Notes under the pieces: generated by a model
Told to the model about the DNA's origin: nothing
What the model saw: the letters and a program-made list of their open reading frames with translations, nothing else
Databases searched by the model: none
From: Methanocalculus alkaliphilus
GTDB lineage: Archaea > Halobacteriota > Methanomicrobia > Methanomicrobiales > Methanocorpusculaceae
Direction of reading: 5' to 3'
NCBI RefSeq assembly: GCF_024170505.1
Contig: NZ_JALJYG010000001.1
Location: forward strand, 1-64,000
DNA: 64,000 bases
Program-made: the position numbers and the translations under genes
Shown here: in pieces, positions 1 to 64,000 of the stretch
Numbering within the stretch: the stretch's first letter is position 1
Layout of the letters: every line of letters begins with the position of its first letter

Positions 1-504
1 GATATCGCAATCGGGCTGACCCGCGACTTAAACGACTACACCAAAGCGGCCATTATGCCGATGCGGGGACACTACAACGTCACCGGATCCGGTGAGGTGC
101 TCGGCTGGCAGTTCGGGTTCCCGTTCTGTGTCGATCTCTCCCGTGGTGTCGCCCGGTACAACCCCGGCGAGACCAGCTCAAACGATCTGCTGGTCCGCGA
201 TGAAGTCGATGCAGCATTCATCCTCGGGTCCGACCCCGGTGCACACTTCCCGATCAGCTCGGTGAAGAAGATCGCACAGCTCCCATCGGTCGCCATCGAC
301 CCCCATCTCACCCCGACGACCGCGGTCTGCAAACTGCATGTCCCGGTCGCCTTCGTCGGTGTCGAGGTCGGCGGCTGCTGTTACCGGATGGATAACGTCC
401 CAATCGAGTCACGCAAGGTCGTTGACCCGCCGGAAGGGATGCTCACCGACCAGGAGTTCCTCACGATGGTCCTTGGTGAAGTCAGGAAATGCAAGGGAGT
501 GTAG
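1..504 (+). CDS. fwdB/fmdB: formylmethanofuran dehydrogenase subunit B, C-terminal part (5' end outside window)
   Basis: The reading frame is open from base 1, so the gene starts upstream. The visible ~167 residues match the C-terminal end of the molybdopterin (W or Mo) subunit of formylmethanofuran dehydrogenase, which reduces CO2 with methanofuran to formyl-methanofuran in the first step of methanogenesis. The metal-ligand (Cys/Sec) and FeS region would lie outside the window, so tungsten and molybdenum types cannot be told apart. The stop at 502-504 is 5 nt before the start of the A subunit, showing one operon in the order B-A-C. Identity rests on the sequence flavour and on unmistakable A and C subunits next door. 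Confidence 0.9.
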   Translation, partial: DIAIGLTRDLNDYTKAAIMPMRGHYNVTGSGEVLGWQFGFPFCVDLSRGVARYNPGETSSNDLLVRDEVDAAFILGSDPGAHFPISSVKKIAQLPSVAIDPHLTPTTAVCKLHVPVAFVGVEVGGCCYRMDNVPIESRKVVDPPEGMLTDQEFLTMVLGEVRKCKGV

Positions 505-509
505 AACCA

Positions 510-2219
510 ATGGCAGAATATCTCATCAAAAATGGTTTTGTCTTCGACCCGGTCCTGGGGATCAACGGAGATAAGAAGGACATCGCCATCAAAGACGGAA
601 AGATTGTCGAGAGTGTCGGGGCATCTGCAAAGGTGATCGATGCTGCCGGCAAGACCGTGATGGCCGGGGGTGTGGATATCCACGCCCATGTCGCCGGGCC
701 AAAGGTCAATGTCGGCCGGTGGTACCGCCCTGAAGACAAGAAACAGGCACCCTATGAACCGGGCCGTGGTGTCCGGAGGATGTCGGGCGGGTTCTCTATC
801 CCGACCGTCTTCAAGACCGGCTACGAGTATGCAAACATGGGATACACCACCGTCATGGAGGCGGCGATGCCCCCGTTCTTTGCACGGCATGTCCATGAAG
901 AGATGCGGGACACCCCGATCCTTGACCAGGGTGCCTACCCGGTCTTTGGGAACAACTGGTTCGTCCTTGAGTATCTCAAGAACGGCGAACTCGAGAATAC
1001 CGCGGCATATATCGCCTGGCTTCTCAGGATGACGAAGGGATACGCGGTAAAATGCGTCAATCCCGGCGGCACGGAAGCATGGGGATGGGGCCTGAACTGT
1101 ACAACCATTCATGACCCGGTGCCCTACTTCGATATCACCCCGGCGGAGATCGTCAAAGGGCTGATCGAGGCGAACGAGGCGCTGAAGCTGCCGCACAGTA
1201 TGCATGTGCACAGCAACAACCTCGGCAACCCCGGCAACTACGAGACGACCCTTGATACCCTGAAGCTTGCTGAAGGGATCTCACCGAAGGGCGACTTTGG
1301 CCGTGACCAGGTGCTCCACCACACGCATATCCAGTTCCATTCGTATGGCGGAACGACCTGGGGCGACTTTGAGTCCCGTGCCGACAAGATCGCCGAGTAT
1401 GTCAATGCGAACAAGAACATCACCTGTGACATCGGGTTTGTGACCCTCGACGAGACGACGACGATGACGGCTGACGGGCCGTTTGAGCACCATCTCTGCG
1501 AGTTAAACCACCTGAAATGGGCGAATGTGGATGTCGAGCTTGAGACCGGCTCCGGTGTTGTTCCGTATGTGTACAGCCCTGAGATCTTCGTCTGCGGTAT
1601 CCAGTGGGCGATCGGTCTTGAGATCGCGCTCCTTGCCAATGATCCGATGCGGTTCCACATGACGACCGACCACCCCAACGCAGGTCCGTTCACCCGGTAT
1701 CCCCGCGTGATGAAGTGGCTGATGAGCGCAAAGGCCCGTGACGAGATGTTTGCCGGGATGAAGAACGAAGGCAAGGTCCGTGACCGGACAGGTCTTGGCG
1801 CCATCGACCGCGAACTCTCGCTCTACGAGATCGCGATGATGACCCGTGCAGGAACGGCAAAGGCACTCGGCCTGTCACACCTGTATGGGTCACTGACACC
1901 GGGTCTCTGCGGCGATGTGGCTGTCTATGACTACAACCCCGAGACTGCAGATGATCCCGAACTGATCGAGAAGGCATTCGGGTCAGCAGCATACCTCTTC
2001 AAGCAGGGTGAGCTGATCATCAACGAAGGCGAGATCATCAGCAACGGCAACAAGCGGACCCTCTGGGTGGATGTGAAGACGAACGAGAACGCACAGGTCC
2101 AGCGTGATATCGCCCTGAAGTTCAACAAGTTCTACACGATCAACCAGAACAACTACGAGGTGGCCTCACACCACTATGTGCCAAACCCGTACGTCATTGA
2201 GATTGATGCAACTGTCTGA
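510..2219 (+). CDS. fwdA/fmdA: formylmethanofuran dehydrogenase subunit A
   Basis: A 569-residue amidohydrolase-fold subunit that condenses formate and methanofuran (or the reverse) at a dinuclear metal site. The metal-binding pattern of the family is visible: an HxH motif in GGVDIHAHVAGPK, a candidate carboxylated lysine in GYAVKCVNPGG, histidines in HTHIQFHSYGG, and the late aspartate in MTTDHPNAGPF. The start is placed at the ATG at 510 (MAEYLIKNGF), not the in-frame ATG at 489, because 489 lies inside the upstream gene and a GGGAGTG ribosome site sits just before 510. It follows the B subunit and precedes the C subunit 12 nt downstream. Confidence 0.96.
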   Translation: MAEYLIKNGFVFDPVLGINGDKKDIAIKDGKIVESVGASAKVIDAAGKTVMAGGVDIHAHVAGPKVNVGRWYRPEDKKQAPYEPGRGVRRMSGGFSIPTVFKTGYEYANMGYTTVMEAAMPPFFARHVHEEMRDTPILDQGAYPVFGNNWFVLEYLKNGELENTAAYIAWLLRMTKGYAVKCVNPGGTEAWGWGLNCTTIHDPVPYFDITPAEIVKGLIEANEALKLPHSMHVHSNNLGNPGNYETTLDTLKLAEGISPKGDFGRDQVLHHTHIQFHSYGGTTWGDFESRADKIAEYVNANKNITCDIGFVTLDETTTMTADGPFEHHLCELNHLKWANVDVELETGSGVVPYVYSPEIFVCGIQWAIGLEIALLANDPMRFHMTTDHPNAGPFTRYPRVMKWLMSAKARDEMFAGMKNEGKVRDRTGLGAIDRELSLYEIAMMTRAGTAKALGLSHLYGSLTPGLCGDVAVYDYNPETADDPELIEKAFGSAAYLFKQGELIINEGEIISNGNKRTLWVDVKTNENAQVQRDIALKFNKFYTINQNNYEVASHHYVPNPYVIEIDATV

Positions 2220-2231
2220 GGTGAGTGAAAA

Positions 2232-3032
2232 ATGGAAACTGTAACACTAACCATCAAAGAGCAGCCACCACTGTTCCTTGAGGCAGAGGTCTTCAATCCC
2301 GACTCCCTTGCTTCAAAGACAGCCCAGGAGATCGCAGCCCTTCCCCTTCCAATGGGGAAGACCACCCCCGTCGTCGGTGACTACTTTACCGTCTCCGGAA
2401 AAGGAGGAGCCACCGCGGCAGAGACGAAGGTCGTTGTCAATGGGGACCTCAGAAAAGTAAAGTACATCGGCGCCCACATGAGTGCCGGTGAAGTGGTCAT
2501 CAATGGCGACACCGATATGTATGTCGGTGCATGGATGACCGGTGGGAAGATCACCGCAAAAGGCAATATCGGAGACTTTGCAGCAACCGCCATGAAGGGC
2601 GGGGAGCTGATCGTCGAAGGGAATGCCGGCAACTACCTCGGCACCTCGTACCGTGGAGACTGGAGAGGAATGCAGGGCGGCAGAATCCATGTGAAGGGCA
2701 ATGTCGGTTCAGATGCCGGAACCTTCATGATGGCTGGCGAGATCGTCATCGATGGCAACGTCGATGTCCATGTCATGACCCATGCCGATGGTGGCAGGAC
2801 CGTCATCAAAGGCAATGCCAAGAGCCGCCTCGGCGGGCAGATGGTTCAGGGAGAGATCTATCTCTTCGGCTCCGTCGATGTCATGATGCCTGGCTTTAAC
2901 TATGTCGGCGATGTCGAGCTTGAGGTTGAGGGTGTAAAAGCGACGTTTGCGGAGTACATTGGTGACACCGGCGAACGCCACCCCAAGTCCAAGGGTAAGC
3001 TCATCTACGGCAAGCTCTACCAGAAGAAGTAA
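2232..3032 (+). CDS. fwdC/fmdC: formylmethanofuran dehydrogenase subunit C
   Basis: A 266-residue protein dominated by short repeats with spaced glycines (for example GEVVINGD, GKITAKGNIGDFAA, GELIVEGNAGNYLG). This is the right-handed beta-helix fold shared with the C-terminal domain of glutamate synthase. In the formylmethanofuran dehydrogenase complex this subunit holds the A and B subunits together. The start has a GAGGTGAGTG ribosome site overlapping the end of the A gene. It is the last gene of the operon; a hairpin plus T-run overlaps its stop codon. Confidence 0.95.
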   Translation: METVTLTIKEQPPLFLEAEVFNPDSLASKTAQEIAALPLPMGKTTPVVGDYFTVSGKGGATAAETKVVVNGDLRKVKYIGAHMSAGEVVINGDTDMYVGAWMTGGKITAKGNIGDFAATAMKGGELIVEGNAGNYLGTSYRGDWRGMQGGRIHVKGNVGSDAGTFMMAGEIVIDGNVDVHVMTHADGGRTVIKGNAKSRLGGQMVQGEIYLFGSVDVMMPGFNYVGDVELEVEGVKATFAEYIGDTGERHPKSKGKLIYGKLYQKK

Positions 3033-3056
3033 TTCACTTCTTCTCAGCTTTTTTTC
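3022..3056 (+). terminator. hairpin and T-run ending the fwd/fmd operon
   Basis: AGAAGAAGT and ACTTCTTCT form an almost uninterrupted inverted repeat around the fwdC stop codon, followed by a run of seven T. It is well placed to end the + strand transcript. Confidence 0.6.
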
Positions 3057-3218
3057 GATATTCTGTAATTTAAAACCTGTATTTTCGACATTCACCCATC
3101 AAATAGGAGGAGTTCTCCCTCAACCAGCCTCTCAGGGTTGTATCAGGAAGAGTGCCAGTACGTCTCCCTGCCTAATCTGATGAATAGTGACTCTGAAGAG
3201 TATATGGAATCCAGGAGT

Positions 3219-3260
3219 ACCTACCCACAGCTGCAGTCGTGGGCTTCCTGCCTGTTCGAT
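3219..3260 (-). mobile_element. solo IS200/IS605-type end (omega-RNA scaffold-like hairpin)
   Basis: Read on the minus strand, GGCAGGAAGCCCACGACTGC continues into a matching GTGGG arm and ends in TAG. A GAAGCCC...hairpin...GGGTAG end of this kind is typical of IS200/IS605/IS1341 elements, where it also forms the 3' scaffold of the TnpB guide RNA. No tnpA or tnpB is nearby, so it is a remnant or solo element. The rest of the 300-base convergent gap between fwdC and fdhB holds only terminators and no convincing gene. Confidence 0.45.
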
Positions 3261-3298
3261 CGTGAAAGGGATGAAGGATCTGAAAAGACGTTGCACAG

Positions 3299-3318
3299 GT
3301 TTTTTTTTTAAAAAAAAG
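3299..3318 (-). terminator. T-run terminator of the fdh operon (bidirectional T9A8)
   Basis: Nine T followed by eight A lie just downstream of the fdhB stop codon on the minus strand. The sequence can pair with itself and gives a T-run on both strands, so it may also back-stop + strand transcripts from the fwd operon. Confidence 0.55.
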
Positions 3319-3332
3319 GAAAATTGGTTGAT

Positions 3333-4577
3333 TTATTCCTTGAATACGTTGTCAAAGATCTGGTCTGAGCCGGTGTCATCGAGACGCTTCCGCTCAACCT
3401 TCTCTTCTGCATATGCAAGGATCGGGGGTTCCATGTTGATACCGGGGGTGAAGCCGAACATCTTCTCGAGTTCAACCTGCTGGGCGTGCATGAAGAGCGC
3501 ATTTGGAATATCCATTGCACAGAGTTCTTCGCACTGACCACAGTTGATACAGGAGTCAGAGATGTGGGCAAACCGGATCATGTGGAACATGAAGCTTGGC
3601 GGAACCTGACCTGGTTTGACGAGGTGGGGTTTCTTGGTGCTGCACTCGACACAGTAGCAGATCGGACAGTTCTCGATGCATGCGTAGCATTTGATACACC
3701 GGGAGGTCTCCTTCATGATCGTCTCAAGTCGTGCGCGACCCTCACCGAGTGCTTCAAAGTCATGCTTGCGCCACTTGTCACCAAGTTTGAGCATCGCATT
3801 TTCGACCTTTGCGCGGATTGCAATACCCTTTGGATCGGCTGCAGAGGTCTCAAGTACACCAGCTTTTGCTGCTTGATTGACGAGGTTTGCACCCTTTTCA
3901 GAGCAGACCTCAACGAAGGTTGCCTTGCCGGCCTTATCGCCGATGACACCCCAGTTTCCACAGGCGAGATCTGTCTGGCGGGGAACTTTCATCTTACACC
4001 GGCGGCAGTTGTCCCTCCGGCCATAGCCCTCTTCCTCAAGTTCGTCGATGGAGATGCCCTTGTGAGCGCCATCCTTTGTGATGACGATGAACTGACCCTT
4101 GTCGATCTCCTCTTTCACAACATCGGCGGGGTCAAGTTCGAACTTCTCCCGGATCATCTTTGTTGCGGCAACCGGGCTGACGGTTCCACCACAGTTGAGA
4201 CCGATCATGACGATGTTGTCGAGGTTGATCTGATTTCTCTTGGCAAGCTCGTAGAATGCCATCGCATCGCAGCCCTTCACCGGTACGGCGAGCTTCATCT
4301 TCGATGCACCGTTGAGGTACTTCTTGATCATCTTTGGGATGAGGAGCGTACCGCAGTGGAGCGAGCCGGCGGATGCTGCGATCTCGGCGGGGTCGGTGAT
4401 GACCTCAAGGGTTGCATCATAGACATCGGCTCCCTTCCTCACGGCAAGGACACCATCAACCATCTTGCTCTCAAGAGCATATTTCAGGAGTGTTGAGACG
4501 GCGCCTCCACACTCACCCTTCTCTGCGAGCTCGGACTCTTTGGACCATGCATATATCATATCGCCTTTTGCAACCAT
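3333..4577 (-). CDS. fdhB: F420-dependent formate dehydrogenase beta subunit
   Basis: A 414-residue FrhB/FdhB-family protein, the F420-reducing subunit that passes electrons from FdhA to coenzyme F420 (and, in methanogens, to the heterodisulfide reductase system). The FrhB-type domain occupies most of the N-terminal two thirds and includes a CRRCKMK motif. Two [4Fe-4S] sets follow: [11 protein letters not shown] near residue 296 and [11 protein letters not shown] near residue 339. It starts 5 nt after the fdhA stop, so the two are co-transcribed. FAD and F420 binding are inferred from the family. Confidence 0.94.
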
Positions 4578-4582
4578 CGTAA

Positions 4583-6655
4583 TCAGGCCTCCTTGATCTT
4601 CTCAACGGCAACAGCACAGGCCTTGAACTCCGGAATCTTCGATATTGGATCGAGGGCGTCGTTTGTCAGGACATTGGCTGCACATTCGGCAAAGTGGAAC
4701 GGCATGAACATCACGCCTTTCATGATATCCTTTGTCACACGGGCAGGCACATTGATCTGGCCACGCCGGGTCTTTGCGATGATCATCTCGTTGTCGGCGA
4801 TACCAAGTGCTTTGGCATCATCGACATTGATCTCGATCCACCCGGTGGGCTGTTCGCTGTCAAGTGATGCGGAGCGCCGGGTCATACCACCGGTGTGCCA
4901 GTGGAATAAGCTCCGGCCGGTCGTCAGGATGAACGGATACTCGGCGTCAGGAACCTCTGCCGGCGGCTTGAACGTGATCGCCGTCATCAGACCCTTACCG
5001 TCGGGCATGACCGGGGCAAATGCCGTGGTATGCAGGATCGGGGTGCCCGGGTGGTCGGCTGCAGGGCAGGGCCACTGAAGCGCTTCGGGTTTGTTGAGAC
5101 GCTCATAGGACATACCGGCATAGGACGGGGTCAGGCTGGTGATCTCGTTGAAGATATCTTCAGCAGACTGCCAGGCGAACTGCTCGGCATAGCCCATCTT
5201 TGCGGCAACCTCGGCGATGATCTGCCAGTCGAGTTTTGCCTGGCCGGGGGCTTCCTGGGCCTTTCTGAGACGCTGGACACGACGCTCGGTCGAGACCTGG
5301 ACACCATCCTTCTCGGCAAAGCAGGTGGCGGGGAGGACGACGTCAGCCATCTCGGCGGTCTCGGTCATGAAGATATCCTGGACGACGAGGAACTCAAGCT
5401 TCTCAAGCGCATCCTTCACATGGGAGAGGTTGGCATCAGAGAGCATCGGGTTCTCGCCCATGATGTACATGCCCTTGAGTTCACCAGGCTTCTCATTGAG
5501 CGTCTTGAGCATGATGGTGACCTCATAGCCGTTCTCGGGTTTGCAGATACCGTCCGAAAAGCCCCAGGCATCGGAGAACTTCTTGTGGGCAGCTTCATCG
5601 ATGACCTTCTGGTAGCCGGTGAAGACGACGGGGAGACAGCCCATGTCACAGGCACCCTGGACATTGTTCTGACCACGGAGCGGGTTCACACCGGTGCCGG
5701 GACGGCCGATGTTGCCGGTCAGCATGGCAAGGTTGGCAACGGATTTGACGTTGTCAACACCGGTGGTGTGCTGTGTGATACCCATTGAGAAGAGAACCGA
5801 GGAGGCGCCGCTTGTGGCATACCATTCGGCAGCCTGCTTCAGCTGGGCGGCGGGGATGCCGGAGATGGTCTCGACGTTCTCAAGCGAGTATTCGGGCTTC
5901 ATGACTTCGCCTTTCAGGGCGTCATACTCGACACACCGCTTCTCGATGAACTCTTTGTCTTCCCAGCCGTTCTTGATGATCTCCTGCATCATCGCGTTGA
6001 AGATGGCGACATCGGTCCCGCTCCTGAACTGCATGTACAGGTCGGCCTGCTTGCCGGTCGGGGTGAGACGGGGATCGGCATAGATCAGTTTGGCGCCGTT
6101 CTTCTGGGCACGGGCGACACTCCGGCCGATGAGCGGGTGCTGCTCAAAGGTGTTGCTCCCGATGATGAAGATGCACTTCGATTCGGCGATGTCGGCGATC
6201 GAGTTGGTCATTGCACCGGAGCCAAACGTCGTTGCAAGGCCGGCAACGGAGGAGGAGTGGCAGAGACGGGCACAGTGGTCGATGTGCGTCGTCTTCAGGG
6301 CACCACGGGCGAACTTCATGATCGCGTAGTTGTCCTCGTTGCTGACACGGGCAGAGGCAAGGACGCCAACCTCGCTCGGCTGGTATGATTTCAGCTTGCT
6401 GGCGATGAGCTCGTATGCCTCGTCCCAGCTGGCTTCAACGAACTTCCCGTCCTTCTTGATGAGCGGGGTGGTCAGCCGGTCTTCACTGTTAATGAACTCG
6501 TGCGCATAGACGCCCTTTGGACAGAGCTTCCCCTCGTTGACGGGGGAGCGCTGGTACGGGGCGACGCCCACGACCTTGCCGTCGTTGACGACCAGGTTCA
6601 TGCTGCAGCCTGTCCCGCAGTACGGGCAGGTGGTTTGTACATATTTCATTGCCAT
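4583..6655 (-). CDS. fdhA: formate dehydrogenase alpha subunit, cysteine type
   Basis: A 690-residue molybdopterin oxidoreductase that oxidises formate to CO2. The N-terminal [4Fe-4S] site is CPYCGTGC (Cys10, 13, 17) plus Cys45. The residue that is selenocysteine in some formate dehydrogenases is Cys132 here (HCARLCHSSSVAG). The molybdopterin-binding middle and the C-terminal dinucleotide-binding domain (LTTGRSLFHWHTGGMTRRS) are present. The start at 6655 is chosen because GAGGT lies 7 nt upstream. It is the first gene of fdhAB, divergent from mobB, which fits a need for the guanine dinucleotide cofactor. Confidence 0.95.
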   Translation of the reverse strand: MAMKYVQTTCPYCGTGCSMNLVVNDGKVVGVAPYQRSPVNEGKLCPKGVYAHEFINSEDRLTTPLIKKDGKFVEASWDEAYELIASKLKSYQPSEVGVLASARVSNEDNYAIMKFARGALKTTHIDHCARLCHSSSVAGLATTFGSGAMTNSIADIAESKCIFIIGSNTFEQHPLIGRSVARAQKNGAKLIYADPRLTPTGKQADLYMQFRSGTDVAIFNAMMQEIIKNGWEDKEFIEKRCVEYDALKGEVMKPEYSLENVETISGIPAAQLKQAAEWYATSGASSVLFSMGITQHTTGVDNVKSVANLAMLTGNIGRPGTGVNPLRGQNNVQGACDMGCLPVVFTGYQKVIDEAAHKKFSDAWGFSDGICKPENGYEVTIMLKTLNEKPGELKGMYIMGENPMLSDANLSHVKDALEKLEFLVVQDIFMTETAEMADVVLPATCFAEKDGVQVSTERRVQRLRKAQEAPGQAKLDWQIIAEVAAKMGYAEQFAWQSAEDIFNEITSLTPSYAGMSYERLNKPEALQWPCPAADHPGTPILHTTAFAPVMPDGKGLMTAITFKPPAEVPDAEYPFILTTGRSLFHWHTGGMTRRSASLDSEQPTGWIEINVDDAKALGIADNEMIIAKTRRGQINVPARVTKDIMKGVMFMPFHFAECAANVLTNDALDPISKIPEFKACAVAVEKIKEA

Positions 6656-6692
6656 GGTTAAACCTCGGACACTGTTAGGTTGATAATCCAGA

Positions 6693-6701
6693 GTATTTAT
6701 A
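6693..6701 (-). promoter_or_regulatory. TATA box of the fdhAB operon
   Basis: TATAAATAC on the minus strand, preceded by an A/G-rich stretch that could be the BRE. Transcription would start near 6670, leaving a leader of about 15 nt before the fdhA ATG. It lies in the 161-bp divergent region shared with mobB. Confidence 0.55.
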
Positions 6702-6816
6702 CATAGCCATTTTTCTCGATTTTATGATGAATAACAGTGGAATCGCCCACCACATACCCGGTGGCAGAGGAAGAAACTATCAGGATATGCCAGAAGAATA
6801 AAGAGTACGTGATCTG

Positions 6817-7515
6817 ATGATTCTCATTCACATCTTCGGTACATCCAATACCGGCAAGACCACGCTGACAAGGCAGCTCTGTGAACGCCTCGCCGCCACC
6901 GGGCATGTCGAGACGATCAAGCATCTCGGCCACCACCCCTTCACCCTTGAAGAGGGAAGGGATACAACCCTCCACTATCAGGCAGGGGCAACAGGGAGTT
7001 CTGGTATTGATAATGAAAAGAGTGTCACCATCCGGAGAGGAGGGGATCTCATCGCCGCAATCAACGCCGCGGCAGAACGGGGAGCTGATTACTGCATCAT
7101 CGAGGGCTATAAGAACACCCCGATACCGGGAGTCGCACTTGGCGACCATCAGGGTGCGACGGAGATCCTGAGGGATCCGACTGTTGATGAGATACTGGAC
7201 AGTCTTGATCGTTTTCCATGCTGGACGACACCACAAGCCGTCCTCAACTCATTATATAAGAAAGCCGGAGCCGGAAGGTCTGGGGGTGTACTGATACTGC
7301 ATGAAGCCACAGAGGAGAGGCTGAAGGAGGCCGCAACTGCGGCAGGGAGCTCTCCAGGTATCCTCGCTGCCTCCGGAGAGGTGCTCGTCCGGGGTTGTGT
7401 CTTCGGTGATCTGAACACCACAGGATGTCTTGCCGTCATTGGAACCGCTCCTGTTGCCGTAGCTTCTGCCCTGAGCAGGGGTGCAGAAGCATATAACCGG
7501 GAAGAGGTAGAGTGA
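6817..7515 (+). CDS. mobB: molybdopterin-guanine dinucleotide biosynthesis protein MobB
   Basis: A 232-residue P-loop GTPase. The Walker A motif is GTSNTGKTT at residues 8-16, followed by ETIKHLGHHPF, which matches the MobB switch-like segment with its histidines. MobB assists MobA in attaching GMP to molybdopterin. The protein is longer than the usual ~170 residues, with an extra C-terminal part (from about residue 170) that I do not recognise. A GTGATCT ribosome site precedes the ATG. It is divergent from fdhA, whose cofactor it should help make, and 6 nt upstream of the siroheme protein gene. Confidence 0.88.
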   Translation: MILIHIFGTSNTGKTTLTRQLCERLAATGHVETIKHLGHHPFTLEEGRDTTLHYQAGATGSSGIDNEKSVTIRRGGDLIAAINAAAERGADYCIIEGYKNTPIPGVALGDHQGATEILRDPTVDEILDSLDRFPCWTTPQAVLNSLYKKAGAGRSGGVLILHEATEERLKEAATAAGSSPGILAASGEVLVRGCVFGDLNTTGCLAVIGTAPVAVASALSRGAEAYNREEVE

Positions 7516-7521
7516 TAGAAC

Positions 7522-8418
7522 ATGGAGATTCAGAGAGATACCGGCATGCATACCCGCGGGGGTGTCATCACCCAGCGGGACAGCGACTTCTGCACCGTCA
7601 GGATCAGAATTCCGGCAGGCATCGTCACCCCGGAGCAGCTCATCGGGATAGCGAAGATAACCGAGGAGTTTGGAACCGGAACAGCCCATCTGACGGTTCG
7701 TCAGACGATGGAGATCCCGCATGTGAAGATCGCTGATCTTGAGGCACTGGGAAGGGCACTTGAGGCGAACAATACCCCCGTCGGATCCGAGCGGGAGGAG
7801 ATCGTCAATATCACCGCATGCCCGGGAACAGACCGGTGCCGACTCGCCAATGTCGACTCGATAACGCTTGCCCGCAGGATTGACAAGGATTTCTTTGGTA
7901 AGAATATGCCAATCCGTGTTCGCATCGGCGTCTCATCCTGTCCAAACAGCTGTGTTTCAGAGAGACTCTGTGAAGTTGGCGTGACCGGCGTCACCCGTCC
8001 AATCCGTAATCCCGGCCTCTGTACCGGGTGTGGTACCTGCGTCAACTTCTGTAAGGAGGGGGCTCTCTTCGTCCGTGGAGGTGAGATTGTCCTTGATATG
8101 AAGAAGTGCATCGATTGTGGCAACTGCATCCATATCTGCCCGTACTCGACCATCAGAGGAGGACCTGACGCCTATCTTATTACCGTCGGAGGGAAGCGCG
8201 GCCGACACCCGACACTTGGACGACCTCTCATCACCGTGGCAGGGGAGGATGAATGTATGATGGTGGTCGAGAAAGTGGTGACATGGATCTACAGGAAGGC
8301 ATGGGACGGGCGCTTACTCGGAGATCAGCTGGACGAGATAGGTTTTGATGAGCTAAAGAAGGATATTTTCAAGGCAATTCCGCCAGAGAGCATCATATCA
8401 GGGCCTGAAATCCCCTAA
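7522..8418 (+). CDS. small dissimilatory sulfite reductase-like (Dsr-LP) siroheme-ferredoxin protein
   Basis: A 298-residue protein of the nitrite/sulfite reductase superfamily. Residues 12-80 resemble the ferredoxin-like half domain. The siroheme-[4Fe-4S] ligands are visible as CPGTDRC (Cys100, Cys106) and CPNSC (Cys140, Cys144). Two ferredoxin sets follow at Cys167-170-173-177 and Cys196-199-202-206. This layout matches the short sulfite reductase-like proteins known from methanogens; it lacks the F420H2-oxidising half of Fsr. The substrate is unknown: sulfite, nitrite or a biosynthetic role are all possible. It is the second gene of a mobB operon opposite fdhAB. Confidence 0.85.
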   Translation: MEIQRDTGMHTRGGVITQRDSDFCTVRIRIPAGIVTPEQLIGIAKITEEFGTGTAHLTVRQTMEIPHVKIADLEALGRALEANNTPVGSEREEIVNITACPGTDRCRLANVDSITLARRIDKDFFGKNMPIRVRIGVSSCPNSCVSERLCEVGVTGVTRPIRNPGLCTGCGTCVNFCKEGALFVRGGEIVLDMKKCIDCGNCIHICPYSTIRGGPDAYLITVGGKRGRHPTLGRPLITVAGEDECMMVVEKVVTWIYRKAWDGRLLGDQLDEIGFDELKKDIFKAIPPESIISGPEIP

Positions 8419-8605
8419 AAGATCAAAGCGCAGAGGATCGTGATAAGGAAACCGCCATTCGAGAGAGAATACGTAATACTTTTAAGTCTAGAACGTAATA
8501 CTTTTTTTTTAAGAAAAACCGAACCACGTCTCTATATTTGAATATTACCCAATAAATCGCTTTTATTTAAAAACCCAGAATAAAAGAAAACCAAGGGTTA
8601 AAAGA

Positions 8606-8622
8606 CAACACTTATATCCTGC
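8606..8622 (+). promoter_or_regulatory. probable mcr operon promoter
   Basis: CTTATATC at 8611-8618, preceded by an A-rich possible BRE, would start transcription near 8640 and give an mcrB leader of about 115 nt. The AT-rich gap from 8419 to 8755 holds no gene. It also contains two direct copies of CGTAATACTTTT, about 20 nt apart, and a nine-T run near 8500 that probably ends the mobB transcript. Confidence 0.45.
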
Positions 8623-8755
8623 CATAAGGAATTATTTGATTGTCCCAGAGGGGACGTGCCAATCACAATCAGCACCCGTTTCAGTGACTTCTTTCAGTAT
8701 TCAGTACTCAATGACCGGAATGAATCGAATCAAACGGTATTTGGAGGAAAAATTT

Positions 8756-10063
8756 ATGACAAAATATTCAGACACAATCGACCTGTATGATGATGCAGGC
8801 AAACTGCTGAAGAGCAATGTCGCCCTTGACAAGGTCAGCCCCCTGACAAACCCGGCGATCCTCAAGCTCATCAACCTGACCAAGAGAACTGTTGCCGTCA
8901 ACCTTGGAGGAATTCAGGAAGCCCTGAAGACCGGAAAGATCGGCAAGCACCAGCAGATTCTTGGACGTGAACTCGATCTCGACATTCTTGGAAACTCTGA
9001 CGCCATTGCAGCCAAGATCCAGGATATGGTCCAGGTCACTGAAGGCGATGACACCCTCATCAACAAGTACGGAGGCGGCAAGCTCCTCCTCGTTCAGGCA
9101 CCAACTGCACGGCTGAATGCAGCATCCACCTACGATGCCGCAATCACCGGTGTTGCAGCAGCTGCCACCTACGCCATCATGGACCAGTTCGATATCGGCA
9201 TGTTTGACGCAAACACCGTCAAGGCAGCTGTCTGGGGTACCTACCCGCAGACCATGGACATGGCAGGCGCAGGCGTCGCATCCATCCTTTCGATCCCACA
9301 GAACAACGAAGGTCTCGGCTATGCACTCCGGAACATCCCGGCAAACCACGCCGTCATGATGACCGGAAGGAACGCAATGCAGGGAGCAGCCCTCGCATCC
9401 ACCTTCGAACAGGCAGGAGAGTTCGAGATGGGAGCCGCAATCGGCCCATTCGAGCGGGCACAGATGCTCCTCTACGCCTACCAGGGACTGAACGCAAACA
9501 ACCTCGTCTATGACCTCGTCAAGCAGAACGGCCAGAGCGGAACCGTCGGTACCGTCGTCCAGTCGCTCGTTGAGCGTGCAATCGAAGACAAGGTCATTGT
9601 ACCAGGAAAGAAGGGCGGATACTTCCAGTTCTACGACACGAAGGACCCGATGCTCTGGAACGCATATGCAGCAGCAGGTACCCTTGCAGCAACCATGGTC
9701 AACTGTGGTGCAGGCCGGTTTGCACAGGCCGTCTCATCGACGCTCCTGTACTTCAACGACCTGCTTGAGCACGAGACCGGTCTCCCAGGCTGTGACTTCG
9801 GTCGTGTGATGGGTGTTGCCGTCGGTTTCTCCTTCTTCAGCCACTCGATCTACGGTGGTGGAGGACCAGGTATCTTCAACGGAAACCACGTCGTTACAAG
9901 GCACGCCGCAGGTGTCGGTATCCCCTGTATCGTCGCAGCATGCGCTCTGGATGCAGGAACCCAGATGTTCTCCCCAGAGTCGACCTCCAAGATCTACGGA
10001 GACACCTTCGGTCAGATCGAAGAGTTCGCAAAGCCGATCAACGCGATCGCAAAGGCTGTATAA
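8756..10063 (+). CDS. mcrB: methyl-coenzyme M reductase subunit beta
   Basis: A 435-residue beta subunit of the enzyme that releases methane from methyl-coenzyme M and coenzyme B. The N-terminal MTKYSDTIDLYDDAGKLL and the glycine-rich AVGFSFFSHSIYGGGGPGIF near the C-terminus are typical. The start is placed at 8756, not at the in-frame ATG at 8636, because GGAGG sits 9 nt upstream and the extra 40 residues do not look like McrB. Codon use is strongly biased, with many GCA, CTC and GGA codons as in other highly expressed genes here. First gene of mcrBDCGA. Confidence 0.98.
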   Translation: MTKYSDTIDLYDDAGKLLKSNVALDKVSPLTNPAILKLINLTKRTVAVNLGGIQEALKTGKIGKHQQILGRELDLDILGNSDAIAAKIQDMVQVTEGDDTLINKYGGGKLLLVQAPTARLNAASTYDAAITGVAAAATYAIMDQFDIGMFDANTVKAAVWGTYPQTMDMAGAGVASILSIPQNNEGLGYALRNIPANHAVMMTGRNAMQGAALASTFEQAGEFEMGAAIGPFERAQMLLYAYQGLNANNLVYDLVKQNGQSGTVGTVVQSLVERAIEDKVIVPGKKGGYFQFYDTKDPMLWNAYAAAGTLAATMVNCGAGRFAQAVSSTLLYFNDLLEHETGLPGCDFGRVMGVAVGFSFFSHSIYGGGGPGIFNGNHVVTRHAAGVGIPCIVAACALDAGTQMFSPESTSKIYGDTFGQIEEFAKPINAIAKAV

Positions 10064-10085
10064 TCCAGTCCGAGACCAGATTGCA

Positions 10086-10556
10086 ATGGCAGAAACCAGC
10101 TATCCACAAATCCGGATCGTCCCCGCACGTTTCCTCACCCCCGATACCGCAGAGGCTCTCCTAAACGAGATCCTCTCAAAAACCGGCATCCGGCGGATCG
10201 TTCTAAACGGTCCCCGGGTTCCGGAGATCGTTCCATACGGGCCTGCCCGAGGGACACCAAACGTAGTGCCCCAGCGCAGGGAGATCGTGGTGGAGGGTGA
10301 GACGATTAAGCTCCAGGTACAGGTCGGAACGGTCCTCATCGAGCTTGAGGATGCCGCACCGATACCGGAGATCAGGAAGGCATGCGAGACGGTTCTTACC
10401 AACTTCCCATTCACTCTCCAGGAGGGCAGATTCATGCGCTCCAGCATGACCATGACCGATTATGCAAAGTACGGCGTCGTTGAGGACGACCGGATACTCG
10501 GTATGGTTGATCCGAAGAGCAAGACACGACCGGTCATCCTGCAGGGAAACAGATAA
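10086..10556 (+). CDS. mcrD: methyl-coenzyme M reductase operon protein D
   Basis: A 156-residue McrD. It is not part of the purified alpha2beta2gamma2 enzyme but is present in mcr operons and associates with MCR during assembly or activation. The fragments IRIVPARFLTPDTAEALL and RRIVLNGPRVPEIVPYGPA are characteristic. The ATG at 10086 lies 22 nt after mcrB; the longer open frame upstream overlaps mcrB and is rejected. The gene ends 1 nt before mcrC. Confidence 0.95.
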   Translation: MAETSYPQIRIVPARFLTPDTAEALLNEILSKTGIRRIVLNGPRVPEIVPYGPARGTPNVVPQRREIVVEGETIKLQVQVGTVLIELEDAAPIPEIRKACETVLTNFPFTLQEGRFMRSSMTMTDYAKYGVVEDDRILGMVDPKSKTRPVILQGNR

Positions 10557-10557
10557 C

Positions 10558-11193
10558 ATGCCAATCGGACGTGTAACACAGATCGTCGACTGCCGCCAGT
10601 CAATGGGAATGGGCAAGGGGGGATCCCTCGCACAGCGCGGGACAATCTCCGAATGCCGGTATCCCGATGTCATCGTGGTAGCGATGTCTCCCGGACGGAG
10701 GCATGTGACAAAGCCGATCTGCGATATCACGTCAGCACTCAGGCAGCAGGGGGTCGAATACAGCGTAAGTACCCTGGTGTTAAACGCGGGCAGCGGCATT
10801 CCCGCAGATGCAGGAAACGCTGGCGGAGCAGCCATTGGTGCGAATTTCGGACTGAACCTGCGTGAGATCGAACAGATCGAACGGCACAGGGTCGCCGTTC
10901 TCCACCATGGTAATGTCCGGTCGCATGTCGTTGCAAAGGTCAGAAGCATCCTGGAAGCATGCGACATCAAAGCTGTCGTCGTCTCACAGGCGCCGATTGA
11001 TTATGAGGATCTCGCACGGGAAGGTGTGAAGACCGCCTATGTCATGCCACCTGAAGAAGCGATACGGACCAAAGGCACCGTTGTCGCAATCGTATCAGGG
11101 GTCACACGGGGCCAGACACCAACACGGGAGAAGCTGGCGGATGTCATCCGCGAAGTACTACGAACAATGAAGGAACAACCTTCAATGAGGTGA
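10558..11193 (+). CDS. mcrC: methyl-coenzyme M reductase operon protein C
   Basis: A 211-residue McrC. It begins MPIGRVTQIVDCRQSMGMGK, a hallmark of the family, and has the conserved VLHHGNVRSHV. McrC is known as part of the ATP-dependent activation complex that reduces the F430 nickel of MCR. It starts 1 nt after the mcrD stop and ends 7 nt before mcrG, so it is translationally coupled inside the operon. Confidence 0.95.
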   Translation: MPIGRVTQIVDCRQSMGMGKGGSLAQRGTISECRYPDVIVVAMSPGRRHVTKPICDITSALRQQGVEYSVSTLVLNAGSGIPADAGNAGGAAIGANFGLNLREIEQIERHRVAVLHHGNVRSHVVAKVRSILEACDIKAVVVSQAPIDYEDLAREGVKTAYVMPPEEAIRTKGTVVAIVSGVTRGQTPTREKLADVIREVLRTMKEQPSMR

Positions 11194-11200
11194 ATTATTC

Positions 11201-11962
11201 ATGGCATACAAACCACAGTATGGACCGGGAACCTCAAAGGTCGCCGAGAACAGGCGCAACCAGATGAACCCGGAAGTAAAACTTGAAAAGATTCGCGATG
11301 TAACAGACGAGGACGTTGTCCTCATCATGGGACACCGTGCACCAGGTCAGGCATACCCGACCGCACACCCGCCACTCGCAGAGCAGGGAGAGCCGGACTG
11401 CCCGATCAGGAAGATCGTCGCCCCAACCGAGGGTGCAAAGGCAGGAGACCGCGTCCGGTATATCCAGTTCGCAGACTCGATGCTCAACGCACCGTCCCAG
11501 CCATACCAGAGGACCTACGTCGAGATGTACCGCTACCGTGGTATCGACCCGGGTACACTCTCAGGCCGTCAGATCGTTGAGTGCCGTGAGCGTGACCTTG
11601 AGCAGATTGCAAAGGATCTCATCAACACAAACCTCTTCGACCCCGCACGGACAGGTATCCGTGGAGCAACAGTTCACGGACACTCACTCCGTCTTGCAGA
11701 AGACGGCATGATGTTTGACATGCTCCAGCGCTGTGTCCTTGAGGCAGATGGTCTTGTAAAGTACGTCAAAGACCAGATCGGTGTCCCGCTCGACAAGAAG
11801 GTCGCAGTCGGCAAGCCGATGGACGAGAAGTGGCTCGGTGAGAACACGACAATCTTCCATGTCCTCGGTGGCAACCCCTACCGTAATGATGCAGAGTACA
11901 TTGAATACATCCAGCGTATCCACAGCCTGAGAACCAAGTACGGATACATGCCAAAGGAGTGA
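11201..11962 (+). CDS. mcrG: methyl-coenzyme M reductase subunit gamma
   Basis: A 253-residue gamma subunit. The start MAYKPQYGPGTSKVAENRR and the internal VLIMGHRAPGQAYPTAHPPL are diagnostic. It forms the alpha2beta2gamma2 enzyme with McrA and McrB. AGGTGAATTATTC supplies the ribosome site, and mcrA follows after 6 nt. Confidence 0.98.
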   Translation: MAYKPQYGPGTSKVAENRRNQMNPEVKLEKIRDVTDEDVVLIMGHRAPGQAYPTAHPPLAEQGEPDCPIRKIVAPTEGAKAGDRVRYIQFADSMLNAPSQPYQRTYVEMYRYRGIDPGTLSGRQIVECRERDLEQIAKDLINTNLFDPARTGIRGATVHGHSLRLAEDGMMFDMLQRCVLEADGLVKYVKDQIGVPLDKKVAVGKPMDEKWLGENTTIFHVLGGNPYRNDAEYIEYIQRIHSLRTKYGYMPKE

Positions 11963-11968
11963 TAAAAG

Positions 11969-13675
11969 ATGGCAAAGATTGAGAGAGCACAGAAACTCTT
12001 CCTGAAGGCACTGAAGGAGAAGTTCCCGGGACAGGATGTAGAATCACAGAAGACCAAGTTCTATGCATTTGACGGTGTGAACCAGTCTCCCCGTAAGAAG
12101 GAGTTTATGGCGGCAAACGAGAAGATCGTCAAAGAGCGTGGAATGGATATGTATGACCCGGAGCGGTGCCACCTTGGTGGTGTCCCGATGGGCCAGCGCC
12201 AGCTGATGACCTACGAGGTCTCAGGAACCGGCACCTTCGTCGAGGGTGACGATCTCCACTTCGTCAACAACGCTGCAATGCAGCAGTTCTGGGATGACAT
12301 CCGGAGAACCGTTATCGTCAACATGGACCTTGCCCACCAGACACTCCAGAAGCGTCTCGGCAAGGAAGTTACCCCTGAGACGATCAACGAGTACCTCCAC
12401 GTCGTCAACCACGCAATGCCCGGCGCAGCCGTCGTTCAGGAGCACATGGTCGAGACCCACCCTGCACTCACCGATGACTGTTACGTCAAGGTCTTCACCG
12501 GAGACTCCGAGCTTGCAGACGACATCGAGCCACAGTTCCTCCTCAATGTTGAGAAGCTCTTCCCCAAGAAGCAGGCTGAGGCACTGATGAACGCAGTCGG
12601 CAAATCCATGTGGCAGTGTGTCCACATCCCGACAACCGTCTCCCGCACCTGCGACGGTGGAACGACCTCCCGGTGGTCCGCCATGCAGATCGGTATGTCC
12701 TTCATCGGTGCATACCGGATGTGCGCAGGTGAAGCAGCAGTCGCTGACCTCTCCTACGCCGCAAAGCACGCTGGTGTTATCCAGATGTCTTCCCACCTGC
12801 CAGCCCGCCGTGCCCGTGGTCCAAACGAGCCAGGTGGTATCCTGTTTGGCAACTTCGCCGACATGATCCAGGCAGACCGGAAGTATCCAAACGACCCCGC
12901 CCGAGCAACACTTGAGGTTGTCGGTGCAGGTGCAATGCTCTTTGACCAGATCTGGCTCGGCTCCTACATGTCCGGTGGTGTCGGATTCACCCAGTATGCA
13001 ACCGCTGCATACACCGACAACATCCTCGATGAGTTCACCTACTACGGTATGGACTACATCAAAGACAAGTACAAGGTCGACTGGCAGAACCCGAACCCCG
13101 CAGACAAGGTCAAGCCAACCCAGGAGATCGTCAACGACATCGCAAGCGAGGTCAACCTCAACGGTATGGAGCAGTACGAAACATACCCAACGATGCTCGA
13201 AGACCACTTCGGTGGTTCACAGCGTGCAAGTGTCCTCGCAGCAGCATCCGGTATCTCCACCGCAATCGCAACCGGTAACTCCAACGCCGGTCTGAACGGA
13301 TGGTACCTCTCCATGCTCATGCACAAAGAGGGATGGTCACGTCTCGGATTCTTCGGCTACGACCTGCAGGACCAGTGTGGTTCAGCAAACTCACTCTCCG
13401 TCCGGCCTGACGAGGGCTGTATCGGCGAGTTCCGTGGACCAAACTATCCAAACTACGCAATGAACGTCGGCCACCAGGGAGAATACGCAGCAATCGCCGG
13501 ATCCGCCCACTATGGACGTGGCGATGCCTGGACACTCTCCCCGCTCATCAAGATCTGCTTCGCAGACCCCGCCCTCAAGTTCGACTTCTCCGAACCAAGG
13601 AAGGAGTTTGCACGCGGTGCGATCCGCGAGTTCATGCCAGCCGGCGAGCGCTCGCTCATCATCCCCGCAAAGTGA
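11969..13675 (+). CDS. mcrA: methyl-coenzyme M reductase subunit alpha
   Basis: A 568-residue alpha subunit carrying the F430 site. Recognisable segments are [20 protein letters not shown], used in mcrA phylogeny, the [14 protein letters not shown] segment, and [20 protein letters not shown]. The length is normal for Methanomicrobiales. It is the last gene of mcrBDCGA, followed by a T-run and then the mtr operon, a common arrangement in methanogens. Confidence 0.99.
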
Positions 13676-13687
13676 TCACAAAACACC

Positions 13688-13700
13688 AATCTTTTTTTAT
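13688..13700 (+). terminator. T-run after mcrA
   Basis: A seven-T run 16 nt after the mcrA stop codon, without a strong hairpin, as is usual for archaeal termination. Confidence 0.5.
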
Positions 13701-13785
13701 CTAATGAAAGATCTGCTGAATAACAGGTCGGAATTCAACAGGATTTCTTCAAAGAGAAGAGGTGAACCGCCTGATTCCAGCGTTA

Positions 13786-13804
13786 ATTCGAAACCTTTAA
13801 TTCA
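13786..13804 (+). promoter_or_regulatory. probable mtr operon promoter
   Basis: TTCGAAACCTTTAATTC holds a BRE-like CGAAA followed by a TATA-like CTTTAATT, about 110 nt before mtrE. A second TATA-like CTTATAC at 13874 is so close to the mtrE ATG that it would give an almost leaderless mRNA. Which one is used cannot be decided from sequence. Confidence 0.4.
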
Positions 13805-13905
13805 ATTACAATCCAGTCTTTTATGTCCACACGTAGTACTCCGATTCTGGAGAGGTAACGCTGATCGAATACTCTTATACTCATTAGATCAAGGGAGAAT
13901 CTCAC

Positions 13906-14805
13906 ATGGAGAACATCGTATTAGGTATTGGAGTGGCTGCCCTCGCGGGAGCACTTGCAACGGTTGCAGGTGCAGCTGAAGATACCGAGTCTGATATCGG
14001 ATCACAGGGTGATCCCAACTCTCAGGTTCAGCTGGCTCCGCAGATGGGATACAATCACCGTATCTTTAACAAGGCCATCGCAGGTGAGCCCCCGGCATGG
14101 GCTCTCTGGATTGCAATTGGTGCTGGTGTCGCATGGGCATTTATGATAATGAACGTTAACCCCGTTTTATCTATCATAATTGGAAGTATCCTCGCATCCT
14201 TCGTTCAGGGTGTCTATGCAACCACCGCCTATCTCGGCAGGACAGCAAGTCTTGCAAAGTTCGGCCAGCCAGTCTATGTTGATATACTGAAATCAGTGAC
14301 ACCCGTCACTGTCGCACACGCATTCGTTGCAATCTTTACGACTGTGACGATTGTGTATCTTATGAACGCAGTACTCGGTCATCCGTTCCCACTGCCAATC
14401 CTCGGTATCATCTGGGGTATCGCACTCGGAGCAGCCGGTTCTGCCGTCGGAAACCCATTCTATGGGAAAGAACGCCAGTACCAGAACCAGAAGTTCGGAG
14501 CAGGTGTCCCGATCTCAGCATCCGGAAACATCGTCCGGTATGCAGAAGCCGGTGAAAGAAGCTCACTCGACAACGGATGGTTCACCTCAAAGTTCGGCGG
14601 TCCCGCATCAGGTATCTGTTTTGGGCTGATCGTCTTCTTTGAACTCTGGAGGCACCTTATCTTCGAGCATTACTTCGGAGGGTGGGGATCAGTCATGATG
14701 GGAGCGATTATTGTCCTTATCATCACGATCATGGCCCGCTACATCGAGGTCTGGGCTCGGAAGACCTATGGTCCGTACACTGCACCCGAAGAGGAGGCAA
14801 TATAA
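13906..14805 (+). CDS. mtrE: tetrahydromethanopterin S-methyltransferase subunit E
   Basis: A 299-residue membrane subunit of the Na+-pumping methyl-H4MPT:coenzyme M methyltransferase. Several hydrophobic segments are visible (for example VLGIGVAALAGALATVAGAA and VMMGAIIVLIITIM), and there is a large polar part with PQMGYNHRIFNKAIAGEPPAW. GGGAG lies upstream of the ATG at 13906. First gene of the mtr operon; the stop codon abuts mtrD. Confidence 0.97.
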   Translation: MENIVLGIGVAALAGALATVAGAAEDTESDIGSQGDPNSQVQLAPQMGYNHRIFNKAIAGEPPAWALWIAIGAGVAWAFMIMNVNPVLSIIIGSILASFVQGVYATTAYLGRTASLAKFGQPVYVDILKSVTPVTVAHAFVAIFTTVTIVYLMNAVLGHPFPLPILGIIWGIALGAAGSAVGNPFYGKERQYQNQKFGAGVPISASGNIVRYAEAGERSSLDNGWFTSKFGGPASGICFGLIVFFELWRHLIFEHYFGGWGSVMMGAIIVLIITIMARYIEVWARKTYGPYTAPEEEAI

Positions 14806-15663
14806 ATGTCAGCGATCGCAAGTAAGCCGGCAGGCGGAGCAGAGATGCCCGTCATGGGAGCCGCAATCGCAGTCGTATTGCTGCTTGCAGTTCTTGGTAT
14901 CGGATTTGGTCTGACAATCGCAGGTATCTTCCCGATGGCCGCCTTCTATTCCCTCATCGGAATTATTATCGGCGGAATGCTTGTTACATTCAGTGTGCAC
15001 CTCGTTCCTGTCGGCGGAGCGCCGGCGGCAATGGGTCAGGCACCAGGTATTGCAACCGGTGTCACGATGCTTGCAGCAGGTGCAGGTCTTGCCGGTCTCT
15101 TTAAGGGAGCATGGGCAGCACAGTTCAGCTACCCGGTCGCTCTCGGAACCGGTGCCATCGGCGGCGCACTTCTGATGGCCATCACCTGTATGCTTGTGAA
15201 CGTCACGTACGTCTTTGCAATGGGAATTCCCGCCGCATCAGGAAAGGTCAGCAAAGACCCACTGACCGGCGACACACAGCCGGAATATAAAAGCCAGGGT
15301 ACTGAGGGGCACGGTCTTCCGTTCATCTCTTATGTTGGAGGTGTCCTTGGAGGTCTTATCGGAGGTTTCGGCGGAACGCTCATCTACCTCTCACTCTATG
15401 ACGCCTACCTGACCGGTATTCCAGCACTCATGGGAACAGATGTTGAGAGTGCCATGCCGCTGATCGTATCTATTGCAGGTATCTTTGCAATCGGTATGTT
15501 CCTTGTCAACGCCGTCATGACCGCATACAACATCACCGGAACCATCGAAGGGCCACATGACCCCAAGTTCAAGCGGTTCCCACGTGCAATTGTTGCAAGT
15601 GCTGTCGCATCAGCTCTCGCCGGTCTGCTCGCCCTGTTGATTATCGTACCGGTGCCATTCTGA
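14806..15663 (+). CDS. mtrD: tetrahydromethanopterin S-methyltransferase subunit D
   Basis: A 285-residue membrane subunit with six or more hydrophobic helices and the family segment GGAPAAMGQAPGIATGVTML. MtrC, MtrD and MtrE form the sodium-conducting part of the complex. The ATG follows the mtrE stop without a gap. Confidence 0.97.
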   Translation: MSAIASKPAGGAEMPVMGAAIAVVLLLAVLGIGFGLTIAGIFPMAAFYSLIGIIIGGMLVTFSVHLVPVGGAPAAMGQAPGIATGVTMLAAGAGLAGLFKGAWAAQFSYPVALGTGAIGGALLMAITCMLVNVTYVFAMGIPAASGKVSKDPLTGDTQPEYKSQGTEGHGLPFISYVGGVLGGLIGGFGGTLIYLSLYDAYLTGIPALMGTDVESAMPLIVSIAGIFAIGMFLVNAVMTAYNITGTIEGPHDPKFKRFPRAIVASAVASALAGLLALLIIVPVPF

Positions 15664-15673
15664 GGTGGAGAAG

Positions 15674-16519
15674 ATGACAGTAAAAGTAGAAGCATCCGCT
15701 GACGCAATCCCTCACAACACCCTTCTGATGGTCGGAATTGTCGGATCCATACTCTGTATCTATCTGACATATCTCAATACCATCACCGGACTTGAGTTAT
15801 TCTCATTCTTCGGAGGGCTTGGAGCAGTTATCGCTCTTATCTGGGGAACAAGCACCATCAAAAGACTCTGCAGCTATGGTATCGGAACAGGTGTTCCATC
15901 CGCTGGTATGGTCGCATTTGGTGCAGGTATCATCGCCATGCTCCTTGGAACCAAATTCGGCATTGCATCCCCGATCGCTGCCCTTATCATTGCAGCAGTC
16001 GCCGGAGCAGTCTTTGGATTCCTTGCAGACAATGTATTGAATATGAAGATCCCGGTTCTGATGCAGTCTCTTGCAGAGCTCTCGGTCATCGGTGCACTCA
16101 CCATCCTCGGCTTTACCGCGATGGCGACCGGTGACTTTACCTTCAGTGCGATCTCAGCCGGAACCATCTCGATCTTCGGATTTGCAATGAGCTCAGCAAA
16201 CGCATCCTACCTCGGTGGAGGTGTTATCGCTGTCGCATTCATGCTTGGTGCAATCGCAATCCAGCACCCGTTCAATGCAGCGCTTGGCCCGTCGAACACA
16301 CAGGATCGGACACTCATGCTCGCCGCAGAGTGTGGATTCCTCTCCATGATCATTATGGCAGTCATCTCCTTTGCATTCATTGCTGTCGGAGCGGCACTCG
16401 TCGGCCTGCTGATAGCGATCATCGGATGGGGCTACACCTACACACAGTTCATCGAGCTCTCAAAGCGCGATGCAGCAGCGTGGCTTGACGCTAAACCGAT
16501 TCTGGAGACTGAGGCCTGA
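15674..16519 (+). CDS. mtrC: tetrahydromethanopterin S-methyltransferase subunit C
   Basis: A 281-residue membrane subunit, hydrophobic almost throughout, ending in a short polar tail. The start is set at the ATG at 15674, which has GAGGTG upstream at the spacing used elsewhere in this operon. An in-frame GTG at 15665 is part of that ribosome site and is not preferred. Confidence 0.96.
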   Translation: MTVKVEASADAIPHNTLLMVGIVGSILCIYLTYLNTITGLELFSFFGGLGAVIALIWGTSTIKRLCSYGIGTGVPSAGMVAFGAGIIAMLLGTKFGIASPIAALIIAAVAGAVFGFLADNVLNMKIPVLMQSLAELSVIGALTILGFTAMATGDFTFSAISAGTISIFGFAMSSANASYLGGGVIAVAFMLGAIAIQHPFNAALGPSNTQDRTLMLAAECGFLSMIIMAVISFAFIAVGAALVGLLIAIIGWGYTYTQFIELSKRDAAAWLDAKPILETEA

Positions 16520-16535
16520 AGGAGAGGTGATAAAT

Positions 16536-16823
16536 ATGGGATATGTTCTTGTATTACCCGAATTCGGCCTCGTCGCCGACCCGGTCATTGGATTTGTAAC
16601 CACCGCCGGAGAGTCCTACCAGCCGATCATCGATAAGGTTGCTGAACTTGAGATGGTATCAGAGGATCTCATCGGCATGCTCTCTGGAGAAGGCCAGCTG
16701 CTCAACAGTTTCCCTGGAAGAGAGAAGTCGCTGCTCTATGCCGGAGGTGTCACAGCCTTCTGGTATGGACTGGCAGTAGGTCTGCTCATTGCGGCATTCA
16801 TGGCGTTCCAGTATATGGGGTGA
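16536..16823 (+). CDS. mtrB: tetrahydromethanopterin S-methyltransferase subunit B
   Basis: A 95-residue protein with a soluble N-terminal part (MGYVLVLPEFGLVADPVIG) and one C-terminal transmembrane helix (FWYGLAVGLLIAAFMAFQYM). The ATG at 16536 has GGAGAGGTGA upstream; the longer open frame from 16470 overlaps mtrC and is rejected. Confidence 0.96.
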   Translation: MGYVLVLPEFGLVADPVIGFVTTAGESYQPIIDKVAELEMVSEDLIGMLSGEGQLLNSFPGREKSLLYAGGVTAFWYGLAVGLLIAAFMAFQYMG

Positions 16824-16829
16824 AGAAAG

Positions 16830-17349
16830 ATGGCAGATAAGAAATCACCGGCAAGCGGATGGCCCATCGCAAAGGGAGACTTCCACTCAGGTGACGCAAA
16901 CAGCTGTGTCGCCGTTGTAACAGTGGGATCACACCTTGATGAAGCGGGCATCTGTGCAAGCGGAGCTGCATTGTGTGGATCCTGCAAGACCGAGAATCTC
17001 GGGCTTGAGAAGATCATCGCAAACATCATCTCAAACCCGAATATCAGGTTTGTCCTCCTCTGTGGAACTGAAGTGAAAGGGCACTTAAGTGGCCAGTCGC
17101 TTGAGGCACTCCACAAGGGCGGTGTCTCCGGAGGAAAGATCGTCGGAGCAGAGGGAGCAATCCCCTTCATCGAGAATCTTGATGATGCCGCGATCAAGAG
17201 GTTCCAGGAGCAGGTTGAAATCGTTAACATCATGGAGACCGAGGATCTCGGTAAAGTTAACGCCAAGATCTCAGAACTGGCCGGAAAGGATCCCGGAGCA
17301 TTTGCCGGCGACCCGATAGTTGTCGAGGTCAAAGAGGCAGGCGGTGGCG
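16830..17349 (+). repeat. direct repeat copy 1 (mtrA cobamide domain)
   Basis: About 520 bp that match 17757-18276 almost base for base, offset by 927 bp. The encoded 174 residues differ at only three positions that I can see (D3/E, K15/Q, G160/A). Similarity stops abruptly after the GGGG hinge. Confidence 0.95.
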
Positions 17350-17555
17350 GTGCAGAAGAAGCAACAGGTGAGGTTAAGCCCCTCTCTGGAGAGCTTGCAC
17401 TCATCCACGCCCGCATGAAGATCATCGAGAGAATGGTAACCAACATCGGTATGCAGAACCGGTTCGCCGCAGGCGTATACTCGGGGAAGGTTGAAGGACT
17501 GATGATCGGTCTGATCGTTATATTTACCATTCTTGGATTCCTTCTGATGGGGTGA
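16830..17555 (+). CDS. mtrA: tetrahydromethanopterin S-methyltransferase subunit A
   Basis: A 241-residue corrinoid subunit that carries the methyl group between H4MPT and coenzyme M. Residues 1-174 are the soluble cobamide domain. His85 in [10 protein letters not shown] matches the known cobalt-ligand histidine (His84 in other MtrA). Residues ~187-241 include [20 protein letters not shown] and a C-terminal membrane helix, so this is the canonical full-length form. The first ~520 bp recur almost exactly in the second mtrA-like gene 927 bp downstream. Confidence 0.97.
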
Positions 17556-17560
17556 GATAG

Positions 17561-17746
17561 ATGGCAGGTTCAAGCATCCGAATGAACGCAATTGACAAAA
17601 TGGTTGAGAACATCCGATACAAAGCCCAGATCATCGCCCGGACGAATAAACTTGAATCCGGGATTATGTCTGCGGGCATTCCCGGCTTCATCATCGGGCT
17701 CATGCTCGCCCTGGTCGTTGTGATGGTACCGGTTCTGGTTCTCTGA
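17561..17746 (+). CDS. mtrF: tetrahydromethanopterin S-methyltransferase subunit F
   Basis: A 61-residue protein with a short polar N-terminus ([20 protein letters not shown]) and one C-terminal transmembrane helix. This matches stand-alone MtrF in length and position between mtrA and mtrG. It sits between the two direct repeats of the MtrA domain. Confidence 0.93.
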
Positions 17747-17756
17747 GGTGAAAAAA

Positions 17757-18276
17757 ATGGCAGAGAAGAAATCACCGGCAAGCGGATGGCCCATCGCTCA
17801 GGGAGACTTCCATTCAGGTGACGCAAACAGCTGTGTCGCCGTTGTAACAGTGGGATCACACCTTGATGAAGCGGGCATCTGCGCTAGCGGAGCTGCATTA
17901 TGCGGATCCTGCAAGACCGAGAACCTCGGGCTTGAGAAGATCATCGCAAATATCATCTCAAACCCGAATATCAGGTTCGTCCTCCTCTGTGGAACTGAAG
18001 TGAAGGGACACTTAAGTGGCCAGTCGCTTGAGGCACTCCATAAAGGTGGTGTCTCCGGAGGAAAGATCGTCGGAGCAGAGGGAGCAATCCCCTTCATCGA
18101 GAATCTCGATGATGCCGCGATCAAGAGGTTCCAGGAGCAGGTTGAAATCGTCAACATCATGGAGACTGAAGATCTCGGTAAAGTTAACGCCAAGATCTCA
18201 GAACTGGCCGGAAAGGATCCCGGAGCATTTGCCGCTGACCCGATAGTTGTCGAGGTCAAAGAGGCAGGCGGTGGCG
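17757..18276 (+). repeat. direct repeat copy 2 (MtrA domain of the fusion)
   Basis: The second copy of the ~520-bp mtrA segment at 16830-17349. Most base differences are silent third positions, which suggests selection together with recent duplication or gene conversion. Confidence 0.95.
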
Positions 18277-18494
18277 GGCATGAGACGGCAATAGCTGGCG
18301 CCAACCCGCAGTTCCTCGAGCTTGAGGAACGACTCGACAAGATCGAGAAGAAGATAGAATTTGCAGACTCTGAGATTGCCCAGAGGGTGGGCAGGAAGAT
18401 CGGGCGTGACATCGGCATCCTCTATGGCCTCGTAGCAGGGGTTATTGTATTTATCATGTTGCTGATGATCCTTCCGAAAATTAGTATGCTCTAA
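17757..18494 (+). CDS. MtrA-MtrG fusion: second cobamide domain joined to subunit G
   Basis: A 245-residue protein in the place where mtrG is expected. Residues 1-174 are a nearly identical copy of the MtrA cobamide domain, with the ligand His85 kept. Then comes a GGGG hinge. Residues ~188-245 read like MtrG: a coiled region [20 protein letters not shown], the signature [13 protein letters not shown], and one membrane helix. No separate mtrG exists in the operon, so this gene must supply the MtrG function. The ATG at 17757 follows GAGGTG; an in-frame GTG at 17748 is part of that site. The upstream operon mate is mtrF, the downstream one mtrH. Confidence 0.93.
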
Positions 18495-18511
18495 CGTGAG
18501 GTGTTCCAACT

Positions 18512-19534
18512 ATGTTCAGGTTTGAGAAAGAACAGACCGTTCTCGACTTTAACGGCATAAAAATCGGTGGACAGCCCGGCGAATACCCAAGGGTACTCGG
18601 TGCATCCATCTTTTATAATAAGCACGAGACCGTGCTCGATGATCACACTGGTAAGATCGACAAGCCAAAGGCAGAAGCGCTCTGGAACCGGTGTATGGAG
18701 CTGTACGATATCACAGGAAACCCGTACTTCATCCAGATCATCGCCGAATTTGGCGAGGCATTCGAAAGCTACTTCAGCTGGTTCGACAGTATCGACAACA
18801 AAACCCCGTTCCTGATGGACTCATCAGCACCGGGAGCACTTGCACATGCATGTGAATATGTAACCGAGGTCGGCCTTGCTGACCGTGCCATCTACAACTC
18901 GATCAACGGATCGATTCCGCAGGAGAACATCGATGTACTTGCTGCATCCGATGTGAACTCCGCGATCGTCCTTGCCTTCAACCCGGGCGACCCATCAGTC
19001 GTCGGCCGTGAGAAGGTTCTTGTCGAGGGTGGCGTTGCAGGACAGGCAAAAGGAATGCTTCAGATCGCAGAAGAGGCAGGTATCACCCGCCCGATCCTCG
19101 ATACTGCAGCAACCCCGCTCGGTCTTGGATCCGGCGGATCATTCCGTGAGATTCTTGCCTGTAAGGCGATCCATGGTCTCCCAACCGGTGGTGCATACCA
19201 CAACATGACCGTCTCATGGACCTGGCTGAAACGCTGGAGAAAGAATGTCCTTGCAGACCATTACAAAGGAAAAGATGTCCTCCTTGAACAGATGGCACAC
19301 CACCACTTTGGCGGGTTTGAGGGTATCAGGCAGACTGCATGGGCAGCCCCTGACATCGGATGTAACATCATGGCAATGACACTTGGTGCCGATCTAATTA
19401 TGTTTGGCCCAATCGAGAACTGCGAAGGGATGGCAACCACAGCCGCATTCACCGACATCGTCCTCGCAGAGGCATGCCGTGAACTTGGCGGAGATGTTCA
19501 GGATCCAAACCACCCCCTGAACAAACTCATCTAA
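18512..19534 (+). CDS. mtrH: tetrahydromethanopterin S-methyltransferase subunit H
   Basis: A 340-residue soluble subunit that transfers the methyl group from methyl-H4MPT to the corrinoid of MtrA. Family segments include FRFEKEQTVLDFNGIKIGGQ at the N-terminus, TPFLMDSSAPGAL and VAGQAKGMLQIAEEAGI. GTGAGGTG lies upstream of the ATG. Last gene of the mtr operon, followed by a T-run. Confidence 0.97.
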   Translation: MFRFEKEQTVLDFNGIKIGGQPGEYPRVLGASIFYNKHETVLDDHTGKIDKPKAEALWNRCMELYDITGNPYFIQIIAEFGEAFESYFSWFDSIDNKTPFLMDSSAPGALAHACEYVTEVGLADRAIYNSINGSIPQENIDVLAASDVNSAIVLAFNPGDPSVVGREKVLVEGGVAGQAKGMLQIAEEAGITRPILDTAATPLGLGSGGSFREILACKAIHGLPTGGAYHNMTVSWTWLKRWRKNVLADHYKGKDVLLEQMAHHHFGGFEGIRQTAWAAPDIGCNIMAMTLGADLIMFGPIENCEGMATTAAFTDIVLAEACRELGGDVQDPNHPLNKLI

Positions 19535-19548
19535 AATCTTTTTTTTAT
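19532..19548 (+). terminator. T-run after mtrH
   Basis: Eight T begin five bases after the mtrH stop, matching the T-runs after mcrA and mtd. Confidence 0.55.
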
Positions 19549-19594
19549 TCCATGCGTTTGTTTCAAGCCATGGAAAAACATATATATAATATTC

Positions 19595-19963
19595 CTAAGA
19601 ATACCGAACGAGTAGTTCGGTGCTCCTCAGGATATCCGATCCCTGTTTCCTGACCTCTTCAAGATACAGATTAAAGATCCGATCATCAGCCATGGTGAAC
19701 CGTGGTTTATGGAGATCGGCATGGAGCATAAGATCAAATGCCCGTGCCTCTGCTTCAGAGAGGCCAAGAGCCTTATATTCTCCCGTATGCGGAATATACA
19801 CAGGATTCTCTTCCTGAGGTGTGGAGAGGACAAGATCTGCAAGTGGAGTCCCGGGAATCGGCTCTGCGACACTCACAAAGACATCATCAAGGGCAAGTTC
19901 CTCGATGAGATCCTTTGTCATCTGGTAGTCATCAGCAGTTTCTCCGGGATAACCGAAAGCAAA
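19595..19963 (-). pseudogene. radical SAM / B12-binding-type protein, C-terminal remnant
   Basis: The minus-strand frame reads FAFGYPGETADDYQMTKDLI and then ELALDDVFVSVAEPIPGTPL, which is the end of a radical SAM barrel (FxFGxPGET motif) followed by its C-terminal tail. The CxxxCxxC cluster motif and the rest of the N-terminus are missing. The frame is cut at 19963 by the hairpin of an IS200/IS605-type end, which supplies an immediate TAG stop. About 108 residues could still be made from the ATG at 19921, but function is unlikely. Confidence 0.7.
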
Positions 19964-19999
19964 CTACCCCGCCCTGAAGGGAGGGGCTTCCTGCTGCAT
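19964..19999 (-). mobile_element. solo IS200/IS605-type end (omega-RNA scaffold-like hairpin)
   Basis: On the minus strand GCAGGAAGCCCCTCCCTTCA is followed by GGGCGGGGTAG, a near-perfect hairpin with the same GCAGGAAGCCC...GGGTAG frame as the element at 3219-3260. It directly abuts the truncated radical SAM gene, so the TAG marks the element boundary. No transposase or TnpB gene remains in the region. Confidence 0.55.
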
Positions 20000-20039
20000 A
20001 CCCCTTTTCATCGAAAATAAACAATCGGGTTGTTCGTAC

Positions 20040-20055
20040 GATCAAAACTTTTATG
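20040..20055 (+). promoter_or_regulatory. possible promoter of the DUF5320/NifX/MinD cluster
   Basis: GATCAAAACTTTTATGG resembles a BRE followed by a TATA element, about 55-60 nt before the first gene at 20104. A short inverted repeat (AACAATCGGGTTGTT) lies just upstream and could be an operator. Confidence 0.35.
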
Positions 20056-20103
20056 GCATTATGCGCATATGAGTACTTATTACCAGAAGAACAGGTGATA
20101 CAG

Positions 20104-20334
20104 ATGCCAGGATTAAATGGAAGAGGTCCCCTTGGAATGGGACCCATGACCGGACGGAGAATGGGACGCTGCGTCCCCCCGTCTTCAGATGCACAGAGTG
20201 CAGTACAGAGTGAACAGATCGTCTATGGCCTTGGAAGAGGCGGCCTGCCATGTGGATGTGGCAGAGGATTTGGCGGAGGAAGAATGCGGGGTCGGTTCGT
20301 TCAGATCAATACCCAAAATGAGGTGCAAGAGTGA
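20104..20334 (+). CDS. DUF5320-type small glycine/methionine-rich protein
   Basis: A 76-residue protein beginning MPGLNGRGPLGMGPMTGRRM, the signature of the DUF5320 family, whose function is unknown. It is rich in Gly and Arg, and a CGCGRG segment could bind metal. AGGTGAT precedes the ATG at 20104; the longer open frame from 20053 lacks a ribosome site. The stop overlaps the GTG start of the NifX-like gene. Members of this family commonly sit beside NifX-like and MinD-ferredoxin genes, as here. Confidence 0.8.
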   Translation: MPGLNGRGPLGMGPMTGRRMGRCVPPSSDAQSAVQSEQIVYGLGRGGLPCGCGRGFGGGRMRGRFVQINTQNEVQE

Positions 20335-21032
20335 AGATCGCAATAGCAATGGATGGTACACGGGTTTCGGCCCACTTTGGGCATTGTGAAAAGTATGCCA
20401 TATTCAATGCCAACGATGGTACGATCAGCAGGGGTGAGGATCTTGACAGCCCTGGCCATGAACCAGGGAAACTTCCACGCTTCCTTGCTGAACAGAATGT
20501 AGAGCTGATTATTGCCGGAGGAATGGGTCCCCGCGCCATCGATCTCTTCTGCCAGAATGGGATCGAGGTCATACTCGGTGCCTCAGGGGATGTTGATGCC
20601 GTAGCAGAGGCATATATCCGTGGCGATCTCACTACGGGTGAGAGTACCTGCCATCACGGACCTGAAGATGAATGCGGCCATGATGAGAAGGAGGGGTCAG
20701 TCATCTGCATCACAGCGCAGGCACCGGGTATGGATGCACCCTTCGAAGAGCGGTTCGGACGTGCTCCATACTTCATCTTCCTTGATCTGAAGACAGCAGG
20801 TGTTGATTCCGTAGCGAATCCTTTTGCTGATGCATCAGGTGGCGTCGGTCCACGAGCAGTTTCCCTTGTTGTGGAAAAAGGAGCGCAATATCTTCTCACC
20901 GGACAGATGGGGGGGAATGCAGCAGAGGCACTGGCGGCAAGCGGTGTGAAGGCATACTCCTACCGGGGTGGCGGTACCGTCACCGATGCAGTTAAGGCGT
21001 ACCTTGCAGGAAACCTGCCTTCATTATCCTGA
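20331..21032 (+). CDS. tandem NifX/NafY-like (dinitrogenase FeMo-cofactor biosynthesis domain) protein
   Basis: A 233-residue protein with two copies of the small NifX/NifB-C-terminal domain, at about residues 1-105 and 118-229. Each copy has the typical G-F-G-H/R-A pattern (VSAHFGHCEKYAIF; FEERFGRAPYFIFL) and a glycine-rich middle (IIAGGMGPRAI; GGVGPRAVSL). The linker is rich in His and Cys (CHHGPEDECGHDE) and may bind metal. It starts with GTG overlapping the previous stop. Such proteins bind iron-sulfur or FeMo-type clusters in nitrogenase systems; no nif structural genes are in the window, so a general cluster carrier is as likely. Confidence 0.85.
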   Translation: MKIAIAMDGTRVSAHFGHCEKYAIFNANDGTISRGEDLDSPGHEPGKLPRFLAEQNVELIIAGGMGPRAIDLFCQNGIEVILGASGDVDAVAEAYIRGDLTTGESTCHHGPEDECGHDEKEGSVICITAQAPGMDAPFEERFGRAPYFIFLDLKTAGVDSVANPFADASGGVGPRAVSLVVEKGAQYLLTGQMGGNAAEALAASGVKAYSYRGGGTVTDAVKAYLAGNLPSLS

Positions 21033-21044
21033 TTACCGAGCATT

Positions 21045-21896
21045 ATGAAGATAGTGATCGCAAGCGGAAAAGGGGGAACCGGCAAAAGCACAATCATTGC
21101 CAACCTCGCGTATGCACTCATGGAGACGAGGGATGTTGTCCTGGTGGATTGCGATGTGGAGGAACCAAACCTTCATCTCTTTTATCCGGCCCCCTCAAAC
21201 GACCTTCCCGTCACCGTTGCTGTTCCCGAAATTGATCTCACACGATGCACATTCTGTGGAGAATGTGGAGCATTCTGCCGCTATGGTGCATTAACCATCC
21301 TGAAGGATCGCCATCTCTTCCTTCCGGAGCTCTGCCATTCATGCGGCGGCTGCAGACTGGTCTGCCCGACTGGAGCCATTCATGATCTGAGACGAAAGAT
21401 AGGAATAATACAATGCAGGGCACCTGCGCCGATGCTCACCCTGATCACCGGCGTCCTGCAGGAAGGAGAGGTTATGGCCCCGCCTGTTATAAAGATGGCA
21501 AAGCGTCTTGCAGAAGGCCACCCTCTCATCCTGTATGATGCCTCACCAGGAATTGCATGTCCCGTCATTGAGACCCTTGACGGAGCCGACTTCTGCCTCT
21601 TTGTAACCGAATCAACGCCATTTGGACTGCATGATCTTATGCTGGCAGTGAGTGTTGCTGAGGAACTCGGCATTCCTGCCGGTGTTGTGATCAACCGAAG
21701 TGATGGAGAAGACGAAGAGATCACCCGCTTCTGTTCGGATCATTCCATCCCGATACTGATGACAATCCCATTTGACCGTCAGGTTGCGGCTGTCCAGAAT
21801 GCCGGGGGTCTTATCACACGGGATCTCCCTGAGTGGAAGCAGCGCTTTGCCAAGCTCTTTCAGAAGATTGTTTCATACCTGGAGGAGAAACAATGA
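21045..21896 (+). CDS. MinD/ParA-family ATPase with inserted ferredoxin domain (copy 1)
   Basis: A 283-residue P-loop ATPase. The deviant Walker A is GKGGTGKST (residues 8-16), with DCDVEEPNL after it. An inserted two-cluster ferredoxin carries Cys68-71-74-78 and Cys97-100-103-107. Related Mrp/NBP35 proteins carry FeS clusters, but no member of this ferredoxin-insert subfamily has, to my knowledge, a firmly proven role. The stop overlaps the ATG of a paralogue (ATGA), so both are probably made together and may form a heterodimer. Confidence 0.88.
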   Translation: MKIVIASGKGGTGKSTIIANLAYALMETRDVVLVDCDVEEPNLHLFYPAPSNDLPVTVAVPEIDLTRCTFCGECGAFCRYGALTILKDRHLFLPELCHSCGGCRLVCPTGAIHDLRRKIGIIQCRAPAPMLTLITGVLQEGEVMAPPVIKMAKRLAEGHPLILYDASPGIACPVIETLDGADFCLFVTESTPFGLHDLMLAVSVAEELGIPAGVVINRSDGEDEEITRFCSDHSIPILMTIPFDRQVAAVQNAGGLITRDLPEWKQRFAKLFQKIVSYLEEKQ

Positions 21897-22753
21897 TTCG
21901 GATCGCGGTCATCAGTGGCAAAGGAGGAACCGGCAAGACGATGGTTACCTCTGCCCTTGCAGATACGAATACCAGCCGCCAGATACTTGCGGATTGTGAT
22001 GTCGATGCGGCAAACCTTGAGCTGATGCTCTCAGCGAAAAAGCTCACAAAAGAGCCGTTTCATGGCCTTGATGTCGCACGAATAGATCCGGAAATCTGTG
22101 TTTCATGCGGTATATGCAGCAACAGTTGTGCATTTGATGCAATTATTATTGAGGAGGGACTTTTCTCCGTCTCTCCCATCCATTGTGAGGGATGCGGCCT
22201 CTGTGCACATCTCTGCCCAGAGGGTGCTGTTGTGATGCAACGTCGGATCTGCGGGGAGATCTATACCTCAACAACCGGGTGTGGGCCTCTTGTGCATGCC
22301 CGTCTCTTTCCCGGTTCGGGTACATCAGGCCTCCTCGTCCATGAAGTGAAGAAACGGGCGCTGACGATAGATCCATCAGCAGAGATGCTCCTCGTCGACG
22401 GGCCACCCGGGATAGGCTGCCCACTCATCTCCACGATCAGCGGGATGCATGCGGTACTCATTGTAACAGAACCGAGTGTCTCTGCACTCCATGACCTGAA
22501 ACGCGTGGTGACCGTCTGTCGCAGATTTGATCCTCGAATCCTTATCCTGATCAACCGGTTTGATCTGCTTGAGGAGATCACAAATGAGATAGAAGTCTAT
22601 GCTGCAGAAGAGGGGATCCCAATCGTTGGCAGGATTCCATTTGATCCAGCCGTTGTTCAGGCAGTAAGAAAAGGCATTCCCGTCACCCGAATGGATAGTC
22701 CTGCATCAAAAGCCTTATCTACGGTATGGGAGAGGATCAGATCAGAACTGTGA
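21893..22753 (+). CDS. MinD/ParA-family ATPase with inserted ferredoxin domain (copy 2)
   Basis: A 286-residue paralogue of the preceding gene. Walker A is GKGGTGKTM, and the inserted ferredoxin has Cys69-72-75-79 and Cys98-101-104-108. The serine or threonine after the Walker lysine is Thr15. The start is the ATG at 21893 overlapping the upstream stop; the longer frame from 21833 lies within the previous gene and is rejected. Paired copies of this type are common next to NifX-like genes. Confidence 0.88.
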   Translation: MIRIAVISGKGGTGKTMVTSALADTNTSRQILADCDVDAANLELMLSAKKLTKEPFHGLDVARIDPEICVSCGICSNSCAFDAIIIEEGLFSVSPIHCEGCGLCAHLCPEGAVVMQRRICGEIYTSTTGCGPLVHARLFPGSGTSGLLVHEVKKRALTIDPSAEMLLVDGPPGIGCPLISTISGMHAVLIVTEPSVSALHDLKRVVTVCRRFDPRILILINRFDLLEEITNEIEVYAAEEGIPIVGRIPFDPAVVQAVRKGIPVTRMDSPASKALSTVWERIRSEL

Positions 22754-22757
22754 TGTG

Positions 22758-23114
22758 ATGAACGAAGACGAGAGAGGGTACTGCCGGAAACGGAGGGGAA
22801 GGCCACGAGTCTGTCGCACGTTCAGCGATAGCAATGTCTACAGGTGCTATGCACCTGTATGCAATCAGGACAGAGCAGATGGTGATCCGATCACGATTCT
22901 TCCTGAAGAAATTGAGGTATTGCGACTTGTTGATCTCCTGGATTATAATCAGGAAGAGGCTGCCGGGATCATTGGAGTATCAAGAAAGACCCTCTGGCGC
23001 GACCTGCATGAGGCCAGACGTAAAGTTGCAGAGGCGCTCGTCTATGGCAGAATGATCCGTATATCCGGATGTATGCGAAGAGATGATAAGGACTGCCCCC
23101 GGAATAACCCCTGA
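22758..23114 (+). CDS. DUF134 (UPF0251) predicted DNA-binding protein
   Basis: A 118-residue protein with an RRGRPRVCR N-terminus and a sigma-70-region-4-like helix-turn-helix (LDYNQEEAAGIIGVSRKTLW), both typical of DUF134. Conserved cysteines lie in the N-terminal part (CRKRRGRP, CYAPVCN) and near the C-terminus, so it may sense a cluster or metal. It starts 4 nt after the MinD-ferredoxin pair and is the likely local regulator of the cluster. A GTG at 22755 is an alternative start. Confidence 0.85.
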   Translation: MNEDERGYCRKRRGRPRVCRTFSDSNVYRCYAPVCNQDRADGDPITILPEEIEVLRLVDLLDYNQEEAAGIIGVSRKTLWRDLHEARRKVAEALVYGRMIRISGCMRRDDKDCPRNNP

Positions 23115-23196
23115 TTATCTGATCGATCCTCCCGCGTTCATATCCACGTTCCTGATGAAGAGAGTATCTAATAACAGAGACAACCTATTCTGATCT

Positions 23197-25386
23197 ATGA
23201 GTCCTGCGGGTCAGATACGAGAGATTCAACAGGATCGCCTTGAAATGCTTGAGACGATCCGATCCCTTTCATCTGAGGATGGAAAAGAGTACTTCATCGA
23301 CACAATCATCCAGGCATTCTTCCTCAGGAGAATCGAGACAGACCCGGCATTCCGTTGGAGTATCTGCCTGACAATCGCTTCTGACGAAGAGGGATCAGCG
23401 CTGATCCGGAAGGCGATAGGAGCCCTCGTTTCAATGACCCCTGGAGAAGGCCGTTGGTTGACAGCGCATCCCACGACTGCATCAGATGATATCTGCACCC
23501 TCTTCTCTGAAGCCACCGGCAGATCCCCGCAGCACTGGCAGGCGGCAATGAGAGGAATACTCTATACGGAGATGGCGTACCCGACCGCTTTCATGACAGC
23601 CCCTCCGGAACGGCCTTCAATGGTGCACCCGATGGATCGGACGATCTTTGGTCTGGTGGCAAGTACTTCAGACCTCCTGAGCCGGCTGGATGAGGGGGAT
23701 GAAGAGGTGGTGGATCTCCTCAGAGAGACCATCACTGCGATCGCCTGCGACTGGTTCTGCAATCATACACGGGAAGAGGCCTTCACCATCCTCAACCGCC
23801 GGTATCCTGAGGGGGGGTGGAATTTGCTTCTCAGCCGCTGGTTTGCATTTGAGGAGTCCGCAGAGACCTGTATCAGGGCAGGCAGATACGCTGTTGCGAC
23901 CCATACAATCGGAGCCGCACGGGCAATCTATGACCAGGCCCTCATCCGGACAGATGATCCCGCACTACGACAGATCTGTTATCGTGAGCTGGGTCTCATC
24001 TCCCGGAATCTCGGAGATGCGGAGAGGGCCGCAGCAGAGTTTCAGACCGCACTTGAAAACGCCCATGCAGCAGAGGAAGCAGGATCTGTTCCTATCCGTG
24101 ACGAGCTCATCTATCTCTGCGAGGCAACCGACCGGCTCGGTCTCTCGGAGGAGGGGGATACATACTACCAGCGCATGATACGGATTGCAGAGAGCCTTGA
24201 TGGAGATGTACGAAGTCGGCTCCTCACCCGGATCGCCACCTCATGCCGCCGCTCACGGAGATTTGACCGCGAGTATATGATCCTCGAGGAGCTGATCACA
24301 GATCCCGATGTTGATGAGGCGATCATGACCCGGCTTGGTATCATGAATCGGGCGATGCGGGCCGATGGCACACTGGATACCGGGCGCCTCTCATCCCTTG
24401 AGGATAGCGCAGAAGGGGACTACACACTCATCCGTGGGATTCTTGCCTTTGGAGCCTTCCAGTTTGCCGACGCTGCCATTTGGTTTGGACGATCCACCAC
24501 TATCAGACCGACCCCGGATTCACGGCTCTGGTATGCACGCGCTGCATGGTACGGAGATGAAGCCCCTCTGAATGATGATCTCCTGAAAGGGGATCTCCTT
24601 GAGACCCGTATCATCCGAACATTATCAGAGACAAAGAATGTCCGGGAGGCGGCACGGCTCCTTCTTGAAGGAGATTATGGGGATGAGGCATACGATGGTC
24701 TCCTCATTCTTCTTGAAGCGATGAAGGATGAAGGACTGCCGGCATGGCGTACCGGGATGACGGATCTCATCGCCCATGCCCCGATTCAGCCTGGAAGAAA
24801 GACGACCCTGCTCTGGATCATCGGGAAGATCCTTGCCGAGTGCGGATCAAAAGAAGGGCTATCCATCTATCGCAAGGCTCTGAAGCTGACATCGGATAAA
24901 GATGCACGATCAAAGATCTTCTCTGATATCGGGTACTGGTATGAGACAGCGGGGGATTTCAGTCATGCCGCCGATGCATACCGCCAGGCAATCACACTAC
25001 ATCCGGCATTCCCCGGAGGCTGGTATGGGTATGCACGCGCCCTTGCAAAAAAGGGGGAGTATGATGCTGCTGAGGACGCAATCAATGAAGCGATCCGGCA
25101 CGCACCAGGGAGAGGTGACCTCCATCTCTTTTACGATCTGCTCACCAGGCGAAAGGAGGCAGATCATCTCCCACCGGATCTGAGAGAACGGATCGATGAG
25201 ATCGACCACCAGCTCTTTCTCCAGGGCCAGATGGTTCCACAATCCCTCCTGAGGAGATATGCAGATATAGTGGGGAGATCTGAGATAGCCAGAGATGAAC
25301 TCCTGCCGGAGATGGTACCTCTCCATGAAGCCCTTGATATCCGGAGCCGCATACTCATGGCATCAGGCAGTGAGGAGGGTGATTGA
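23197..25386 (+). CDS. large tetratricopeptide-repeat protein
   Basis: A 729-residue protein without signal peptide or membrane helix, rich in TPR-like helical pairs. The clearest are around residues 240-340 (LIRTDDPALRQICYRELGLI and the following AERAAAEFQTALENAHAAEE) and 560-640 (GDFSHAADAYRQAITLHPAF). The function is unknown; such proteins act as scaffolds. Its stop codon overlaps the likely TTG start of the receptor-like gene, so the two are translationally coupled and probably work together. Confidence 0.75.
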   Translation: MSPAGQIREIQQDRLEMLETIRSLSSEDGKEYFIDTIIQAFFLRRIETDPAFRWSICLTIASDEEGSALIRKAIGALVSMTPGEGRWLTAHPTTASDDICTLFSEATGRSPQHWQAAMRGILYTEMAYPTAFMTAPPERPSMVHPMDRTIFGLVASTSDLLSRLDEGDEEVVDLLRETITAIACDWFCNHTREEAFTILNRRYPEGGWNLLLSRWFAFEESAETCIRAGRYAVATHTIGAARAIYDQALIRTDDPALRQICYRELGLISRNLGDAERAAAEFQTALENAHAAEEAGSVPIRDELIYLCEATDRLGLSEEGDTYYQRMIRIAESLDGDVRSRLLTRIATSCRRSRRFDREYMILEELITDPDVDEAIMTRLGIMNRAMRADGTLDTGRLSSLEDSAEGDYTLIRGILAFGAFQFADAAIWFGRSTTIRPTPDSRLWYARAAWYGDEAPLNDDLLKGDLLETRIIRTLSETKNVREAARLLLEGDYGDEAYDGLLILLEAMKDEGLPAWRTGMTDLIAHAPIQPGRKTTLLWIIGKILAECGSKEGLSIYRKALKLTSDKDARSKIFSDIGYWYETAGDFSHAADAYRQAITLHPAFPGGWYGYARALAKKGEYDAAEDAINEAIRHAPGRGDLHLFYDLLTRRKEADHLPPDLRERIDEIDHQLFLQGQMVPQSLLRRYADIVGRSEIARDELLPEMVPLHEALDIRSRILMASGSEEGD

Positions 25387-27467
25387 GCAGTGGAGACCCT
25401 TCGAAGTATCGTGGTACGGCGATGAGAGACGGTATCTTCTTCGTCATCGCCGCCCTCGTACTCTTCCTCATCCTGAGTATCACCGGGCTTCCTTTTGATC
25501 ATGATCCCGATACACCCGGCGATGCCGTACCTGTGACCGGTAGTTATACAGTGCTTGTTCTCCTTCCGCTGACCGGGCCGGATGCGGCTATCGGAGAGGC
25601 ACAGGTGTTTGGGATCCGGAAGGTTCCGCTTCTGCGGGATGAGCATCTCTCCCTGTTCATCGAGGATACCCATGGAGATGGCGGGAGAGCATTAGAGATT
25701 CTGATGGACTATCTTGATACCAGAGAGATTCATGGTATCATCGTCTCAGGAAGGGATGTACGGGATGCCCTTCTGCCCTATTCCGAAGCATCAGAGATTC
25801 CGATGGTGGCAATTCATGCCCCGGTCAGGAGAGATGAACAGATACCGGGGAGATACCAGATCAGTTTCACCCCGTCATTTGAGGAGGAGATAGCATACCT
25901 GCTTCCGTTTCTAAAGGACTATCGCGATATTGCAGTCATCTATCCTGCAACCGGGGATGGAGAAGAGCATGCCGCGCATATACAGAGCCATATTCCTGAT
26001 GCACGAATGGTTGTGTATCATCCGGAGGATGAGGAGTTCAGCGGGATTATCCGGCCACTCCTGGCGATGCCGCCTGAGATCTTCATCATCTATGGCGACA
26101 GGCAGGTACCGGCAATCGTCTCGGCTATCAGGAGCCGTGGTGCAAACCCCGTCATTCTCCTCTGGGAGGAGGGGGGAATCGCACTTCGGAAGGATAATCC
26201 TGATCTGGCAGAAGGGGTTTTTATTCTTGCACCGAAGGGGGGAGATCTGATCATTCTTCCTGAGGAGGAGGGCAGGATACTGCCGGAGAGTCTCGTCCTT
26301 GAGGCATATGATGCAGCATGGACACTCACACGGCGAATCTCCGGTTGTGGAGGAGAACCCTCTTGTGTCGCCGGGTGGTTCTGGGAGAGATCCTATACAG
26401 GAGCTCTCGGAGACGTAACCTTCAATGAGAGGAGGGAGGCGGGGTATCCATTTGAGATACGCCAGATACGGCTTGGCGAGGCAGAAGCTGCCGGGACGAT
26501 CCGGCCACCACCCCGAATCCTGACTATATGGATAGAGAGCGGTTCTACTGATGACTGGTTCATGGTGGATCTCCAAAGAGGAGTGGATGCCGCACTATCG
26601 ATCATCAACCAGAAACACGCATCATCCCTTCCTCTTGCCTCCGGCAGCGGTATTCCAACCCTCTTTGATGCAGAGATCGCTGTCACCTATGATCAGCCCA
26701 AAGAAGGAGATCTTCTGATCGGGAGGATGGTGATCTCCCCGGACGGAACGACAGTAATCGGTGATGGGGCATCCGAACCATTTCATCAGATCGGTATCGA
26801 CAAAGAGGAGTATCTCGGCCGGTGCTTTGATATTCTTGACACAAACAAGGAGGAGAAAGCGATACGACTCCTCTTTCCGGCAGAGCAGGAGGATATGATG
26901 AGCCGTATTCAGGAGGCCGCAGAGACGCGCGGATATATGGTCAGCAGCATTGCCACCTATCATGAGGCCGGGGATATCGGGGATGCTGTCGCCACAATAC
27001 GTACTCTGCCAGTGGACGAACCGCTCTTTCTCTCCGCACGAACCCCTGGCGAGGGGCTCCTGATCATGAGGGAGTTCTATGAGAGCGGATCTCTTCCTGA
27101 GACGATCATAACCATTGGGGATGCATGGAAGTCGGATACCTTCATCCGTCCGTCGCTCGCCTTCTCTGACGGAATCCTTGCCGGTGCAGTCTATACACGG
27201 GAATATGTTGGATCCTCGATTGCGATCCGGGATATCAACACTCTCATGGTCAGGCAGAGCGGTAGAGAGCTTAATGATCTCTCTGCCCGGGCATTCACCG
27301 GGGTGATGCTCATCGCAGATGCCGCAAATCGATCCGGAAGCACCGATACCGCCGCAATCAGATCCGCCATAACGGCCGGGCAGATGACGGTGGAGTACGG
27401 TGCCCTCTATGAAGACAGAACAGAGATTATTGTAATGAGGAACGGAGTATATCGGCGCTATACCTGA
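25383..27467 (+). CDS. membrane-anchored protein with two periplasmic-binding-protein-like domains
   Basis: A 694-residue protein (681 if started at the ATG at 25422). One N-terminal membrane helix (GIFFVIAALVLFLILSITGL) is followed by two type-I ligand-binding domains of the branched-chain amino acid receptor family, about residues 52-370 (YTVLVLLPLTGPDAAIGEAQ) and 388-690. Both would lie outside the membrane. No ABC permease or ATPase gene is nearby, which argues for sensing or scaffolding instead of transport. The TTG at 25383 has a strong GAGGAGGGTG ribosome site overlapping the TPR gene; the ATG at 25422 has none, so the TTG is preferred. Confidence 0.72.
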   Translation: MSSGDPSKYRGTAMRDGIFFVIAALVLFLILSITGLPFDHDPDTPGDAVPVTGSYTVLVLLPLTGPDAAIGEAQVFGIRKVPLLRDEHLSLFIEDTHGDGGRALEILMDYLDTREIHGIIVSGRDVRDALLPYSEASEIPMVAIHAPVRRDEQIPGRYQISFTPSFEEEIAYLLPFLKDYRDIAVIYPATGDGEEHAAHIQSHIPDARMVVYHPEDEEFSGIIRPLLAMPPEIFIIYGDRQVPAIVSAIRSRGANPVILLWEEGGIALRKDNPDLAEGVFILAPKGGDLIILPEEEGRILPESLVLEAYDAAWTLTRRISGCGGEPSCVAGWFWERSYTGALGDVTFNERREAGYPFEIRQIRLGEAEAAGTIRPPPRILTIWIESGSTDDWFMVDLQRGVDAALSIINQKHASSLPLASGSGIPTLFDAEIAVTYDQPKEGDLLIGRMVISPDGTTVIGDGASEPFHQIGIDKEEYLGRCFDILDTNKEEKAIRLLFPAEQEDMMSRIQEAAETRGYMVSSIATYHEAGDIGDAVATIRTLPVDEPLFLSARTPGEGLLIMREFYESGSLPETIITIGDAWKSDTFIRPSLAFSDGILAGAVYTREYVGSSIAIRDINTLMVRQSGRELNDLSARAFTGVMLIADAANRSGSTDTAAIRSAITAGQMTVEYGALYEDRTEIIVMRNGVYRRYT

Positions 27468-27525
27468 GATTCAGAGGCGCATGGTGACAGAACCCCTGAT
27501 AAGGGAGAAGAGGTAATAGATCTTC

Positions 27526-27870
27526 ATGGCACGTGAGCTGACACCTTTTGATATCCAAATCCTCCGAAAACTCGCCCCCGAGTGTGAGGATCTCATCTGC
27601 GGAGGGGCACGGACCGAATACCGGTCGATCCTGCCACCGGTTGCAAACCATTACTCCCGTGATGAGATCGATTTTGCCGGGAGAATTTCGCGTCTCACCG
27701 ATGACGAGCTCGAGTACCTCATCGGGTTAATGGAGGATGAGAGCGAGGGGGTCGGCTGCCTCTCACCGCTCTTCTTCTCTGTCTTTCTGGACCTCGTCAC
27801 AGCCAGGCTCTCAAAAAGGGTCAGCCAGAGAGTTCTTTCCATCTATGAGAACTCGGAAGGCTGTGGATAA
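27526..27870 (+). CDS. small hypothetical protein
   Basis: A 114-residue soluble, acidic protein beginning MARELTPFDIQILRKLAPEC. It has a helical look, with no signal peptide or metal motif beyond scattered cysteines (CEDLICGG). I do not recognise a family. The ATG follows AGAGGTAAT and is 59 nt downstream of the receptor gene, so it may belong to that operon. It converges with the DUF2769 gene, with 5 nt between the stops. Confidence 0.6.
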   Translation: MARELTPFDIQILRKLAPECEDLICGGARTEYRSILPPVANHYSRDEIDFAGRISRLTDDELEYLIGLMEDESEGVGCLSPLFFSVFLDLVTARLSKRVSQRVLSIYENSEGCG

Positions 27871-27875
27871 GGTTT

Positions 27876-28220
27876 TCAGTATATCTTATCACGCATCTCA
27901 AGGACGGAGAGGATCCTCTGCTGCTGCTCTGTCCCCCGGGTGCAGAAGAATGACTTTTGGAACCCGACATCAATGTAGACGGGGCACCTGGTGCATATAC
28001 ACCCCCTCTCCTCATCGCTGATACAGTCATCGCGGCTCTTTCCGATGGTGCAGAAGGCACGATCACCGGCACGCTCAGCACAATCCCTATATGTCGGGCA
28101 TGACGGGCAATGACAGTGTTCTTTTCGTGTCAGAATAACACCCGCCCGCTCAGTTGTGCTGAGGATGAGCGGATGATCGGTTACAAGAGCGGCAAAGCGT
28201 TCAAACCTGTCGATATCCAT
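27876..28220 (-). CDS. DUF2769-type cysteine-rich protein
   Basis: A 114-residue protein with a repeated cysteine pattern: CHCPSCPTYRDC, then CTIGKS with a following Cys, then CICTRCPVY, then FFCTRG. This is the layout of the methanogen DUF2769 family, probably zinc or FeS binding; the function is unknown. It is separate from the ribosomal operon end at 28277 by a short gap with a T-run. Confidence 0.75.
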   Translation of the reverse strand: MDIDRFERFAALVTDHPLILSTTERAGVILTRKEHCHCPSCPTYRDCAERAGDRAFCTIGKSRDDCISDEERGCICTRCPVYIDVGFQKSFFCTRGTEQQQRILSVLEMRDKIY

Positions 28221-28253
28221 AGGAGTGACCTCAGCGTTATAGAGGGTGATGTA

Positions 28254-28266
28254 TAATAAAAAAGTA
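28254..28266 (-). terminator. T-run ending the ribosomal superoperon
   Basis: A six-T run on the minus strand, 14-19 nt after the cmk stop codon. Confidence 0.4.
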
Positions 28267-28276
28267 TCGTGAGGGA

Positions 28277-28807
28277 TTACCGGTGGAGAAGTTCCCTGAT
28301 CGCGGTTGTAACAATAGTGACCAGGGGTCCACGCCCAAATGTCTCCGAGCTGACGACGATATCATACCAGGAGAGATCAGAGATATCGATCCCATAATAG
28401 GTTATATAGCGGTGGGCTTCTGACCGCTCCCGTTCGATGGTGACGGCTTTTGCGGTCTCACCATCCTGGATATCCCGATCCGCAATCCTCCTCGCACGGC
28501 ATTCCGGGCTTGCGATCAGCCAGATCCTGAGATCGGCGTTATCGACCATCCTCCCGGCGAGCCGCCCCTCAATGATAATATCATCAGACTGCTGACCAAT
28601 CTCCTTCTGCCGTTCATCTATCAGGCGGTCAATAGAGCTGTCATTTTCAGCGAGCCTGCCAAAGGAAGCGAGATCAAGACCCCGTTCACGGGCAAGGTCG
28701 CGAAATACCTCCCCTGCCGAGACATATCGGTACCCGAACTCTTCGGCAAGGGCCTTTCCAAGAGAGGTGGTACCACTCCCGGGAAGTCCGCTGATCGTGA
28801 TCCGCAT
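28277..28807 (-). CDS. cmk: cytidylate kinase
   Basis: A 176-residue archaeal-type CMP kinase. The P-loop is GLPGSGTTS at residues 7-15. The NMP-binding and LID regions include EGRLAGRMV and ARRIADRD. The start is set at the ATG at 28807, where MRITISGLPG begins; the longer open frame from 28885 lies inside the DUF106 gene. The ATG overlaps the last base of the DUF106 stop. Last gene of the superoperon. Confidence 0.9.
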   Translation of the reverse strand: MRITISGLPGSGTTSLGKALAEEFGYRYVSAGEVFRDLARERGLDLASFGRLAENDSSIDRLIDERQKEIGQQSDDIIIEGRLAGRMVDNADLRIWLIASPECRARRIADRDIQDGETAKAVTIERERSEAHRYITYYGIDISDLSWYDIVVSSETFGRGPLVTIVTTAIRELLHR

Positions 28808-29433
28808 CAGATGCCCCCGATATTGAGGGCTTTTCTGATTACCTGGCTGACGGTGAGTGAACAGATCATATACCAGAGAATCCATGCAGGGATGATCCAG
28901 ACGGCGAGCTCATTTAATGCAATGATCCCTTTAAATGGGAAGACGATGGCCGTATCCATGGTCAGGGCCGTTGACATCTCCATCTCATGAAGGCGGTAGA
29001 GGAGCCAGAAGAAGATAGGGACCGTCAGAAGGATGATGTATGCCATCGGTTTAAACTGCTGCTGGCTCATTGCAAGTTGCTCCTGTAACATTGCATCGCG
29101 CTTTGCCTCAAGCTTCTTGATGGCTTTTTCATCATCAGAGAGCTGCGCCTCCCGGAATTTCACCTGGAAATCCTTCATCCTCGCCTGTACTTCCTGCATC
29201 TTCTCATAGTCGATGGTGTACTTCTGGATGAGCGAGGCGTACAGTCCGGTCAGAGCCGATAAAAAGAGGATGACAGCGAAGAATGGAACCCCGAGCGTAT
29301 CGGAGAGGGGTCCGATGAAGAGATCAATCGTCCCGGCAATACCATTACGAACTCCCTCGACCGCATATGAAAGCATCAGGCCAAATGCAAGGATGAATGC
29401 GATATATGTTCCATACTTCTTCAGGGCCTTCAT
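28807..29433 (-). CDS. DUF106 membrane protein (archaeal YidC/Oxa1/EMC3-like)
   Basis: A 208-residue protein with an N-terminal helix (YIAFILAFGLMLSYAVEGV), a second helix (FFAVILFLSALTGLYASLIQ), a long charged coiled region (KMQEVQARMKDFQVKFREAQ) and two or more C-terminal helices. This is the layout of the archaeal DUF106 proteins related to YidC/Oxa1/EMC3 insertases. It lies between adkA and cmk in the superoperon, downstream of secY, which fits membrane-protein insertion. Confidence 0.85.
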   Translation of the reverse strand: MKALKKYGTYIAFILAFGLMLSYAVEGVRNGIAGTIDLFIGPLSDTLGVPFFAVILFLSALTGLYASLIQKYTIDYEKMQEVQARMKDFQVKFREAQLSDDEKAIKKLEAKRDAMLQEQLAMSQQQFKPMAYIILLTVPIFFWLLYRLHEMEMSTALTMDTAIVFPFKGIIALNELAVWIIPAWILWYMICSLTVSQVIRKALNIGGI

Positions 29434-29447
29434 ACAACAACTCCGAA

Positions 29448-30020
29448 TTACCGCAGAACCTCAACAAGGGCCTTGACACCCTCTTCAAGGAGATGATCGG
29501 CATTTGTGACAAGGGAGACGGTACACCCGGTCAGCATCGCATATGATGCGGCAAAGGCACGGTTCATCTGCTGATGCTCACGGATTGAACCTGCCCCCTC
29601 CATATCCCTGACACGGGTTGCGTCAGAGAGACGGCGGAGGAGGATCTGATCATCATCGGTCTCAACGAGTACAATTGTATCTGGCATCAGGGCGGTGAGC
29701 ACCCATTCGGGGAGGCCGGCGAGGTATCCCGCCGGGGTCTTCACCGATGCATGGGTGTCGATGATGATGTTTCCATCAATCTCGGCCATCTTCTCTGCGG
29801 CACGTTTCTGAAGACGCTTCTGTTCTCTTCTATCAAGCCGCCGCATCTGGTCGCGATCCTCTACCAGGCCTTCGGCCTGTGCAACCTCGAACATGAATGA
29901 TCCGAAGTTGATACTCTGGTACTCCATCCCCTCTGCCTTGAGGGTCTCGAGAGCCTGGGTGATCACCGTTGTCTTACCGACACCCGGGACACCTGTGATG
30001 ATGATCTTCTTTCCTGCCAT
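29448..30020 (-). CDS. adkA: archaeal adenylate kinase
   Basis: A 190-residue archaeal AdkA. The P-loop is GVPGVGKTT near the N-terminus. The ATG at 30020 is preferred over an in-frame GTG at 30032, because the GTG overlaps the AGGAG ribosome site and the secY end. It follows secY directly, the usual archaeal order secY-adkA. Confidence 0.9.
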   Translation of the reverse strand: MAGKKIIITGVPGVGKTTVITQALETLKAEGMEYQSINFGSFMFEVAQAEGLVEDRDQMRRLDRREQKRLQKRAAEKMAEIDGNIIIDTHASVKTPAGYLAGLPEWVLTALMPDTIVLVETDDDQILLRRLSDATRVRDMEGAGSIREHQQMNRAFAASYAMLTGCTVSLVTNADHLLEEGVKALVEVLR

Positions 30021-30028
30021 TACTTCAT

Positions 30029-31462
30029 TCACTCCTTTCCAAAGAATGTACGCATGAACGGATACATCTCCATGATCTGTTCGCTTGCGATCTGCTCATA
30101 GAGACGGTAGACGATACTGACCGCCAGGAGGAGACCTGTACCACCAACTGCCCCGATGACACCAAAGAGGTTTGCAACAACCGAGAGGACACCGACGAAG
30201 ACACCACCTATGACAGTGACCCGTGGGATGTACCGGTCAAGATACCGCTCAAGAACTGCGGGGCTCCTCCTGTATCCCGGGATATGCATTCCACTGTTCT
30301 GGATCTGTCGTGCGACATGGCTTGAGTCAAGGCCAGCGGTCTTTACCCAGAAGAGAGCGAAGATCGCGCCACCGACGACCATGAAGATGGTATCGATCCC
30401 AAGACGCAATAAGATCTCCCATGGCGCATGGGCGATATCATACATAAACCAGTTCCAGTCTTCCGGAGAGTTGATGGGAGCAAGATAGTACATGATGCCA
30501 TCAATCGGCTGAAGACCATCGAACCGCCCGAAGATGGTTATGCCCATACTCGAGAGGAACATGCCAAACATCTGGATATTCGCCTGCAGGACACGGACAA
30601 GGATCATTGGCAGAACACTTGCATAGATGAGTTTCACCGGGAAACGTGCCCGTGAACCCCTGACATTTGCATGTGCAAGAGGGATCTCAATCCTGGTCGA
30701 CTCAACATACACGATCACAAAGAAGATGACAACCGTGGTGATGAGGGCGATAATATTGGGGGTGAAGTACTGAAGGAAATTCCCGCCATCAAAGAGTATG
30801 GCAAAGAGACGGGGGAAGAAACCAACAGGATACTGATCAGTAACCGGACTCCAGTTCAAAAACCCGTTGACGATACCCTGTGACACACTCGCAACGATGA
30901 AGAGACCGACACCTGATCCGATACCCCATTTCGTCACGACCTCATCCATCAGGAAGATCAGGACACCGCCAATACAGATCTGAATAAAGATCAGGAATGA
31001 GACGGCAAAGAGAGAGCCTCCAAAGAGCGTCGCTGCGACGATAGGATCCGGCTGCAGAAATCCGCCGACAAGGTTTGGAGCTGCATTGAGGATGATCATA
31101 AGGAAGATGAGCATCTTCTGCAGACCCATGTACATGACCTGTCCGCGTGCATCAGATGTGTCAAGCGGGATGAGATCAGCGCCTTTGAGGAGCTGGAGGA
31201 TAATGGAAGCGGTCACAATCGGGCCTATCCCAAGATGGACGATAGATCCGCTCTCCCCTGCAAGGAGTGCACGATAGAACTGGAAGATATCCATCGAGTC
31301 CGGTGCAAGTCCAAAGACAGGTATGTTTGTCAGAACAAAATACAATAACAGAATAGCAACGGTCCACAATAACTTGTTTTTAAAGTGGACATGCCCCTCC
31401 GGGGCCTTTACTGACGGCATCTTTGCCAGCAGAGGCTCCATTCGATCCAGCAGCTCACCCAT
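30029..31462 (-). CDS. secY: preprotein translocase subunit SecY
   Basis: A 477-residue channel protein with about ten hydrophobic helices. Typical segments are KLLWTVAILLLYFVLTNIPV at the start and an IPLAHANVRGSRARFPVKLI loop. It forms the translocon with SecE and Sec61-beta, which are not in the window. It sits between rpl15 and adkA, as in most archaeal superoperons. Confidence 0.96.
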   Translation of the reverse strand: MGELLDRMEPLLAKMPSVKAPEGHVHFKNKLLWTVAILLLYFVLTNIPVFGLAPDSMDIFQFYRALLAGESGSIVHLGIGPIVTASIILQLLKGADLIPLDTSDARGQVMYMGLQKMLIFLMIILNAAPNLVGGFLQPDPIVAATLFGGSLFAVSFLIFIQICIGGVLIFLMDEVVTKWGIGSGVGLFIVASVSQGIVNGFLNWSPVTDQYPVGFFPRLFAILFDGGNFLQYFTPNIIALITTVVIFFVIVYVESTRIEIPLAHANVRGSRARFPVKLIYASVLPMILVRVLQANIQMFGMFLSSMGITIFGRFDGLQPIDGIMYYLAPINSPEDWNWFMYDIAHAPWEILLRLGIDTIFMVVGGAIFALFWVKTAGLDSSHVARQIQNSGMHIPGYRRSPAVLERYLDRYIPRVTVIGGVFVGVLSVVANLFGVIGAVGGTGLLLAVSIVYRLYEQIASEQIMEMYPFMRTFFGKE

Positions 31463-31479
31463 AGGTCACCAAAAAATTA

Positions 31480-31902
31480 TCAGAGGGCCAGAGCCTGGCC
31501 ACCGAGCTCTTCGATCTTTCCTTTTGCACGTTCAGAGAAGGCCACTGCGGTAAGGTTCATCTTATGATGAACCCGTCCGCCGCCAAGTACCTTCTCGATG
31601 CCGATATCACGGGCATCAAGGACGATGACACCGTCCTCGTCACGTGCGATCCCCTGCAGGACAAGCATGGGGAGCATCTGATCAATCTCGCCGATATCCA
31701 GCACCTGGAGATCGGATGAGGTCTGATTGAAGAAGCCATGTTTCCCTTCACGCTTGCCAAGAAGGTGGAAGCGGGTGAAGTTGTGGTCACGCCATCCGGC
31801 GGCTCCACGACCACCACGGTTTCCTGCACCACGACGGTTCTTATGTGTACCGCCGCCACAGGTGCGTGAACCACGGTATTTTGATCGCTTATTGACTGGC
31901 AT
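31480..31902 (-). CDS. rpl15: 50S ribosomal protein L15 (uL15)
   Basis: A 140-residue basic protein starting MPVNKRSKYRGSRTCGGGTH, with the archaeal glycine/arginine-rich KNRRGAGNRGGRGAAGW. The globular C-terminal half contains LQVLDIGEIDQML. It starts 6 nt after rpl30 and precedes secY. Confidence 0.96.
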   Translation of the reverse strand: MPVNKRSKYRGSRTCGGGTHKNRRGAGNRGGRGAAGWRDHNFTRFHLLGKREGKHGFFNQTSSDLQVLDIGEIDQMLPMLVLQGIARDEDGVIVLDARDIGIEKVLGGGRVHHKMNLTAVAFSERAKGKIEELGGQALAL

Positions 31903-31908
31903 TACATC

Positions 31909-32370
31909 TCACCTCATCTTATACAGAAGGGAATTGATCTCCCTACCATAATAACCGAGCGCTCCGCCCTGGTTAAAGGTCCGTTTGATGGTCTTATATC
32001 CCTTCCTTGGAGGGTGCATCCGCAGGACAGGCTTCAGCTCAGGGATATCCTTAAGTTTGACCTCACCGTTTGCAAGTGCCTCTGCAAGTTCTGTAACAGA
32101 TCCATAGGTCGAGGCGCTCTTCAGGTACTCATCGGTGAGAGGCTTGTTTCCTGTCAGCCGTCCCCGGGTCCTGAGAATCGTCTCAAGTGTCTCTGCATCG
32201 ACCTCGCCATAGGCGATAAAGTCCTTCACCTTGCGGATCATCCCAAGGTATTCCGGGGTCTCCGGAACGAAGACACAATGGTTGATATGATGGAGACGGA
32301 GCATTTTGAGTGTCTCCTTGATCTCGTGGCGGGTATTTACTGTGCCACGTACCTGCACAACTGCATACAT
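31909..32370 (-). CDS. rpl30: 50S ribosomal protein L30 (uL30)
   Basis: A 153-residue archaeal-length L30 (bacterial L30 has about 60). YAVVQVRGTVNTRHEIKETL is the conserved N-terminal strand-helix. Its ATG overlaps the last base of the rps5 stop. Confidence 0.95.
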   Translation of the reverse strand: MYAVVQVRGTVNTRHEIKETLKMLRLHHINHCVFVPETPEYLGMIRKVKDFIAYGEVDAETLETILRTRGRLTGNKPLTDEYLKSASTYGSVTELAEALANGEVKLKDIPELKPVLRMHPPRKGYKTIKRTFNQGGALGYYGREINSLLYKMR

Positions 32371-32990
32371 CAGTGGTGCCCTCCTCCGATACGAACCATG
32401 TTTGTCTCTTTCAGGGCATCATAGGTTGCCTTTGCATAATTTAAGGTTGTCCGGGTATTTCCTTTGGTCATGACCCAGACATCCCTGATACCGGCAAGAT
32501 CAAGAACCTTCTTCCCGATCTCACCAGTGACAAGGCCGATACCTTTTGGTGCAGGCCTGAGGGTTACCCGCACACTGCCTGCCTTTCCTTCAACGAGCAT
32601 CGGTGTTGAGTGTGGGTTTCCACAGCCACATTCCCAGCTTCCGCATCCTCTTCGTACCTTAATGATGTTCAGTTTGGCATTTGTGATCGCTTTAAGGATC
32701 GCAGCGCCGACCTGAACATCCTTGCCCTGACCATACCCGATGTATCCGTCGCGGTTTCCAACGACAACGACTGCCCGGAACTTGATCCTTCTCCCGGAGT
32801 CGGTCATCCTCTGCATCATATCGATGGAGAGTACCTCATCACTGAGGTCGGGGAGGAAGGCATCGATGATACCTGCCTCTTTGATCGGGCGGCCGCTTGA
32901 GAGCACCTCTTCAAGGGATGAGAACTCCCCTGCTGCGACTGCTCGTCCAAGGCCGGTGGCAGGGACCCATTCTACACGTTCATATGCCAT
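32370..32990 (-). CDS. rps5: 30S ribosomal protein S5 (uS5)
   Basis: A 206-residue archaeal S5 with the double-stranded-RNA-binding segment [20 protein letters not shown] and the C-terminal [19 protein letters not shown]. The ATG at 32990 ([10 protein letters not shown]) lies 1 nt after the rpl18 stop; an upstream TTG at 32999 overlaps rpl18 and is not preferred. Confidence 0.95.
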
Positions 32991-32991
32991 G

Positions 32992-33519
32992 TTACTCAAG
33001 CTCCTTCATAATGGCGTCTGCCACCTCTTCCACATTACCAGCAAGGCCGCCTGCCCTCTCCGGGGCATATGCAGCGATATGCATGCCTTTCACCCGATCA
33101 TCGTCAGGGAGAATATCCTCACCGTGCGGGATGTCAAAGCCGGCTTCAACAGCCCCTTTCAGCACTGCAAAGACACGGGCTCCCTTCGTCGCCCGGTTCA
33201 GACCAATATCAAGGATTCCACCTTCATACCCTGCATTCTGGGCACGGACTGCACAGAGCATCCCTGTCAGGTAAGCCGCAGGGGTGTTGCCAGGATATCC
33301 GGTGTATCCGAATTTTTTCAGTTCATTGCTGGTTGCCTGAACAAGTGTCCTGTCCCCGGTCATCTCAGCAATGACAAGCTGAACGATGATCTGGCGGGAC
33401 GTCTTTCTGACAACAAGCCTTGGCCTTCTGGAGATGATAAGGCGAAGACGCTGGTAGTAGTCTGTCCTGCCCTCCTTCCTTCGCCGGAAGGGGACGAAAT
33501 ATCGTGCACCTGTCGCCAT
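32992..33519 (-). CDS. rpl18: 50S ribosomal protein L18 (uL18)
   Basis: A 175-residue protein beginning [20 protein letters not shown], with [20 protein letters not shown], the 5S rRNA-binding region shared with L18/L5e. It follows rpl19e by 1 nt. Confidence 0.95.
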
Positions 33520-33520
33520 A

Positions 33521-33973
33521 TCAGTTCACCTTTCCAATCTGCTGTTCAATATTCTGCTTTAAATGCGAGACACTCCGGAACTGACCACCTGCAGCCCGGC
33601 GATAGAATCTCCGGTAGACTGAGGCGTCGATGACACCGGTATCGCGCATCTCGCGAAGGGTTGCACGAAGTGCCCGGATCCTCTGAATCCATACCCTCTT
33701 GGACGGGGTTCGGGCACCCTGTGCACCTCTCCTCCGACCATGGCCTTTACAGTGGCCATAGGAACGCTTTGCGATTCTGAGCCGGGCACGTCCACGGCTG
33801 ACACCCTTCTTCTGGTGCGCCCTGATTGCCCCCTCGTCGATGAGCCCACGGATATCCTCGCGTGAGACTGCAGACTCGATATCACCGAGCTGTTCAGGAT
33901 CAAACCAGACCCTGTTCTCTCCGCATTTGAGGACTGCCGCTGCTATCCGCTTCTGTGTGCTGAGATCACTCAT
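33521..33973 (-). CDS. rpl19e: 50S ribosomal protein L19e (eL19)
   Basis: A 150-residue archaeal/eukaryotic-type protein. The N-terminal domain has [20 protein letters not shown]. The basic middle [20 protein letters not shown] is characteristic. The start is the ATG at 33973, overlapping the end of rpl32e by 8 nt; a longer open frame from 34015 is inside rpl32e. Confidence 0.94.
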
Positions 33974-34385
33974 CGTCAGCCACCTCGTCATCTGCCGCGG
34001 CCTCTTCAACGACAACTGCCCTCAGGTTAAGAACCTTGAATCCTGCCTCAAGGGCCTGTGCCTGAATAACCATCCGCTTCTTCGTTCCGACTGTGCCACC
34101 GATCCGAATCGCTGTGGCCTTTGGGTCAAGGGCTGCGAGTGCCGATGGAGTCTGTACCAGAGTCTCCGGGAGCCCGCACGGGTGATACCCTCTGACAGCA
34201 ACCGGTCCTGCAAATCCAGGTGCCGGAATCCGGCCCTTTGCTTTGTATTGCTTGCGCTGTTTGCTCTGACCACCACGGGGTCTCCGCCAGACATCCTTCA
34301 GCTTTGCCTTTGCGTGAAGGCACTGGCGTTTGAATGATCCCCTCTTTGCGGTGCGATCAGAAATCAGCTTCTTGATACCAACCAT
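33966..34385 (-). CDS. rpl32e: 50S ribosomal protein L32e (eL32)
   Basis: A 139-residue archaeal L32e with [20 protein letters not shown] in the core and an acidic C-terminal tail rich in Asp, Glu and Ala. The ATG at 34385 ([11 protein letters not shown]) is chosen over a GTG at 34394 that overlaps the end of rpl6. Confidence 0.93.
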
Positions 34386-34390
34386 CTGGA

Positions 34391-34918
34391 TCACGCCTTC
34401 ATTATCCTGTATATGCCGTCCTGGAAGACACGGGGATCACGCTTTCTGATCTTTGTCGCCTTCTCGATGTTGGCAGCGGTATTACCCACCTTTTCCTTGT
34501 CGATTCCACTCACAAAGACCTCATCGGATCCGACCTTCACCGTGACACCATCAAGTATCTTTGCGGTACGGGTCATCTTCTCACCAAGGAAGTTGCCGAT
34601 CTCGAGAACTTCTGGTGTAAGCTTCAGCTGAATAGGGAAGTGGCTGTACACGACCTTCATCCGGAGCTCATACCCCTCGGTGACGCCTCTGCACATATTG
34701 CGGATATGGGAGGCATAGGTACCGACCATCGCAAGGACGGCCTTCCTTCCCGATTGTGTTGAGACCAAAACGATCTCATCCTCAACAGCAATGGTGATCC
34801 CGGGATAGAACATCGTCCGCTGAAGTTCGCCTTTGGGCCCCTTCACAACGATACGATCCTCTTCCTTTGAGACGGTGACATCCGACGGGATCTCAATCTT
34901 CATACTACTGTGTACCAT
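34391..34918 (-). CDS. rpl6: 50S ribosomal protein L6 (uL6)
   Basis: A 175-residue protein with two L6 repeats; IVVKGPKGELQRTMFYPGI is typical of the first. The ATG at 34918 has GAGGTG 8 nt upstream, which favours it over the internal ATG at 34903. Confidence 0.95.
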   Translation of the reverse strand: MVHSSMKIEIPSDVTVSKEEDRIVVKGPKGELQRTMFYPGITIAVEDEIVLVSTQSGRKAVLAMVGTYASHIRNMCRGVTEGYELRMKVVYSHFPIQLKLTPEVLEIGNFLGEKMTRTAKILDGVTVKVGSDEVFVSGIDKEKVGNTAANIEKATKIRKRDPRVFQDGIYRIMKA

Positions 34919-34930
34919 TGTCAGTGCACC

Positions 34931-35323
34931 TCAGTAGACGTATCCGACGAGCTGGCCGCCGATCCCTGCCTTTCTGGCCTGTTCATGTGCCATGACACCC
35001 TGTGAGGTGGTAAGCATCAGAATGCCAAATCCTTTGGCAGGAAGGTACCGTGTCTCCCATGATTCCATGTCTTCCATCTTTACTGAGAACCGGGGCGATA
35101 TTGCTCCACATTTGTTGATACGGCCGGAGAGCTGGATTTTAAACTGTCCACCCCTGCCATCATCAATATACTCAAACCCTGCGATGTACCCGTTCTCCTG
35201 CATGATGCCAAGCATTGCACCAAAGAGCCTGGATGCTGGTTCAACCGTCACCTCAAGCCTTCCTGCATCACCGGCATTTTTAATGGCGCTCATCGCATCG
35301 GCAATTACATTCTGTTGTGTCAT
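34931..35323 (-). CDS. rps8: 30S ribosomal protein S8 (uS8)
   Basis: A 130-residue protein: N-terminal VIADAMSAIKNAGDAGR and C-terminal GFGILMLTTSQGVMAHEQAR are conserved S8 segments. It lies between rps14 and rpl6. Confidence 0.96.
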   Translation of the reverse strand: MTQQNVIADAMSAIKNAGDAGRLEVTVEPASRLFGAMLGIMQENGYIAGFEYIDDGRGGQFKIQLSGRINKCGAISPRFSVKMEDMESWETRYLPAKGFGILMLTTSQGVMAHEQARKAGIGGQLVGYVY

Positions 35324-35334
35324 AATCCGGCCAC

Positions 35335-35499
35335 CTAGTTCATCTTCTTAAAGCCCATCGTAGGTGCCCACTCGCGGAAGCACTGCCGGCAGAACATGAT
35401 ATGGTATCGACGGACAAGTCCCTGCTTGCGGCCGCACATTCTGCATTCGTTGCTCCCGTAGGAAGCTTTCTTCTGAGGGGTCTTTCCCTGTGCTGCCAT
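35335..35499 (-). CDS. rps14: 30S ribosomal protein S14, zinc type (uS14)
   Basis: A 54-residue protein found by translating the gap between rpl5 and rps8. It reads [20 protein letters not shown] and continues with a zinc-binding pair of motifs, Cys19-Cys22 and Cys37-Cys40, and the ending GFKKMN. This is the normal archaeal S14 in length and position. The ATG overlaps the first base of the rpl5 stop region at 35499. Confidence 0.95.
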
Positions 35500-36011
35500 T
35501 ATTCAACCACCTCGACGTTGAACCGCTCTTTCATGAACGAAACAGCTTCATCCCTGCGGACATGCTGTTTTGTCGGGAGCTTCTTCTTCTGTGCAGACCG
35601 GCGTGCAATCCGGACGCCTTTCTTCTCGATGACCACGTTGATATCCATACCATAGATACCGATCTGCGGATCATACGACTGGCCTGGATAATCGGTGTGT
35701 TCTTCGATTCCAAAGCCGAAGTTCCCGTTCTGATCAAACTGGTGGAGTGAGATCTTCTTCTCAATGATGGCAAGTGATGTCTCAAGGAAGGACTCGGCTG
35801 CTTCTCCCCTGAGGGTGAGCTTACAGCCCATGACCTGGCCTTTCCGGAGACCAAATGCCGGAACAGTGCGCCTGGCGATGGTCCGGACAGATTTTGCTCC
35901 GCCACAGATCTCCGTCATCAGGGTCTCTCCCTTGATGAGCTTATCTCCGCTCTCACCAACACTCATATGGACGACGATCTTATCGACATAGAGCTGCTGC
36001 ATCCCTGTCAT
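35499..36011 (-). CDS. rpl5: 50S ribosomal protein L5 (uL5)
   Basis: A 170-residue protein with [20 protein letters not shown] at the N-terminus and the conserved [20 protein letters not shown]. The ATG at 36011 overlaps the rps4e stop; an internal ATG at 36002 is possible. Confidence 0.95.
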
Positions 36012-36736
36012 ACCGTGATCCCCCAGATATCAAGGGCTGGCTCGTCCTTTCCTACCATGAAGATGTACGGCTCGATCGTCTCAAAGACCTCACCATTCTG
36101 GAGATCCTCAAGGCTGACACGGTTTGGCACACTGCCTGGAACCGGTATGACCGAACGAATCCGTGCAACCCGTCCCGAGTGCTGTCCACCGACGACCATC
36201 GCAACGTTGCCGACGGCGTAGGGGAAGTGGTCGCGGATCTCAAATCGTGGCTGGCCATCGACACCAAGTGTCAGGATGATCGAGTCCTTTGGGCGGTATG
36301 TATTTTCCGCAATGAGATTTGCTCCATAGAGGAGGTTGAGCTGGATCCGGCCGCCAGGCAGGACGGTCTTGTTGTTGACCTTACAGAGCCGTACCTGTGC
36401 TGCATCCGCAGTAACCTCTGAGGAGGCAAATCTGCCGCTCTTGTCAAGGAGCATGATATAGTGCTTTCCAAGACGCGGGAAGGAGATGATATCAAAGACA
36501 CCCAGACCGATATGTGGATCGGTGCAGACGGCGCCGTTCACAATGACCTGACGGTCATGGAGGATCTGCTTGATCTCCTTCATGTTCCTGGCAAAGCCCA
36601 TCTTATCGCGCATCCAGACCCCAATCGGGAGCGCACCGGCATTGTGCGGACCGGGTGCAGGGGCAGTCACATATTTGCTGACTTTCCGTCCGATGCCCCA
36701 GGACTCCGGCGCAACTATTCTCTTTACATGTGCCAT
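36008..36736 (-). CDS. rps4e: 30S ribosomal protein S4e (eS4)
   Basis: A 242-residue archaeal/eukaryotic-type protein: an S4-like RNA-binding part (GALPIGVWMRDKMGFARNMK) followed by a KOW-like C-terminal region (NVAMVVGGQHSGRVARI). It is translationally coupled to rpl24 upstream and rpl5 downstream. Confidence 0.95.
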   Translation of the reverse strand: MAHVKRIVAPESWGIGRKVSKYVTAPAPGPHNAGALPIGVWMRDKMGFARNMKEIKQILHDRQVIVNGAVCTDPHIGLGVFDIISFPRLGKHYIMLLDKSGRFASSEVTADAAQVRLCKVNNKTVLPGGRIQLNLLYGANLIAENTYRPKDSIILTLGVDGQPRFEIRDHFPYAVGNVAMVVGGQHSGRVARIRSVIPVPGSVPNRVSLEDLQNGEVFETIEPYIFMVGKDEPALDIWGITV

Positions 36737-37101
36737 TATTCCTTCACCCCGATTCGCTCTGCGCGCTTCTCATCCTTCAGGTTCAGCCTGGTGATCATGA
36801 CGTTGGAGGGATCCACAGGCCGCGCAACCTCTGTTCCATCTGCCTTCCTGACAGTGACACCATGGACCTGAATCGTCATACGCTTCAGATCGACGCCATC
36901 GACAACACCTGTCGACCCGGCGTGCTCGCCCCTGAGTACTTTCACGGTATCCCCGGTAACCACTCTGACGCGCCTGTGGCTGTGCTTCTCACGAAGTTCG
37001 GGTGAGAGCATCGCGTGGAGGAATGAGCCCCGGACATGATTTGGTGCATTGTACCGGATCTTCCTCTGTTTTCTTGGCTGACTGCTTGCAATTCGCACCA
37101 T
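36736..37101 (-). CDS. rpl24: 50S ribosomal protein L24 (uL24)
   Basis: A 121-residue archaeal L24 starting MVRIASSQPRKQRKIRYNAP, with the KOW motif VVTGDTVKVLRGEHAGSTGV. It starts 8 nt after rpl14. Confidence 0.95.
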   Translation of the reverse strand: MVRIASSQPRKQRKIRYNAPNHVRGSFLHAMLSPELREKHSHRRVRVVTGDTVKVLRGEHAGSTGVVDGVDLKRMTIQVHGVTVRKADGTEVARPVDPSNVMITRLNLKDEKRAERIGVKE

Positions 37102-37109
37102 AGGACACC

Positions 37110-37508
37110 TCAGATGATGATCGTCGCCATGGACGCGATCTTTGGGTAGCGAGCCGCTACTTCACGGGCTACCGGACCTTTGATCTCTGTCCCACGGGGG
37201 TCGCCACTCTCGTTGACGAGTACCATTGCATTCTCCTCAAATGATACACGGAGACCGTTTGGCCTTCTGAACTCTTTCTTCTGCCGTACTACAACTGCCT
37301 TGACGAGCTTCTTGCGCATGTCCGGGGTCCCTTTCTTGACCGAGACGGTAGCGAGATCACCAAGACCGAGTTTCGGCTGGCGCCTTCGCACACCATGATA
37401 CCGGTCAACCGAGACGATCTCGACGACACGCGCACCGGTGTTGTCCGCACAGATCATACGCGATCCTGTCTGAAGCGCGCGGGGTATCTTTGAACCCAGT
37501 GCTTTCAT
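37110..37508 (-). CDS. rpl14: 50S ribosomal protein L14 (uL14)
   Basis: A 132-residue protein with the L14 core [20 protein letters not shown] and [20 protein letters not shown]. Its ATG overlaps the end of rps17 by 4 nt. Confidence 0.96.
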
Positions 37509-37831
37509 GCGGATTTCACCTCAACAACGACGAAATTCGTCGTTTTATTCAGGGGTCTGCACTCGGCAACCCTGACCTCGTCGCCAACCTTCACATGAAG
37601 GCAGGCGGGGAGGTGGGCATGGAGTTTGGAGGAGCGCTTCTCGTACCGGTCATACTTCTTGATGAAGTGCAGATACTCACGCTGAACCACAACAGTCCCT
37701 TTCATCTTCTCGCTCACGACTTTGCCGGTAATCACCTGGCCGCGCACCGGCAAAGTGCCATGAAACGGGCAATCATCTTCGTTGCACTCATGTTCTGGAG
37801 GTGCAACATTTAACCCAATGTTTCGTGCCAT
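37505..37831 (-). CDS. rps17: 30S ribosomal protein S17 (uS17)
   Basis: A 108-residue archaeal S17. [20 protein letters not shown] and the following [11 protein letters not shown] are typical. The ATG at 37831 is chosen; the longer open frame to 37963 runs through the RNase P protein gene and does not look like S17. Confidence 0.95.
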
Positions 37832-37841
37832 TAACAACCCT

Positions 37842-38117
37842 CTATTGTCTGATGCGCATGGTGATCCGCTTCTCAGGCCGACCGATGACGGTCGACCCGA
37901 TGAGCTCCACCTGCACCCTGTCCGGGAGGGTAACCCGGAATATACTATGTTTCTTCGGAACATGCTTTAATCCAGCGGGTGTCTGGATGATGATCATGTT
38001 CTTCGTCTCATCGACGATGAGACCGGAGATACCCTTCTGGGCAGGGTTACTGGCATGGACGACCAGAACGTTCAGGCCGACAAATTCATGACGGAGAACG
38101 TTTCCGGGCGTGATCAT
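37842..38117 (-). CDS. rnp1: ribonuclease P protein component 1 (Rpp29/Pop4)
   Basis: A 91-residue protein with the Sm-like beta barrel of archaeal Rpp29 ([34 protein letters not shown]). It helps the RNase P RNA cut tRNA leaders. Its place between rpl29 and rps17 is the standard archaeal one. Confidence 0.93.
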
Positions 38118-38317
38118 ACACGTTTTCTCTTGTTCTGCTCGGTTAATATCCGGGCGATGGTCCTTCGGAGTTCGCGGATCTGTCCCGGATTGTCCGGGGC
38201 ACCGCCAGCACTGACCTTGCCATACTGCTGGATCAGTTCTGTCCGAAGCTTGCTCTTCTGTTCAACCAGTTCAACGTCAGAGAACTGGGCAACTTCACGC
38301 GCACGAAATATTGCCAT
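38114..38317 (-). CDS. rpl29: 50S ribosomal protein L29 (uL29)
   Basis: A 67-residue helical hairpin protein (MAIFRAREVAQFSDVELVEQ, IRELRRTIARILTEQNKRKR). The start overlaps the stop of rps3, and the end overlaps rnp1 by 4 nt. Confidence 0.94.
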   Translation of the reverse strand: MAIFRAREVAQFSDVELVEQKSKLRTELIQQYGKVSAGGAPDNPGQIRELRRTIARILTEQNKRKRV

Positions 38318-39033
38318 CAGAGTTCCTCCCGCTCATATTTGTCTTCAGGTGAGGAGATGGTCGAAAGTTCGCGGTCAATATCCTCACCGATATCACTGAC
38401 TTCCTCCACAACAACATCCTGCTGCGGGGGTTCTTCCTTCGGTGGGACTATCTCAAACTGATCAGGGAGCTGTGCGCCCGGTGGAATGATTCTGACCTGA
38501 ACACCAATGGTGCCAAGTTTCTTGATCGCAACCGCATATCCGGTCTCAACCAGACTGACAGCGGGCTCTCCTGCGTGTTTGATGTATCCTTCAACGAACT
38601 TCTGTACACGGGATCGTGAGCCGGTCAGTTTTCCTGACATAACAACTTCACACCCGAGGGCACCAGAGTCCATGACACGGCGGATGACGCTCGTTCCAGC
38701 CTTTCTGAAGTACCAGCCGCGCTCAAGGGCATTTGCAAGCCTCTCTGCAAGGATCTGTGCATTGAGGTTTGGATTTGCAACCTGCTGGACCTCAACCTGT
38801 GGAGATTCAATCCCGTATTCGGTTGCAAGATCGGTGGTGATCTGCCGGACGAGCTTACCGCCCTTCCCGATGACGATACCGGGCTTCTCAGCAAAGATCG
38901 TTACCTGGGTGCCGATCGGGGTTCTGAAGATATCCATCCCCCCGTATCCGGCTCTCTTCAGCTCTTTTGTCAGGAACGCCTCAACACGAACCTTCCGGAC
39001 GCCTTCCTCGACAAACTTCTTCTCTGCTGACAT
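38317..39033 (-). CDS. rps3: 30S ribosomal protein S3 (uS3)
   Basis: A 238-residue protein. The KH domain has IFAEKPGIVIGKGGKLVRQI. A C-terminal acidic extension, rich in Glu and Asp from about residue 195, is typical of methanogen S3. Coupled to rpl22 by a one-base overlap. Confidence 0.95.
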   Translation of the reverse strand: MSAEKKFVEEGVRKVRVEAFLTKELKRAGYGGMDIFRTPIGTQVTIFAEKPGIVIGKGGKLVRQITTDLATEYGIESPQVEVQQVANPNLNAQILAERLANALERGWYFRKAGTSVIRRVMDSGALGCEVVMSGKLTGSRSRVQKFVEGYIKHAGEPAVSLVETGYAVAIKKLGTIGVQVRIIPPGAQLPDQFEIVPPKEEPPQQDVVVEEVSDIGEDIDRELSTISSPEDKYEREEL

Positions 39034-39500
39034 TATTCCTCGACCTCCCTTGCGATGACTTCAATGGTGACGCTCTCACGCGCCTTGGGGGTTGCACGCC
39101 CCATTGCACGGGGGAAGATGGCTTTCATTGCCCTTCCCCGCTTTGCGGCGGAGTGGACAATCTCGAGGCTGTCGGCTGCAAGGCCTGCATACTCGGCGTT
39201 CTTCTTCAGTGAGTTGAGAAGCCGGATATACTCCTGTGATGCCTTCACCGGGAAACGACCCTGGCAGACAACACCAGTGAGGCTCTTCTGGTGCGCGACA
39301 TTCCGCTTAAAGCGCCGGAATGGGATGGCTTTCTTCTTTGCCACAACCTCCTGGAGATAGGCAATTGCGATATCGACGTTTTTGTTCCTGATGAAACTGG
39401 CGATCTCGATGGCGTGTTTGGGGGAGCAGTGAAGCTCATTTGCCTTGGCACGCACGACGTTGTCGCCTTCTACCTTCATACTATATCCTGTTCGTGCCAT
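39033..39500 (-). CDS. rpl22: 50S ribosomal protein L22 (uL22)
   Basis: A 155-residue archaeal L22 with KANELHCSPKHAIEIASFIR and the tunnel-reaching loop region before FPRAMGRATPKARESVTI. The ATG at 39500 (MARTGYS) is chosen over a GTG at 39509 that overlaps the rps19 stop. Confidence 0.94.
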   Translation of the reverse strand: MARTGYSMKVEGDNVVRAKANELHCSPKHAIEIASFIRNKNVDIAIAYLQEVVAKKKAIPFRRFKRNVAHQKSLTGVVCQGRFPVKASQEYIRLLNSLKKNAEYAGLAADSLEIVHSAAKRGRAMKAIFPRAMGRATPKARESVTIEVIAREVEE

Positions 39501-39505
39501 GGAGA

Positions 39506-39919
39506 TCACTTCAGTGGAACGTATTTACTCGACCGGGTTGCACCGATACCGGCACTTCCGTGGGAGATTCTCCTCCTCGTCAGGGCAAACTCACCGAGGT
39601 AGTGGAAGACTCCTTCAACCGGGATCTCAACACTCTGGAACTCTTTTCCATTGTAGATATCGATGGTTCGTCCAACCATCTCCGGGAGGATAATCATCGA
39701 ACGGCTGTGGGTTCTGATCTTCTCTTCACCGGAGCGGACCTTCTCAAGGAGATTCTGCTCATCGCGTGTCAGTCCCCGCTGCATCTTTCTTCGTGCACGG
39801 GACGGCATGATCGGGAGAAGGTCTTCCACCGACATCTCCTGAAGAGCGCCAATGGTATACCCATGATAGGTAAACTCCTCACGCCGCCTCGGCATTCTCT
39901 TAATCTGTTTCTTTGCCAT
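39506..39919 (-). CDS. rps19: 30S ribosomal protein S19 (uS19)
   Basis: A 137-residue archaeal S19 with an N-terminal extension (MAKKQIKRMPRRREEFTYHG) and the conserved RTHSRSMIILPEMVGRTIDI. Confidence 0.95.
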   Translation of the reverse strand: MAKKQIKRMPRRREEFTYHGYTIGALQEMSVEDLLPIMPSRARRKMQRGLTRDEQNLLEKVRSGEEKIRTHSRSMIILPEMVGRTIDIYNGKEFQSVEIPVEGVFHYLGEFALTRRRISHGSAGIGATRSSKYVPLK

Positions 39920-39927
39920 AACTCAGA

Positions 39928-40641
39928 TCACCTCTTACATCCTGTTCTTCGGGCAGCTATATGGCCAACCTTTCTGCCAGGCGGAGTTCCACGAGAGACC
40001 GTCTTTGGCCTTCCGGGGTGCTGGTGTCCACCGCCACCGAACGGGTGATCGATGACGTTCATTGCAACACCACGGACACGAGGCCAGCGCGTCGCCTGTG
40101 AACTGACTTTGTGGAAGACCTTTCCTGCCTTGACAAGTGGCTTCTCACCACGTCCGCCGCCGGCGACGATGCCGATGGTGGCGCGGCAGTGGTCATTGAA
40201 CCATTTTGCTGAGCCGCTTGGCATTCTGACACCAACCCTGCCCTCGGATTTACCGATGACCAGTGCCTGCACACCGCTTGCCCTGACAAATTTTCCACCG
40301 TCATTTGGACGTGCCTCGATGTTGCAGACCGCTGTTCCTGTCGGGATATCCCGCAGAAGGAGTGTGTTTCCGTTTCGCACAACAGCCTCAGGGCCCCACT
40401 CGACGACATCGTCAAGACCCATGCCTTCGGTGACGAGAAGGTAGATCTTCTCACCACTCTCAAGCCTGACAAGGGCGATCGGTGTGTGGCGTGCAGGGTC
40501 GTGTTCAATACCGATGATCGTTCCCCGAACGGTCTGATCGCTCCTGCCCGCATGGCGGAGTGCTGCTTTATACTTGTGTGACGGTGCCCGGTAGGTCGGA
40601 CCGCCTTTACCGCGCGCCTGACTGCTGATTCTATGTCCCAT
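39928..40641 (-). CDS. rpl2: 50S ribosomal protein L2 (uL2)
   Basis: A 237-residue protein: MGHRISSQARGKGGPTYRAP at the N-terminus and the catalytic-site-proximal VRGVAMNVIDHPFGGGGHQH near the C-terminus. It follows rpl23 after 10 nt. Confidence 0.96.
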   Translation of the reverse strand: MGHRISSQARGKGGPTYRAPSHKYKAALRHAGRSDQTVRGTIIGIEHDPARHTPIALVRLESGEKIYLLVTEGMGLDDVVEWGPEAVVRNGNTLLLRDIPTGTAVCNIEARPNDGGKFVRASGVQALVIGKSEGRVGVRMPSGSAKWFNDHCRATIGIVAGGGRGEKPLVKAGKVFHKVSSQATRWPRVRGVAMNVIDHPFGGGGHQHPGRPKTVSRGTPPGRKVGHIAARRTGCKR

Positions 40642-40651
40642 CTCAACTCAC

Positions 40652-40906
40652 CTACACGATGCCAAGGCGGCTTAATATCTCTTCAGCGGCTTTGTCATCT
40701 TCAAAGCTCACGATAGCCTTCTTGGTTCCTTTGCTTGTCATCAGGGTTCGGACATCGGAGACAGTCTTTCCGAAGGTCTTCTCGATCTCACGCCGGATGG
40801 TCTCCTTGTTCGCTTCTTTCCGGACGATGAACATGAGCTTGTTCTCACGTTCCAGTGTCGCCATGGCTTTCTCAGTTACTGATGGATGATGTAGAACCAT
40901 TCTCAT
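40652..40906 (-). CDS. rpl23: 50S ribosomal protein L23 (uL23)
   Basis: An 84-residue protein with HHPSVTEKAMATLERENKLM and the C-terminal KKAIVSFEDDKAAEEILSRL. GGAGGTGA directly precedes the ATG at 40906, which overlaps the rpl4 stop. Confidence 0.95.
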   Translation of the reverse strand: MRMVLHHPSVTEKAMATLERENKLMFIVRKEANKETIRREIEKTFGKTVSDVRTLMTSKGTKKAIVSFEDDKAAEEILSRLGIV

Positions 40907-41652
40907 TTCACCTCCGGGAGTCTCTGCAGTGCCGCCTCGGTCCAGAGGGTAAGCCTTCCTGCATGCGTCCCTGGAGCAAGGTGCTCTGCATTCAGTTCAC
41001 CAACGGTGACAGAATCGACACCTGGAAGGTTAGACGCTGCACGGAGGGGGGTCGACGAGGTGACGATAAGGACACTCTTCTTCTGCTTGTATCCCCTTCC
41101 ACGGAGCTTTCCGCGACCGGGCTTTCGGTTTTTGCTCAGTTTCGACCTGTTGACATCATCCATGATGCCGAAGGCCTCAAGGACCGAGATGACCTCGGAT
41201 GTCCGGGTAAGGTTCTCAAATGCATCCTCAACAACACAGATGACATCGTCATTAAAGACATGTCCACGTCCCCTGACGAGATCAGCGGATGTCGTTGCTG
41301 CAATGGCTGAGCGGATAGCAAGAATCTTCTCTTTCTTGTTGATCTTCTCAACAAGGATCTTTGCTGTCACCGGCGGGTGGCATGCACGTCCTCCACGGGC
41401 CTGTGGAACACGGGCAGCACGTGACCCGTTCCTGACCCGTGGGATCTGGGCTGCGCCCCTTCCTGATCCCCAGCTTGCTGCGGATGTCCGCATTCCTGCA
41501 CGGGGATCTGTACCATGTGCCTGATAGCGGGTGCTCTGCAGTGCCAGGACCGCCCGCTTGATAACATCCGGCCGGTATGGCGTCTCAAAGGCTGCCGGAA
41601 GATCGATCTCCTTTACAGGCGAGCCGTCAAGTGTTTTTACTGCTGCTTTCAT
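40903..41652 (-). CDS. rpl4: 50S ribosomal protein L4 (uL4)
   Basis: A 249-residue archaeal L4 with KRAVLALQSTRYQAHGTDPR and the tunnel loop region GRGAAQIPRVRNGSRAARVP. The ATG at 41652 (MKAAVKTLDG) is used; the open frame extends back into rpl3. Confidence 0.95.
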   Translation of the reverse strand: MKAAVKTLDGSPVKEIDLPAAFETPYRPDVIKRAVLALQSTRYQAHGTDPRAGMRTSAASWGSGRGAAQIPRVRNGSRAARVPQARGGRACHPPVTAKILVEKINKKEKILAIRSAIAATTSADLVRGRGHVFNDDVICVVEDAFENLTRTSEVISVLEAFGIMDDVNRSKLSKNRKPGRGKLRGRGYKQKKSVLIVTSSTPLRAASNLPGVDSVTVGELNAEHLAPGTHAGRLTLWTEAALQRLPEVK

Positions 41653-41659
41653 CTCTGGT

Positions 41660-42673
41660 TCACCCCTGTTTGCTCTCAAGGCTGACGTATTCAACGGCTG
41701 GAACACGTACCTCATGATCTCCCTGACGGATTGCCGGGCGGATACGGATGATACGCTTTACAGGACCGGGGATTGATCCCTTAATCAGGACATAATTGTT
41801 CCTGACAAGGCCGTAGTGGAGGAAACCACCTTCCGGGTTGATCTCTTCCCCGTTCTCTCCGATCCTGATGATCCGCTTGTTATACTCGGTCCTCTGCTGG
41901 TACCCCATCTGACCGACGTTTGGCACCTGCCAGCGGACATGGTGGGGAGTCCATGGACCAAGTGTACCGATATGGCGCTTCTTCTTTCCACGGGAGTGTT
42001 TCCGCTTCCTGATGCTGATACCCCACCGCTTCACTGCACCCTGGGTTCCTTTCCCGGTGGTGACGGCGGTGATATCGGCGTATGCACCTTCCTTCATGAT
42101 GGAGGCAAAGTCCACCTCTTTCCCAAGCAGTTCCTGAGCATAGGCGAACCGCTCAGCAGCAGAGCCGCCGGCAATGCGTATCTCCATCAGATCAGGGACC
42201 TTCTTTGGGATGCCGGAGACGACCTCGGGGGTTGTGTGCATCAGAAGCATGAACTCGACGACGGAATCTGCTGCAACTGCGTCGTTGATCGCCTGCAGTG
42301 CCGCCTGGCGATCATGGTTCTTCGGCATCGTGATCCTGTGGGAGAGGTTCTCATTGAGAGATTCGGCCCAGACTTCTGTCATCGGGTGTTTCCCATAGGT
42401 ATCCTTCCGGTACGCACGAATGGCGGCGACCTTCATCGCCGGGATCTCAACGACCGTCACCGGGATCATAATGTCCTTCCCTTCACTGGGGCTGGATTTG
42501 TGATCATCGACCATGATGACATGGGTCATGCCAACTTTATATCCTGCAAACCCCTGCAAAACCGGTTTTCCAGTGTACTTCGGCCAGGATTTGTATTTCG
42601 GAACTTCGCTTCGTGCACGTTTCCGTGGGCTGAATGCGAGTGAACCATAACGTGGCCTGTTAATCTTCGGCAT
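41660..42673 (-). CDS. rpl3: 50S ribosomal protein L3 (uL3)
   Basis: A 337-residue archaeal L3 starting [20 protein letters not shown], with the conserved [20 protein letters not shown] and [19 protein letters not shown]. First gene of the superoperon rpl3-4-23-2-rps19-rpl22-rps3-rpl29-rnp1-rps17-rpl14-24-rps4e-rpl5-rps14-rps8-rpl6-32e-19e-18-rps5-rpl30-15-secY-adkA-DUF106-cmk. Confidence 0.96.
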
Positions 42674-43130
42674 GTATTCTTCAATCCTTCAATCTTTCTA
42701 TCAAGGGCGTATGCCCGCTCTGCACCGTCTAATCAACTTTTGGAAGATTATACGGGATACTGTGGTCGGAACACCAATGTATGAGGTAGTATGCGGTTGA
42801 TACCGGTATCTGCTGAAGATGCACATCTCCGATTCGGAGATGAAATAACTCCACTTCTTCCGATCTCTCCTGCACCCGAATCGGGCGTACCAGTCTCGTG
42901 TAAGAGTTCCTGACCCGGACGCGCTTTCCGGCTATGCAGAAAGTGGGCTCGTTTTCACGTTCGCCCGGCGCGTTCAATCAGACCTGCAATGGTCATCTCG
43001 TCTGCGATATCGCAGAACTCATCAGCCTGCGCCACACGTGGCAGCAGAATGATACTCTCTTCACCCGGTTTTTGAGGCGACAGCCCCTCACCTGTGAAAG
43101 CCTGATTCGGCTTCCTATACTATAGAAGGG
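42674..43130 (-). other. hairpin-rich region upstream of rpl3 (long leader or unknown RNA)
   Basis: No convincing protein gene lies here. An open frame at 42729-42977 (82 codons, TTG start) has no family look. The stretch instead holds many perfect or near-perfect inverted repeats: 42799-42810 (GATACCGGTATC), 42824-42842 (arms CATCTCCGA/TCGGAGATG), 42879-42889, and 43001-43016 (TCTGCGATATCGCAGA). A good TATA box stands just upstream on the minus strand. It could be a ~440-nt structured leader of the ribosomal superoperon or a separate non-coding RNA. I see no RNase P RNA or SRP RNA signature. Confidence 0.45.
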
Positions 43131-43134
43131 AAGA

Positions 43135-43144
43135 GATTATAAAC
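43135..43144 (-). promoter_or_regulatory. TATA box for a transcript running toward rpl3
   Basis: GTTTATAATC on the minus strand, close to the archaeal consensus, in the gap after tfx. Start of transcription is expected near 43112, about 440 nt upstream of rpl3. Confidence 0.55.
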
Positions 43145-43191
43145 GTACTGTTGAAAAGAGAAGGACACAAATTCATACAATTGCGCCGGGT

Positions 43192-43596
43192 TCATTCAAA
43201 GAAGAGATCCCCTTTTGTATTTATATAGACCCGGATACTGTCGTGAATGTGCCGGGCATGTATCTTCTCGGGGTTCTGGGTCCTGACCCTGTTCATGAGC
43301 GTGACCGAATCATACCTGACCTTTATCCCGATCTTCTCAGCCTCCCGATAGATTGTATGGACCGCTTTGAAGAGATCATCGTCGGCATCAAGTGTGCAGA
43401 GCTCCTCTGCATCAAGAGTATTGACAAAGTCAAGGGTCTCCCGGGCCTTTCGAATGTTCTCCACCGCAGATTTTTCGATGGTGCAGACATTTGCTTTTGA
43501 GGTTTTGATCGCATCTGCAATCTGCTGCTGGGTCAGGCCCTGTTTCCTGTACCTGAGAACCTCTTTCTGCCGCTCGGTAAGAAGACCTTCTTTCAT
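43192..43596 (-). CDS. tfx: Tfx-family DNA-binding transcriptional regulator
   Basis: A 134-residue protein. An N-terminal helix-turn-helix, LLTERQKEVLRYRKQGLTQQ continuing into QIADAIKTSKANVCTIEKSA, is followed by the Tfx C-terminal domain (ENIRKARETLDFVNTL, HDSIRVYINTKGDLFF). Tfx of Methanothermobacter binds downstream of the fmdECB promoter. The ATG at 43596 is chosen because the upstream extension lacks a ribosome site and runs into the mtd promoter. GTTTAAAC at 43621-43628 could act as TATA for a leaderless mRNA. Divergent from mtd. Confidence 0.88.
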   Translation of the reverse strand: MKEGLLTERQKEVLRYRKQGLTQQQIADAIKTSKANVCTIEKSAVENIRKARETLDFVNTLDAEELCTLDADDDLFKAVHTIYREAEKIGIKVRYDSVTLMNRVRTQNPEKIHARHIHDSIRVYINTKGDLFFE

Positions 43597-43679
43597 TAAT
43601 GTACTATATTCACCCCATTCGTTTAAACAACTTACGTTAACAGCACCGGAGCGGAAGGCAGGAGAGAAATATTTCAAAA

Positions 43680-43691
43680 TGTTTATATGCC
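43680..43691 (+). promoter_or_regulatory. TATA box of mtd
   Basis: GTTTATATGC at 43681-43690 with an A-rich upstream part. Transcription would start near 43710, giving a leader of about 30 nt that contains the GAGAGGTG ribosome site before the ATG at 43741. Confidence 0.6.
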
Positions 43692-43740
43692 TTTTTATCA
43701 AAAGAGATGTGTTCTCAAATTTTTGAGAGGTGCAATATCA

Positions 43741-44583
43741 ATGGTAGTAAAAGTAGGCATAGCAAAACTCGGCAACATCGCCTGCGGTGTCATGGCTGAG
43801 CTTCTCCTCGACGAGCGTGCAGACCGTGAAGACATGGAAAGCTTCATGGCAACATCCGGAACAAAGATGCAGACCGAGGACATCGACCGTGTCGTCTCCA
43901 ACATGAAGGCATGGGGACCTGACTTCTGTGTCGTCGTCTCACCAAATGGTATCCTTCCAGGACCAACCGGTGCCCGTGAGGAGCTTGCAAAGGCAGGTAT
44001 CCCCGTTGTTGTCATCACCGATGACATCACATCAAAGAAAGAGAAGTTCGAAGAACTGAAGGCAAGCAACTTCGGCTACATCATCATGAAGGCAGACTCC
44101 ATGATCGGTGCCCGCCGTGAGTTCCTCGACCCCGTCGAGATGGCAGACTTCAATGGCAACCTTATCAAGGTCCTCGCACTGACCGGTGCATTCACCAAAC
44201 TCCAGGTGGCACTTGACGAGGTCATTGACCAGGTGAAGGCAGGCAAGAAGGGAGCGGACCTCGTCCTTCCAAAGATCGTCATGACCGCCGACAAGGCAGT
44301 CGATGGCGAATTTGTCAACCCCTACGCACATGCAAAGGCACGTGCAGCATACGAGATTGCACAGGGAGTTGCAGCAGTTACCGTGAAGGGCTGTTTCATG
44401 ACGAAGGAATGGGAGAAGTACATCCCAATCATCACCTCGGCACACGAGATGATGCGCCATGCCTCACTCCTCTGTGAAGAGGCACGTGAGCTTGAGAAGG
44501 CTGGCGACAGCGTCCTCCGTAAGCCCCACAAGAAGGACGGCGTCCTCGTCTCCAAGACGAAGCTCATCAGCAAGCCCGAATAA
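43741..44583 (+). CDS. mtd: F420-dependent methylene-tetrahydromethanopterin dehydrogenase
   Basis: A 280-residue Mtd, which interconverts methenyl- and methylene-H4MPT with F420. The N-terminus [20 protein letters not shown] and the conserved [20 protein letters not shown] are diagnostic. The ATG at 43741 has GAGGTG upstream; 18 extra codons in the open frame are rejected. Monocistronic: its own promoter and a T8 terminator flank it. Codon use is highly biased, as in mcr and mtr. Confidence 0.97.
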
Positions 44584-44593
44584 ACCAACCATC

Positions 44594-44606
44594 ACTTTTT
44601 TTTCCG
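44594..44606 (+). terminator. T-run after mtd
   Basis: Eight T begin 12 nt after the mtd stop codon. Confidence 0.55.
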
Positions 44607-44662
44607 GCGATTTATCATCAGTATTATCAGGAAGAGGGCTGTAATCTGTACCTGTGATCCAG

Positions 44663-45028
44663 ATGACCACTGTCCTTATCATCGACGATTCGTCCTTTCA
44701 GCGTACAATCATCAGAAAGACCCTCAAAAACGAGGGGTTCGTGTGCATCGAAGCGAATAACGGGCGTGTTGGCCTGCATCTGATCGAAGAAGAGCGACCG
44801 GATATCATCATCGTCGATCTCCTGATGCCCGATATGGACGGAACAGAGTTTCTCACTGCCATCAGGGAGAAGGAGATAGCCATCCCTGTTATCGTTTTGA
44901 CATCAGATATCCAGGACGCAACACGGGAGAATTGTATCCGGCTTGGTGCTTCATCATTCCTGAACAAGCCGGCACGGGCCGACGAGCTGATCCCGGCTAT
45001 CAGGCTGCTGCTCCACCCCGGAGAGTGA
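44663..45028 (+). CDS. CheY-like response regulator receiver protein
   Basis: A 121-residue single receiver domain. Acidic pocket Asp8-Asp9, phospho-acceptor Asp52 (IIIVDLLMPDMDG), the Thr of VIVLTSD and the Lys of FLNKPA are all present. GTGATCC, complementary to the 16S rRNA tail, precedes the ATG at 44663. No output domain. It heads a three-gene set with CheC and a histidine kinase. Confidence 0.9.
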   Translation: MTTVLIIDDSSFQRTIIRKTLKNEGFVCIEANNGRVGLHLIEEERPDIIIVDLLMPDMDGTEFLTAIREKEIAIPVIVLTSDIQDATRENCIRLGASSFLNKPARADELIPAIRLLLHPGE

Positions 45029-45030
45029 CC

Positions 45031-45642
45031 ATGGATCTCAATACAGATGAGCTGGACGCGCTTCGGGAACTGGTGAACATCGGTGTCGGCAAGGCGGCAG
45101 GGATCCTCTCCGAGATGACCGGGTCGAGAATAGAACTCTCCATACCGGTTATCCACCTCATCAGAGGAGACCAGTATACGGAGATAGAAGCCGTGCTTGG
45201 TGAGGAGCAGTATGCAGCAGTACGGCTTGGTTTCGAGGGTGCCTTCACAGGAACTGCTTTTTCCATATTCCCGGCGAATAGCGCGGATATCCTGATTGCC
45301 GCGATCACCGGTGATGAGCCGGACCACAGCGGATCACTTGCACATTTCCACTCGATTCATGCCGAGACCCTCATGGAGGTGGGAAATATCCTCATCAACG
45401 GAGTGATGGGATCGATTACAAACATCCTTGGCACACGGCTGATCTATACCCTCCCATCATATAGCGAGGAGCCGGTGGCTCGGCTCATCCAAGAGGCCGG
45501 AAGTGACCAGCGTGAGAATATCATCGTTGCCCAGACCCGGATGTTCATTCATAATCTCAATATCGAGGGGAAGATCCTCCTGATCATGGGCGGCAGATCT
45601 CTTGACATCCTGGTCCGCAAGATACAGGAGGCACAGGATTGA
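45031..45642 (+). CDS. cheC: CheC-family phosphatase
   Basis: A 203-residue CheC-like protein. The two phosphatase signatures are DALRELVNIGVGKAAGILSE and ETLMEVGNILINGVMG, each with the E-x2-N pattern used to dephosphorylate CheY-P. It starts 2 nt after the CheY-like gene, so the pair probably acts on each other. CheD and CheA are not present nearby. Confidence 0.88.
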   Translation: MDLNTDELDALRELVNIGVGKAAGILSEMTGSRIELSIPVIHLIRGDQYTEIEAVLGEEQYAAVRLGFEGAFTGTAFSIFPANSADILIAAITGDEPDHSGSLAHFHSIHAETLMEVGNILINGVMGSITNILGTRLIYTLPSYSEEPVARLIQEAGSDQRENIIVAQTRMFIHNLNIEGKILLIMGGRSLDILVRKIQEAQD

Positions 45643-45655
45643 GAGGGGCCGCTGT

Positions 45656-46774
45656 ATGAGTATTGCAGAGTTTATTCGACCGCTCAACCAGTTTGTGGAT
45701 CTCCTTCCGGTCGGAGTCTGTATCATCGATGATGAGAAGAAGGTCCGCCTCTGGAACAGAACGATCGCCGGATGGAGCGGACGGAGCACTGAGGAGATGG
45801 TCGGCGAGCACCTTGATCGCATCTACCCGCATCTGGATGCACCGAGGTATCGGTATCGTATTGAGCAGGTCCTTGATGGGGGACCGCCTGCAGTCTTCTC
45901 CTCGCAGCTCAATGCCCCCTTCATTCCATGTCCTCTTCCGGACGGCGGGATGCGGTTACAGCATACCTCGGTGATCCGGCAGGACCGGACTGATGGCGTC
46001 CTTGCCATCATCATCATCGAGGATATCACCGAGCTGGGCCACGAGATTGTGAGGGCCCGGTCAATGCGTGATCAGGCACTCGGGGAGGTGGAGGAGCGCA
46101 AGAAAGTCGAGAAGGCACTCCTCTTCACAAATCGCAAGTTAAACCTCCTCTCAGGGATCACCCGGCATGATATCCTCAATGAGGTGACGGTACTTCTTGG
46201 GAATGCCACCTTCCTTGATGAGCTGCTCCCGGATGGCACCGATGAGAAGAAATATCTCAATACGATACTCCGTTCAACAAAACGGATCCAGGATCAGATT
46301 ACTTTTACCAGCGATTATGAAGGGCTCGGAGGGGAGGAGCCGGGCTGGTTTGATATCAGGGATGTTGCCCTGAAGGCCTTTTCACTGATCGGGTCAGATA
46401 CCATCACCCTGGATGTTCAGGAAGGCTGTTTCCAGGTCTTCGCCGATCCGATGCTCGAGAAGGTATTCTTCAGCCTCTTTGAAAACGCTCTGCGCCACGG
46501 TGGAGGGGTGACAACAATAACCATACGGTACCATATCTGCGAGGATGAGTCGGTGATATCGGTCACCGATGATGGCGCCGGCATTGCGGAAAACTTCAGA
46601 GAGAGGCTCTTTGAGAGGGGGTTTGGCAGAAATACCGGCCTTGGGCTCTTCCTCTCAAAAGAGATCCTCGAGATCACCTCTATCTCAATAGAGGAAGCGG
46701 GACGGGAAGGAGAAGGCGCCCGCTTTCTGATTCATGTTCCCAATGATAAAGTCAGAAGAGAGAAGCAGTCCTGA
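45656..46774 (+). CDS. PAS-domain sensor histidine kinase
   Basis: A 372-residue soluble kinase. A PAS domain at about residues 10-130 (LLPVGVCIIDDEKKVRLWNR), then an H box with His171 (LLSGITRHDILNEVTVLLGN), and an ATPase domain with the N box FFSLFENALRHGG, the G1 box VTDDGAGI and the G2 box GRNTGLGLFLSKEIL. It has no membrane helix, so it senses something inside the cell. The ATG at 45656 follows GAGAGGGG. It completes the CheY-CheC-kinase set and overlaps the convergent GalT-like gene by 23 nt at its 3' end. Confidence 0.88.
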   Translation: MSIAEFIRPLNQFVDLLPVGVCIIDDEKKVRLWNRTIAGWSGRSTEEMVGEHLDRIYPHLDAPRYRYRIEQVLDGGPPAVFSSQLNAPFIPCPLPDGGMRLQHTSVIRQDRTDGVLAIIIIEDITELGHEIVRARSMRDQALGEVEERKKVEKALLFTNRKLNLLSGITRHDILNEVTVLLGNATFLDELLPDGTDEKKYLNTILRSTKRIQDQITFTSDYEGLGGEEPGWFDIRDVALKAFSLIGSDTITLDVQEGCFQVFADPMLEKVFFSLFENALRHGGGVTTITIRYHICEDESVISVTDDGAGIAENFRERLFERGFGRNTGLGLFLSKEILEITSISIEEAGREGEGARFLIHVPNDKVRREKQS

Positions 46775-47681
46775 TCTCCTCGGGTAGCGTCATCACGACC
46801 GGTTCGCGGTGTATCCGTTCCATGAATGCAGAGTCGCTGATCGAATCAGGATTTGGGTTTATACGGGCGATGAGAGTGCAGAAGGCATGCATTCCATCAT
46901 GAACGCCTCCATTTTTTCCAAAGAGAATCCCCATATTGAAGGCGACTGATCCAAACGAGTGGAAGAGCCGGATGATTCTCAGGATGCCATCTGCAATCTC
47001 GTCTGCATAATGAGGGAGATCAGATACTTCCCGGAACGGGAGAAGTCCGCGGATCTCGCACTCGCCGATCGGAACAGGGTTTGCGTACCAGAGGATCTCA
47101 TCGCCGAAGAGGTGCCGGGGTCCCCCCTCCTCGGTCTCCCGGATCGTCCTCCAGTAATTGCCGGACGGGGAGTTTTTTGAGGCAGTAAGGTAGAGCCTGC
47201 AGAGAGAGGTTGGAAAAGCGTCAGCCACCCCCTGAAGATGGGGATGCAGGAGACTTGCACCGGCAGAAGGCAGGAAGTTCCAGTTGATTGACGGGTAGCC
47301 CAAATAGCTCTCAAGTGAGGATGCAGATGCGATGAGGGCATCAGAGATCTGCTCCCTGGTAAAGCTCTCAACCATATGAGCCCGTGTAATCACCGTCACG
47401 GTATGGCGATCTGCAAAGGGATAGAGATTTGGGAAGGTGACACTCTCGCCACGGGTGATCCAGTCGCCATCATCAAACGGCTCTGTTCTGGAAAAGATCC
47501 GTGATCGGCAGAACGGGCAGTCCAAAACCTCATCCCGGTATTGAAGGAGTGATGAAGCCGGATTGATATCCCGGACACCACGAACCGGGCTTATCCTGCA
47601 GGATATCCCCGTCGCATCCTCTCTCCGATAGAGTATCGTTGCGCCATTGGATCGGATGACGTCCTCTGAGAAGTAGGGCAC
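46752..47681 (-). CDS. galactose-1-phosphate uridylyltransferase-like HIT-superfamily protein
   Basis: A 309-residue GalT-family protein. CPFC near residue 56 matches a zinc site. The HIT-type motif is SLLHPHLQG near residue 147, where GalT has HPHxQ. The real substrate is uncertain, because related archaeal proteins act on other nucleotidyl-sugars. The start is a GTG at 47681, without a ribosome site; a TATA-like CTATAAAATC about 25 nt upstream suggests a leaderless mRNA. Confidence 0.72.
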   Translation of the reverse strand: MPYFSEDVIRSNGATILYRREDATGISCRISPVRGVRDINPASSLLQYRDEVLDCPFCRSRIFSRTEPFDDGDWITRGESVTFPNLYPFADRHTVTVITRAHMVESFTREQISDALIASASSLESYLGYPSINWNFLPSAGASLLHPHLQGVADAFPTSLCRLYLTASKNSPSGNYWRTIRETEEGGPRHLFGDEILWYANPVPIGECEIRGLLPFREVSDLPHYADEIADGILRIIRLFHSFGSVAFNMGILFGKNGGVHDGMHAFCTLIARINPNPDSISDSAFMERIHREPVVMTLPEEIRTASLF

Positions 47682-47716
47682 AATCTATAATATCAACGAT
47701 TTTATAGAAAAGTCTG

Positions 47717-47730
47717 CCGAAAAAAAAGAT
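47717..47730 (-). terminator. T-run after mer
   Basis: Eight T on the minus strand, about 20 nt after the mer stop codon. Confidence 0.55.
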
Positions 47731-47747
47731 GTTGGTCTGTTCCGCAC

Positions 47748-48734
47748 TTATACGACGTACTTGCCGAGGAGGCGGATGGAGTTGACCATGTCGGGTCCGA
47801 GTGGGGATCCGAAGATGATCTGGGTGACACCGGATTTGGTCAGGTCCTCGCACTTCTGTTTGACGATATCAGGGGTGCCTGCAATGGTGAATGCATCGAT
47901 CTCACCATCGCCGACGAGACCGCCGACGGTCTTGAAGTCGAAGCGGGAGAGGGCTTCCTTGATCTTTGCAACATTGTTCAGGTCAAGTCCATGCCGCTCA
48001 AGGAGTGGTGTTGGTGAACCTGCTGCGATGAATGCTGCAACAATCTTTGCTGCATTGCGCGCCTTCTTCTCGTTCATGTCGATGGACATTGCGGTGTAGG
48101 CACCGATATCGAATCCCTTCTTGCCAACCTTCTCAGTTGCGGCCTTCAGGATCGGGATGGCGACATCGAAGTCCTTGGGGTTTGATGCGTTGATGAGTGC
48201 ACCGTCTCCGACGCTTCCTGCAAGCTCAAGGACCTTTGGACCCTGTGCACCGATGTACATCGGGATGCCCTTCTTGCCGGGGAGCTGGACACCGGTGAGT
48301 TTTGCACCATCATAGTCGAAGAACTCAAGACCCTGCTTCTTGACTTCTTCACCTGCGCAGAGGGCTTTGATCTGGGTTACAGCCTCTGCAAGGCGGGTAA
48401 CAGGCTTTGAGGGGTCGATTGCAAGCTTTGGGAGGGTAGACAGGTCACCAGGTCCGATGCCCATAATTGCCCGTCCGTCTGAGATCTCGTTTAAGGTGCA
48501 GATGAACGATGCCATTGCCGCGGGGGTGTCGGTAAAGGCGTTCATGATACCGGGACCAACCTTCAGCTCGGTTGTTGCTGCCGCGATGGCTCCAAGAATT
48601 GGGTAGCAGTGGCGGTTGTTGTAGTGGTTGGTGATCCAGGCATAGTCGATATCTTTCGTCTCTGCAAGTTTGCAGTAGTTAACTACCTGCTTGACAGAGA
48701 GGTTTCCAGGCACAAATTCAATTCCATAGCTCAA
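47748..48734 (-). CDS. mer: F420-dependent methylene-tetrahydromethanopterin reductase
   Basis: A 328-residue Mer of the bacterial-luciferase fold, reducing methylene- to methyl-H4MPT with F420H2. The N-terminus SYGIEFVPGNLSVKQVVNYC and internal GPGIMNAFTDTPAAMASFI fit the family. The start codon is TTG at 48734. It has AAGGTGA at a normal 6-nt spacing, so the TTG start is well supported; no ATG is available at the proper N-terminus. Confidence 0.95.
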   Translation of the reverse strand: MSYGIEFVPGNLSVKQVVNYCKLAETKDIDYAWITNHYNNRHCYPILGAIAAATTELKVGPGIMNAFTDTPAAMASFICTLNEISDGRAIMGIGPGDLSTLPKLAIDPSKPVTRLAEAVTQIKALCAGEEVKKQGLEFFDYDGAKLTGVQLPGKKGIPMYIGAQGPKVLELAGSVGDGALINASNPKDFDVAIPILKAATEKVGKKGFDIGAYTAMSIDMNEKKARNAAKIVAAFIAAGSPTPLLERHGLDLNNVAKIKEALSRFDFKTVGGLVGDGEIDAFTIAGTPDIVKQKCEDLTKSGVTQIIFGSPLGPDMVNSIRLLGKYVV

Positions 48735-48749
48735 GGTAATTCACCTTAA

Positions 48750-48764
48750 TGAGTAAGTTACTCA
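48750..48764. promoter_or_regulatory. perfect palindrome at the mer transcription start (candidate operator)
   Basis: TGAGTAAGTTACTCA has two 7-bp arms around one base. The mer TATA-like element lies at 48771-48782 on the minus strand, so the palindrome would cover the transcription start. A repressor site is the natural reading, but the protein is unknown. Confidence 0.45.
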
Positions 48765-48770
48765 CACATG

Positions 48771-48782
48771 CTTATAAAAATT
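48771..48782 (-). promoter_or_regulatory. TATA box of mer
   Basis: AATTTTTATAAG on the minus strand, 40-50 nt before the TTG start. The 236-bp divergent region to 48970 holds only this promoter, the palindrome and a possible TATA (GATTTAAG near 48888) for the gene on the other strand. Confidence 0.55.
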
Positions 48783-48970
48783 ATCATTTGACCTTGCTCT
48801 ACATTCCAACAATACAGAAAGAGAAGGAAAAAGGTTGGAATTACTGCCTGGGAAGGGAACGAGCGGAATCTGACTCGGACTGAAAAGATTTAAGCCTTCG
48901 CGTTAATATCAAGGTACTACTGCTTTGGAAAGAAGGCAATCAACCACTGCGCATTGATCGGATACAAACC

Positions 48971-50944
48971 ATGAAGGCACTTATCATCGGACTTGGGGGA
49001 GCAGGATCACGAATCGCAGATGTACTTGCCGATCATGATCGGAGGAGTGGTACTCACAGTATCGAAGCGATAGCTATCGATACCGATTATGAGAGTATCA
49101 ATAATCTCCGCACCATCCCGCATACGCAGCGGATTGTCCTGCCATCACTTCATGTGAGCAGTTCTGGTAAAGAGAGTGAGATCCTTGACATCGCCGAAGT
49201 TATTGGCCACATCCAGCGATGCAATACAATCGAGATTGACGCCATCGTCATCTGCACAGGTCTTGGCGGAAAGCTTGCACATTCCGTCCCGTTGATCGTC
49301 GAAAAGATACGGGGATCTTTTTTTGAGCCGGTCTTTGTGATCCTCACCCTCCCGTTCAGGAGTGAGGGGAAGATGGTCGCGGCCCGGGCTGCCGATCAGA
49401 TCGAGATGATCGAGGGTGTCGTTGACGGGTGCATCCTCTTCGATAATGAGACATGGTATAAGAAGATCGCAACCGAGATGCTCCGCCTCGAGAGGACAAC
49501 GGATGACCAGCATTCAGGCGATGCCGAAGAAGAGATACCAGAGGAGAGGATCGATGGTTTCACCCTGAACCCCCGTGACCGGAACAACATCCTTAATGAA
49601 CGACTGGCACGCCGGTTTGGACTGCTTCTCCGCGCCGGAGAGTTCGTTGAAAACGGGAAGCCTGTTGCTGAAGTTGTCCTTGATGCAGGTGAGGTGCTTA
49701 ATACACTCAAAGGGATGGGGATGGCCGCGATCGGATATGCCACCGAGCTGGTTCCCCGTGATAACTTCGGTTTTCTCAGGCGGTTTACAAAAGGATACAA
49801 TGTGTACGAAGACGGGCATAAACGGGCCGCCCGTATCGTTGAGCTCTCCAAGCGGGCAATTTATCAGGAGATATCTGTTCCTTGTGATCTCACCAGTGCG
49901 AACAAGGCCCTCGTCCTGATCGCCGGACCAAGTGACGAGATATCAATGAAGGGGTTTCAGAATGTCCGCAAGTGGGTGGACCGCAGCATCGCCGGCCTTG
50001 AGATGCGTGCCGGAGACTACCCCGTCCTCTCCACAAAATATGTCGGTGTCATCATCGTGCTCGCAGGTATCAAAAATATCCCACGAATCAATGAGATCAA
50101 AGAGATGCGGGACATCTATATCGAGGAGGAGCGTGAAGAGAGGGAGCGGCAGGAGGGGTTATCAAAGGAGAAGGCAGAGCTTGAAAGAAAAGCCCGGGAG
50201 AGGGCTGAGAGGGCGGCACTCCTTCATCATGCTGAGGAGGACGAGGAAGAGCTGCCTGTCCAGGAGTGGATCCCCGAGCCGGCCAGGGAGACTCCTTTAC
50301 CCTCTCAGCCTCTGGCAGATGTACAGCAGTATCCGATGCCGGATGATGATGCCAACTGGATTTCTGCACCAGAACGGAATGATCAGGAGATCCCTGACGA
50401 AATCCAGGTGCCTCAACGGGGGGGTGGAGATGACCGGAGAAAACTCACCCTCCCCCGGCGGCAGGCGGGCGAGGTCGCCGACATCTCACGGCAGGAGCGG
50501 ATCGAAGGCCCGATATCCCCAAATGATCGGACGATGGATGCCGGTTCTTTCCGGATGAAGGGTCACCCGGTCGAGAAAGGAAGGACTGATACCGCATCCA
50601 TCTCATTAAGCCCGATGGTACAGGCCAGGGACGGATCCTTTGAGGCGAAGGCAGTCGCGTTGAAGACACACTTCTCCCGGCCCCGTGATGCTGCAATCGA
50701 TGAAAAAGATATGTTCTCAATTAAAAGCCAGACCTCGCAGCCTCGCGATGATGTACTGATGGGGAAGGGATCTTCGGCTTCCCGGGTCAGAAGACCGGAT
50801 GATTCTGCATATTTTGGTAAATCGGGGTCAATTCAGGTGAAGGGAGAGTCGGAGTCCCGCCATGAGGAGAGGGAAGTGAAGAAGAAGCAGGCATCTCCTG
50901 TCAGGGATGAGGAGGAGGGAGATGGCGGGATCACATGGATCTGA
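48971..50944 (+). CDS. divergent tubulin/FtsZ-superfamily protein with long charged C-terminal tail
   Basis: A 657-residue protein. The N-terminal part has the GTP-binding layout of FtsZ: T1 loop GLGGAGSR (residues 7-14), T2-like AIDTDYESIN, and a VFVILTLPFRSEG strand like the FtsZ VTLPFxxEG. The tubulin signature loop is altered to CTGLGGKLAHS (from residue 95) in place of GGGTGTGxxP. The T7 region near residue 240 keeps an acidic LDAGEVLN. From about residue 395 a highly charged coiled region and a ~220-residue disordered tail follow. It is not canonical FtsZ1, FtsZ2 or CetZ. No ribosome site precedes the ATG, so a leaderless start is likely. Confidence 0.75.
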   Translation: MKALIIGLGGAGSRIADVLADHDRRSGTHSIEAIAIDTDYESINNLRTIPHTQRIVLPSLHVSSSGKESEILDIAEVIGHIQRCNTIEIDAIVICTGLGGKLAHSVPLIVEKIRGSFFEPVFVILTLPFRSEGKMVAARAADQIEMIEGVVDGCILFDNETWYKKIATEMLRLERTTDDQHSGDAEEEIPEERIDGFTLNPRDRNNILNERLARRFGLLLRAGEFVENGKPVAEVVLDAGEVLNTLKGMGMAAIGYATELVPRDNFGFLRRFTKGYNVYEDGHKRAARIVELSKRAIYQEISVPCDLTSANKALVLIAGPSDEISMKGFQNVRKWVDRSIAGLEMRAGDYPVLSTKYVGVIIVLAGIKNIPRINEIKEMRDIYIEEEREERERQEGLSKEKAELERKARERAERAALLHHAEEDEEELPVQEWIPEPARETPLPSQPLADVQQYPMPDDDANWISAPERNDQEIPDEIQVPQRGGGDDRRKLTLPRRQAGEVADISRQERIEGPISPNDRTMDAGSFRMKGHPVEKGRTDTASISLSPMVQARDGSFEAKAVALKTHFSRPRDAAIDEKDMFSIKSQTSQPRDDVLMGKGSSASRVRRPDDSAYFGKSGSIQVKGESESRHEEREVKKKQASPVRDEEEGDGGITWI

Positions 50945-50946
50945 AC

Positions 50947-51900
50947 TCAGAGAACCCGTGATATCGGGATGGTCCCGGCACCAATCTCGGTCTTCATTCT
51001 GATGCCGCATTCAGCAACACGCGCAATCAGGTTCATACCACTATAACTGACGATCGAAGACTGATAGGGATCTCCCGGAATGCCAAGGATGCCCGATCCT
51101 ATGGCGGCAGGTATTTCAAATCCATTTGACTGAAGGGCTCTCATCAGTACCGTCGCCTCAGGAACTGCAACTGTTGGGATATTTCTGACATTTGCAAGGA
51201 CGATACCTTTTTTTGTCCTGCAATATTCTCCGATCGAGGTCATCTGCGCTGATATGAAGAGCTGGAGAGGATCAACGGTCGAGCCCTTATAGCCGATGAG
51301 ATGGGTGAAACCTTCAGCCACGGTCTTATTGACGCTGAGGCACCCGCCATACGCCATTCTGACAGGTATTCCATGATGCTGCAGGACACCGTCCATCGTG
51401 ATACTGCAAATTGTCAGAAGGCCGGTATGTCCTTTGGGTATTCTGGGATCGGTGTCGATGAAGGTATAGGTTCCAAAGAACCCAAGCATCTCTCTGATCA
51501 CCTCATCACAGGCTTTCGATACGAGATCCAGATCCTCATCCTTCACATACGAGAGATTGTATGCGACATCACCGGTACAGGTCTCAGGGTTGAGGCTGCT
51601 CCGGAAGGCAAGCCTTTCGAGTTTTGAGATGACAAAACCTATCCGGTCCCCGACGAGTGCGCTCTCGGTCTCTGCGATCCCAAGGCTCGTCAGGACACGC
51701 CCACGGTTCCCGACCTTCCGGGTAAACCCCATCTCATCGAGGTTCTGGAGATAATACTGGACTGCGCGATCAGAGAGGACGAAGCCCTGCTCGGCCATCA
51801 GCTCGGAGAGGTGCTTGGCACCCATGGGATCCGGTGATTCCCGAAGGATCCTGAGTATCTCAAGGCATTTTCGCTCAGTTCCCGGATCAGTCTCTCGCAT
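50947..51900 (-). CDS. NrpR-like transcriptional regulator (winged helix plus one NRD/DUF128 domain)
   Basis: A 317-residue protein. An N-terminal winged helix at about residues 1-70 (KHLSELMAEQGFVLSDRAVQ) is followed by one NRD domain (DUF128) with NVRNIPTVAVPEATVLMRAL. NrpR represses nitrogen genes and responds to 2-oxoglutarate; Methanothermobacter-type NrpR has two NRDs, whereas this has one. GAGGAG lies 6 nt before the ATG at 51900, supporting that start over longer frames. It overlaps the upstream Dcd-family gene by 14 nt. Confidence 0.82.
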   Translation of the reverse strand: MRETDPGTERKCLEILRILRESPDPMGAKHLSELMAEQGFVLSDRAVQYYLQNLDEMGFTRKVGNRGRVLTSLGIAETESALVGDRIGFVISKLERLAFRSSLNPETCTGDVAYNLSYVKDEDLDLVSKACDEVIREMLGFFGTYTFIDTDPRIPKGHTGLLTICSITMDGVLQHHGIPVRMAYGGCLSVNKTVAEGFTHLIGYKGSTVDPLQLFISAQMTSIGEYCRTKKGIVLANVRNIPTVAVPEATVLMRALQSNGFEIPAAIGSGILGIPGDPYQSSIVSYSGMNLIARVAECGIRMKTEIGAGTIPISRVL

Positions 51901-52327
51901 GAACAACTCCTCTGCTGTCCTGATACCTGCCATTGTAGAGCTCTCCGCCACCAGCCACCTCATGGAGGACCATCTGGACGAGGCGCGTATGTGGCGCAAG
52001 AAGAATATCTTCAATACCCATATTTGTGCAGCAGAGCGTCAGCTGCCCCCGGAAACCGGGATCGACATACCCTGCACCCAGAAGAAGACCCCGCCTCCCA
52101 TAGGATGAGCGTCCCCTGAGGGTAGCAGCGATGTCTGATGGCAGCTCAACCCATTCGAGTGTTGGAACGAGCGTACACTGCCCCCTGATGAGAACGGTCT
52201 CCTCGGAGATCCTGAGATCATACGAGGCAGGCTGAAGGCAGGCTTCATCAAACGGCCTGATGACAAGATCTCCTGCGCCACTGTCATCTCCAAGCCGGCT
52301 GCGGATCACTCCCGCTGATAGCACCAT
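51887..52327 (-). CDS. dCTP deaminase/dUTPase-family protein
   Basis: A 146-residue protein of the Dcd/Dut trimeric family. The signature GRSSYGRRGLLLGAGYVDPGFRGQ is visible as RGRSSYGRRGLLL and GYVDPGFRG. The catalytic glutamate of dCTP deaminases, expected in an LTLE context, appears as LTLCC (Cys99), so deamination is doubtful; dUTPase activity may remain. It is also shorter than usual Dcd (~185-205). The start is the ATG at 52327 with AGGTG just upstream; a GTG at 52330 is equally possible. Overlaps the NrpR-like gene. Confidence 0.72.
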   Translation of the reverse strand: MVLSAGVIRSRLGDDSGAGDLVIRPFDEACLQPASYDLRISEETVLIRGQCTLVPTLEWVELPSDIAATLRGRSSYGRRGLLLGAGYVDPGFRGQLTLCCTNMGIEDILLAPHTRLVQMVLHEVAGGGELYNGRYQDSRGVVHARD

Positions 52328-52421
52328 CACCTAGTATATCAGCAGAGAGGAGATTAAGAATGTCGGATGATCCGGGATCGGCATCCAAATAGTTTCATAG
52401 CATATCGTATGATTGGATTCT

Positions 52422-52492
52422 TCATCCACAGGATAGAGGATATCCTCCTGGGCTTCGAACCCAGGGACCCGGGTTCGATTCCCATGGAGTCT
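52422..52492 (+). pseudogene. decayed tRNA-Arg (TCG) copy
   Basis: The anticodon arm is intact (CTGGG CTTCGAA CCCAG), but the acceptor stem pairs at only four of seven positions (TCATCCA with TGGAGTC). The T stem is broken on one side (CCCAT instead of CCCGG), and the D stem has changed. The intact sister is at 55998-56069. No other gene lies between the Dcd-family gene and surface protein A. Confidence 0.8.
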
Positions 52493-52495
52493 ATC

Positions 52496-55400
52496 TCACT
52501 CAATTTTTATATACGCCTGTCCTGAGGCGGTACCGATCGGGACGGCTATCTCAGCCCTGTCATCCGGCGATCCGGGGGCCGAGGCATCAATCCTGATGAG
52601 ACAGAGACCGTTCTTTCCAGCCACACCAAGAGTAGTTTTGCGTGCGGATCCATCCTCTATCCCGGAAAGTTCCCATTGGTATGGCCCGTTGAATCCCAAA
52701 GTTGCATGAATCATCGGATCAACGACGGCATACCAGATCTGCTGGGTGACCTCGCCGGATCCGGAGTATTCAAGATCCCATGTGACAGGGAGGGTTGTAC
52801 TGATATGGCCTGGTGACGTGGGCCTGAGATTAATAATTTTTAGAGGATGGTTTTGCAGCCCTGCGACCTCCATTGACGGAATGACAGTGAGGTATGTTGT
52901 TGGAATACCAAGTCCTTCATCTGGAGCATTTTCAAATGTTACCATAGAATTGGAATTGAAGATATTGATATTCCCGCCTTTACGGGCCATGAGGCTGTAA
53001 CGAACCTCCCAGACCTGATTTAAATGGATAGTACCAACATCAAATACAAGACTGTATAGAGGAGCAGGTGATCCATGCCATTCCTGACTCTGATCCACGA
53101 AGTATTCGGGGATGATAACCTCATCATTACGCCAGCTCCTGACCATCGTTTTTGGAATATATGTAAATGCACCATCTGGCCCACCTCCGGCAATCATCTC
53201 ATTATTAATCAAAACGGATTCATGCGAGAGCCGGAGTGCCGTATTCACCCCCGCCTCGGTGGAAAGTTCGCCAGCGATATCGGCATAAATTGAGGCAAGA
53301 TCACCGCCAGTGGGGGCATAATAGTACTTACCACCGGTTGATTCTGCAAGGATCTGTAAGGTTGTTTGACCTGCTTCGGTTATGTCATCAGAAAAAGCAA
53401 TTGAGTAGATGGTAATGTTATGATCGGAAGCATATACGGAGAGATTCTGATGAGCATCGGATAGCCCGGGTATATGATAATGATAGGGGGTCAGGTCATA
53501 AAAGCGCGATGAGCTCGTCGGGTATGAGGACGATGGACCGCGTGCAAGGGGATCACCATACCAGTTGTAATCACCATCACCAAGAAGAACCACCGCCCTG
53601 ACCGCATCAGGCCTTCCATTTGTAACAAGTTCATGGATTGCCTGGTAGAGGCCTGCGCGCATTGGCGTACCGCCATTTGGAACCAGAGAGCGAATTGCTG
53701 TATCAACGGTCGCCCTCTCATCCGTCAATGGTACATCAAGGGTTGCATGATCATTGTAACTCCATGGGCTCCCAGGATAGTATTGTGCTGCATACTCTTC
53801 CCAGTCAGTCGTTGCGGCACCATCAACCCCAGCCCAGGCCGAGTAGTAATAATGGCCAGGATCAACAATTGCAAGACCTTTTGTTCCAAAAGATACGAGA
53901 CCTACTCTGTCGTCTCCGTCAGCCAGCGCCTGGTTAAACGCAACTGCCGCATCCATCGTCCAGACCATCCGATCAGGATAGTCAAAGAACATACTTCCCG
54001 ATCGATCAATACAGAGAACTGCATCAATAGGATCCGGACGGAGCGCCCACCCATCTCCGGTGATTTTGATCGTCACGTTCACTATTTCGTTGACAGAGAC
54101 CTTCTCAGGTTCAACCACTGAACTAATACTAAGGTATGGATAATTCTTCCAGGTGATGGCAACCGTATCCACCTGATCACGCCATATTGCATGTATGGTA
54201 GCTTTTCCGGTTGCAGCAGTAGTATATCCTTCAGCAGTTTGATCTGTTATGAAGGCACCGGGCGTAAAACGTGCAATGGCGATACCATTCTGATCGGTTA
54301 TACCGGTTATAGTTTCAAGGTGTGGCTGGACGGTCATAACGTATTCATCAGAATCAATGGAGAGGAGCTCAAAACTAACGATCTCACCGCTGACCGGATT
54401 TCCCTTATCATCGATGACTTTTGCCCGTATCTCGCTTTTTATTTCCGAATCAACATCATGACTGGCGATCATCTGGGGATTTGCGGTGAGAAGCATCGCT
54501 GTCGGCTCATTACTTACAAACTCAAGATCGAGTGTATGGATCAGATACGGTTTTTTTACCGGACTGCAGGTTATCCTAACGGTGCCGATTGTAACAGACG
54601 GACCATAATTGATATGGATTTCACCAAGAGAACTCGTTTTTATTGTATGCTCTTCAATTCCTGCATCAGTTGTAGCAATAAACCGGATCTCCTGGTTTCC
54701 TGCACGATTCCCATAGGCATCATAAAAAGCATATCTAATCTCGAAAGATGAGAGCCCATCTGCCGGAAGTGTCGAAGGGTTTCCATCAGGAATAGCGGTG
54801 CAGGCGATCACATCCGGGTACGCATGAGCCAGAGCCGTAATAGAGATCCACGTGCCGGCAATTCCCTGAGGCGAGGGATCGATGGATATGATATGTTCAC
54901 CAGGATACGTGTCGAGGGTGAACTTCGTGCTGACGGATCCATCCGAGGCGACGGGGACGGTGATGGTCCGGCTCCCTGTTGCAGGAAAAGCTGATCCTCC
55001 ACCCGCAGAATTTGCGGTCAGGGTGACGGATTCATGGAGATCATTGACAGGGTTGCCGTATTGATCGTTGAGTGTGAGCGATATCATAACAGTTGAGCCA
55101 ACCATTGCCTCATGGGGATATCTGAGATTCGTGATGGTCTTTGGAACGCCGTGATCAATATTCTGAATGAACACCTCTTCCATGGGATCAGATCCGGCAG
55201 AGACCCTGATCCTGGCACCACCACTGCGTGTTGAAGGGGTGAACCGTACAGTTGCTTTCCCCTGGTCATTCGTCGATATAGAGGCGGCACTGAGCGTTCC
55301 CATTGCGGGATCATCAAGGGAGAAGGTGACTGGAATGTTCGGGAGGGGCGAGGACCCGGTGCTGACGGTTGCTGTGAGGGTTGCATACGCTGTCGACCCT

Positions 55401-55513
55401 GCAATGAGCCACTCTGTATCTGATTGAATGAGGACGGTATCCGGAGTGACCGATGCCAGAGCAGGTGCTGCTATGATAAGCAGGAGGATGAGCACAATGA
55501 GGCGTATACCCAT
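52496..55513 (-). CDS. secreted surface protein A with Ig-like and von Willebrand A domains
   Basis: A 1005-residue protein with a signal peptide (MGIRLIVLILLLIIAAPALA). Several bacterial-Ig-like (Big_1-type) domains follow at about residues 25-460 (TATVSTGSSPLPNIPVTFSL, SLTLNDQYGNPVNDL). A vWA domain begins near residue 490 with the metal-site motif DRSGS, the Thr of NGGTPMRAG, and the Asp of LLGDGDYNW. No membrane anchor or sorting signal is visible at the C-terminus. TATA-like ATTTATAAAA lies about 40 nt before the ATG. Paralogue of 56072-58888. The stop is 3 nt from the tRNA pseudogene. Confidence 0.85.
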   Translation of the reverse strand: MGIRLIVLILLLIIAAPALASVTPDTVLIQSDTEWLIAGSTAYATLTATVSTGSSPLPNIPVTFSLDDPAMGTLSAASISTNDQGKATVRFTPSTRSGGARIRVSAGSDPMEEVFIQNIDHGVPKTITNLRYPHEAMVGSTVMISLTLNDQYGNPVNDLHESVTLTANSAGGGSAFPATGSRTITVPVASDGSVSTKFTLDTYPGEHIISIDPSPQGIAGTWISITALAHAYPDVIACTAIPDGNPSTLPADGLSSFEIRYAFYDAYGNRAGNQEIRFIATTDAGIEEHTIKTSSLGEIHINYGPSVTIGTVRITCSPVKKPYLIHTLDLEFVSNEPTAMLLTANPQMIASHDVDSEIKSEIRAKVIDDKGNPVSGEIVSFELLSIDSDEYVMTVQPHLETITGITDQNGIAIARFTPGAFITDQTAEGYTTAATGKATIHAIWRDQVDTVAITWKNYPYLSISSVVEPEKVSVNEIVNVTIKITGDGWALRPDPIDAVLCIDRSGSMFFDYPDRMVWTMDAAVAFNQALADGDDRVGLVSFGTKGLAIVDPGHYYYSAWAGVDGAATTDWEEYAAQYYPGSPWSYNDHATLDVPLTDERATVDTAIRSLVPNGGTPMRAGLYQAIHELVTNGRPDAVRAVVLLGDGDYNWYGDPLARGPSSSYPTSSSRFYDLTPYHYHIPGLSDAHQNLSVYASDHNITIYSIAFSDDITEAGQTTLQILAESTGGKYYYAPTGGDLASIYADIAGELSTEAGVNTALRLSHESVLINNEMIAGGGPDGAFTYIPKTMVRSWRNDEVIIPEYFVDQSQEWHGSPAPLYSLVFDVGTIHLNQVWEVRYSLMARKGGNINIFNSNSMVTFENAPDEGLGIPTTYLTVIPSMEVAGLQNHPLKIINLRPTSPGHISTTLPVTWDLEYSGSGEVTQQIWYAVVDPMIHATLGFNGPYQWELSGIEDGSARKTTLGVAGKNGLCLIRIDASAPGSPDDRAEIAVPIGTASGQAYIKIE

Positions 55514-55630
55514 ACAATAGACTACTCGCTTCCATTATTTATTCATTGTGTTTTATAAATAAAATTAATAAATAAGTCAGATTATAATATTAACACCTAT
55601 AAACCATTCTTTCGTCAATCTGAGGATTTA

Positions 55631-55905
55631 ATTCTCGATCTGACCGTATCCTTTTTGACAGTGATTCCCACGGGCGAGGACGACGAAGACGATGAGTGAT
55701 CCACCCACTATGAGAAGAGGAAGGGTGACCGGGTCAGTGGGAGTACGAACCAACGATTGTTATCGTCGCTTCAGTCACGTCGTACATGCCCTTTGCCACG
55801 TTCAGAAGGTACACGTTCCCCATTATGAGGGAAGAAATACACGAGCAATCTGTATCGGCCATTTCACCCATTGCCACCATTGACGGCGATACTGTATCAC
55901 AGGCT
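55631..55905 (-). pseudogene. remnant of a PEGA-type surface protein, C-terminal end (copy 1)
   Basis: The + strand here aligns over ~270 bp with the 3' end of the PEGA-type gene at 59668-59960, for example GGTGACCGGGTCAG and GAGGACGACGA-GA-GATGAGTG, with small deletions and several stops. It is a decayed copy of the membrane anchor and last repeat. The 484-bp gap between surface protein A and the intact tRNA holds nothing else. Confidence 0.65.
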
Positions 55906-55997
55906 TTCGATACATCAGAAGGGAGGAGGTTTGAAATCCCGGATGATCCAGGATCAGCATCTAAATAGTTTCATAGCATATGGTATAATCGCATTCT

Positions 55998-56069
55998 GGA
56001 TCCATGGGGTAGAGGATATCCTCTTGGGCTTCGAACCCAAGGACCCGGGTTCGATTCCCGGTGGGTCCG
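55998..56069 (+). tRNA. tRNA-Arg, anticodon TCG
   Basis: A complete cloverleaf: acceptor GGATCCA/TGGGTCC (7 bp, one G-T), D arm from 56007, anticodon stem TTGGG/CCCAA with loop CTTCGAA (anticodon TCG at 56031-56033), and T arm CCGGG-TTCGATT-CCCGG. Discriminator G at 56069; CCA is not encoded. A TATA-like CTAAATAGT lies about 30 nt upstream. The gene ends 3 nt from the stop codon of the convergent surface protein B. Confidence 0.92.
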
Positions 56070-56071
56070 TT

Positions 56072-58888
56072 TCACTCGATTTTAATATAGTCCTGCCAGG
56101 AGGCAGCGCCGATCGGGACGGCGATCTCAGCTCTGTCATTCGGCGATCCGGGCGCGGATGCATCAATCCTGATGAGACAGATGCCATTTAGCCCCGCAAC
56201 AAACAAAAAGTTTTTTCGATCAGATCCATCGAGTTCCTTTTCTGGCTGCCACCGATCTTCGGGTATCGTGAAGCCACGGGTGAAGGCATCGTACATCATC
56301 GGATCGACGACGGCATATCTGATCTTCTGTGTGACCTCCTCTGATCCCTCATATTCAAGATCCCATGCAACCTCGAGTTTGTCGCTGATATGACCTACAG
56401 TCTCGGACCTGAGGTTATCAATAGTGATAAGATAGTCCTTCAGCTGAATCTCTCCGATACTGGGAAGTGCGTTGATATACGTTGTCTGGAGCAGCTGACC
56501 ATCCTCGGGGGCATCTTCAAAGGTGACCACCGAGCTGGGATCGAAGATGTCGATTGTCCCCTCTTCCAGGACACGGAGCTGGTAGCGCGCCTCCCATGTC
56601 TGGCCAAGATGAATGGTGCCGATATCAAAGAAGAGGTTCTGTGCAGGAGATGGCACCCCGTTCCAGTCATTGGTCTGATCGATCTCGGTCATTGTAACGG
56701 TTCCGTTATGATACCGGTTTGTAATCACCGTTTTAGGGATATATTCGAAGACATCGCCGCCAGGGTGTTCGGCCTGGTTGACTTTGACATTCTCATGGGA
56801 GAGGTGCATGGTGGTATTGACCCCTGCTTCATGGGAGAGTTCTTCTGCAATCTGTAGATAGGCTTCCATCAGATCCTGATAATTCCGGGCATTAAACGCT
56901 CTGCCACCTGTTGCTTCGGAGAAGTCGGCGGATGCCTGGTATGTATTGGATGTCTCCTGTGCAGCCAGCATGACCGTATAGATCCGGACATCCTGCTCAA
57001 GTGCATAGGTGAGGAGATTGTCAAACTTATATTCATCTCCAAGATGGTTGCCTGTGGGGTTCCAGCTGTTCATATCCCCAAGAAGGATGACGGCCTTTAC
57101 CACACCCGGCCTGCTGTTATACTCAAGGTGCTGGATCGCCTGGTAACAGCCTGCCCGCATCAGCCTTCCGCTTCCTCCTGAAGAAACACCGTCAATTGCC
57201 TGATGTATCAGGAATGTATCCGAAGTAAGCGCCTCTTCGAGGGTGATGGTGTTGGCGGATGAAAAGATCCCCAGACGATTTCCGGCAATACCAAGGATCA
57301 GATCAGTGAACTCTTTTGTGACCGACTGTGCCGCGCTGATTCGATCGGGCTCTATATCACCCGCACTCATACTGCCGGAGGTATCTATCACCTGGATGAC
57401 ATCCACCCTGCTCCCTGACTGGAGGAACCATCCATCCCCGGAGATCTGTATTGTAACATTGATGGTCTCATTCACCCTGACCGTCTCTGGTTCAATCAAT
57501 GTGCTGATGCTCAGGAAGGGGTAGTTCTTCCAGGTGATGGTGATCTCCTCTTCCTGATCCTTCCATTGTGCATGGATAGTCGCAGTCCCTATTGCCCTGT
57601 GGTTGAAGGATTCATCAGTCCAGTCCTGCGTAAAGTCACCAGGATAGAGATGAGCGATGGCAAATCCATATTCATTGGTCACCGCATTGATGATCGAGAG
57701 TTCCGGATCCTGGCTGAACCCTTCTGTCGCACCAGGAAGGATTGTAAAGGTAACCTCTTCACCTGCAACAGGATGTCCACGTTTGTCGATGACTTTTACC
57801 CGGATATCAGCCCGGGAATCGGGGTTCGCATCACGGCTTGCAATCATCTGGGGGTTTGCGGTCAGAAGCATCTCAACCGGCTCACTGTTATGAAAGGCCA
57901 GAGTGATGGTATTATTAAACGATGGGTTTTCCACAGGAGAGCAGGTGATCTCAAATGTGCCTATCGTCGAGAGGGGGCCATAGGTCAGAAGAATCTCGCC
58001 AAGCGAACTTGTGGTTTTGGATGGCTCTTCCAATACCCCTGTCGGGCCGGTCACATGGAAGTTGATCTTCTGCGCACCAGCAGGGTTGCCATATTGATCA
58101 GAGAAATAGTACCGGATGGTAAATGTTGTCTCTCCATCTGCAGGTGCTGTCCCGGTGACCGGAGAGACGATATAACTCACATCATGCGGTATTCCATTCG
58201 TGATGGCAAATATGCTGAAAATTTTGTTCTCGCTGATTCCGGGAGTATCGATAGATATGATATGTTCACCCGGGTACGTATCGAGAGATAATTCTGTACT
58301 GACGGATCCTTCCGGGCCGACGGGGAGGGTAATGGTTCTGTTCCCTGTTGCAGGAAATGCCGAGCCCTCTCCCGCAGAGCTTGTCGTCAGGGTGACAAAT
58401 TCACTGGTGCGGCGATCATCAACAGGGTTGCCATATTCATCGCGGAGGGTGAGGGAGAGCAGAACAGTTGATCCTACCGTCGCTTTACTGGGATAGGTGA
58501 GATTGGCGATGGCCTTGGGAGCACCATGATCAATCTTCTGAATGAAGACCTCTTCTACGGGATCATACCCGGCAGAGATCCGGATGACTGCATCGCCGCT
58601 GATAGTTGCCGGGGTGAACCGGACGGTTGCCTTCCCCTCACCATTGGTCGAGGTTGAGGCGGCACTGAGTGTTCCCATAGCGGGATCATCAAGGGAGAAG
58701 GTGACCGGGATGGCAGGAAGGGGTGCTGAGTTATTGCTGACGGTTGCAGTGATGGTTGCATACGCTGTCGACCCTGCAATGAGCCACTCTGTATCTGATT
58801 GAACCGTGACGGCATCCGGGGTGGCCGACGCCAGAGCAGGCGCTGCTATGATCAGCAATAGAGTGAGCACAACGAGGCGTATACCCAT
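56072..58888 (-). CDS. secreted surface protein B with Ig-like and von Willebrand A domains
   Basis: A 938-residue paralogue of surface protein A. Its signal peptide MGIRLVVLTLLLIIAAPALA is nearly identical, and the Ig-like domains (PAIPVTFSLDDPAMGTLSAA) and the vWA domain near residue 495 (VIQVIDTSGSMSAGD) follow in the same order. The vWA metal-site threonine found in A is replaced (SGGSGRLMRAG). The C-terminal ~150 residues, ending AEIAVPIGAASWQDYIKIE, match A closely. TATA-like ATTATAAATA about 25 nt before the ATG suggests a leaderless or very short leader. Confidence 0.85.
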   Translation of the reverse strand: MGIRLVVLTLLLIIAAPALASATPDAVTVQSDTEWLIAGSTAYATITATVSNNSAPLPAIPVTFSLDDPAMGTLSAASTSTNGEGKATVRFTPATISGDAVIRISAGYDPVEEVFIQKIDHGAPKAIANLTYPSKATVGSTVLLSLTLRDEYGNPVDDRRTSEFVTLTTSSAGEGSAFPATGNRTITLPVGPEGSVSTELSLDTYPGEHIISIDTPGISENKIFSIFAITNGIPHDVSYIVSPVTGTAPADGETTFTIRYYFSDQYGNPAGAQKINFHVTGPTGVLEEPSKTTSSLGEILLTYGPLSTIGTFEITCSPVENPSFNNTITLAFHNSEPVEMLLTANPQMIASRDANPDSRADIRVKVIDKRGHPVAGEEVTFTILPGATEGFSQDPELSIINAVTNEYGFAIAHLYPGDFTQDWTDESFNHRAIGTATIHAQWKDQEEEITITWKNYPFLSISTLIEPETVRVNETINVTIQISGDGWFLQSGSRVDVIQVIDTSGSMSAGDIEPDRISAAQSVTKEFTDLILGIAGNRLGIFSSANTITLEEALTSDTFLIHQAIDGVSSGGSGRLMRAGCYQAIQHLEYNSRPGVVKAVILLGDMNSWNPTGNHLGDEYKFDNLLTYALEQDVRIYTVMLAAQETSNTYQASADFSEATGGRAFNARNYQDLMEAYLQIAEELSHEAGVNTTMHLSHENVKVNQAEHPGGDVFEYIPKTVITNRYHNGTVTMTEIDQTNDWNGVPSPAQNLFFDIGTIHLGQTWEARYQLRVLEEGTIDIFDPSSVVTFEDAPEDGQLLQTTYINALPSIGEIQLKDYLITIDNLRSETVGHISDKLEVAWDLEYEGSEEVTQKIRYAVVDPMMYDAFTRGFTIPEDRWQPEKELDGSDRKNFLFVAGLNGICLIRIDASAPGSPNDRAEIAVPIGAASWQDYIKIE

Positions 58889-58984
58889 ACGATATACTAC
58901 ATACTTAAAGTATTTATAATTTACGTTTTCAGTATAAGGAATTTAAAGACTTAGATTGGCTTTTAAATCTCAATTTTTTTATTT

Positions 58985-59230
58985 TTACCGGTAAAGCCCA
59001 ATAAATTCTCGATTTGACATCTTCTACTTTATAAGGATCACCCTGGCAAATAAGGCGATCACGATGAGTACTGTAAAAATACTGAGATAGGGAAGATTGA
59101 GATCTGCCTGAATAGTCGGGGTGACCAGGTCAGTCAGAGAGCGAACGTAGGATGGCGACAGGTGCTTTGGTCATCCCCCGTTCATCACCATTGGCAGCGA
59201 TTACTGCACCACTCATGATGGCAAAAAAAT
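58985..59230 (-). pseudogene. remnant of a PEGA-type surface protein, C-terminal end (copy 2)
   Basis: Aligned with the PEGA gene end at 59668-59960: AAGGATCACCC-GGCAA, CGATGAGTACT, GGGGTGACCAGGTCAG, then GGCAGCGATTAC-GC near the end. Frame is lost by indels and substitutions. Part of the 743-bp gene-free stretch 58889-59631. Confidence 0.6.
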
Positions 59231-59329
59231 CCAACATAAATGGGACCAGTTTCAGAGTCTGCATGAGATCAATGATGAAGGGATTAAAGCCAAAAAAGAC
59301 GTTTTCATTCATTTTTAGCCCATATACTC

Positions 59330-59550
59330 CTTTCCAATTTTAAGGAGGTCAGTACGAACAGCGGGATGGTTCAAGGATGCCCAGCCTTATTCGTCAGCAA
59401 CCCTGATGAGATGTCCATCAAATTAACCAACCCCGCAATAAATTACTCCGGACCTGATTGAAGGAGAGCGGCAGTCAGGGGTAGTCGGTGCAGGAATAGA
59501 TGCTGCTCTGATCAGAAGGATGGTGAGCATAATGAGGAACATCCTCACAC
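59330..59550 (-). pseudogene. internally deleted remnant of a third Ig/vWA surface protein
   Basis: The part at 59440-59550 aligns with the N-terminal coding end of surface proteins A and B, for example ACCCCGCAATAAATTACTC against ACCCTGCAATGAGCCACTC, and GGATGGTGAGCATAATGAGG against the signal peptide region. The part at 59330-59410 resembles their 3' end (CCTGATGAGA and the flanking pattern). The ~2.7 kb between is gone. This gives a third unit of the array. Confidence 0.55.
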
Positions 59551-59631
59551 AGCATACCAATCACCAACAATATATAGTAGTTCTTTTTTTTAAAAAGAGA
59601 TTTATTAATTCTGATTATCTTTTCAATAGCG

Positions 59632-61023
59632 CTACCATCCACCCTTCCGCCGACCTGTGGCTTTTCCTCTCGATCTGGCGTTCCGCTTTCTCACAAGGAT
59701 CACCCCGGCAAGGACGACGACCAGGATGAGTGCTCCACCCCCGATGAGAAGAGGGAGGTTGAGAGCGGGTTCGAGGGTGATGGTGACCGGGTCAGCCGGG
59801 GTTCCGACCGGGACGGTAATTCTTGTCTCAGTCTCGTGGTATCCTTCTTTTGTCGCTGTGAGGTTGTACTCCCTCCCGGGGTTCAGGGAGAGGGTCAGCG
59901 ATCCATCTGCACCTGTCATGCCACCCCTGCCACCATCAACAGCGATCACCGCGTCGCTGATGACGGTGTTTGCGGGGTCCTGAACCATCAGGCGGACCTG
60001 CACCGGGGCATGGCTGAGGGTGATGACAAAATCGATGGACTCTTCTGCGACGGTGATCTCCTCGCTGTAATCTGAAAACCCGCTCTTTCGGATCTCAAGA
60101 AGATACGTACCCGACGGGAGACGGTTTAATGATGCCCGGCCGTAGATGTCGGTCTTCCTGATGAGGACGCCATCAAGGAATATATCCGCACCCTCGACTG
60201 CCCGGCGATCCGGATCGAAGATCGATACAAACGGTGTGTGATAGGCAGGCTGTAAAGGTATCGTAAGGACCTGCTGGCCACCGGAGATATACTGGCGTGT
60301 CGTGTAGGTCTGGTAGTCGGGCTTCCTCACGGCTATGTCGTACTGGTTACCCTGCCTGAGGTAATAGAGAAATGTACCATCAGGGTTTGTCACGCCGCGA
60401 GGGATGGTGTCGACGCTGATCTCCGCACCCCCAATCGGCTGGCCGGTCTCTGCATCGGTAATCCGAAAGGCGAACTGATCGGATCGGACCATCATCTCCG
60501 CAATCGGTTCGGTCTGTTCTGTGAACTGAACGCTTCTCTGGACATCCCGATAGTTCAGGGCAGTGATATACACCTGGTAGGTCTCACCGGGATGGAGAGT
60601 AAAGATGACCCGCCCGTCCGATCTGGTCTCACCGGTCTTCTCCTGTCCGGGCCCGACGACCCGGACGATTGCGTTTTGGAGCGGGGCGACGTTTTCATCA
60701 TAGACGTCGATGGTGAGGGTCGCAGTTGAACGCGCCAGAGGGACCGTTACTGTCGTCTGCGATGCGGAAACGGTGACGGTCCTCGTCTCATACCCGCTCT
60801 TACTCACCCGGAGGTTGAAACCCGAGGATGAAGAATGGGTATATGCAAAGGTGCCTGCCGAACCGGTTGTTCCGATATACGATCCCCCGGCATAGAGATC
60901 CGCACCGGAGAGCCTGCTCCCCTGTGTATCTTCAACGGTGATCTGCAGGGTGACAACACCCTGTGCCGTCGCTGCCATTGCCATAAGCAGGAGGAGAGCC
61001 AGGATGACCCGAAGAGAACTCAT
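59632..61023 (-). CDS. membrane-anchored PEGA/carboxypeptidase-regulatory-repeat surface protein
   Basis: A 463-residue protein (469 if started at 61041). A signal peptide (MSSLRVILALLLLMAMAATA) is followed by about five beta-sandwich repeats of the PEGA/CarboxypepD_reg type (LRVSKSGYETRTVTVSASQT; GTYLLEIRKSGFSDYSEEIT; REYNLTATKEGYHETETRI). Then a membrane helix (LPLLIGGGALILVVVLAGVI) and a basic tail rich in Arg, Lys and Gly. The repeats lie outside the cell. Its 3' end is the template for two decayed copies further along the array. Confidence 0.85.
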   Translation of the reverse strand: MSSLRVILALLLLMAMAATAQGVVTLQITVEDTQGSRLSGADLYAGGSYIGTTGSAGTFAYTHSSSSGFNLRVSKSGYETRTVTVSASQTTVTVPLARSTATLTIDVYDENVAPLQNAIVRVVGPGQEKTGETRSDGRVIFTLHPGETYQVYITALNYRDVQRSVQFTEQTEPIAEMMVRSDQFAFRITDAETGQPIGGAEISVDTIPRGVTNPDGTFLYYLRQGNQYDIAVRKPDYQTYTTRQYISGGQQVLTIPLQPAYHTPFVSIFDPDRRAVEGADIFLDGVLIRKTDIYGRASLNRLPSGTYLLEIRKSGFSDYSEEITVAEESIDFVITLSHAPVQVRLMVQDPANTVISDAVIAVDGGRGGMTGADGSLTLSLNPGREYNLTATKEGYHETETRITVPVGTPADPVTITLEPALNLPLLIGGGALILVVVLAGVILVRKRNARSRGKATGRRKGGW

Positions 61024-61050
61024 ATACAGGTAATGAACCATTCAATGCTA

Positions 61051-62589
61051 TTAGTGCATCGGTGTCCGCCAGTGGTTGCCCGGCACCCGGTCGATAAGCA
61101 TTCCTTCCACCACAACCGGCATGAGCCGCCTGCCTTCCTCAAGCGCCTTCTGGAGGCGCCAGCCCCGATCTGCATGAATGGTGAAGATGGGATCACCCTT
61201 CTTCACATGCTGGCCCTGTTTTTTATGAAGCCGGATACCTGCCCCATGATCATGGGGGGCGCCGGCTGCTCTGGCGATGGTGATCAGCGCGCGATTGTTC
61301 ATCTCGATGACATATCCGGTCTCCGGGGCGTTGACGGTGAATGCGTGATCTCCGGGCGGGAGATCCTCTGCGGTGACGGCGGGGTCGCCCCCCTGCACCT
61401 CGATGATCTTCTGCATCATGGCATCGGCTTTCCCGGATGTGAGGAGATCGAGTGCGGAGGCGGTCCCTTCACCGGCCTGGACCTTGCCGGCCATCTCAAG
61501 GGCGATACCGGCGATGACGGCACTCTTCTGGACGAGAGAGTCCGGCCCTTCTTCTCCTTTGAGGATCCGGAGGGCCTCTGCCACCTCAAGGTTCACCCCG
61601 ATGGACCGGCCTATCGGGGCTTCGCCATAGGTGAGGGCACACTCCACCCGCATCCCCAGCCGGTCCCCAAGCTCCATAAAGTCGCGGGCGAGCCTGCGCC
61701 CCTCCTCGACGGTTGTCACCTTGGCATGGCGGCCGACCGGGATGTCAATGACGACGAGATCAGCACCCACCGCGAACTTCTTCGCCATCACCGAGGCGAG
61801 CATCTGGCCATGCGGGTCGATCTTGAGGGGGTATTCGTAGAGGATGATCTTGTCGTCCGCAGGTGCGATGTTGGTTGCACCCCCCCAGACGATGGCGCCG
61901 CCGACCTTCTCGGTCATCGACTGGAGCTCGTCTGCCGAGAAGGCGACCGGGGCGATGGCCTCCATCAGGTCAGCAGTCCCGCCCGCCCCGGTGATCGCCC
62001 GGGAGCTGGTCTTTGGACATTTCAATCCGGCGGCGACGATGATCGGGACGACGAGGAGGGTGATCTTGTTGCCGGGGACACCGCCTATCGAATGTTTGTC
62101 AACGATGGGGTGTGAGGCAAAGGAGAGCTTCTCGCCGGTGGCGACCGTTGAGCGTGTGAGATACTCGATCTCGTCCATGTCAAGGCCGTTGATGTAGGTC
62201 CCGACGATATAGGCACTGATCTCCCCCGGCGAGAGGGTATCATCGACGATCTCCCGGACGATCGCCTGCGTCTCCTCCATCGTGAGCTTTCCCTTGTCCA
62301 TCTTCTTCTTGATGAAGTCGATGGATGCCGGCCGGCCGACCGCACGGACCTCAAGCGATTCGCCCTCCTCCAGTTGCAGCCGCCGGTTCGTCACCAGGTA
62401 CACGCCGGCGGTACCCTGCTGGAGGATGGTTGCGGTCGTCGTTACAAATGCCTGTGCAACCGTCTTCTTCTCTTCATTGATTAGCTCGACGCGATCCCCG
62501 TCGAGGACCCCGATGGTGCGGGCGTCGTCCCGGTTGAGGAGGACACCCCGGTATTCGATATCAAGTACTTTGCCAGCAAGACGAACCAT
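61051..62589 (-). CDS. deoA: AMP phosphorylase (archaeal DeoA-like)
   Basis: A 512-residue protein of the thymidine phosphorylase family. An archaeal N-terminal domain (residues 1-85) precedes the catalytic part, with [15 protein letters not shown] and [15 protein letters not shown] as phosphate and substrate signatures. AMP phosphorylase releases ribose-1,5-bisphosphate from AMP for the archaeal type III Rubisco pathway. The ribose-1,5-bisphosphate isomerase and Rubisco genes are not in the window. The length is normal for the family. Confidence 0.93.
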
Positions 62590-62744
62590 GCATACTACCC
62601 CCGGTTATTCCGGAATTGTACAGGATCTCGTCCTTTGCAGAGATAATGGTTGCCGGGTTTGGTTGGGACAAGGAGGTCGATCTGGATCAGACAGGTGCAC
62701 CCTGTCTCATGAGCTAAATAAACGATTCCACTCTGGAAACGTCC

Positions 62745-62766
62745 ACAAAAGAAAAGAAAAAGTTAG
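62745..62766 (-). terminator. T-rich terminator after the S-layer-like gene
   Basis: On the minus strand TTTTTCTTTTCTTTTG follows the stop codon by about 10 nt. The gap 62590-62745 holds no gene; GACAGGTGCACCCTGTC in it is a short inverted repeat. Confidence 0.55.
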
Positions 62767-62775
62767 TTAGTGGGT

Positions 62776-64000
62776 TTAGTTCCTGCGAAGAACGAGGAAC
62801 GCTACCGCACCAAGACCTGCAATTGCAATCAGTGCACCAAATCCTGGAGTCTCTGGGGGCTCAGGTGGTGGGGTGACCGGTGGGGTCGTCACTGGTGGCG
62901 TGGTTACAGGTGGGGTTGTGACCGGTGGGGTCGTAACCGGGGCACCCTCAAGGACGTTGAAGGTGGTGGTTGCGGTTATGTCAGCATCGATCGATTCAGC
63001 CCTGACGATATATTCATCAGGCAGGAACGCTCGTGCATCGACTTCGAATGACCAGGTGTTGTAGCCTGCGTCACCTTCAACAACCCTTACAGTGCCTGAA
63101 TCACCGGAGAATTCACCGGCTGCGGTCTTGTCGGTTGGCCTGAATGCGGATGAGAGTACCTCAATCATAAGCTCGTTGCCAACACCGAGGTTGGTTGTAC
63201 CGGTGACGGTAAAGGTTGTTCCGACATATTTGTCGCTGACGGTGTCAATCCTGATCCATGGCTCTTCAACAAGGAAGGTCAGCCTGTTGTAGGTGTCATC
63301 GATGTTCTGGTTGTTCAGAAGATCAATGAGTGCCTGTGCGGCGTCGGATCCCTGAAGACGGTTTGGTCCTGTGAAGAAGAAACCATTTGTACCCTCTCCG
63401 CTGGTACCTGCGATACCAACACGGTTATCTGCAACAATTGGAACGTCTCCAGCACGGCCAACACCAAAGTCTCCATCACCCATTGGGTGCTGGACAATTA
63501 CAAAGTACTGACCGGAAGCGAGATCCTCATCACCAACTTTGAGTTCATACTCGAATGATGAGTCATCTTCTACAGTCTCAAGGAATCGGTTGAAATAGTT
63601 CCTACCAATCACCCAGATAGCAACATTGTCAGGGTTACCCTGAGCATTCCCTCTTACAAACAGAGAGTCACCTTTTGCAACTGTTGCCGAGGAGACACTG
63701 GATGATACGAAGCCTTTCCGAAGGACGATAGAGGTCGTAGCATATGTTGCACCAGAAAGCTGATCCCGGTTAGATTCAGTGGTAACAGCATAGATGGTGT
63801 AGGTGCCAGCATCTACATTCATTTCTGTCTGCGTATCAACTTTCAGTTCCCACGTATCATCAGCTTCTACATCAACCTCAACAAAGGTACCAGCTGTGAC
63901 AACATTCTCAAAGTCTGTGAAGTTGACACCATTTCTCGGAAGGTTTGGGCCTGTCATGAAGAGGAAAACTTTCTGAGAATCAGTATTAACACCCGAAAAG
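62776..64000 (-). CDS. S-layer-like protein with PGF-CTERM sorting signal (5' end outside window)
   Basis: The frame stays open to base 64000, so the N-terminus is missing; about 408 residues are visible. Large beta-rich repeats (LRKGFVSSSVSSATVAKGDS; FTVTGTTNLGVGNELMIEVL) resemble methanogen S-layer-type proteins with MEMS-like repeats. Near the C-terminus is a Thr/Pro linker of repeated TTPPV units, then PETPGFGALIAIAGLGAVAF and a basic end (LRRN). The PGF motif, hydrophobic stretch and Arg cluster form a PGF-CTERM signal, cut by archaeosortase A and lipid-anchored in related archaea. A strong T-rich terminator follows. Confidence 0.85.
   Translation of the reverse strand, partial: FSGVNTDSQKVFLFMTGPNLPRNGVNFTDFENVVTAGTFVEVDVEADDTWELKVDTQTEMNVDAGTYTIYAVTTESNRDQLSGATYATTSIVLRKGFVSSSVSSATVAKGDSLFVRGNAQGNPDNVAIWVIGRNYFNRFLETVEDDSSFEYELKVGDEDLASGQYFVIVQHPMGDGDFGVGRAGDVPIVADNRVGIAGTSGEGTNGFFFTGPNRLQGSDAAQALIDLLNNQNIDDTYNRLTFLVEEPWIRIDTVSDKYVGTTFTVTGTTNLGVGNELMIEVLSSAFRPTDKTAAGEFSGDSGTVRVVEGDAGYNTWSFEVDARAFLPDEYIVRAESIDADITATTTFNVLEGAPVTTPPVTTPPVTTPPVTTPPVTPPPEPPETPGFGALIAIAGLGAVAFLVLRRN

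Follow-up and report, generated by a model that had tools for sequence, protein, structure and literature searches.

The MtrA-MtrG fusion gene of Methanocalculus alkaliphilus: a further member of the mtrA-2b genes of Methanomicrobiales

Does an mtr operon in which the place of mtrG is taken by a gene for an MtrA cobamide domain followed by MtrG encode a genuine fusion, is this fusion a known one, and what would a second cobamide domain mean for the complex? Energy conservation in hydrogenotrophic methanogenesis centres on the Mtr step; the question is raised here by M. alkaliphilus, of which a 64,000-nucleotide stretch of DNA (the window) was analysed together with the whole genome and with related loci from other methanogens.

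The fusion gene and its operon

The mtr operon of M. alkaliphilus runs from 13906 to 19534 in the order mtrE-D-C-B-A-F-[A-G]-H, i.e. the fused gene lies between mtrF and mtrH (Table 1). All Mtr subunits A-H are recognisable and the MtrA and MtrG parts align to chains of the structures 8q3v and 9qtq. An earlier note on this DNA had claimed that a full MtrA cobamide domain with its His85 is joined in frame to MtrG, and this is confirmed by the open frame and by the agreement of two profile collections. Pfam matches MtrA (PF04208) at residues 4-172 (E 5e-82) and MtrG (PF04210) at residues 185-237 (E 9e-23; 80 bits as compared with a curated cut-off of 27 bits), both matches being well above the curated cut-offs, and NCBIfam finds TIGR01111 mtrA and TIGR01149 mtrG. 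An alternative GTG start at 17748 is less likely than the ATG used here.

Table 1. Coordinates of the mtr genes in the window and of the parts of the fusion gene
Feature	Position	Strand	Remarks
mtrE	13906..14805	+	PF04206, E 5e-127
mtrD	14806..15663	+	PF04207, E 7e-90
mtrC	15665..16519	+	PF04211, E 3e-69; GTG start
mtrB	16536..16823	+	PF05440, E 9e-29; start taken at ATG 16536 (MGYVLVLPEF...)
mtrA-1	16830..17555	+	PF04208, E 9e-82; TIGR01111 full length
MtrA-domain half of the homogenised repeat, copy 1	16830..17352	+	172 codons
mtrF	17561..17746	+	PF09472, E 1e-23
mtrA-2b (MtrA-MtrG fusion)	17757..18494	+	open frame, ATG 17757 to stop 18494, 245 aa
MtrA domain of the fusion, copy 2 of the homogenised repeat	17757..18279	+	PF04208; His85 = residue 85
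Junction linker after GGGG (HETAIAGAN region)	18280..18308	+	low pLDDT; 15-17 aa in relatives
MtrG part: coiled region, 13-residue motif, one membrane helix	18309..18491	+	PF04210
mtrH	18512..19534	+	PF02007, E 5e-94

The fused domain has both hallmarks of group I MtrA proteins, i.e. the axial histidine (His84/85) and the Rossmann-type fold, and the MtrG part has the conserved coiled segment, the 13-residue motif and the single membrane helix. AlphaFold models the fusion with moderate confidence (mean pLDDT 74), as an MtrA fold, a disordered linker (pLDDT below 50 across residues 170-190) and a long helix at residues 184-244. In a Foldseek search the MtrA domain matched 5l8x, 5laa and 9qtr with a TM score of about 0.9 of the target.

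Two details of the earlier description have to be modified. The GGGG that was regarded as the hinge of the fusion is present, but it is not specific to the fusion: the sequence EAGGGG is found at the equivalent place of mtrA-1, so the homology between the copies extends past GGGG. The glycines thus belong to the MtrA linker, which puts the fusion junction at about residues 174-184. Similarly, the MtrG part was called complete; its coiled region, motif and helix are there, but the first ~10 positions of the PF04210 model are missing (the match starts at position 11), and the MtrA linker stands in for the corresponding residues of a free MtrG.

A normal membrane-anchored mtrA is also present, as had been noted: mtrA-1 consists of the MtrA cobamide domain and its own C-terminal membrane helix. 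In the whole genome (2.09 Mb, 99.9% complete) there are two MtrA places, both in the mtr operon, and a single MtrG match, which is inside the fusion. In other words, no separate mtrG was found in the whole genome, in agreement with the earlier note. We also note that mcrG and mcrA, recognised from their translations at 11201-13675 of the window, lie directly upstream of mtrE, so that the mcr and mtr operons are adjacent.

Previous descriptions and distribution

The fusion is already known. Wang, Chen, Cao and Lou (G3, 2015) described the mtrA-G fusion of Methanomicrobiales as mtrA-2b and found the MtrA domains of both copies to be homogenised through recurrent gene conversion (PMC4632066), i.e. 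it has been published as a standard feature of the whole order. A survey from 2018 lists mtrA of Methanomicrobiales and Methanococcales among the genes with long-lasting concerted evolution (PMC6053082). The gene of M. alkaliphilus shares with mtrA-2b the architecture, the position between mtrF and mtrH, the accompanying mtrA-1 and the homogenised MtrA domain, and there is no substantial difference. The best matches to the fusion are in Methanocalculus chunghsingensis (95%) and M. taiwanensis (91%), which places the organism in Methanomicrobiales, nearest to Methanocalculus. We therefore identify the gene as mtrA-2b, a further member of a family that all examined Methanomicrobiales have instead of mtrG.

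Similar fusions are known from other lineages. An mtrA-F fusion, mtrA-2a, occurs in Methanococcales and in Methanocella arvoryzae and has been described as having arisen independently (PMC4632066). It likewise puts a second cobamide domain, homogenised with mtrA-1, on a small one-helix stalk subunit, but the partner is MtrF, mtrG is free and the gene sits between mtrA-1 and mtrG (PMC4632066). Fusion of mtrF with mtrG has been noted as frequent (PMC9982363), and the [AF] fusion of TACK archaea, Methanoliparia and ANME-1 (EDCB[AF]FGH, PMC9982363) also joins MtrA to an MtrF-like helix; unlike mtrA-2b it is the only cobamide domain of its operon, which has a separate mtrF and a free mtrG. Two loci of ANME-1 relatives (L053 and L054, 5856-7326) have one MtrA, anchored by an MtrF-like part, and behind it a small gene of its own; they match this [AF]F arrangement. 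In a Methanocella genome (PtaU1.Bin125, L048, 5191-7313) one operon contains mtrA-1, an mtrA-F fusion and, next to each other, two MtrG genes.

The search for an N-terminal MtrA domain in MtrG homologues, which the earlier note had proposed, was carried out on 232 Methanomicrobiales species genomes from 40 genera, and it turned out that the fusion is the rule throughout the order and not peculiar to one genome. A search of the whole class covered the same genomes, Methanomicrobiales being its sole order. MtrG was found in 179 of the 232 genomes, and in 127 of the 135 good-quality ones. Among the 150 matches listed of the 179, an open frame of at least 230 aa surrounds MtrG in 101, and a free mtrG was not found. 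In the genomes sampled from other lineages MtrG is free wherever it was matched, i.e. in Methanosarcinia (61/61), Methanocellia (4/4) and Methanopyri (3/3). In two Methanosarcinia genomes second MtrG-like stretches, possibly pseudogenes, with one in-frame TGA were noticed (G283:C129:3845-4018 and G295:C179:38847-39020).

It could be argued that a duplicated mtrA and a free mtrG were joined by chimeric assembly or through a frameshift, since the 523-bp duplicated domain does break or gap assemblies and many contigs end within it. We consider the probability of this negligible. The frame is identical in isolates and single-contig genomes of many genera, no free mtrG was seen among the matches listed for the order, and the same frame in the isolates M. 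chunghsingensis (L004) and M. taiwanensis (L005) rules out an artefact, so that the frameshift or assembly error named in the earlier note as grounds for rejection is excluded. The short MtrG frames are in keeping with a difficult repeat: those away from a contig start were inspected and correspond to contig ends, N-gaps or one draft frameshift in the duplicated domain, while the others start close to the beginning of a contig, at most a few hundred bases away. N-gaps lie in the duplicated domain in three genomes (L114, L115, L118), small N-runs in a fourth (L130), and the draft frameshift is near a contig end (L132). A frameshift shared by both mtrA copies of L114 was considered and rejected, as Ns occupy the site in both. 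Broken contigs within the repeat probably also explain why eight good-quality genomes have no MtrG match.

Contig ends or N-gaps inside the duplicated MtrA domain are seen in many Methanomicrobiales drafts (e.g. L103-L113, L114, L115, L118), so mtrA or mtrG may be reported missing in this order. Moreover, the NCBI mtrA model also matches over the full length of the fusion; mtrG may thus seem absent from the order both because this model spans the fusion and because the near-identical repeats break assemblies.

Relationship and conservation of the two MtrA copies

The two MtrA copies were compared in 39 distinct loci (species pairs) that contain both. Within a genome the MtrA domains are on average 96.9% identical (minimum 83.1%), as compared with about 78% between species for either copy, and in 33 of the 39 cases the paralogues are sisters in the DNA tree. 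In M. alkaliphilus the copies are 95.7% identical at the nucleotide level; 21 of the 172 codons differ, with 3 amino-acid changes (169/172 aa identical). The fused MtrA domain is 98.3% identical to the mtrA-1 of its own genome vs 93.6% to its best orthologue, the two form a sister pair in the DNA tree, and dS between them is 0.18 as opposed to 0.43-0.55 to Methanocalculus chunghsingensis, the value for the nearest orthologue of the fusion being 0.55. The near-identical stretch extends from about the start codon to just past GGGG, which means that only the cobamide domain is homogenised. This comparison reproduces the published gene-conversion account.

Two Methanomicrobium genomes (L032 and L033, around 5046-6741) depart from this pattern: the identity of the copies is down to 83%, and the sequences of both species group by copy and not by genome. 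Gene conversion has thus lapsed here since before the two species split, which makes Methanomicrobium an exception to the published pattern. A Methanospirillaceae MAG (L038, 5023-6711) also has copies that are only 84% identical (dS 1.1), and its fused copy is shorter (237 aa).

Both copies keep His85 in each of the 39 pairs; it is one of 72 domain positions that are invariant throughout. Methanomicrobium serves as a natural control: between L032 and L033 the dN/dS of the fused domain is about 0.06, despite the divergence of the copies. Only 1 of the 29 differences between the Methanomicrobium copies falls into the contact or His-linked segments for MtrH/MtrCDE binding (segments as given in PMC10998594); since these segments are nearly invariant in all sequences compared, this speaks of a constraint on both copies, and not of a difference between them. 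The drifted fused domains of L032, L033 and L038 keep His85 and the contact segments. The fused domain is thus under purifying selection, i.e. it is used, which does not in itself establish turnover of the two domains within the same complex.

A probable second B12 carrier in the Mtr complex

In the known Mtr structures (PMC10998594, PMC12774963) the stalk at the centre of the complex is built from three copies each of MtrA, B, F and G, whose N-termini are cytoplasmic, and a flexible linker leaves the cobamide domain of MtrA free to move. These two papers do not mention the fusion, and the complexes of known structure, from Methanothermobacter marburgensis (8q3v) and Methanosarcina mazei (9qtq), contain free MtrG only. 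The subunits A-H are recognisable in all cases; the canonical complexes differ from the one considered here in the free MtrG and in having one cobamide domain per protomer.

In the fusion, the MtrG helix would occupy the normal place of MtrG within the (ABFG)3 stalk. Since MtrG and the MtrA anchor both have their N-termini at the cytoplasmic end of the stalk, the fused domain would be held beside the mtrA-1 domain; its flexible linker is about as long as that of mtrA-1 (15-17 aa vs 18-19 aa). The protomer would then have two interchangeable B12 carriers, i.e. six per trimeric complex, and each of the two would pick up methyl groups at MtrH and deliver them to the MtrCDE cavity. During the recharging of one carrier the other would more often be methylated and available, and gene conversion would keep the two matched to the MtrH and MtrCDE surfaces that they share. 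The number of Na+ per methyl group transferred would probably be unchanged. We consider two interchangeable carriers per protomer the most likely reading, and a reasonably probable one, the stoichiometry, the loading and the effect on Na+ coupling being inferred. Two cobamide domains per protomer agree with the geometry of the stalk as published and with the purifying selection that acts on the fused domain. The attachment to MtrF in Methanococcales would achieve the same result by another route, an analogy that favours selection for a second carrier; we infer such a role, rather than a structural or regulatory one, for the fused domain.

Other readings are conceivable. The fusion may be made and then cut in its linker, which would leave a normal MtrG and release a soluble MtrA domain, either to serve as a free carrier or to be degraded. 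The linker is predicted to be disordered, a membrane MtrA has been cut behind its soluble domain in order to crystallise it, and other methanogens have MtrA homologues that are free in the cytoplasm (PMC4915002). However, the frame is kept across the order, which would not be required if the protein were cleavable, and the length of the linker is conserved within the narrow range given above, so we find this reading improbable. It is also unlikely, in our opinion, that a protomer has just one of its cobamide domains loaded or active and the second mainly provides gene dosage or a conversion template for the repair of mtrA-1. The domains are almost identical in most genomes and Wang et al. proposed that conversion helps to purge deleterious mutations (PMC4632066), both of which would be in line with such a role. 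On the other hand, His85, the contact segments and, in L032 and L033, purifying selection persist where the copies have drifted apart, which suggests that the fused domain is maintained for a function of its own.

If the fused domain is indeed a second carrier, the Mtr complex of Methanomicrobiales may have six working cobamide domains per trimer, two per Na+ pump unit, that alternate at MtrH and MtrCDE, and the kinetics or the regulation of Na+ coupling may differ from those of the canonical complex; we give this extended picture an even chance. In the literature we found no report of such a six-domain alternating mechanism for the Mtr of Methanomicrobiales, nor any proteomics, cobamide count or stoichiometry, Na+-coupling measurement or structure of it.

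The fusion is ordinary for the order Methanomicrobiales, and the gene itself is no discovery. Judging by recent structures, the coupling of methyl transfer to Na+ export appears to depend on a single mobile B12 domain. An order-wide natural variant that would have two B12 domains per pump unit is a ready-made test of this shuttle model.
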